Positions 1 through 25,020 of a stretch of 25,020 bases of DNA are shown here, in pieces; within the stretch, counting starts at the first letter, position 1; every line of letters begins with the position of its first letter. Location: IMG/VR virus record IMGVR_UViG_3300025671_000482, positions 1 through 25,020 of that record; one strand, given 5' to 3'. Position numbers and translations under genes: made by a program. Under the pieces are notes generated by a model. That model did no database searches, was not told the DNA's origin, and saw nothing but the letters and a program-made list of their open reading frames with translations. The stretch is from a virus.

Positions 1-417
1 TGGGAAATAGGAGAAATCGACAGGACTTGCGGCGTTGATAGGGGAGTTTTCACAAATCCAATATGGGTTGACGCGAGTGGAAACATTTACGACCAAGAGT
101 TAAGTGAGCAATTGGGGCATGGATCTTATGACGTTTTTGCTGAGACTGGCCCAATAAGCCTTGGCGCTGGCGATAACATAATGAAAGTTACAAGCCTTAT
201 ACCTGACGAAAAAACACAAGGTGACGTGACGGTAACGTTTAAAACTAGGTTCTATCCAAATGACTCAGAATCGTCGTTTGGGCCGTATACCATGTCAAAT
301 CCTACTGACGTTAGGTTTAGCGGTAGGCAGGTCAGGATGCGCGTTGACGGCGCGAGAAATACTGCTTGGAGGTCTGGTGTAATGAGGATCGAGGCCAAGC
401 CGGGAGGTAACCGTTGA
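1..417 (+). CDS. Tail/neck structural protein, C-terminal part (partial)
   Basis: The frame is open from base 1 to the TGA at 415-417, so this is the last 138 residues of a longer gene that begins outside the window. It is rich in beta-prone segments. Its end, with the motifs SGRQVRMRV and WRSGVMRIEAKPGGNR, looks like the C-terminus I associate with podovirus tail-tube, nozzle or neck proteins, where a final strand with Trp-Arg-x-Gly is followed by a short Gly/Arg tail. That family assignment is from memory and not certain. It sits at the head of a run of virion genes and its stop overlaps the TTG start of the next gene, which supports a structural role and translational coupling. A generic beta-sandwich virion protein is the main alternative. 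Confidence 0.5.
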   Translation, partial: WEIGEIDRTCGVDRGVFTNPIWVDASGNIYDQELSEQLGHGSYDVFAETGPISLGAGDNIMKVTSLIPDEKTQGDVTVTFKTRFYPNDSESSFGPYTMSNPTDVRFSGRQVRMRVDGARNTAWRSGVMRIEAKPGGNR

Positions 418-1088
418 GTTCGCCTTTACCGCCAAATCCAAATACCGGAAATTGGCAGATATGGGCCGAGAGGCTAAACGCATTCTTAAATAGAACTAGA
501 GATGTTTTAAGAAGTTTAACGAATGGCGACTCAGCCGCAGAAGATGGCGTTCTTATGTGGGATCGCTCAATTGAGCATCCCGTAGTTTCTCTTGACGGAG
601 AATGGGTTCCTCTTGCCTATGGCGACAATGAATACATGGGCTATGGATATGGCGCATTTTTAGATTTTAGCGATCAAACCGCATCAATTGTCGATACCGC
701 AACAGCTATAACTTGGGGCCAAACGGCATATTCAAAAAATATATCCGTAGGCAGTCCAAGCAGTAGAATAGTGTTTCAAAAAGCAGGAAAATACTATATT
801 CACTTTACTGCACAACTAAATTCTCAGTCAGCGAATGCAAAAACATTTTGGTTTTGGCCAAGGTTAAACGGAACTGACGTAACTGGTTCCACCATGAGAA
901 TAACGTTGCACGATAACGATGAGGCAAAAACCATAGCGAGGGCGGCCATATTCGATGTATCTGCAAATGACTATTTAGAGGCAATGTTTGCCGTAGATGA
1001 CCTAGATACAGCCTTGAAATCATACGCGGCAGAAACATTTTGCCCAGCAGTTCCATCTGTAACTTTGATGATAAAAAGCATATCTTAA
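414..1088 (+). CDS. Virion adhesin-like protein with C1q/TNF-type jelly-roll domain
   Basis: 224 residues starting at TTG 414, chosen because a GGGAGG Shine-Dalgarno lies at 402-407 with six bases of spacing; the start overlaps the previous stop as TTGA. The N-terminal part contains a short helix rich in Arg and Asn (residues 15-40) and a linker with LMWDRS and GEWVPLAYGD. The rest (about residues 80-224) resembles phage C1q/TNF-like beta-jelly-roll domains: a hydrophobic 'KAGKYYIHFTAQLN' strand, then 'FWFWPRLNGTDV', an 'ANDYLEAMFAVDD' strand and a closing 'CPAVPSVTLMIKSIS'. Such domains usually form trimeric surface or receptor-binding parts of the virion. The location among tail genes fits, but the receptor is unknown. 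The family call rests on pattern recognition of the strand order. Confidence 0.65.
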   Translation: MSSPLPPNPNTGNWQIWAERLNAFLNRTRDVLRSLTNGDSAAEDGVLMWDRSIEHPVVSLDGEWVPLAYGDNEYMGYGYGAFLDFSDQTASIVDTATAITWGQTAYSKNISVGSPSSRIVFQKAGKYYIHFTAQLNSQSANAKTFWFWPRLNGTDVTGSTMRITLHDNDEAKTIARAAIFDVSANDYLEAMFAVDDLDTALKSYAAETFCPAVPSVTLMIKSIS

Positions 1089-1471
1089 TGGCAAATAATG
1101 ACAGAAATACTCTTACAGAGGAGCTTGTCAGGTGCAAAGTTTGGATTGAAAACGCTTTGGCTTACTCTGGCGATACTCACACTTTCGACGATATTGCTCT
1201 TGGCGTTCTTGGTCACCGTTATCAGTTGTGGCCTCTTGAGAACAGTTGTGCGGTGACAGAATTTGTTGAATATCCTAGACAAAAACACTTTCACGTTTTT
1301 TTAGCTGGTGGTACGCTTAACGAAATTTTACAGCTAAATGAGCCATTTGCTCAGTTTGCTAAGGCCCATAAATGTACCGCTATGACAATAGCTGGAAGGC
1401 CGGGATGGGAAAAGATATTAGACAAGTTGGGCTGGGAGTACCAGTTTACAACTCTTAAAAGGGAGATATAA
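1088..1471 (+). CDS. GNAT-like virion-associated protein (T7 gp13-like)
   Basis: 127 residues from ATG 1088, which overlaps the previous stop as TAATG; an upstream in-frame extension exists but lies within the preceding gene. The segment with YPRQKHFHVFLAGGTLNEI, then FAKAHKCTAMTIAGRPGW and LGWEYQ, is the pattern of the compact acetyltransferase-fold proteins found in podoviruses and related to T7 internal protein A (gp13): a beta-strand pair, a Gly-Gly turn, an 'AK..(G/H)C..(M/I).I.GR.GW' segment and a final helix and strand. Those proteins are packaged or help virion assembly; acetyltransferase activity is doubtful because the acetyl-CoA loop is reduced. It is surrounded by virion genes and is followed by the next ATG with one base overlap. 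Confidence 0.6.
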   Translation: MANNDRNTLTEELVRCKVWIENALAYSGDTHTFDDIALGVLGHRYQLWPLENSCAVTEFVEYPRQKHFHVFLAGGTLNEILQLNEPFAQFAKAHKCTAMTIAGRPGWEKILDKLGWEYQFTTLKREI

Positions 1472-2125
1472 ATGGGCGGTGGCGGAAAAGGCGGAAGCCA
1501 AACTTCAACAACTCAAATGCCAGCATTTATGAGGCCCTATGCTGAGAGAAACTTACAAAGGGCAGAAACTGCGCAAAAAATTGGATATCAGCCGTATTTT
1601 GGCCCAGATATAGCCGCATTTAATCCAACTCAACAAGCGGCTTTTAATGCAAACATAGGGGCAGCAGAGGCTTTTGGATTGGTTCCACAAGGATCATTAA
1701 CCGCAATGCAGGGCATGGCTCCAGAGCCACAAACATTTGCTGGCGGTATCCAAGGATATTCATCTGCGCCATTGTATGAGCAAGCCCTAGCTGAGTATCA
1801 ATCAAGGATGCCCGGACAGGTTGCTCAATACAACAAATTGTTTGTTGATCCGTATAACGTTGACGGTAGCGCTGGATACGCTAATCCTGTGAGCGAAAAT
1901 ACTTCTCAATACACTCCAGTTGGAACGATAGCAAGTTTAAAGGCCCCAGATTCTTGGGCAATATGGGATCCTTTCACTAGAGGATTAGCTTACAACAGCC
2001 CTATTCCGCAAGGATGGGAACTTATAGGTGACAATCTGGTTTATAAAACAGATGAAAACGGTATGGCGGCTGATTTTATCAATGGACGGTGGGTTCAGCC
2101 TACTAAAGGCAATCCAAAATATTAA
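1472..2125 (+). CDS. Probable virion protein, Gly/Ala/Gln-rich
   Basis: 217 residues with ATG 1472 overlapping the previous stop by one base. The start MGGGGKGGSQTSTTQMPAF, the stretch 'YFGPDIAAFNPTQQAAF' and 'QGYSSAPLYEQALAEY' are typical of a family of podovirus structural or internal proteins of unknown detailed role. In related phages, from memory, a comparable N-terminal module and the module encoded by the next gene occur in one chain; here they are two genes. The last third (about residues 130-217) is rich in aromatic residues and Asn/Pro and reads like a separate small domain. No catalytic motif is visible. Confidence 0.55.
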   Translation: MGGGGKGGSQTSTTQMPAFMRPYAERNLQRAETAQKIGYQPYFGPDIAAFNPTQQAAFNANIGAAEAFGLVPQGSLTAMQGMAPEPQTFAGGIQGYSSAPLYEQALAEYQSRMPGQVAQYNKLFVDPYNVDGSAGYANPVSENTSQYTPVGTIASLKAPDSWAIWDPFTRGLAYNSPIPQGWELIGDNLVYKTDENGMAADFINGRWVQPTKGNPKY

Positions 2126-2140
2126 ATAAAAGGAAATAAT

Positions 2141-2899
2141 ATGGCTGGCGCAGGAGTTCCAAATGTAAATCAAGCCGCCGCGCAGGGAGTATACAGCGCT
2201 GGGATTGGATCTGCACAAGGTATGGGATACACGCCACAGCAAGTGCAGGCTGGGCAGTTGGCTACCACAAACTTATCTCCATACATGAATCCTTACACTG
2301 AGCAAGTAATCAGGGCTAACGAGGCTGATATTTTGCGTGGCGCTCAAATGGGGCTTGGTAGTCTTGGCGCACAAGCGCAAGCCGCTAGGGCTTTTGGTGG
2401 ATCTCGACATGGCGTAGCAGAGGCAGAATTAGGTAGAAATGTGGCTTCTCAGTTGGCTCAATCGTCTGCCGGATTAAGGCAGGCTGGATACGCAACGGCA
2501 CAGCAAAACGCCTTGCAGGATATCCAGAACCAAATGGCGGCCCAACAATATAACGTTGGCGCAGGATTGCAAGGGCAACAACAACGTCTAGCTGCCGCTA
2601 ATCAGCTTGCTAACATTTCAAATCTTGGCTTTGGTATGGGGCAAACTGTACAGCAGAATCTCATGCAACAAGGCGCTCTACAGCAAGGCGTTCAGCAGGC
2701 ATTGATAGACGCGGCAAAACAACAATACGCCGGATATACTGGCGCACCTGCTAGCAGTATTGATTATTTAAATAGAGCAATAGGCGTAGTTCCTGCTTCT
2801 GGAACTACTACTCAGTCAGGTGATCCGGGGCTATTTGGAATGCTTACATCAATAGCAAGTATGGCCGCAGGCTTACCGCCGGGAACTTTTGGAGTATAA
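2141..2899 (+). CDS. Probable virion/ejection protein, Ala/Gln-rich helical
   Basis: 252 residues from ATG 2141 with an AAAGGA ribosome site just upstream. The motif 'LSPYMNPYTEQVI' (about residues 45-57), then a long low-complexity helix with 'GSLGAQAQAARAFGGSRHGVAEAE' character and repeated Gln-Gln-Ala and Leu-Gln blocks, is shared with phage structural proteins I recognise as a family without a solved role. The helix-rich, repeat-like composition suggests a coiled-coil or oligomeric internal component. It lies between another small structural gene and the transglycosylase-bearing ejection protein, so a role in DNA ejection or in the tail interior is plausible but inferred. The C-terminus is hydrophobic and glycine-rich. 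Confidence 0.6.
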   Translation: MAGAGVPNVNQAAAQGVYSAGIGSAQGMGYTPQQVQAGQLATTNLSPYMNPYTEQVIRANEADILRGAQMGLGSLGAQAQAARAFGGSRHGVAEAELGRNVASQLAQSSAGLRQAGYATAQQNALQDIQNQMAAQQYNVGAGLQGQQQRLAAANQLANISNLGFGMGQTVQQNLMQQGALQQGVQQALIDAAKQQYAGYTGAPASSIDYLNRAIGVVPASGTTTQSGDPGLFGMLTSIASMAAGLPPGTFGV

Positions 2900-2909
2900 G
2901 GAGATTTAA

Positions 2910-3287
2910 ATGCCTGAAGGAATGACTAAAGAGCAACTAATTCAATTGCTTTTGGCGCAATTATCTGGAGGCCAGAATCCTTATCCTATGGCATCTGGCA
3001 ATGTAATGTCGCCATTTAATGTTGCTCAAAACATTGCGCCACAAGATTTAGGGCAGATACAAAGGGCGGCCTCTATACAAGCTCCAGAATTTAGCCCTCA
3101 ACCTATGATGACTTCAGATCAAGGTAAAGCATTGATGGGATCAGCAAGGGGCTTATTGGATTTGCTAAAGAAAAAGCCGGGGGTTACGTTTGGGGCAGGA
3201 AATTACATAATTCCAAGGACTCAAATACAAAGTATGCCTAACCTTGGTTTTTCATCAAAATTTAGCGGAAACTTATTTGGTAGATAA
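2910..3287 (+). CDS. Small probable structural protein, unknown function
   Basis: 125 residues from ATG 2910, preceded by AAGGAG with a spacing of six bases. The first 18 residues form a likely amphipathic helix (MPEGMTKEQLIQLLLAQL); the rest is rich in Gln, Pro, Asn and Gly, with no domain that I recognise. It sits with 10-base and 2-base gaps between genes for virion proteins and is transcribed with them. A minor virion protein or an assembly partner of the next, large ejection protein is the likeliest reading, but only the context supports this. Confidence 0.45.
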   Translation: MPEGMTKEQLIQLLLAQLSGGQNPYPMASGNVMSPFNVAQNIAPQDLGQIQRAASIQAPEFSPQPMMTSDQGKALMGSARGLLDLLKKKPGVTFGAGNYIIPRTQIQSMPNLGFSSKFSGNLFGR

Positions 3288-3289
3288 AT

Positions 3290-5719
3290 ATGGCTACATT
3301 AGAAGAAATGCTGAAAGCAAGAGAAGATTTTAGAAAAAGAACAGAGGAACTTGAGGCTCAAAGAAGATTTTATGAATCTCAATATACTCAAAACAAAAGT
3401 ATGGGAAGTGAAAACTATGTAGCTCCAGAAGGAGTTTTTGATTATGTTTCGCCTGAAAATAATCCTGAAAGAATAGCCAGAATAAGACGTCATCAAGCCC
3501 TTATGGAATCTTTAATGCCTGATAACGGAAAGGTAGAATTAGCAAAATTTCTTCCGCCAAATAGTATTGGAGTTGGAAATACTCCGCCAGCGCAATCTTA
3601 TTCTGCTGACGTTCAAAGCGCAGGAGGATTGCTCGATAGGTTTACTAGCGGATATGGGATGGAAGGAATTAAGCCAACTATTTCAAGTGTCATTAACAAT
3701 GCTCAATCCAACTTAAATCAAACTGAATCTCAATCTCAAGATTGGATGCCACAAGTTAACCAATCAGAATATTTAAAATATAAAGCAGTAATAGATGACG
3801 CTGCTAGAAAATATAATATTGATCCACAGCTTTTGTCTAAACTTCTTTACGCAGAAAGCAGATTTGATCCAGAAGTAATTTCTGGAAAAAGAACATCTCC
3901 AAAAGGAGCAATAGGAATAGCTCAATTTATGCCTAATACTGCATCTTCTGTTGCAGAAGTTGGAAAAGTTGATCCTAGAAATCCTGTCTCATCAATTTAT
4001 GGTGCTGCTCATTATTTAGATAATTTATATAAACAATTTGGTAACTGGAGAGATACAGTTGCGGCCTACAATTTTGGAAGAGGAAATGTTGCTTCAGGCA
4101 GAGAACTTCCAGATGAAACTAAAAAATATTTAAATCAAATATTTGGAGATAATGTTGTTTCAAATAATCAGCAACAAACTGTTGTTGATAGAGGAAACTA
4201 TATTACTAGAGATGATGTTATAAAAAATGAAATTGCCAGACAACAATTTACTGAGCAAAAGCAAGATCAGCCACAATCTCAAAACGCTAGTATTTTAAAT
4301 TCAGTAGTTCCATTTATAAACACCTTGAGTGAAAAAATTTCTGAAAAAAGAGGAATTGGCAGCGCAGTAAGAAATGATTTTCAAGGTCAAACTACACCAG
4401 TTGAAACTGCAAATTATCCATTAGTCGATCAAATGCCAGTAACATCTACAGAAACTTTTACGGATAGAGTAAAAGGCCCGGAAGATGGACAACAAATAGT
4501 AAATGCATTGCAAGATCAAGAAGTAAAGCAGCCGGGATTTATCAAAAGATTTTTACAAGAAAATCCAAACCTTTTTCCTTATGCTGCAATAGCTTTTAAC
4601 ACTTTGCGTTATAAGCCAGATGATGCATTAACTGCTTCAATGATGAAAACTATTGAAGCAAATAATGTTTTTAGAAAAGCAAATAGAACTGCAGATTATT
4701 ATGACTCGCTTGGAACTCCAGCAGGCATACAAGCTGCTAATTACATTAGAAGTGGCGGAGACGTATCACAGGCTAATGAAATATATAAAGCAGAACAGTC
4801 AAAAGCTGGAGCATCTTTTGTAATGGATCCAACATTAAAATCGTTGGTTTCTAGTGGAGCTTTAACAACAAAAGAGGCATTAACACTTCAATACAAGAAT
4901 CCTACTCAACTAGATCAAATTCTAGCAATGATGGGTACGGAGGAAGGAATTAAAAACTTGGATCGCCTTAGATCACTAGGATATTTCCAAAGCGCTGGTG
5001 ATCTTGCTTCTCAAAAAGGTCAATTAGATTTTGCTTATGGAGTGCTAAAAGACGAACGAGCAGTTTTTAGAGATGCTGCTAGTACGGCAAAATCAAATAT
5101 TGATGCTGTAAGAAGAATTAAACCTTTATTGGCAGATGTAAAAAATTATGGCAGTCCTATATTTACACAAAGATTAATTCAAATTTCAAAATATGCTGAA
5201 AGTCTTGGTATTGATACAGGGATGTGGGAAAACATAAAAACTGCAGATCAATTGACATCAGCATTAAATCAATTAGTGCTAGAGCAATTAAGATTAAACA
5301 AAGGCCCACAAACAGATTTTGATGCAATATTTGCAAGCACAACTTTGCCATCTCTCGAAAAAGGACAAGAAACAAATAATAAGATATTAAATTATTTGGA
5401 AAGTACATCAGAATGGACTTTGTTGAGAGATAAGTATTTACAAAAAGCAATGAGGTCAGCGTTAAAAGATCCAACGGCTGCGTTAGGACAAAGTTTTGCA
5501 ATTCAACAATACTTTAATGAAGTTCCCGGGATGATGACATTGCCAGATGGAAGGACTCAAACTTTTGCTGAATTTCAATCAATAATGAGAACTAATTTTA
5601 AAGGTCAAGCAAATGACGAAGCAATTCTTTGGGCTTGGAAAAAACAGGAAGCTGAAATTAGGGGCGAAAATCCAAAAGATGTGCTTAATCCATTAGAAGA
5701 AATGGGATTAGCTAAATAA
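3290..5719 (+). CDS. Internal virion protein with lytic transglycosylase domain
   Basis: 809 residues. The N-terminus (1-35) is a charged helix; residues about 163-285 form an SLT-type lytic transglycosylase domain: 'LLYAESRFDP' with the catalytic Glu at 189, 'GAIGIAQFMP' at 207-215 and 'TVAAYNFGRGN' near 257-267. In podoviruses such domains sit in ejected internal proteins (as in T7 gp16) and open the peptidoglycan during DNA entry. The remaining 500 residues are helical, with 'ENPNLFPYAAIAFNTLRY' and a Lys/Gln-rich C-terminal region, and have no enzyme motif. The ATG at 3290 has only a weak ribosome site and follows the previous stop by two bases. Arginine is encoded almost only by AGA/AGG and the gene is visibly A-rich, unlike the portal and capsid genes. 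Confidence 0.85.
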   Translation: MATLEEMLKAREDFRKRTEELEAQRRFYESQYTQNKSMGSENYVAPEGVFDYVSPENNPERIARIRRHQALMESLMPDNGKVELAKFLPPNSIGVGNTPPAQSYSADVQSAGGLLDRFTSGYGMEGIKPTISSVINNAQSNLNQTESQSQDWMPQVNQSEYLKYKAVIDDAARKYNIDPQLLSKLLYAESRFDPEVISGKRTSPKGAIGIAQFMPNTASSVAEVGKVDPRNPVSSIYGAAHYLDNLYKQFGNWRDTVAAYNFGRGNVASGRELPDETKKYLNQIFGDNVVSNNQQQTVVDRGNYITRDDVIKNEIARQQFTEQKQDQPQSQNASILNSVVPFINTLSEKISEKRGIGSAVRNDFQGQTTPVETANYPLVDQMPVTSTETFTDRVKGPEDGQQIVNALQDQEVKQPGFIKRFLQENPNLFPYAAIAFNTLRYKPDDALTASMMKTIEANNVFRKANRTADYYDSLGTPAGIQAANYIRSGGDVSQANEIYKAEQSKAGASFVMDPTLKSLVSSGALTTKEALTLQYKNPTQLDQILAMMGTEEGIKNLDRLRSLGYFQSAGDLASQKGQLDFAYGVLKDERAVFRDAASTAKSNIDAVRRIKPLLADVKNYGSPIFTQRLIQISKYAESLGIDTGMWENIKTADQLTSALNQLVLEQLRLNKGPQTDFDAIFASTTLPSLEKGQETNNKILNYLESTSEWTLLRDKYLQKAMRSALKDPTAALGQSFAIQQYFNEVPGMMTLPDGRTQTFAEFQSIMRTNFKGQANDEAILWAWKKQEAEIRGENPKDVLNPLEEMGLAK

Positions 5720-5733
5720 GAGGCGAAAGATAA

Positions 5734-8049
5734 ATGGCGGATCTTTACGAAGAGTACAAGAAAAAAAGAGAAGAAGGGAAACTTGAAGTTCCAAGCCCAA
5801 ATTTAAATATATCTGAAATGTCAGATGTGTTGAAAGCATCGCTTGGAGTTAAGGGGGAGCAGGCTTCTGCGAAAGGAGTTGAGCTTGTTCAATCTGGATA
5901 TCCAGATAATGGAAAAATTTATAAATTGCCAGATGGAACATATAACTATGTTTCAGATTCTTATTCGACTACCAATCAAGATGAAATTGCCAAAATAGCT
6001 AGTCAAGGCACTGCGGGAACACTAGATGTTGATCCTGCGACTTCTTTTAAAAGTAGGGCAATACTTGAGCAAGATCCACAGAATATTGCTGGCGCTGCTG
6101 GAGCAAAATATTTATATTCTTTGCCATTTGTCGGATCAAGAGCATTGGGAGCATTAGAAAATGTTACTGGATCTGCCGGGCTAGAGAAAAGAGGTATGAG
6201 AGCAAAACAAGCTCTCGAACAAGAGCGCCCCGGAGTTAGCGCAACTGTTTCTGGCACATCAATTGGATCAAGCGGCGGATTAGGATTCTTACTATCAAAT
6301 TCAATTAAATATCCTCAGTCTTTAACTAATTTAGCAAGCAAGACTATAAGAAGCGAATCTCCTGTTGCTAGAGCTTTATCAAATGCAGCAGCAACTGGAA
6401 CTTTAGCTGCTACAGAAGGATACATATACGGATCTGGAGAAGAGGGAGCCAGCCCGTTTCTTAGGGCAGGAGCGCAAGGCGGCATAGGAGCAGTTCTTGG
6501 AGCGCTTTCAACTCCATTTGGAGCTCTAATAAATCGTTTTGTAAATAAAGAAAGCCAGACTTCAATTGCGCCTAACATTGCAAGCCAATTTGGAATATCA
6601 ATGGAAACGGCTAGATTGATTGAATCTCAAATAGCTCGCGGAATGGATTTTAACGAAGCTATTCAAAACATCAAAAGAGCAGGATCTGAGGGCATGATTG
6701 CTGACGCTGATCAGGCTACTCAGGCATTGTTAGATGCAGCAATGGCTTCTGGCGCTCAAGGCACTAGAAGCGGCGAAAAAGCAATTTCTGAAAGACTTGG
6801 AAAATCAACTCAAAAAGTAGAAAGCGAAATAGAGAGAATATTTGGGCCTAGAACTGATCCATCAATAGATCCTGTAGAGGCTATTAGAGCAAGAACAGCG
6901 CCGCAAAGAAACATTGCATATAACAAGGCATACGCTACTCCAATTGATTACACCACTAAACAAGGTCAAAGAATATTGAACGTGTTTAATGAAATATCAA
7001 ATAGTCCAATTGGAAGAAAAATTATTAAAGAATCAATTGATGCTGCGAATCTAGAAACAACCGTTGCGAGATTGGAAGGCGGATCTACTCCATTTAAAAA
7101 GCAATTAGAAATAAATTTAGATGAATATGGAAATTTAATTAGTTTTAAAGAACAGCCAAACGTATTTCAACTTGATCAAATAAAAAGACAATTAGATAAA
7201 ATTGGACAAGATGTTGATGCAAATGGAGTCTTTACTAGAGAAGCCCAACTTGCTCAAAAAATGTCAAAAGTTTTAAGAGAAGCTGTTGGCGCCTCTGTTC
7301 CTAAATACAGAAAAGCTCTTGCTATTGGTGGAGACGCAATACAGGAAGACATAGCATATAAATTTGGAAATGATATTTTTAATCCAAAAAAAGATTTGTC
7401 AAAATTAGCAAATATTCTTGATGGCGCTTCTTTGGACACAAAGGCTGCTTTAAAACTTGGAATTAGAAATAAAATAGCTCAAATATTTGATGAGGCTATG
7501 GTTACTGCTGGAAAGGCAAGCGCATCAGATGTTGAGGCAACAAGATCATTAATAAAAACTTTATCATCAAGATCATCAAAAGAAAAAATGATAAAAGTTT
7601 TAGGAGATTCCGAGACAAACAAATTGCTAAAAGAAATTGATGCCGCAAAATCATCGTTTGAACTTAGAGCGAGAACTGGTGGCCAATCCTTAACAGCAAG
7701 AAGGCAATCTACTCAAGAAGCAGCTAAAGAAATTGTTGAGCTTGGAAGTATAAGATCAATTCTTGAAGGAAAACCAAAAAACGCAGCTTCAAATATTCAA
7801 AAGTTGATTGAATCAACTACTGAAAAAGAAAGATTAGATCAACTTTATTCTGAAGCAATCGATCTTTTGACAAAAAGAAAAGGTAGAAGTGCAGAAAGCG
7901 CAATACGATATATAAGAAGGGCTATGGAAGGAGTTAAACCTACTAATACTCAAGCAAGGTTTATTGCTGAAGAAGTAGCAAAGGGAGCAAAAACATACGC
8001 TGGTTATCCATTCGTAAGAGAATGGATTCCGGCAGGAACAATGCCATAA
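5734..8049 (+). CDS. Large internal virion (ejection) protein
   Basis: 771 residues from ATG 5734, with AAGAGG upstream. Residues 1-90 hold a charged N-terminal region; residues about 118-270 are rich in Gly, Ala and Ser with hydrophobic stretches (around 'YLYSLPFVGSRALG', 'SGGLGFLLS' and 'GGIGAVLGALSTPFGAL'), which could insert in or span a membrane. The C-terminal 480 residues are predicted long helices with many Lys, Glu, Ala and Ile. This layout, and the position between the transglycosylase protein and the portal, matches the ejected inner-core proteins of short-tailed phages that form a channel through the envelope. No catalytic motif is seen. Codon use is A-rich and AGA-dominated as in its upstream neighbour. 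The function is inferred from context and layout. Confidence 0.65.
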   Translation: MADLYEEYKKKREEGKLEVPSPNLNISEMSDVLKASLGVKGEQASAKGVELVQSGYPDNGKIYKLPDGTYNYVSDSYSTTNQDEIAKIASQGTAGTLDVDPATSFKSRAILEQDPQNIAGAAGAKYLYSLPFVGSRALGALENVTGSAGLEKRGMRAKQALEQERPGVSATVSGTSIGSSGGLGFLLSNSIKYPQSLTNLASKTIRSESPVARALSNAAATGTLAATEGYIYGSGEEGASPFLRAGAQGGIGAVLGALSTPFGALINRFVNKESQTSIAPNIASQFGISMETARLIESQIARGMDFNEAIQNIKRAGSEGMIADADQATQALLDAAMASGAQGTRSGEKAISERLGKSTQKVESEIERIFGPRTDPSIDPVEAIRARTAPQRNIAYNKAYATPIDYTTKQGQRILNVFNEISNSPIGRKIIKESIDAANLETTVARLEGGSTPFKKQLEINLDEYGNLISFKEQPNVFQLDQIKRQLDKIGQDVDANGVFTREAQLAQKMSKVLREAVGASVPKYRKALAIGGDAIQEDIAYKFGNDIFNPKKDLSKLANILDGASLDTKAALKLGIRNKIAQIFDEAMVTAGKASASDVEATRSLIKTLSSRSSKEKMIKVLGDSETNKLLKEIDAAKSSFELRARTGGQSLTARRQSTQEAAKEIVELGSIRSILEGKPKNAASNIQKLIESTTEKERLDQLYSEAIDLLTKRKGRSAESAIRYIRRAMEGVKPTNTQARFIAEEVAKGAKTYAGYPFVREWIPAGTMP

Positions 8050-8059
8050 GGAAACATAA

Positions 8060-10153
8060 ATGAAGCCAGAACGCATGGACAAATCAACGATTCAGGGCAT
8101 AGTTAGAGATGCTGTTTCTGACGCTGTTGACTTTATTGAGAGTGAAGTAGCTGATGACCGAATCAAGGCGCAAAGATACTTTGATGGCGAAGTAGATATC
8201 GGACAAGAAGACGGCAGATCAAAAGTCGTAGCAACTAAGGTACGGGATACCGTCAGGGCTATTAAGCCAAGCCTTATGCGCGTGTTTTTGTCTACAGATA
8301 AGCCAGTTGAGTATGTGCCAAAAGGCCCAGAAGACGTTGGAACGGCGCAAATGGCAACTCAGTATATGCACTGGGCGTTTGGCGAACTTGGCGGATATCG
8401 CATCGTAAATGACGCATTTCATGACGCATTAGTCAAAAAGGTTGGAGTTCTTAAAACGTATTGGGATAAATATACAGACGTTGAGACTTATACGTTTACC
8501 AACTTAACCGACGAAGAATTTGCTGCGATAGTAAACGAAGATGACGTAGATGTGATTGAGCATAGCCAAGAAAGTTCCATGTCAATTGATGAGATGGGCA
8601 TGGAAATGGAGGCCACTCAGCACAGCGTCACAATTAACAGAAAGACTGAAAAGGGCCGTTTAAAGGTTGAATCAGTTCCGCCAGAGGAATTCATGGTGGA
8701 CAGGAACGCTCGATCCATTGACGACTTCTATGTAGTGGCTCACCGTACCGAGATGCGCGTATCTGACGTTGTAAACATGGGATACGACTTTGAGGAAGTG
8801 TCAAACTTAGACGGAATTGGCTCAAGTGACACATACTCAGAGGCAGAAGATTTTGAGCGTCGCGGATACCAGATGGAAGAGGAAGAGCAAACCAAAGACG
8901 TATCTATGAAGCTCGTGGCAATAACAGAAGCTTACATGAAGATGGACATTGAAGGCACAGGAATTGCCCAAATGTACAAATTCATCCTTGGCGGAAGTAA
9001 CTACCAGCTACTGGATTACGAGCCTTGGGGAGAGGTTCCGTTTGCCATATTTGAGGTAGATCCAGAGCCACACGCATTCTTTGGACGATCAATCGCTGAT
9101 CTCATTTTAGAAGATCAAGACGCAGCCACAGCTATGCTTCGTGGCGTACTTGATAACGTGGCATTGACTAACAATCCAAGGCTTGGATTTGTTGAAAATC
9201 AGGTCAATGTCGATGACCTATTAAACAATGAGATTGGCGGCCTAATCCGCATGAAAGTGCCAAACGCCATACAAGAGATTTCTGTGCCGTTTGTGGCCGC
9301 TAACACGCTTACGGCTATTCAGTACATGGATCAGATGATTGAGGGCAAGACAGGCGTTTCTAGGGCCGCTATGGGCCTAGATCCAGATGCGCTTCAAAAT
9401 ACTACCGCTACGGCGGCTCAGTTGACCGCACAGGGCGGCGCGGCTCAGATAGAGGTAATGGCAAGGAATCTGGCAGAGGGCGGCATGAAGCGCCTATTTA
9501 AGCTCATGTTGAAGCTGTTTATTGAAAACAGTGACGAAGAGCAAATGATGCGTATGAACAGCCAGTTTGTGCCTGTTGATCCACGCTCATGGAACACCAG
9601 CATGGACGTTATGTGTAACGTCGGTCTTGGAACTGGGCAAGAAGATCAAAAGGCCGCCGCATTGCAACAAGCTCTAGGGCTACAGATGCAGATATGGCAG
9701 GCTTATGGGCCGGGCAATGGTTTGGTCACGATGACGCTAATTCGCAATACATTGGCTGATATGTTGGCGGTTGCTGGCATTAGAAACAGCGACAGATACT
9801 TTACTCCAATGAACGAGCAGTACGAGCAACAGTTGATCATGATGAAGCAACAGCAGGCAGCTAATAGTCCACAGCCGATTGATCCCGGTCAGGCTCTTAT
9901 ACAGGCCGAGCAACTCAAGGCCCAGACCAAGGCTCAGTCCGACATGGTTAAGATGCAGGTCGAGGCTCAGAAGGCCATTGCTCAAGATGATCGTGAGCGC
10001 GACAAGATGGATCAAGACTTGCTTATTGAGGCAGCTAAGATACTTGGCCAGTATGGTACGCAAGTCGATGTTGCCAACATTCGCAAGGCTCAACAGGAAG
10101 CCAGATATCCAGATAAACGGCCATCTGAGGCTGTATCTGGCGGAAGGTTTTAA
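8060..10153 (+). CDS. Portal protein (SU10/P22-like)
   Basis: 697 residues from ATG 8060 with AAGGAAA upstream. The order of motifs is that of the long portal family found in P22- and SU10-like phages: an N-terminal helical region, 'EDGRSKVVATKVRDTVRAIKPSL' near residue 52 onward, 'VEYVPKGPEDVGTAQMATQY', a middle domain with 'VESVPPEEFMVDRNARSIDD', then 'PFAIFEVDPEPHAFFGRSIADL', 'EDQDAATAMLRGVLDN' and 'GKTGVSRAAMGLDPDAL' with an Asn-Thr-Thr-Ala-Thr-Ala run. The C-terminal 100 residues are Gln-rich and helical, as in portals with a barrel. Twelve copies form the DNA entry vertex and bind terminase. It precedes scaffold and capsid genes, the usual order. The stop overlaps the next ATG (TAATG). 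Confidence 0.93.
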   Translation: MKPERMDKSTIQGIVRDAVSDAVDFIESEVADDRIKAQRYFDGEVDIGQEDGRSKVVATKVRDTVRAIKPSLMRVFLSTDKPVEYVPKGPEDVGTAQMATQYMHWAFGELGGYRIVNDAFHDALVKKVGVLKTYWDKYTDVETYTFTNLTDEEFAAIVNEDDVDVIEHSQESSMSIDEMGMEMEATQHSVTINRKTEKGRLKVESVPPEEFMVDRNARSIDDFYVVAHRTEMRVSDVVNMGYDFEEVSNLDGIGSSDTYSEAEDFERRGYQMEEEEQTKDVSMKLVAITEAYMKMDIEGTGIAQMYKFILGGSNYQLLDYEPWGEVPFAIFEVDPEPHAFFGRSIADLILEDQDAATAMLRGVLDNVALTNNPRLGFVENQVNVDDLLNNEIGGLIRMKVPNAIQEISVPFVAANTLTAIQYMDQMIEGKTGVSRAAMGLDPDALQNTTATAAQLTAQGGAAQIEVMARNLAEGGMKRLFKLMLKLFIENSDEEQMMRMNSQFVPVDPRSWNTSMDVMCNVGLGTGQEDQKAAALQQALGLQMQIWQAYGPGNGLVTMTLIRNTLADMLAVAGIRNSDRYFTPMNEQYEQQLIMMKQQQAANSPQPIDPGQALIQAEQLKAQTKAQSDMVKMQVEAQKAIAQDDRERDKMDQDLLIEAAKILGQYGTQVDVANIRKAQQEARYPDKRPSEAVSGGRF

Positions 10154-10380
10154 TGAGTATTAAAGATAAAGCATCAAAGATTAAACAGCTCACCAATGAT
10201 CCGACGTTTGTGTCGATCATTGAGGCTGTTAAGTCTAAGCAAGTGACGATATTTTTAAATCCCAACTCTACTGAAAAGAGTCGGGAGGCGGCGCACAACG
10301 TTATTTGTGCATTAAGTGAAATCGAAGATTACATCAACACTGTTCTTACAGACGAGAAAATCTTTGATAAAAACAACTAA
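10153..10380 (+). CDS. Small conserved protein between portal and scaffold
   Basis: 75 residues, ATG 10153 overlapping the portal stop by one base. It is predicted helical, with 'LTNDPTFVSIIEAVKSKQV' and 'NVICALSEIEDYINTVL'. No motif or fold is recognisable. Small genes of this size commonly lie between portal and scaffold in phages of this type, so a minor role in head assembly is possible, but nothing in the sequence demonstrates it. The spacing to the scaffold GTG start is 14 bases, with GGGAGA inside. Confidence 0.5.
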   Translation: MSIKDKASKIKQLTNDPTFVSIIEAVKSKQVTIFLNPNSTEKSREAAHNVICALSEIEDYINTVLTDEKIFDKNN

Positions 10381-10394
10381 GGGAGACAAGTACC

Positions 10395-11393
10395 GTGGCA
10401 GACACGACTGAAACCACATTCGATGGAAGCATCGAGCAGGCAGTTGGATTAATCACTAGGCCAGAGCCTTCTGATGAAGTAGAGCAAGAAGATATTACTG
10501 AATCTGAGGATGTATCTCCAGAGGTGGAGGCATCGGAATCAGAGGATGTTGATGACGCTGAATACGACGACAGCGAGGAAGATGAAGTAGAAGTCGAAAT
10601 GAAGGACGATGACGACGAAACAGATGACGAAGCCGATTCTGAAGAACCTGTATATTTTTCCGTCAAAGTTGATGGAAAAGAAGAGCAGGTAACCTTAGAG
10701 GATCTCAAGCGTGGTTATTCTGGCCAGAAGTACGTCCAAAAAGGGATGCAAGAAGTAGCCGCCAACAGAAAACAAACTGAGGAGGTTTACTCTGCACTTT
10801 TAGCCGAAAGACAACAGCTCGTTGAGATGTATCAACAGATGCAACAAGGGCAGTTCTTGTCAAAGCCTAATCCACCATCTGACGATCTTTTGAGCGATGA
10901 TCCAATTGGATACATTGAGCAAAAGGCCAGATACGATAAGGCAATGGAGCAATACAACCAGCAGCAAGGAAAAATGAGCCAGATCATGCAACAAAGTGAG
11001 CAGGCTCGTGAACGTGCTGTACAGGCTTATTTGCAACAAGAAATGCAATCGTTGGCAAATGTTATCCCTGACTTTGGTGACGCGCAAAAAGCAACCAAGC
11101 TCAAGGGCAAATTATTAGATGGCGGTCAAAGCTTCTACGGTTATACCGAAGAAGAGATCGGCTCAATAATGGATCACCGAGCAATTAGAGTTTTAAACGA
11201 TGCCATCAAGTACCGCGAGATAGTCGCTGGCAAGTCGAAAGCCGAGCAAAAAGCTAAAGGCGCGAAACCAGTTATCAGGCCGGGATCTAAGAAGGTACAA
11301 AATCCTAATGTCAAGGCTATGGAACGGCGAAAAGCCAAATTTAAAACGAGTGGGCGCATCGAAGATGCTCTCGCTTTAATCGTTAATGAATAA
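10395..11393 (+). CDS. Capsid scaffolding protein
   Basis: 332 residues from GTG 10395, chosen because GGGAGA lies at 10381-10386 and because the frame has no better start. Residues about 15-85 are extremely acidic (runs of Asp and Glu), then comes 'VKVDGKEEQVTLEDLKRGYSG', a long Gln/Glu/Met-rich coiled-coil region (about 115-210), and a basic C-terminus with 'KPVIRPGSKKVQNPNVKAM' and 'RRKAKFKTSGRIEDALAL'. An acidic start, helical middle and basic tail that docks on capsid protein is the standard organisation of phage scaffolds, and the gene lies exactly between portal and major capsid genes. No protease motif is seen, so scaffold release is probably not by self-cleavage. Confidence 0.85.
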   Translation: MADTTETTFDGSIEQAVGLITRPEPSDEVEQEDITESEDVSPEVEASESEDVDDAEYDDSEEDEVEVEMKDDDDETDDEADSEEPVYFSVKVDGKEEQVTLEDLKRGYSGQKYVQKGMQEVAANRKQTEEVYSALLAERQQLVEMYQQMQQGQFLSKPNPPSDDLLSDDPIGYIEQKARYDKAMEQYNQQQGKMSQIMQQSEQARERAVQAYLQQEMQSLANVIPDFGDAQKATKLKGKLLDGGQSFYGYTEEEIGSIMDHRAIRVLNDAIKYREIVAGKSKAEQKAKGAKPVIRPGSKKVQNPNVKAMERRKAKFKTSGRIEDALALIVNE

Positions 11394-11410
11394 CTAAGTG
11401 AGGTCATAAA

Positions 11411-12626
11411 ATGGCACAACCAAGTAACACTTTTGACAGCTATGATGCTGTCGGTATCAGAGAGGATCTCTCAGATATAATCCATGACGTTTCGCCTTTT
11501 TTTGGGGCCAATCTGAAGTAATTCAGAATTGATAATTGCGTGAATTGCTGGAACGCTAAGTTGAAAAATAAGCCAATCAGCAGCCAAGCGTCACAGGGAT
11601 GTGATGAAGGTTCAGAGACTAGGACATGGAGGCTAGAACAGCCAGTAAAGTCCCACGAGTGCGCAACATCCTACGGGATGAAGATATAGTCCGATACTCT
11701 TCAGAAACGAAGAGAGCCAAAGATAAAGAGCTTTGGTGTAACAATTGGAAGAAACACCGTTCTACTCAAAGTGTAAGAAACTAAAAGCTTCTAACACGCT
11801 ACATGAGTGGCAAACTGACACTCTTCGCGCTTCAGCTGCTAACGCGCACGTTGAAGGTGACGAGATCACAGCTAACGCTCGTTCAGCTACTTCACGTCTT
11901 GGCAACTACACACAGATTTTCGTTGACGCTGTGTCAGTTCCAGATACAGACTCAGGTCTGAGAAAAGCTGGTCGTGCATCAGAGATTGCATATCAAATGC
12001 TCAAGACTGCAAAAGAGCAGAAGCTTGACATTGAGAAGGCTCTCTTTGACAACAACGCTCGCGTTGCTGGTAACAGTACGACTGCTCGTGAACTTGCTGG
12101 CGCTCCAACTTGGTTGATCACCAACACTGTTTTTGGTGACAACGAAGGTGCTGACGCTACTGGTGACGGAACGGATGCTCGTACTGATGAGACAACCAGT
12201 CTTACCGCATTCAACCAAACTGACTTTGACACTGTCATGCAGTCAATTTGGGAGCAAGGCGGCAAGCCAAACACTGTTTATCTCTCAGCATTCCAGATGA
12301 ACAAAGCTCTTGCCTTCACCGGCATGAACAACCAGCGTTCAACGATTGGTGCATCAGTTGGTGGAACAAATGCTGTTATCAAAGCAGTTGACGTTTACGT
12401 TACGCCTTGGGGAACAGTAGACTTCATGCCATCTCGTGAGAACCGTTCTCGTGACGTGTTTATCATGCAAGATGATATGTGGTCAGTTGCAGTTCTACGT
12501 CCTACAAAGAACATGGAACTTGCTAAAACTTCTGACTCAACTCGACGCGCAATCGTTACTGAGCTTACTCTCGTATGTAACAACGAGAAAGCATCAGGCG
12601 GTGTGTTCGACAACACAGTATCTTAA
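11411..12626 (+). CDS. Major capsid protein, interrupted by a group I intron
   Basis: Two exons: 11411-11497 (29 codons) and 11748-12626 (292 codons plus stop), giving 321 residues after removal of the intron at 11498-11747. Exon 1 starts at ATG 11411 behind GAGGT and encodes MAQPSNTFDSYDAVGIREDL to DVSP; exon 2 continues EETPFYSKCKK, ASNTLHEWQTDTL, so the join restores the conserved 'SP-x-E-T-P-F ... HEWQTD' region of the DUF5309/SU10-type HK97-fold capsid family. Later motifs include 'QIFVDAVSVPDTDSG', 'KALFDNN' and 'MELAKTSDSTRRAIVTELTL'. The codons favour CGT and GTT-type highly expressed usage. Without splicing the frame stops at 11519-11521 after 36 residues, and exon 2 has no ribosome site of its own. 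It follows scaffold and is closed by a strong terminator. Confidence 0.93.
11498..11747 (+). ncRNA. Self-splicing group I intron (IA-type), no ORF
   Basis: The four conserved core elements are present in order: P (AATTGCTGGAA, 11543-11553), Q (AATCAGCAGCC, 11575-11585), R (GTTCAGAGACTA, 11610-11621) and S (AAGATATAGTCC, 11681-11692). Pairings drawn by hand: P1 exon GCCU 11494-11497 with GGGC 11505-11508, placing a U-G pair at the 5' splice site; P2 11512-11517/11522-11527 closed by a GUAA loop; P3 UUGCG 11536-11540 with CGCAA 11662-11666; P4 GCUG 11547-11550 with CAGC 11578-11581; P6 UCAC 11591-11594 with GUGA 11601-11604; P7 GACUA 11617-11621 with UAGUC 11687-11691; P7.1 11631-11634/11640-11643; P8 11667-11671/11676-11680; P9 11697-11702/11709-11714; P9.1 11716-11722/11731-11737. 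The terminal G is 11747. A hairpin between R and the 3' strand of P3 is a hallmark of subgroup IA. At 250 bases it encodes no homing endonuclease. Confidence 0.95.
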
Positions 12627-12634
12627 TTGATACG

Positions 12635-12660
12635 GGGGGGCTAAATGCCCCCCTTTTTTT
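12635..12660 (+). terminator. Intrinsic terminator after the capsid gene
   Basis: Eight bases beyond the capsid stop, GGGGGGC (12635-12641) pairs with GCCCCCC (12647-12653) across a TAAAT loop and is followed by seven T (12654-12660). This is a very strong rho-independent terminator, expected to end or attenuate capsid transcription and so to separate high capsid expression from the following genes. The next gene starts only 12 bases later, so those genes need read-through or their own promoter. Confidence 0.93.
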
Positions 12661-12671
12661 AGGAGCTTGTT

Positions 12672-12962
12672 TTGAAAATCAAAGAAATAGTCCATCACGA
12701 TGACGGCGGGGATACTCTGACTATTGAAAAGGTTTATGACAATGAGCCTGTATTACGCCAAGTAGAGGAGATTAAGCATTCTGGATTGGGGCAAACTGGA
12801 GACAAAAGGCTGGTAGGCCGTATCCCAATGCATATAATGTCGCAATGGCTCAAGGAAGCCGGAGTGGACTGGTCTGATCATGGCGCGGCCCAAGAGGTCA
12901 TTAAGCGTAAAATGTTATCAGGCGACTTTAACAAGTTTAGAGTTTGGGAAGGCAAATACTAA
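12672..12962 (+). CDS. Conserved phage protein downstream of capsid gene
   Basis: 96 residues from TTG 12672, with AGGAG at 12661-12665 as ribosome site. The N-terminal half is charged (KIKEIVHHDDGGDTLTIEK); the C-terminal half has 'LVGRIPMHIMSQWLKEAGVDW' and ends in 'SGDFNKFRVWEGKY', a pattern I have seen in small proteins that follow the capsid gene in related phages. The ending with a short helix and a Phe-Arg-x-(T/W)-x-Gly-Lys strand is compatible with a head-completion or head-decoration partner, but no function is established from sequence. The stop overlaps the next ATG by one base. Confidence 0.55.
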   Translation: MKIKEIVHHDDGGDTLTIEKVYDNEPVLRQVEEIKHSGLGQTGDKRLVGRIPMHIMSQWLKEAGVDWSDHGAAQEVIKRKMLSGDFNKFRVWEGKY

Positions 12963-13213
12963 TGGATCAGACTTTAATTAACTGGGCCTTGTCTGCGGTA
13001 AGCGCAGCAATCGGATTTTTTGGGCATCTTATATGGATGGCTGTTCGTGACATACAAAAAGCCCAATCAAGGCTACAAACTAGGCTCAGTGAAGTTGAAG
13101 TCTTAGTTGCAGGAAGCTATGTTAAGCGCCAAGAGTTTGAAAGATTTATCGATAGAATTATTGATAAATTAGATGCTATTGACTCTAAGTTAGATAACAA
13201 GGTTGACAAGTAA
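12962..13213 (+). CDS. Small single-span membrane protein with coiled coil
   Basis: 83 residues from ATG 12962, which overlaps the previous stop (TAATG); an in-frame upstream GTG/TTG extension would lie within the preceding gene and is not used. Residues about 5-27 (LINWALSAVSAAIGFFGHLIWM) form one membrane segment; the rest is a heptad-like charged helix (AQSRLQTRLSEVEVL and FIDRIIDKLDAIDSKLDNKV). It heads the lysis region, so it may be an accessory holin or a membrane-anchored regulator of lysis. The same layout also occurs in unrelated small phage membrane proteins, so the function stays open. Confidence 0.55.
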   Translation: MDQTLINWALSAVSAAIGFFGHLIWMAVRDIQKAQSRLQTRLSEVEVLVAGSYVKRQEFERFIDRIIDKLDAIDSKLDNKVDK

Positions 13214-13338
13214 TGGCCAAGGTTAAATCTTTTGATACAAAAGTAAAGCCTATCCCGAAACGAAAAAAGTTAAGTAAACGTAAAAAATTGGCAAAGATAG
13301 CAAAAAAATCTAAGCCAAAAAGTCCTTTATTTAGATAA
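13213..13338 (+). CDS. Tiny highly basic protein (41 residues)
   Basis: ATG 13213 overlaps the previous stop by one base and the frame runs 41 codons to TAA 13336-13338. About 18 of the 41 residues are Lys or Arg (for example PKRKKLSKRKKLAKIAKK), and it ends in SPLFR. The next gene has its own AAGGAG ribosome site immediately after. Coupled overlap and the small intergenic space argue that it is translated. It could bind nucleic acid or act as a cationic packaging or virion peptide; nothing more can be said. Confidence 0.6.
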   Translation: MAKVKSFDTKVKPIPKRKKLSKRKKLAKIAKKSKPKSPLFR

Positions 13339-13348
13339 GGAGAAAATA

Positions 13349-13708
13349 ATGTTTTTTAGCGAATTATTTGAAAAAGTAAAAGAATCATCTAAAGGTTTTA
13401 GAGATGCATTTTTGTCATGCATGGTCATGATGGTAAAAGGCAATCTGGCTGTATTAAGTTTTGCTCACTTTGCAAATGCATTTAAAGTTGGTTTGGCAAC
13501 TATGGTTGCATTGTTTGTATGTAACATGGTTAAGCCAACTGATAACAAGTGGATACTGGCTTGGACTGTAGGAACCATTACTGCAGTTGTTGACGCATTT
13601 GCACATGATCATTCATACGGATCTGAGGCAGTTCTTACCGGAGTCGGCGCATTTGTTTTAGCTATGGCGTTCACTAAGGTAGGCGAACTAGGGATAATTA
13701 AAAGATGA
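13349..13708 (+). CDS. Multi-span membrane protein, holin candidate
   Basis: 119 residues from ATG 13349 behind AAGGAG with six-base spacing. The first 20 residues are a charged amphipathic helix (FSELFEKVKESSKGFRDAF); hydrophobic segments follow at about 39-60 (around GLATMVALFVCNMV), 68-85 (WILAWTVGTITAVVDAF) and 94-110 (VLTGVGAFVLAMAF). Three membrane spans, a small size and the position immediately upstream of a 3TM holin and an endolysin suggest part of the lysis machinery, either a second holin or an antiholin. The stop overlaps the next ATG. Confidence 0.55.
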   Translation: MFFSELFEKVKESSKGFRDAFLSCMVMMVKGNLAVLSFAHFANAFKVGLATMVALFVCNMVKPTDNKWILAWTVGTITAVVDAFAHDHSYGSEAVLTGVGAFVLAMAFTKVGELGIIKR

Positions 13709-14217
13709 TTCCAATACTAGGAGCATTGCTCGGTAGTTTGGCAGAAAATGGCCTTGGTCTTTTGTCCTCGGCCATTCAAGCGAAAGGCAAACAGGTAGTC
13801 GAAAAGACTCTAGGAGTTACGATCCCAGATAATCCAAGCGATGTTGACATAGAAAAGATGCGTCAGTTGCAGTTTGAGCATGAAGAAAAACTGCTAGAGC
13901 TTGGAATAGAGAAAGCAAAGCTAGAGCAAGAGGAACTTAAAGTCCTGATTGATGCAGCCAGAAACGAAGATAACAACGTATCTACTCGGTGGTCTGCTGA
14001 CATGGCATCAGACTCTTGGATGTCAAAAAACATTAGGCCATTGACTCTGGTGTACATTCTTACCGCTTACTTGCTATTTGCAGGACTTAGCGCCAACGGG
14101 ATAGACATTAACGAAAGTTATGTAAGCCTATTGGGGCAGTGGGGAATGCTAGTTATGACTGCCTACTTTGGCGGTAGAACTGTAGAAAAAGTTATGGAAC
14201 TGAGAGGTAAGAAATGA
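13705..14217 (+). CDS. Holin of the 3TM (GTA-holin-like) family
   Basis: 170 residues, ATG 13705 overlapping the previous stop. It has an N-terminal hydrophobic segment (ILGALLGSLAENGLGLLSSAI, about 3-23), a long charged helix from about 45 to 90 (EKMRQLQFEHEEKLLEL, KLEQEELKVLIDAARNED), then 'SKNIRPLTLVYILTAYLLFAGL' and 'YVSLLGQWGMLVMTAYFGGRTVEKVMEL'. The ending 'W-x-RPLTL ... YFGGR(T/S)xEK' is the signature of the 3TM holin family known from gene-transfer agents and many phages. Holins open the inner membrane at the lysis time so that the endolysin encoded next can reach the wall. The gene for the peptidase overlaps by four bases. Confidence 0.8.
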   Translation: MIPILGALLGSLAENGLGLLSSAIQAKGKQVVEKTLGVTIPDNPSDVDIEKMRQLQFEHEEKLLELGIEKAKLEQEELKVLIDAARNEDNNVSTRWSADMASDSWMSKNIRPLTLVYILTAYLLFAGLSANGIDINESYVSLLGQWGMLVMTAYFGGRTVEKVMELRGKK

Positions 14218-14552
14218 GACTCTCTGAAGAACAAGCGGCGTTCCTATTGGATGCCTGCAAGTTAATTCAGTACGCCACTGAAAAGGGATTTATGGTTACT
14301 GGCGGAGAGTTGCACAGAACTCCTGAACAGCAAGCCATATACGTCAAATCTGGCAGATCCAAGACAATGAATAGCAATCACATCAAGCGATGCGCCATTG
14401 ATTTGTTTTTCTTTAAAGATGGCAAGATTATCTGGGATAGAAAAACAATCTCAGAAATAGGCGACTACTGGGAATCTCTAAATCCTAAAAACAGATGGGG
14501 CGGTAACTTTAAATCACTTGTTGACTGTCCGCATTTTGAAAGAAATGTCTAA
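14214..14552 (+). CDS. Endolysin, M15-family peptidoglycan peptidase
   Basis: 112 residues from ATG 14214 overlapping the holin stop as ATGA. The metal-site motifs of the M15 (VanY / T5-endolysin-like) family are present: 'SNHIKRCAID' gives His 56 and Asp 63, and 'VDCPHFE' gives the third ligand His 107 with Glu 109 adjacent. This family cuts peptide cross-links in peptidoglycan with a Zn ion. The length equals a bare catalytic domain, without wall-binding region or signal peptide, so it depends on the holin. The start LSEEQAAFLLDACKLI is the family's first helix. Confidence 0.88.
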   Translation: MRLSEEQAAFLLDACKLIQYATEKGFMVTGGELHRTPEQQAIYVKSGRSKTMNSNHIKRCAIDLFFFKDGKIIWDRKTISEIGDYWESLNPKNRWGGNFKSLVDCPHFERNV

Positions 14553-14560
14553 TAAAGTAA

Positions 14561-14938
14561 TTGTCTGATCCAGTAGCTAGACGTAATTCGCGTTATAAAA
14601 GCGTCTATGGAATCACATTCCGCCAATACGTTGAAATGGCGTTCAGGCAAGGCAATAAATGCCTGATATGCGGCGTTGACGGCAAGCAAACTGAGAGGGA
14701 AAAATTATCAGTTGATCACTGCCACCATTATGGTGAAATACGGGGATTGCTTTGCCAGAAATGTAACACTGGGCTTGGGCTATTTGATGACAATCCAGAG
14801 GCTATAATTAAGGCAGCAAAGTATTTGAAAAGATTCAATAGAAAGATAAAGCTCTCAAGGGCTGTAAAGAGAATTTATTATTTTATTGTTAAACTCTCAT
14901 GGTCGATATTTCCTACTTATTGGAGGCTTAAAAAATGA
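14561..14938 (+). CDS. Endonuclease VII-like HNH nuclease
   Basis: 125 residues. The core shows 'YKSVYGITFRQY', a zinc pair C34-x2-C37, then 'LSVDHCHHYGEIRGLLCQKCNTGLGLFDDN' region (Asp 52, His 53, Cys 65, Cys 68, Asn 69), and a helix 'PEAIIKAAKYL'. This is the recombination endonuclease VII (T4 gp49) / beta-beta-alpha-metal pattern. Members either resolve branched DNA before packaging or act as free-standing homing endonucleases. TTG 14561 is the only start that keeps the conserved N-terminal helix; its ribosome site is weak. The C-terminal 30 residues are hydrophobic and aromatic (RIYYFIVKLSW, IFPTYWRL), which is not usual for the family. It interrupts a lysis region rather than a DNA-metabolism operon. 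Confidence 0.85.
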   Translation: MSDPVARRNSRYKSVYGITFRQYVEMAFRQGNKCLICGVDGKQTEREKLSVDHCHHYGEIRGLLCQKCNTGLGLFDDNPEAIIKAAKYLKRFNRKIKLSRAVKRIYYFIVKLSWSIFPTYWRLKK

Positions 14939-15051
14939 AAACTTGCCCAACTTGCCCAAGCCCTAAGAAATGCATGGCAGCCGGTGAATGCATGATGAAG
15001 AAGGCGGCTAAAAAAAAGCCCAGCAAAACCAAAGCTAAAAAGGGATACTAA
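14935..15051 (+). CDS. Tiny Cys4 plus Lys-rich protein (38 residues)
   Basis: ATG 14935 overlaps the nuclease stop as ATGA, and GGAGG lies at about 14921-14926 with suitable spacing. The first half has four cysteines in [16 protein letters not shown], a plausible metal-binding knuckle; the second half is almost only Lys and Ala ([17 protein letters not shown]). The reading frame ends at TAA 15049-15051, which overlaps the next ATG. Overlaps on both sides and the strong ribosome site indicate real translation. Function unknown; small zinc-binding nucleic-acid binder is one possibility. Confidence 0.6.
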
Positions 15052-15188
15052 TGCCGCTAGTTAAAAGCAAATCAAAAAAAGCCTTTAAAAAGAACGTAGA
15101 GGCTGAGATTAATGCTGGGAAGCCGCCAAAACAGGCTGTTGCCATAGCTTATGCGGTCAAACGTAAGGCAGGTAAAAAGAAGAAATAG
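15051..15188 (+). CDS. Small conserved basic phage protein (45 residues)
   Basis: ATG 15051 overlaps the preceding stop by one base; 45 codons to TAG 15186-15188. The sequence [20 protein letters not shown] and then [20 protein letters not shown] matches a small protein family that I know from many phages, with the pattern 'K-x-N-(I/V)-x2-E-(I/M)-x-A-G-K-P-x-x-Q-A-x-A-I-A'. Its function is not known to me. The C-terminus is a run of lysines. Confidence 0.7.
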
Positions 15189-15210
15189 CCCAAATATGGA
15201 GGCTAAACAA

Positions 15211-15468
15211 GTGAATCGAGAGTGCGTATATCTTGAATGGGTTGACGCTGTATCTGACTCAGGCTGGGAAGAAACTAAGAAACCAGAGCTTCATGATTGC
15301 TACACTCTCGGATTCATTGTTGCCGAGGATGACAAGGCAATATGCGTTGCGTCCGCCATATCCAAAAAAGAATCAAACGCCAAGATGCATATTCCGAAGG
15401 CTTGGATCGTAAAGGAAGTTAGATTCAGTCCAGAATCCATAAAAAAAGCCCCAAAACGCGGGGCTTGA
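15211..15468 (+). CDS. Small conserved phage protein, unknown function
   Basis: 85 residues if translation starts at GTG 15211, which has GGAGG at 15198-15202 with eight bases of spacing; an ATG at 15196 in the same frame overlaps that ribosome site and is less likely. The protein has 'CVYLEWVDAVSDSGWEE' near its start and 'KMHIPKAWIVKEVRF' near its end, a compact alpha/beta layout with a Trp-rich first strand, seen in other short phage proteins without known role. The last codons contain the stem of the leftward terminator at 15441-15466. Confidence 0.65.
   Translation: MNRECVYLEWVDAVSDSGWEETKKPELHDCYTLGFIVAEDDKAICVASAISKKESNAKMHIPKAWIVKEVRFSPESIKKAPKRGA
15441..15466 (-). terminator. Leftward intrinsic terminator inside a rightward gene
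   Basis: On the minus strand AAGCCCC (15466-15460) pairs with GGGGCTT (15452-15446) across a seven-base loop and runs into seven U from the A-tract 15441-15447. It stands at the end of the leftward operon whose last gene stops at 15487, so it ends that operon. It lies in the last codons of the rightward gene 15211-15468. In the rightward direction the stem has no U-run, so it is one-sided. Confidence 0.85.
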
Positions 15469-15479
15469 GTAGGAGGAGT

Positions 15480-15503
15480 ATGAAAGTTAACCGAGCGAAT
15501 TAA
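15480..15503 (+). other. Seven-codon mini-ORF behind a strong ribosome site
   Basis: AGGAGG at 15471-15476 is followed by ATG 15480 with correct spacing, but the frame (MKVNRAN) ends at TAA 15501-15503, already inside the 3' end of the leftward gene 15487-15705. It may be the broken start of a rightward gene that once continued here, or a leader peptide. It is recorded because the ribosome site is among the best in the window and leads nowhere. Confidence 0.35.
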
Positions 15504-15705
15504 ATGCCTCATACACTCGATCTAGTGAATCATAGCCATATTTCTTAGCCAAGGCAAGCGCCTCGGTAGCTGTATATAATTTGCCGTCAATAAACGTAAA
15601 TAAAGGCTCTCCAGCGCGTTCTTTGCCAATAGCAACCATGTAGTAAGGCCCAAACTTTATGTGCTTTATACGCTTCTTAAATTTGCGTAAATTGATGCTT
15701 GTCAT
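15487..15705 (-). CDS. Small basic protein, unknown function
   Basis: 72 residues, ATG 15705 overlapping the stop of the upstream XRE gene (ATGA). The N-terminus is basic (LRKFKKRIKHIKFGPYY), followed by 'YMVAIGKERAGEPLFTFIDGKLYTATEALALAKKYG', which looks like an alpha/beta unit ending in a helix, and 'DSLDRVYEAFNSLG'. No known domain is recognisable. It is the last gene of the leftward operon, just before the terminator, and co-transcribed with the membrane-anchored regulator. Confidence 0.6.
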   Translation of the reverse strand: MTSINLRKFKKRIKHIKFGPYYMVAIGKERAGEPLFTFIDGKLYTATEALALAKKYGYDSLDRVYEAFNSLG

Positions 15706-15980
15706 TTAATAGATAAGTACAACAAAAACAAAAACAGCAAAGAGCATATTATGGCCAACATTCCAAAGACGTTAATCTTGTTAAATGCCTCGCTCTGATT
15801 GGCCTCTGCAAACACTTTTTCTATTTCTTGCATTATTTTATCGTTAGGGATCGAGCGCCCGTTTTCCCATTTGCTAATGGTCTTGTAATGAATATCCAAG
15901 GTATCAGCTAATTCCCTCTGAGTGATCCCTAGCTTTTCCCTGTTTTGCTTCAAATATGCAGAAATATTGTTATGTTTCAT
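15702..15980 (-). CDS. XRE-family HTH protein with C-terminal membrane anchor
   Basis: 92 residues from ATG 15980, chosen because AAGGAG lies seven bases upstream and because residues 1-60 then form a complete lambda-repressor-like HTH (ISAYLKQNREKLGITQRELA, DTLDIHYKTISKWENGRSIP). A longer in-frame start at 16022 has no ribosome site. Residues 71-91 (VFGMLAIICSLLFLFLLYLS) are a strongly hydrophobic single span, so the HTH is expected to face the cytoplasm while tethered to the inner membrane. The gene overlaps the VRR-NUC gene by 11 bases and the next gene by four. Membrane-tethered XRE proteins are known in bacteria but are uncommon in phages; the target DNA and signal are unknown. Confidence 0.85.
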   Translation of the reverse strand: MKHNNISAYLKQNREKLGITQRELADTLDIHYKTISKWENGRSIPNDKIMQEIEKVFAEANQSEAFNKINVFGMLAIICSLLFLFLLYLSIK

Positions 15981-16365
15981 GCGCCATCTCCTTAGCAAAA
16001 TTCTCGACTTGGCACTGAGCATCTTCGTGGCCTCGGCATACTATAACACTTTGATTAATAGATTTTAAATAATTGTGCCATTCTAGCTGGCTTGCAGACA
16101 CGCTACCACCACTTTTTTTCTTCATTTCAATCCAAAGTAGCCACTCCGGTACGAACAGGTCTGGGACTCCGGGAGTTACGCCCTCGGCCTTGAGACGTGC
16201 GGCGGTTACGATGTTTCTTTGGCCGCCGTTTGGTATCGCTATTATCTTGGCTTTGTAGGTCTTGCGAAACCAGCTTACAAACTCCCGTTGCTCAACGTGT
16301 TCACTTCGCCCAGCTTCGTTGGACGACTTTGTAATACTTGCCTTCCCTCTTGTAGAAAATCTCAT
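15970..16365 (-). CDS. VRR-NUC nuclease
   Basis: 131 residues with ATG 16365, which overlaps the upstream helicase gene by 65 bases; the first 24 residues are therefore encoded in both frames, and no other good start exists before the domain. The VRR-NUC (PD-(D/E)XK) signature is clear: Glu 25 in 'EHVEQREFV', 'PNGGQR' at 45-50, 'GVPDLFV' with Asp 69, 'WIEMKKK' with Glu 80 and Lys 82, and Gln 93. Free-standing phage VRR-NUC proteins are nucleases that cut branched or structured DNA, in the family of FAN1. Here it follows a helicase and exonuclease and is likely to finish recombination intermediates. Confidence 0.9.
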   Translation of the reverse strand: MRFSTRGKASITKSSNEAGRSEHVEQREFVSWFRKTYKAKIIAIPNGGQRNIVTAARLKAEGVTPGVPDLFVPEWLLWIEMKKKSGGSVSASQLEWHNYLKSINQSVIVCRGHEDAQCQVENFAKEMAHET

Positions 16366-17896
16366 TTGGCGGCTTGCCCTTATTCATAATGTAGCAGATA
16401 TCCTCCAAATTGCTTGTATTCAGAAACTTCACATCAATCTCTGATTTGATGGCTATGCTTGCCAACTTACTTACTGCCATGTTCCCGGCGTATCCTTCGT
16501 GCTGGATCGGAAAATATTCTGCAATGATAGGATCGGCCAGTATTTTAGAGTAATACTGCACCTTAACCATATCTCTGCCACTGGTTCTCGACCTATGCTT
16601 AGACCACTGCCAATCAAGAACAGAGAATCCGTCGTTGTTGTGGCCCATGATATCTATGTCGTGAAGCCTCATGCGCTTCTCTTTCGGCTGAGGGAACTCG
16701 TATCCGCAGTCTGGGCATACTTTGACGGCTGGGGCCACTAAACTATCACACTCAGGGCAAACCTTTACTGGAGCCTCTCCAGTGCCTTTCCCGGGCTTAT
16801 TCGGCGGCTCCACTCTGGTTATCGGGCCATGCATTTGGACTACGCCAGCAAAGTCTAAAACTAGGCAATGATCGGTATGGCTCTTGTTACGCATACCGCG
16901 CCCAGCCATTTGGACGTACAGGCCCGGAGACATCGTTGGGCGTAGCATTGCTATAAGATCAATGTCTGGATAGTCAAAGCCAGTAGTTAATACGTTGGCG
17001 TTGGTTAGCGCCCGTATTTTGCCAGCCTTGAACTCGCTAATAATTCGTTCACGTTCTGGCTTTATCGTATCTCCAGTAATGCATTCAGCCGCTATGCCGT
17101 TGTGGATAAGTATGTCTTTTATGGCTCTGGCGTGTTTTACGCCAGCACAAAAGAATAACCAAGCCTTGCGATCTTCTGCCAATTTAATCACTTCGGCAAC
17201 AACGCCTTCGTTGGTGTGTTGCTTATTAACTGCATCCTGCAACTCTTTCTCGATAAACTCTCCGCCGCGTTTATGTACGCCAGCAACGCTTAACTTGGTT
17301 CCAGTTAGCTTTGATCGAAGAGGCGCTAGAAACTTATCCTCAACCAACGCCTCGACGCTGGTAGGCTCAATTAGCGCGTCAAATATCCCGGGCTTGTCAG
17401 TTATCATGCCATGCCCTAATCGGTACGGAGTTGCGGTCAGGCCAATCACTCGCATGGCTGGATTAATCATCTTGAGATAATGGATCAGCTTGCGATAGCT
17501 GGTGTCAGTGTTATGCGATATCAGGTGCGCCTCATCGACGATCATGAGATCAATGTGACCTATTTCGGTGGCCTTGTTTCTGATAGACTGAACTCCGGCA
17601 AATGTGATTTGCTGATGGAGTTCTTTACGCCCAATTCCTGCGCTATATATTCCTAAAGGCGCATCCGGCCAGTGCAGTAACATTTTTTCCGCGTTCTGCT
17701 CGATCAACTCTTTTACATGAGTAACCATTAAGACTTGAGTCTCGGGCCAGTTTTCTACGGCATCCTTACATATAGCAGCGACAACGTGCGACTTGCCACT
17801 GCCGGTTGGCAACACGATGCATGGGTTTCCGTACTTGTTAGCGTGGAACCAGTCGTATAGTTGATCAATCGCTCTTTGTTGATACTTACGAAGCAT
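16301..17896 (-). CDS. SF2 DEAH-box DNA helicase with zinc ribbon
   Basis: 531 residues from ATG 17896 (overlapping the previous stop, TAATG). Motifs in order: Q-like 'LRKYQQRAI' at 2-10, Walker A PTGSGKS at 30-36, motif II DEAH at 121-124, motif III TAT at 154-156, and in the second RecA domain 'TTGFDYPDID' and 'QMAGRGMR', the arginine finger motif VI. A Cys4 zinc ribbon follows (CPEC ... CPDCG, around residues 384-402). The C-terminal 120 residues are not recognised. This is the SF2 family of phage helicases comparable to UvsW or type-III-restriction-like helicases, which unwind or anneal branched DNA during recombination-dependent replication. It sits between a Cas4-like exonuclease and a VRR-NUC nuclease. 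Confidence 0.93.
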   Translation of the reverse strand: MLRKYQQRAIDQLYDWFHANKYGNPCIVLPTGSGKSHVVAAICKDAVENWPETQVLMVTHVKELIEQNAEKMLLHWPDAPLGIYSAGIGRKELHQQITFAGVQSIRNKATEIGHIDLMIVDEAHLISHNTDTSYRKLIHYLKMINPAMRVIGLTATPYRLGHGMITDKPGIFDALIEPTSVEALVEDKFLAPLRSKLTGTKLSVAGVHKRGGEFIEKELQDAVNKQHTNEGVVAEVIKLAEDRKAWLFFCAGVKHARAIKDILIHNGIAAECITGDTIKPERERIISEFKAGKIRALTNANVLTTGFDYPDIDLIAMLRPTMSPGLYVQMAGRGMRNKSHTDHCLVLDFAGVVQMHGPITRVEPPNKPGKGTGEAPVKVCPECDSLVAPAVKVCPDCGYEFPQPKEKRMRLHDIDIMGHNNDGFSVLDWQWSKHRSRTSGRDMVKVQYYSKILADPIIAEYFPIQHEGYAGNMAVSKLASIAIKSEIDVKFLNTSNLEDICYIMNKGKPPNEIFYKREGKYYKVVQRSWAK

Positions 17897-18903
17897 TAAC
17901 CAATTATCTTTCCGCCATCAAAACGCAAGTCTGTAATAAATTGATCTGGCTTCAAACACGCATCAAGATTGCTAACTAATTCTGTGCTGGCGTATGTATT
18001 AGCATCGCCTTCACCGTTTCTAATAAACTGACCGTTAATTTCCCATACGGCCTCGTTAGGATCGTTACTTTCCAATCGAGTCCAAGGCACAACGTCAGGA
18101 TGCAGGACGTGCGAGTCGCATCCCTTACGCTGAAAGTCCTCTGGGATCTCTTCAGCATTAAATCTTTCGCAATCCCATGTGCCATCTTCTTTTGGTGTTG
18201 AATGAGCGCACGTTCTGCAATTGATTTGCTTAGTAGGCTGGCCCTCGTGACAAATATGTCGAGCCGGGCATCCCTTACAAACAAACCAGCTAGGATCGTT
18301 AGATATCCTCGGAGGAGCCTCATTTGCCAATGTAATTACATTGCCCTTATGTAATAACCTTTCTGCAAACTGTTCGTCGAAATCAACGATCTCGGTGTAC
18401 AGTTCATCGTTATCTTTACAAACGGCAACGTATAACGCCTTATGAATCTGCTTGCCAAGCATATAAACTTGCATCTGCGCGTAATGCATTGGCTTGGACT
18501 CTTTGACTCCGGTTGAAGCCACTTTGTTAAATGAGTTTTTATTGTGAGTCTTAAACTCAGCAATAAACTTTTCCTCTTCGTGTCCCGGCACTCCTCGATG
18601 AATGATACCGTCAACGCTACCGCTAACGTGCGTACCAAACTCTACTCTTGATTGATTGTCGCCAACGTTACGGATATCAATTCCTATGGCACGTAAGTCT
18701 GAGACTATGACTCGCTCTTCTAGTTGCCCGCGCCTAAACAGACGACGCATACGTCCCGGGAAGTGTTCAGCAAAAGTCCAACGAAACATATACCAGAGAT
18801 ATCTTTCGCATTTGTGGCCAAGCAATGATCCGCCCATGTGTCCACGTTGAGTGTCAGTATTTTCTGCATGGTATTTATCTATCAGTTCGACTATTTTGCT
18901 CAT
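17896..18903 (-). CDS. Cas4/AddB-like PD-(D/E)XK exonuclease with Fe-S cysteines
   Basis: 335 residues from ATG 18903 with AGGAG four bases upstream. Nuclease motifs: 'GSVDGI' (Asp 98), 'IAEFKTHN' (Glu 116, Lys 118) and the QxxxY motif 'YAQMQVYM' (Gln 143, Tyr 147). Four cysteines are placed as in Cas4/AddB 4Fe-4S nucleases: Cys 32 in 'GHKCERYLW' before the nuclease core, and Cys 209, 212 and 218 in 'VCKGCPARHIC' after it. A further cluster (Cys 229, 232, 245 and a later 'KGCDSHVLHP') forms a second probable metal site. Such enzymes resect DNA ends and make the single strands that annealing proteins use. It lies downstream of the SSB-like gene, separated by a UUCG hairpin. Confidence 0.88.
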   Translation of the reverse strand: MSKIVELIDKYHAENTDTQRGHMGGSLLGHKCERYLWYMFRWTFAEHFPGRMRRLFRRGQLEERVIVSDLRAIGIDIRNVGDNQSRVEFGTHVSGSVDGIIHRGVPGHEEEKFIAEFKTHNKNSFNKVASTGVKESKPMHYAQMQVYMLGKQIHKALYVAVCKDNDELYTEIVDFDEQFAERLLHKGNVITLANEAPPRISNDPSWFVCKGCPARHICHEGQPTKQINCRTCAHSTPKEDGTWDCERFNAEEIPEDFQRKGCDSHVLHPDVVPWTRLESNDPNEAVWEINGQFIRNGEGDANTYASTELVSNLDACLKPDQFITDLRFDGGKIIG

Positions 18904-18918
18904 GATGCTCCTAAAGAA

Positions 18919-18936
18919 AAGGGGCCGAAGCCCCTT
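18919..18936 (-). terminator. Intergenic UUCG hairpin (copy 1)
   Basis: Read leftward, AAGGGGC pairs with GCCCCTT around a UUCG tetraloop, closed by C-G, the most stable tetraloop arrangement; it is followed by TTCTTTAGGAG, a short U-rich run and the ribosome site of the nuclease gene. It is in the 35-base gap between genes 18939-19409 and 17896-18903. The U-run is short, so it may be a partial terminator, an RNase barrier or a stabiliser of upstream mRNA. Confidence 0.75.
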
Positions 18937-18938
18937 AT

Positions 18939-19409
18939 TTATCGTTTAGCCCAAGGCGCTGATCCATTGGCTGCCTTTTGAGCAGTTGGAACTGGCGATC
19001 CCCCGGTCAGAGGTTTCCAATCGCGCACGTCGTTTTGCGCGGCGTATTGATCCGTTGCGGCTCTGGTATTAACTTTAATCTTCAAGTCCATACCAATTAG
19101 CTCATCGGTGTTTTTCGGCAAACTTGATAGTCCTCCTGCCGCAGCAATTTGACTCAATTGTTTCCTTCCGATTGCCTCTGCCTGTGCGTTTGGATTGTTG
19201 ATTGTTACGTTACCAAACACAACGCGGCCAGCGTAATCATTACCAATAATGTCGTATCTTACTGAAATAAAGCGTCCATTACCAGCCTTGGTGGTTTTTA
19301 ATTCTGCTCCCATAATCCGAGCGTCATACCATCCGTCAGGTAACGTTGTATATTCTTTTGGCTCATCATCAATAACCAAATCATAAGATTCAAAATCTAA
19401 ATCACTCAT
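18939..19409 (-). CDS. DUF669-family ssDNA-binding-like protein
   Basis: 156 residues, ATG 19409, with AAGGAG located within the end of the upstream gene. The family pattern is visible: 'FESYDLVIDDEPKEYTTLPDGWYDARIMGAELKTTKAGNGRF' type start, 'SVRYDIIGNDYAGRVVFGNVTINNPNAQA', then 'GRKQLSQIAAAGGL' and a loose C-terminal tail ending 'PWAKR'. DUF669 proteins replace or supplement SSB in phage recombination modules and have an OB-like core with a Gly-rich/Pro-rich tail. The gene is placed two cistrons after the Sak4-like ATPase and just before the exonuclease, which supports that role. Confidence 0.85.
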   Translation of the reverse strand: MSDLDFESYDLVIDDEPKEYTTLPDGWYDARIMGAELKTTKAGNGRFISVRYDIIGNDYAGRVVFGNVTINNPNAQAEAIGRKQLSQIAAAGGLSSLPKNTDELIGMDLKIKVNTRAATDQYAAQNDVRDWKPLTGGSPVPTAQKAANGSAPWAKR

Positions 19410-19410
19410 A

Positions 19411-19800
19411 TCATTCTCCTTCTAAAGAAATTGAAAAACTAGGTCTGCTAGGTGTCGTTGTTATCGCGCCTAACAATACTTTGGTAATGCCTTCGTCAGC
19501 CTTACGCCAACTGGACATATTTATTTCTGGCTTCCATCGGAACAATGTCGGCAAGTGGTCACTTAATCCAGACTCATTTGCAATGTCTTGCAATCTGTCT
19601 GCATCGACTTTGTGATTCAATCGATTAACCACTTTTACTTTCATTCGTCCTTTTTCGATGTTGACTGTGCCTTCAACGGTTTCGTCAAGTTCCAGTATTT
19701 CTGCCAAGCGATCCTCAACTGATCGTCTGTCGTTAACTGCTTGCCTTTCCCGTTCTTTGGCGTTGAGCCACGCTTCCGAGAGTTGTACGAACTCATCCAT
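19411..19800 (-). CDS. Recombination-module protein, unknown function
   Basis: 129 residues, ATG 19800 overlapping the Sak4-like stop by eight bases, with GGAGGG as ribosome site. The first 40 residues form a charged coiled coil (LSEAWLNAKERERQAVNDRR); the rest is beta-prone with 'GRMKVKVVNRLNHKVDADRLQDIA' and 'FRWKPEINMSSWRKAD'. Similar small proteins occur between a RecA-like annealing ATPase and an SSB-like gene in other phages, from memory under the label DUF7173. The function has not been defined; a chaperone for the annealase or SSB is a reasonable but unproved idea. Confidence 0.6.
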   Translation of the reverse strand: MDEFVQLSEAWLNAKERERQAVNDRRSVEDRLAEILELDETVEGTVNIEKGRMKVKVVNRLNHKVDADRLQDIANESGLSDHLPTLFRWKPEINMSSWRKADEGITKVLLGAITTTPSRPSFSISLEGE

Positions 19801-20464
19801 TATGCCCTCCGATCTTCTGGATTAACTGGCCAATGTCTGGAGCCTCCCATTCATCGAGCTTGCCAGAACGATCCTTTGCCTGCCATGAGGAATCACCAGC
19901 GCACTTTATACCGCGCCATGTGTTGCCATCGACATCCTTCTCAATCCGTAACGCCAGCACTTCGTCAAAGAAGTAAGGCAGTTGCTGACCGATCTTGTTG
20001 CCCGGCATCGATGGCGCGTACATAACTCGTCCAAGCTCGTCCGTCATCTTCTCCAGCTTGGCGGTCATCAGAACGTGCATCGGAATATCACGAAAAGCTC
20101 TGATCAAGTCGGTCATCTGCTCCTGCATTGCGCCGTAAGCCTGCCTCGGATCTTTTGCGTTTTTCTTCTCGTAATTGAGAACGGTTTCGGCGATCTCTGA
20201 GATGCTATCTATGGCGATAGATGAGAAATCCTTAGAGTTCTCTCCGAGCCATTGATATGCTTCGCGTAAGTCCGCCATGTTGCCAATCTCGATGTACGGT
20301 ATATCAGCATCATTGATTGACAAAAGACCGCCTTCTGCCGACAGAATTATCGGATTTGGCATGGTCTTGATTAGTGTTGTTTTACCAGCGCCAGCTTGCC
20401 CGTAAACGAGCATCTTGACTCCGGTCGCCGCAACAGACGACGTTGTTTTTAAGTTAATAGCCAT
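19793..20464 (-). CDS. Sak4-like RecA-fold ATPase (single-strand annealing protein)
   Basis: 223 residues from ATG 20464, chosen for GGAGG four bases upstream; a longer frame to 20506 lacks such a site. Walker A GQAGAGKT is at residues 22-29, Walker B 'SSIAIDSI' has Asp 86, and 'LMTAKLEKM' and 'GNKIGQQLPYFFDEVLAL' follow as in AAA_24 / Sak4 proteins. The fold is a single short RecA core without the DNA-strand-exchange N-terminal domain. Sak4 proteins promote annealing of single strands with help from an SSB; the SSB-like DUF669 gene is two genes downstream, and a Cas4-like exonuclease follows. It belongs to the leftward operon. Confidence 0.88.
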   Translation of the reverse strand: MAINLKTTSSVAATGVKMLVYGQAGAGKTTLIKTMPNPIILSAEGGLLSINDADIPYIEIGNMADLREAYQWLGENSKDFSSIAIDSISEIAETVLNYEKKNAKDPRQAYGAMQEQMTDLIRAFRDIPMHVLMTAKLEKMTDELGRVMYAPSMPGNKIGQQLPYFFDEVLALRIEKDVDGNTWRGIKCAGDSSWQAKDRSGKLDEWEAPDIGQLIQKIGGHNG

Positions 20465-20516
20465 AAGGCCTCCATAGTTATGTGCGGTCGGACAATCCGG
20501 TCGCACGTCTGTTATA

Positions 20517-20828
20517 TTAGCACAGCAAAGATGGTATTGGTGTACAGTCTCCAGCCATAACTAATAATTCTGAATAATCCTCAAACGCCTCTTCGCGTTC
20601 CTCTTTGTCGTACATTTCAATTTCAGGAAAGTAAAAAGCAAGATCCTCAACAACAACAGAGTAGCCGTCGTTTTCAATCAGATATAGCCCAGCTCCATCA
20701 AGAACAACTCCATCTACTTGGATGTTTTTTTCTCTGGAGTTAAGCGCGATCAATGTGACAACGATTGGCCAACTCTTGCCGTCGATTTCCCTGTGAACGC
20801 TAAACTTTTTACTTATCATGTCCAGCAT
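20517..20828 (-). CDS. Small acidic protein, unknown function
   Basis: 103 residues if ATG 20828 is used, one base after the stop of the upstream gene; a TTG at 20852 would overlap that gene, and an ATG at 20819 is a third possibility. No good ribosome site is seen, so translation probably depends on coupling. The protein runs 'WPIVVTLIALNSREKNIQVD', 'GAGLYLIENDGYSVVVEDLAFYFPEIEMYDKEE' and ends in an acidic helix. It shares a similar succession of motifs with the gene just upstream and may be a distant paralogue. Function unknown. Confidence 0.6.
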   Translation of the reverse strand: MLDMISKKFSVHREIDGKSWPIVVTLIALNSREKNIQVDGVVLDGAGLYLIENDGYSVVVEDLAFYFPEIEMYDKEEREEAFEDYSELLVMAGDCTPIPSLLC

Positions 20829-20829
20829 T

Positions 20830-21096
20830 TTAATCGCTTTCGTACTTTTCAATCATTGCTGGCTCAACGAGTTGGCAAAAACGCTTGCCCTCGACGTGCA
20901 TTTGGAACTCGTAACTATCAACGTCAACAGTTTGAAGCTCCGCAAAGTATCCGGCGTACTCTAACAATTGAGGCAAGTCATTATCGTCTCGCTCAATGAA
21001 GGCCCACTTGCCATCTACTTTGATAATGCTCGGGATCTCGTGATCGCGGTCTGCTGCCATCGCAAGGAACAACAAATTAACTTTGAGTATTTTCAT
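20830..21096 (-). CDS. Small protein, unknown function
   Basis: 88 residues from ATG 21096, overlapping the previous stop as ATGA and preceded by GAGGA with seven-base spacing; a longer frame to 21120 lacks a ribosome site. The order 'VNLLFLAMAADRDHEIPSII', 'VDGKWAFIERDDNDLPQLLEYAGYFAELQTVDVD' and 'HVEGKRFCQLVEPAM' suggests a small alpha/beta protein. No catalytic motif is seen. It may be related to its downstream neighbour, which has a comparable core. Confidence 0.6.
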   Translation of the reverse strand: MKILKVNLLFLAMAADRDHEIPSIIKVDGKWAFIERDDNDLPQLLEYAGYFAELQTVDVDSYEFQMHVEGKRFCQLVEPAMIEKYESD

Positions 21097-21278
21097 TTTG
21101 ATATCCTCAGTTGGTAACAAGGTTCACACATCCATCTGCGCTGGTGACGGACTTGCTTCCATCTGCCACCAACAGTTGTTTTGAATTTGTTGCAGTAAGA
21201 GCAGTGGCGCTCTCCTGTTGCTTCCGCCACTGCCTCACGCATACGCCTAAGTTCCTGCCTATGCTTATCAACTTTCAT
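21093..21278 (-). CDS. Small Cys4 zinc-binding-like protein
   Basis: 61 residues, ATG 21278 overlapping the preceding stop by one base. The N-terminal half is a very basic helix (KHRQELRRMREAVAEATGER); the second half has CSYC and CEPC separated by 21 residues with several Lys, Arg and Trp, a treble-clef or zinc-ribbon arrangement. It could bind nucleic acid or another early protein. It lies in a compact leftward operon where all start and stop codons overlap. Confidence 0.65.
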   Translation of the reverse strand: MKVDKHRQELRRMREAVAEATGERHCSYCNKFKTTVGGRWKQVRHQRRWMCEPCYQLRISK

Positions 21279-21568
21279 TAGACGTTTACCTTTACGCTGT
21301 AAACCGCAGTAGTCTTGGAATACTTAGCAACTACATCGCTTGGTACGCCCATATCTTCTAGCAGTTTTTTGTAGTCAACCGTTGTGCGGTTAGCCTCAAC
21401 GTATGTGGCGTTGTACACCAGCCCGTTGATTTTCTTAACGTCATGCTCGTTGCAGTAGTTTTTGATCAGATCCTTAAACACTTCTGCGTCGCGCTTGTAA
21501 TCGTCGATTATCTTTAAGATAGCGCCGAGCTTATCAACCATGCTTTCAATAACGTTTTCGTTTTTCAT
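21278..21568 (-). CDS. Small protein, first gene of the recombination operon
   Basis: 96 residues from ATG 21568 behind TTAGGAGAAC. A helical N-terminal half (VDKLGAILKIIDDYKRDAEV, FKDLIKNYC) is followed by 'INGLVYNATYVEANRTTVDYKKLLEDMGV' and a closing strand 'KTTAVYSVKVNV'. The layout, a coiled coil followed by a small beta-rich end carrying 'R-T-T-V-D', recalls Gp157- or Gam-like phage proteins, but identity is too weak for a call. It lies directly behind the promoter and operator region 21605-21650 and so would be the first product of the recombination operon. Confidence 0.6.
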   Translation of the reverse strand: MKNENVIESMVDKLGAILKIIDDYKRDAEVFKDLIKNYCNEHDVKKINGLVYNATYVEANRTTVDYKKLLEDMGVPSDVVAKYSKTTAVYSVKVNV

Positions 21569-21604
21569 ACTGTTCTCCTAAATTTTGGGCTGTCTGCCAA
21601 TCAG

Positions 21605-21650
21605 TTCGCCCGATAAGTAATTATAAACCAGATTGACGCTTTTGTGTCAA
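21605..21650 (-). promoter_or_regulatory. Leftward promoter with inverted-repeat operator
   Basis: Read leftward, TTGACA (21650-21645) and TATAAT (21625-21620, 19-base spacer) or TTTATA (21627-21622, 17-base spacer) form a sigma70-type promoter for genes from 21568 down. The -35 hexamer lies within a 7-4-7 inverted repeat at 21633-21650 (TTGACGC, TTTT, GTGTCAA, with one mismatch between the arms), the form of an operator for a dimeric HTH repressor. The following leader is closely similar to the one before gene 22231-22677. Confidence 0.75.
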
Positions 21651-21662
21651 TTTTAACAATTT

Positions 21663-21827
21663 TTAAAAAATCAAAGCTCCAAGAAAGATCCCGATCATGC
21701 ACCAGATAAACAATTCAGCGATTCGTTCGTCTTTCTGCTCACCGAAGTCTGATCTGGTTAGGCTCTTGCCGTAAATATCCCTGGCGGTTCTGTTGTAACG
21801 TAGTGTCCAATTGCTTTTATCGTGCAT
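21663..21827 (-). CDS. Small membrane protein (54 residues)
   Basis: ATG 21827 is preceded by TTAGGAG and a run of A, the same ribosome-site sequence as used by gene 22231-22677. The frame runs 54 codons to TAA 21663-21665. The first 40 residues are polar and charged (MHDKSNWTLRYNRTARDIYG), and the last 16 (LFIWCMIGIFLGALIF) are a membrane segment at the very C-terminus, as in tail-anchored peptides. It is a candidate membrane-acting early phage protein (host takeover or superinfection exclusion are open ideas). The ribosome site and the hairpin in its 5' gap support that it is real. Confidence 0.7.
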   Translation of the reverse strand: MHDKSNWTLRYNRTARDIYGKSLTRSDFGEQKDERIAELFIWCMIGIFLGALIF

Positions 21828-21843
21828 TTTTTTCTCCTAAAGG

Positions 21844-21861
21844 AAGGGGCCGAAGCCCCTT
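21844..21861 (-). terminator. Intergenic UUCG hairpin (copy 2)
   Basis: Leftward AAGGGGC-UUCG-GCCCCTT, identical in its 18 paired and loop bases to the copy at 18919-18936, followed by TCCTTTAGGAG. It is located in the gap between gene 21865-22194 and the 54-residue membrane protein, directly before the latter's ribosome site. Terminator, attenuator or RNA stabiliser are all possible. Confidence 0.75.
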
Positions 21862-21864
21862 TGG

Positions 21865-22194
21865 TTAAAAGTTGTAGTCGTAGAATTTAATTGGCTCATC
21901 GGCTAGGTGATGACGACCATGCTTGCTTCTCCAAAAACCGTACTTGTAGCCCTTTGGTTTATTGAATCTAGCGCGGATGATTGGTTTTGTTTCGTCTGAG
22001 GAAATCAACCACTTTTGTTTATCCTGATTCGTAGTGTGTCCGAACCATCCTCCCGGGATAAACTCTCTGCCCCAATTTGTCTCAACTGCCTTCATCTCTC
22101 GAATCTCTATTGTTTTCTCAGAGATCACACGCACAACTTCATAAGGTACAACATCTGTGTAAAGGTGCTGGTTACAAAACTTTTTTATTTCCAT
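21865..22194 (-). CDS. Conserved phage protein, unknown function
   Basis: 109 residues from ATG 22194 with AAGGAG nearby. The start 'KKFCNQHLYTDVVPYEVVRV', then 'TIEIREMKA', 'GREFIPGGWFGHTTNQDKQKW', 'FNKPKGYKYG' and the C-terminal 'EPIKFYDYNF' match a widespread family in phages and bacterial genomes that I recognise but whose function I do not know. It is rich in aromatic residues and looks like a single compact beta-rich domain. UUCG hairpins stand on both sides of the gene. Confidence 0.7.
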   Translation of the reverse strand: MEIKKFCNQHLYTDVVPYEVVRVISEKTIEIREMKAVETNWGREFIPGGWFGHTTNQDKQKWLISSDETKPIIRARFNKPKGYKYGFWRSKHGRHHLADEPIKFYDYNF

Positions 22195-22212
22195 TTTCTT
22201 CTCCTTGAAAGA

Positions 22213-22226
22213 GGGGCCGAGGCCCC
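22213..22226 (-). terminator. Intergenic GGGGC-CUCG-GCCCC hairpin (copy 3)
   Basis: Leftward GGGGC pairs with GCCCC across CUCG, the same stem as the other two copies with a single loop change and no flanking A-A/T-T pairs. It lies between gene 22231-22677 and gene 21865-22194, followed by TCTTTC and the AAGGAG ribosome site. Position and stem put it in the same family. Confidence 0.7.
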
Positions 22227-22230
22227 GTTA

Positions 22231-22677
22231 TTAAAAGTGTTTAGCGCACTCTGGGCCAATGCCAGTTTTGATGCTATCAGGATGTGTAAGGGCGCGATTG
22301 CAACGGCAGCAACGGCCCTCGTGCATGATCTCGAAGCCGTCCATGTCGCGGCGATACAACTTCGTTAAGACCCACTGTAGCGCTTTAAAGCTAGGGGCAT
22401 CAGGTTTGCCTTTTTTGCCAGCTAGCAATGGATCAGAGTCAACTGGAAGAGCGCACTCTTTAAGAAATCCGATGTACTGACTAGCGGCCCAGTCTTGATT
22501 GTCAGGGCCAGCAAGAACGCGTACAAAGTATGGAGCTGCGTCTCGCTCATTCTCTGGTTTAGCCTGAGTGACTTTGTATGTGAAATGCTTATCAGTTTTA
22601 AGTGACTTGATAGTGAATACAGCATTGCCACCGTAAATGAAATCAATTGCAGATTTGTGGTCGTCGAATTTGCTCAT
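22231..22677 (-). CDS. DUF6011-type protein with C-terminal zinc-binding motif
   Basis: 148 residues from ATG 22677 with TTAGGAG upstream. The N-terminal 110 residues hold 'FDDHKSAIDFIYGGNAVFTI', 'HFTYKVTQAK' and 'FVRVLAGPDNQDW', which seem to be a beta-rich domain common in phage proteins of this kind; the C-terminus has a Cys motif 'CCRCNRALTHPDSIKTGIGPEC' (from 123 to 144), the DUF6011 signature of phage and plasmid proteins. The motif probably binds zinc; the function is not known. It is the first gene behind a duplicated leader and an inverted repeat. Confidence 0.8.
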   Translation of the reverse strand: MSKFDDHKSAIDFIYGGNAVFTIKSLKTDKHFTYKVTQAKPENERDAAPYFVRVLAGPDNQDWAASQYIGFLKECALPVDSDPLLAGKKGKPDAPSFKALQWVLTKLYRRDMDGFEIMHEGRCCRCNRALTHPDSIKTGIGPECAKHF

Positions 22678-22793
22678 TTTTTTCTCCTAAGTTAGAGCGT
22701 TCGGCCAATTCCGTTTGCTCATAATTAGTATTTAATAATATTTCAAAGGCCAGATCAACACTTTTTTACTAAACAATTAAAAAAAAGTGTCAA
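22678..22793 (-). promoter_or_regulatory. Leader and promoter/operator region of the DUF6011 gene
   Basis: On the leftward strand TTGACA is at 22793-22788 and is part of an inverted repeat with arms ACACTTTTTT (22758-22767) and AAAAAAGTGT (22781-22790), 13 bases apart. The A/T-rich stretch around 22725-22742 can hold a -10 element, but I cannot choose one. The leader from GATCTGG to TTAGGAG resembles the leader before 21568 (shared GATCTGG or CAATCTGG, AATTA, a GA-rich centre, TTGGC, then TTAGGAGAA). The arms also fit a stem with A/T-rich closing pairs, so a terminator role cannot be excluded. Confidence 0.6.
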
Positions 22794-22818
22794 TGTAGCC
22801 TATTTGCCACACCTTTTT

Positions 22819-22896
22819 CCGTTTCGTAGCTGGCTAGCGAACGGAGAATGTGCGTATTTCGGCGTAAGCCAGCCGGCTAGCTTACGCAGAATGTGC
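22819..22896 (-). repeat. Tandem pair of 43-base structured elements
   Basis: Each unit consists, read leftward, of GCACATTCT followed by a 26-base hairpin: 22887-22862 (GCGTAAGC paired with GCTTACGC, inner AGCC with GGCT and one U-G pair) and 22844-22819 (CCGTT and CG paired with CG and AACGG, with a bulged A). The common core is GCTAGCC. The markers GCACATTCT stand exactly 43 bases apart (22896-22888 and 22853-22845). The outer arms differ in sequence but in compensating positions, so structure is conserved rather than sequence. Confidence 0.75.
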
Positions 22897-22931
22897 TTAA
22901 AAAAAGGTACATAGCGCGCTACGTACCTTTT
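22895..22931 (-). terminator. Palindromic terminator after the HExxH gene
   Basis: A near-perfect 30-base palindrome, 22902-22931, with a single mismatched pair (A 22911 with C 22922) that becomes a G-U pair in leftward RNA. GGTACGTAGC pairs with GCTATGTACC, and seven U follow (T run opposite 22899-22905). It starts in the stop codon of gene 22930-23199, so it ends that transcript. The rightward RNA has a weaker stem but also a U-run, so it may act in both directions. Confidence 0.85.
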
Positions 22932-23199
22932 ATCTGTTAAGCCAAGCGTCCTCGATTGCCATGCACTGTTTCTCGCGCCATAGCCACTCTCTGTAATCCC
23001 GGGCTGGGCCTTCATATTTGGCCCACTGCGCCGCGTGGCAGGCTTCGTGCAGGATAATGTGTGGCTTGTTCATATCCCATCTGACGTAGATTACCGGGAT
23101 ATCGCCAGCCAAGAAAAAAGTGGCGTTGCTCGGAGTGATCACCGTCTCGGGCGGATAGTGCAGGTTGAACATAAGAAGAAAAGCAATTATCTCTTTCAT
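22930..23199 (-). CDS. Small HExxH zinc-metalloprotease-like protein
   Basis: 89 residues from ATG 23199, with AAAGGAGG six bases upstream; a longer frame to 23217 lacks it. The first 20 residues include a short hydrophobic stretch (IIAFLLMFNLHY) that could be a weak membrane anchor or signal; 'IILHEACHAAQW' puts HExxH at 51-55, and Glu 76 or Glu 83 could be the third zinc ligand as in gluzincins. The pattern 'HEACHAAQW ... E ... AIEDAW' occurs in small unassigned proteins of phages. It is transcribed alone between the divergent regulatory region and a palindromic terminator. Activity is inferred from the motif only. Confidence 0.75.
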   Translation of the reverse strand: MKEIIAFLLMFNLHYPPETVITPSNATFFLAGDIPVIYVRWDMNKPHIILHEACHAAQWAKYEGPARDYREWLWREKQCMAIEDAWLNR

Positions 23200-23279
23200 G
23201 TTTGCCTCCTTTCGCAATTGATTGTAGACTCTTTAGTGTTTTAATATAGAAAAAAAGCGTCACTAAAATGGAGAAACGT
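23200..23279. promoter_or_regulatory. Divergent promoter/operator region
   Basis: Between the leftward HExxH gene and the rightward HTH gene. Rightward, TTGATT (23218-23223) and TAATAT (23242-23247), 18 bases apart, form a promoter. The sites TTTAGTG (23232-23238) and CACTAAA (23261-23267) are inverted arms that flank the -10, and AAAAAAAGCGTCA at 23250-23262 repeats the operator half-site present at 21633-21650 and 22781-22793. This is a good position for autoregulation by the HTH protein encoded from 23280. Confidence 0.65.
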
Positions 23280-23468
23280 ATGGAAATTAACGAAATCAAA
23301 GACTTATTATCTGATCGGAACTTAAAAGAGGTGAGCCGTCGAACAGGGATCGGTTACTCGACGCTTAGAAATATCGCCTCTGGCAGGTCGCCTGATCCAA
23401 CGATTAGCACCGTAAACAAATTATCTGAGTATTTCTCAGCAACTTGTCCGGGGCTACAACATGGCTGA
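23280..23468 (+). CDS. Small HTH DNA-binding protein
   Basis: 62 residues from ATG 23280, preceded by GGAG with six-base spacing; an ATG at 23268 lies over that site. The whole protein is one HTH fold: 'INEIKDLLSDRNLKEVSRRTGIGYSTLRNIASGRSPDPTISTVNKLSEYF' shows the recognition helix after 'RRTGIGYSTLRN'. Size and pattern are those of Cro-like or XRE-type phage repressors without a dimerisation domain. Gene end overlaps the primase-helicase start by eight bases. Its divergent promoter carries candidate operators also found at two other promoters, so it may regulate them all. Confidence 0.8.
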   Translation: MEINEIKDLLSDRNLKEVSRRTGIGYSTLRNIASGRSPDPTISTVNKLSEYFSATCPGLQHG

Positions 23469-25020
23469 CATAAAAAGCATTTGGCAAAACAACAAGCCCG
23501 CAGATCCGCCAGAGGTACAGCTCAGGAACGCGATCATTGAGGCCGGATTAGAGCCTCCGAAGGAGATAAATCTCGATGGCAAGATTCACAGATTCAATTC
23601 TGGCACTAAAGGTCGATCTGGTTTCGGTGATAAAAGCGGCTGGTATATCGTTTATCCTGACGGCATTCCTGCTGGTAAGTTTGGTGATTGGCGGCTTGGC
23701 TTGGAGCATAAATTCATTGCTGACATTGGTAGGAAACTCGCGCCTTACGAAGAGATGGCCTTCTCTCGAAAGATTGAGCAGGCCAGAAAAGTTCGGGAGG
23801 CAGAAGAAAAGTTAATGTCCGAGAATGTCTCGGAGGTCGTCCATAAGATATGGGCTGAGGCCGCAGACGCTAACTCGGATCATCCGTACCTATCCAAAAA
23901 GAAGATCAATCCGAATGGGGCCAGAGTTACTGGAGACGGGCGCTTGATCGTGCCTCTGTATAACGCAGATGGAGAGCTGACGACATTGCAGTACATCGAC
24001 GGATCGGGAAACAAGCTCTACCACGCAGGTGGCAAGACTGGTGGATCGTATTGGTCTATTGGCAACAACGATAACGATCACATATATGTGGCGGAGGGCT
24101 TTGCAACTGCATCGACAATCGCTGAGACGATGCACAGGACGTGCTACATCACATACTCAGCGTCTAACATACCTTTGGTGGTCGAGAGGCTCAGGGATCG
24201 CTATGGAGCCGCTAAACGCATCATAGTCGTAGCCGATAATGACAGTAGCGGCGTTGGTCGCAATTATGCCGATCAAGCGTCAGCGAAGTTCGGCGTTAGC
24301 GTCATCATGCCCCCCGTCAACGGCGACGCGAACGACTATCTGTTAAGCGGGAATGATCTTTTTGAGCTTCTCGATCCGCCAAAGATAGCGCACGACTGGC
24401 TGGTTTCCACCAATGACTTTAGAAGCAATCCTGAGCCAATCTCTTGGCTGATAAAGGGATGGATGCAGAGCAATGCCCTAATGATGGTTCATGGGCCGTC
24501 TGGCTCAGGCAAGACGTTCTTGGTGTTGGATTGGTGTCTTAGGCTTGGCGCTATTCACATGGAACATCGAAACTGGTGCGATCATAAGACAAAGCAGGTT
24601 CCGGTGGTTTATTTGGCTGGTGAGGGCCATCATGGTTTAAGAAGCAGGATCGCCGCTTGGATGCAACATCACGATGTCGAAGAGGCGCAGATGTGGATAT
24701 CCAAGAGTGGCACTGATCTGAATATGCCTGAAGGTATGTTAAAGGTTGTTGAGAATATACGAGCCTTGCCAGTTCCTCCAAAGGTCATCATTGTCGATAC
24801 ATTGCACAGATTCTTAAATGGTGACGAGAACAGCGCACAGGATGCCAAGACCATGCTCGATGCCTGCGCTACTCTTATGCAAGAGTTTGATTGCTCGGTT
24901 GTGTTGGTACATCACACAGGCGTATCAGAAGAGGCCCAGCATCGTGCCAGAGGCTCAAGCGCTTGGAGAGGTGCATTGGATATCGAGGTTAGCGTGAAGC
25001 CGGGTAGCTTAGGCAAGCCG
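23461..25020 (+). CDS. TOPRIM primase / RepA-like AAA helicase (partial)
   Basis: 520 codons from ATG 23461 to the window edge without a stop; the end is outside. Residues about 100-200 include 'SDHPYLSKKKI' and 'LIVPLYNADGELTTLQYI', the usual start of phage TOPRIM primases; the TOPRIM core follows with 'YVAEGFATASTI' (Glu 212) and 'VVADNDSSG' (Asp 259, Asp 261). A helicase module starts near 325 with 'SWLIKGWM' and Walker A GPSGSGKT at 345-352, then 'VIIVDTLHRF' as Walker B and 'VVLVHHTG', the RecA-type H-motif, as in AAA_25/RepA helicases. The combined protein primes and unwinds DNA at the phage fork. No zinc-finger (CHC2) precedes it, so primer recognition may lie elsewhere. Confidence 0.92.
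   Translation, partial: MADIKSIWQNNKPADPPEVQLRNAIIEAGLEPPKEINLDGKIHRFNSGTKGRSGFGDKSGWYIVYPDGIPAGKFGDWRLGLEHKFIADIGRKLAPYEEMAFSRKIEQARKVREAEEKLMSENVSEVVHKIWAEAADANSDHPYLSKKKINPNGARVTGDGRLIVPLYNADGELTTLQYIDGSGNKLYHAGGKTGGSYWSIGNNDNDHIYVAEGFATASTIAETMHRTCYITYSASNIPLVVERLRDRYGAAKRIIVVADNDSSGVGRNYADQASAKFGVSVIMPPVNGDANDYLLSGNDLFELLDPPKIAHDWLVSTNDFRSNPEPISWLIKGWMQSNALMMVHGPSGSGKTFLVLDWCLRLGAIHMEHRNWCDHKTKQVPVVYLAGEGHHGLRSRIAAWMQHHDVEEAQMWISKSGTDLNMPEGMLKVVENIRALPVPPKVIIVDTLHRFLNGDENSAQDAKTMLDACATLMQEFDCSVVLVHHTGVSEEAQHRARGSSAWRGALDIEVSVKPGSLGKP

Follow-up and report, generated by a model that had tools for sequence, protein, structure and literature searches.

Introns in phage capsid genes have been described in several systems, and we first compare these with the locus reported here. 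In the cluster J mycobacteriophage LittleE, the major capsid gene contains an 819-bp intron, most likely of group I according to its authors, that has a putative gene for a homing endonuclease on its opposite strand and is present in one of six related genomes; its splicing was proven by RT-PCR together with N-terminal protein sequence (PMC3706429). A capsid intron in Tuc2009 is cited in the same work (PMC3706429). The crAss-like Delta and Zeta phages, which are gut phages with intron-rich genomes, have group I introns in their MCP genes, up to several per gene, recognised mainly via their endonuclease domains (PMC7886860). Among introns lacking an endonuclease gene, the 265-bp intron of BAKA and Optimus interrupts a structural gene and is spliced in vivo (PMC3706429), and in collaborative homing an intron without an ORF, located at a conserved site, moves with conversion of the flanking exons by means of a separate partner endonuclease (PMC3984707).

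The insert studied here, 250 nt long, interrupts the gene for the major capsid protein in a linear virus record from IMG/VR; the whole record of 25,020 bases is referred to below as the window. Like the LittleE intron, the insert interrupts a tailed-phage major capsid gene, is preceded by U and ends in G, but it is shorter, lacks an endonuclease gene, occurs in a capsid gene of the SU10 type and recurs at one position in many phages. Unlike the situation in the crAss-like phages, it is at the capsid gene that group I matches were found in the window's close relatives, and the majority of the introns are endonuclease-free. The insert shares with the BAKA/Optimus intron its small size, its lack of an endonuclease gene and its location in a structural gene, although the latter is a tail gene in another phage group. 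Its likeness to collaborative homing systems extends to the conserved site and the movement with flanking-exon conversion, but no partner endonuclease linked to the intron was found in the partial contigs of the window's relatives. The original prediction had called a capsid location unusual; such a location is indeed uncommon, but in view of LittleE and the crAss-like Delta and Zeta phages (PMC3706429, PMC7886860) it is not new. What is new here is the recurrent use of the same codon site, by introns that are mostly endonuclease-free, together with several insertion sites in the capsid gene and the existence of occupied/empty pairs.

The interrupted gene is on the plus strand. Exon 1 (11411-11497; 29 codons, MAQPSNTFDSYDAVGIREDLSDIIHDVSP) ends in DVSP, and its translation matches the N-terminus of uninterrupted relatives; exon 2 (11748-12626; 292 codons) runs from EETPFYS to the stop codon. 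The predicted spliced product of 321 amino acids aligns with uninterrupted relatives without a gap at the junction, in agreement with the exon boundaries originally proposed. The identification of the gene as that of the major capsid protein was likewise borne out: the product matches the Pfam profile of SU10-type major capsid proteins (SU10_MCP, PF17236) over its full length (residues 7-316, E = 3.7e-81, 273 bits) and a PHROG major head protein family (5.7e-84), and it has a relative of solved structure (9ny2, 8.6e-50). Because an SU10-type portal gene (8060-10153, plus strand; PF23899, 1.9e-194) and a head scaffolding protein gene (10395-11393, plus strand; phrog_3927, 3.6e-51) precede it, the latter just upstream, its position also marks the split gene as the capsid gene. 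We note by eye a strong terminator-like hairpin followed by a T run directly 3' of the gene (12627-12660).

The insert (11498-11747, plus strand) has the properties of a group I intron. The only Rfam family above threshold in the window was RF00028, which matched 11488-11714 on the plus strand with 93.2 bits (E = 4.6e-23) against a gathering score of 50 bits, and the match covers model positions 1-253 of 253. This is the scan that had been proposed as a check on the original prediction, and it upholds the class of the intron. The splice sites are borne out as well: a U precedes the 5' splice site and forms a U.G pair with the internal guide sequence, and the last intron base is G. When the intron was folded as a lone strand, the predicted structure had an energy of -78.8 kcal/mol (z = -4.1; none of 200 shuffles was as good) and contained P1-P6, P7.1, P7.2, P8, P9 and P9.1. 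P7, the pairing of the R and S elements, is a pseudoknot that such folding programs omit, and it was added for the covariation count. With it, the P3-P9 core is complete, including the P, Q, R and S elements. Translation of the 250 nt revealed short reading frames only, none of them endonuclease-like; the intron thus differs from mobile group I introns that bear an endonuclease gene of their own.

The individual helices, all on the plus strand, were examined by aligning seven distinct introns that share this capsid site, and 62 pairs (P7 included) were followed. P1 (11494-11508) joins exon bases GCCU (11494-11497) to the guide GGGC (11505-11508) and is 100% paired in the seven introns. P2 (11513-11526) shows compensatory change in four of five pairs. 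P3 is formed by 11536-11541 with 11661-11666, and P4, which comprises the P and Q elements, by 11546-11551 with 11577-11582, enclosing P5 (11555-11557 with 11571-11573). In P6/P6a (11583-11611), all six pairs of P6a (11590-11595 with 11600-11605) display compensatory change. P7 pairs R (11618-11621) with S (11687-11690), is pseudoknotted with P3 and is the predicted guanosine-binding site. P7.1 (11623-11625 with 11650-11652) and P7.2 (11631-11634 with 11640-11643) together have compensatory change in five of seven pairs, and their presence suggests a subgroup IA intron. P8 (11667-11680) was placed by structure and alignment, and P9 (11697-11714) and P9.1 (11716-11737) show compensatory change in four of six and three of seven pairs, respectively. 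Overall, 99.8% of cells were paired, and 26 of the 62 pairs underwent compensatory change, compared with 15.7 +/- 2.2 in shuffles; when partners were slid by one to three columns as a control, pairing fell to 32-44% and two-sided pairs to five or fewer. RNAalifold, given no structure, returned 79 pairs, 35 of them with compensatory change. P1, P6 and P7 are invariant among the seven introns and, while conserved, have no covariation support of their own. We conclude that covariation supports the intron fold, and every helix named in the original prediction (P1-P4, P6, P7, P7.1, P8, P9 and P9.1) was borne out.

Splicing of the capsid message would be the expected function of such an element. In the transcript, the intron would fold and bind guanosine in P7; the RNA would then be cut after exon 1 (...UCGCCU) and the exons joined to give an mRNA for the 321-residue capsid protein. 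Ribosomes continuing from exon 1 would meet an in-frame TAA at intron codon 8 (11519-11521) and halt before the catalytic core, and in all introns compared the exon 1 frame is closed by a stop no later than intron codon nine; a review sees in-frame stops of this kind as a means of keeping ribosomes off the folding intron (PMC3984707). Further, the bases preceding the SP/E site (the slash marks the point of insertion) are CGCCT in the introns located there. TCG-CCT at residues 28-29 occurs in just 1 of 79 intronless relatives, a comparison in which the intronless set is a close clade and the intron-bearing set spans several clades. This bias would be the synonymous-codon footprint expected of P1. 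The one exception, L042, is the only intronless relative with exactly TCGCCT/GAAGAA, which may reflect clean intron loss or chance.

The same arrangement was found in other phages. The capsid gene continues unbroken through the site in 79 of the best 80 capsid relatives; the remaining one, L005, which is the same contig as L111, holds an intron at that position. A pattern joining the 3' core of the intron to the capsid motif identified 34 viral loci; five of these (L082, L084, L085, L103 and L112) lack a capsid gene and are chance matches, and in the rest an SU10-type capsid gene, with best capsid identity to the window of ~28%-97%, is interrupted at or near the motif. The same codon boundary (SP/EETPF) is used across capsids of ~37-97% amino acid identity to the window, and most of the related introns lack a homing endonuclease gene. 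In a scan with an unrelated capsid motif, 53 capsid genes among the matches listed are continuous across the site, whereas an intron is present there, or the sequence starts within one, in about six (L083, L087, L093, L100, L176 and L179); we estimate an occupancy of roughly one in ten, a figure drawn from a sample and no census. None of 16 intronless relatives checked had any group I match. Two matches to the intron-exon pattern in bacterial genomes were both due to chance, and no capsid match at the site was seen there; among the matches listed for isolated phages (~300 records with an SU10-type capsid relative), no gene was interrupted. Aeromonas phage APT65 (L232) at first had the look of a split gene; it actually has three tandem genes (6243-9101 of OP491958), all annotated as major head protein.

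These comparisons bear on whether the gene is spliced at all and on how the intron came to be where it is. An open frame reading MEETPFYS... starts with TTG at 11745, so exon 2 could in principle be translated alone; equally, the gene could be dead or the interruption an assembly error. We regard any of these as extremely improbable. A product of exon 2 only would lack 29 N-terminal residues that are retained in relatives, inspection by eye reveals no suitably positioned ribosome site, structural constraint acts on the ribozyme core and, although IMG/VR contigs are incomplete metagenome assemblies, the same structure recurs in independent contigs. Inheritance of the intron together with the capsid gene, its patchy distribution resulting from losses, would fit with occupation of the same site in diverged capsids and with the TCGCCT/GAAGAA of intronless L042, as expected after clean loss. 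Against this, intron similarity often greatly exceeds that of the surrounding exons. Identity of the window intron reaches 100% with the L087 intron, compared with 79.4% for the capsid exons, and 99.6% with the L093 intron (exons 77.3%); the introns of L111 and L114 are also 100% identical (exons 81.1%), and the full identities extend over 250-255 nt. Across 78 pairwise comparisons, intron identity exceeded exon identity by more than 3 points in 40, which is the opposite of what vertical descent predicts. The reverse discrepancy is also seen: the window and L111 have a backbone that is ~98% identical, yet their introns are just 86.7% identical and lie in a divergent patch. Vertical inheritance is therefore very unlikely as a general account; it could still hold for the oldest branches of the intron history, but it is contradicted for window/L087 and L111/L114.

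Horizontal transfer accounts for these relationships. In pairs sharing an intron, the nearest exon mismatches are 6-15 bases upstream and 14 bases downstream. L111 (occupied) and L002 (empty) are 96.6% identical over 3.8 kb; in 30-nt bins, identity is 96-100% nearly throughout but drops to 90% before and 70% after the insertion, and the exon differences peak within ~40 bases of it. This is the pattern of a recent insertion with short co-conversion, and makes the pair evidence of inter-allele transfer with co-conversion of the flanks. As judged from such comparisons, the introns are shown to be horizontally mobile between related phages at one capsid boundary. Taking the evidence together, we put at about 95% the probability that 11498-11747 is a complete group I intron inside an SU10-type major capsid gene, one that should be spliced out of the transcript and that is horizontally mobile.

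As for the route, the intron would be copied between related phages, with a little flanking exon, at the conserved capsid codon boundary, most likely during co-infection and by repair of a DNA break made by an endonuclease supplied in trans. We favour this route, which would amount to collaborative homing and which we consider probable, because the co-converted flanks are short and because endonuclease-bearing introns lie almost at the site. The latter are the larger capsid introns of L096 and L098 (930 nt in L098), which contain HNH genes and, by our reading of the splice pairing, are apparently inserted one codon downstream of the window site; L096 has a second capsid interruption with a 222-residue frame that matches no Pfam family. 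HNH matches were found only inside larger introns (L096, L098 and L088), apart from one sub-threshold match in an intronless record, and there were no HNH_3 or GIY-YIG matches in the records scanned. No free-standing endonuclease was linked to the intron among the partial contigs, an absence that is weak given that these are incomplete. The endonuclease VII family gene of the window (14561-14938) was considered as the trans endonuclease and rejected; it is present in intronless members of the clade and absent from other intron-bearing contigs. Occurring in relatives whether or not they have the intron, it probably belongs to the core genes of the clade. We also observed ~400 bases in L005 (4081-4478) that are absent from the window (at 14553); they lie between genes that otherwise match and apparently encode two small basic proteins.

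Movement at the RNA level may contribute in addition: an excised intron could reverse-splice into messages that match its guide (GCCU), be copied to DNA and recombine. The observations that point this way concern further insertion sites. L158, L161, L083 and L087, among the matches listed, carry an intron near residue 250, and this second site follows VTP (VTP/WGT, residue 249). The second-site introns of L087 (1882-2139) and L158 (5199-5456) are 258 nt long and 95% identical to each other, and their cores are 91-94% identical to the window intron (91% for L158); L158 matches the window at ~97% identity across several kb, yet has no intron at SP/E. At a third site, in L156, the intron is 90.6% identical to that of L176, and a second interruption is close by. 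Capsid residues 60-86 of L156 (reverse strand) contain 609 extra bases, apparently two group I introns and a short exon, giving two further sites. The 5' exons across sites all end in GCCT (TTTCGCCT, TAACGCCT and ATAGCCT), whereas the 3' exons share nothing obvious, and reverse splicing needs just 4-6 matching bases (PMC3984707). However, a shared GCCT is expected under any mechanism and does not discriminate between routes, since any splicing intron must match its guide; the pathway has no direct experimental support according to a review (PMC3984707); and the same-site transfers are accounted for by DNA conversion. We therefore consider a contribution from reverse splicing unlikely. Slightly more doubtful still is the broader proposal of a family of endonuclease-free group I introns that is specialised on SU10-type capsid genes and spreads itself, including by reverse splicing into GCCU-matching capsid sites. 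Separately, the L087 contig contains a match to the Rfam glutamine riboswitch (12501-12549, minus strand; 58.5 bits), here in a phage contig.

For annotation, these results serve as a warning that split capsid genes may be miscalled as truncated genes. The empty and occupied sites in close relatives make the movement and the cost of endonuclease-free introns directly testable. Overall, self-splicing introns of environmental phages are seen to have targeted a highly expressed virion gene repeatedly.
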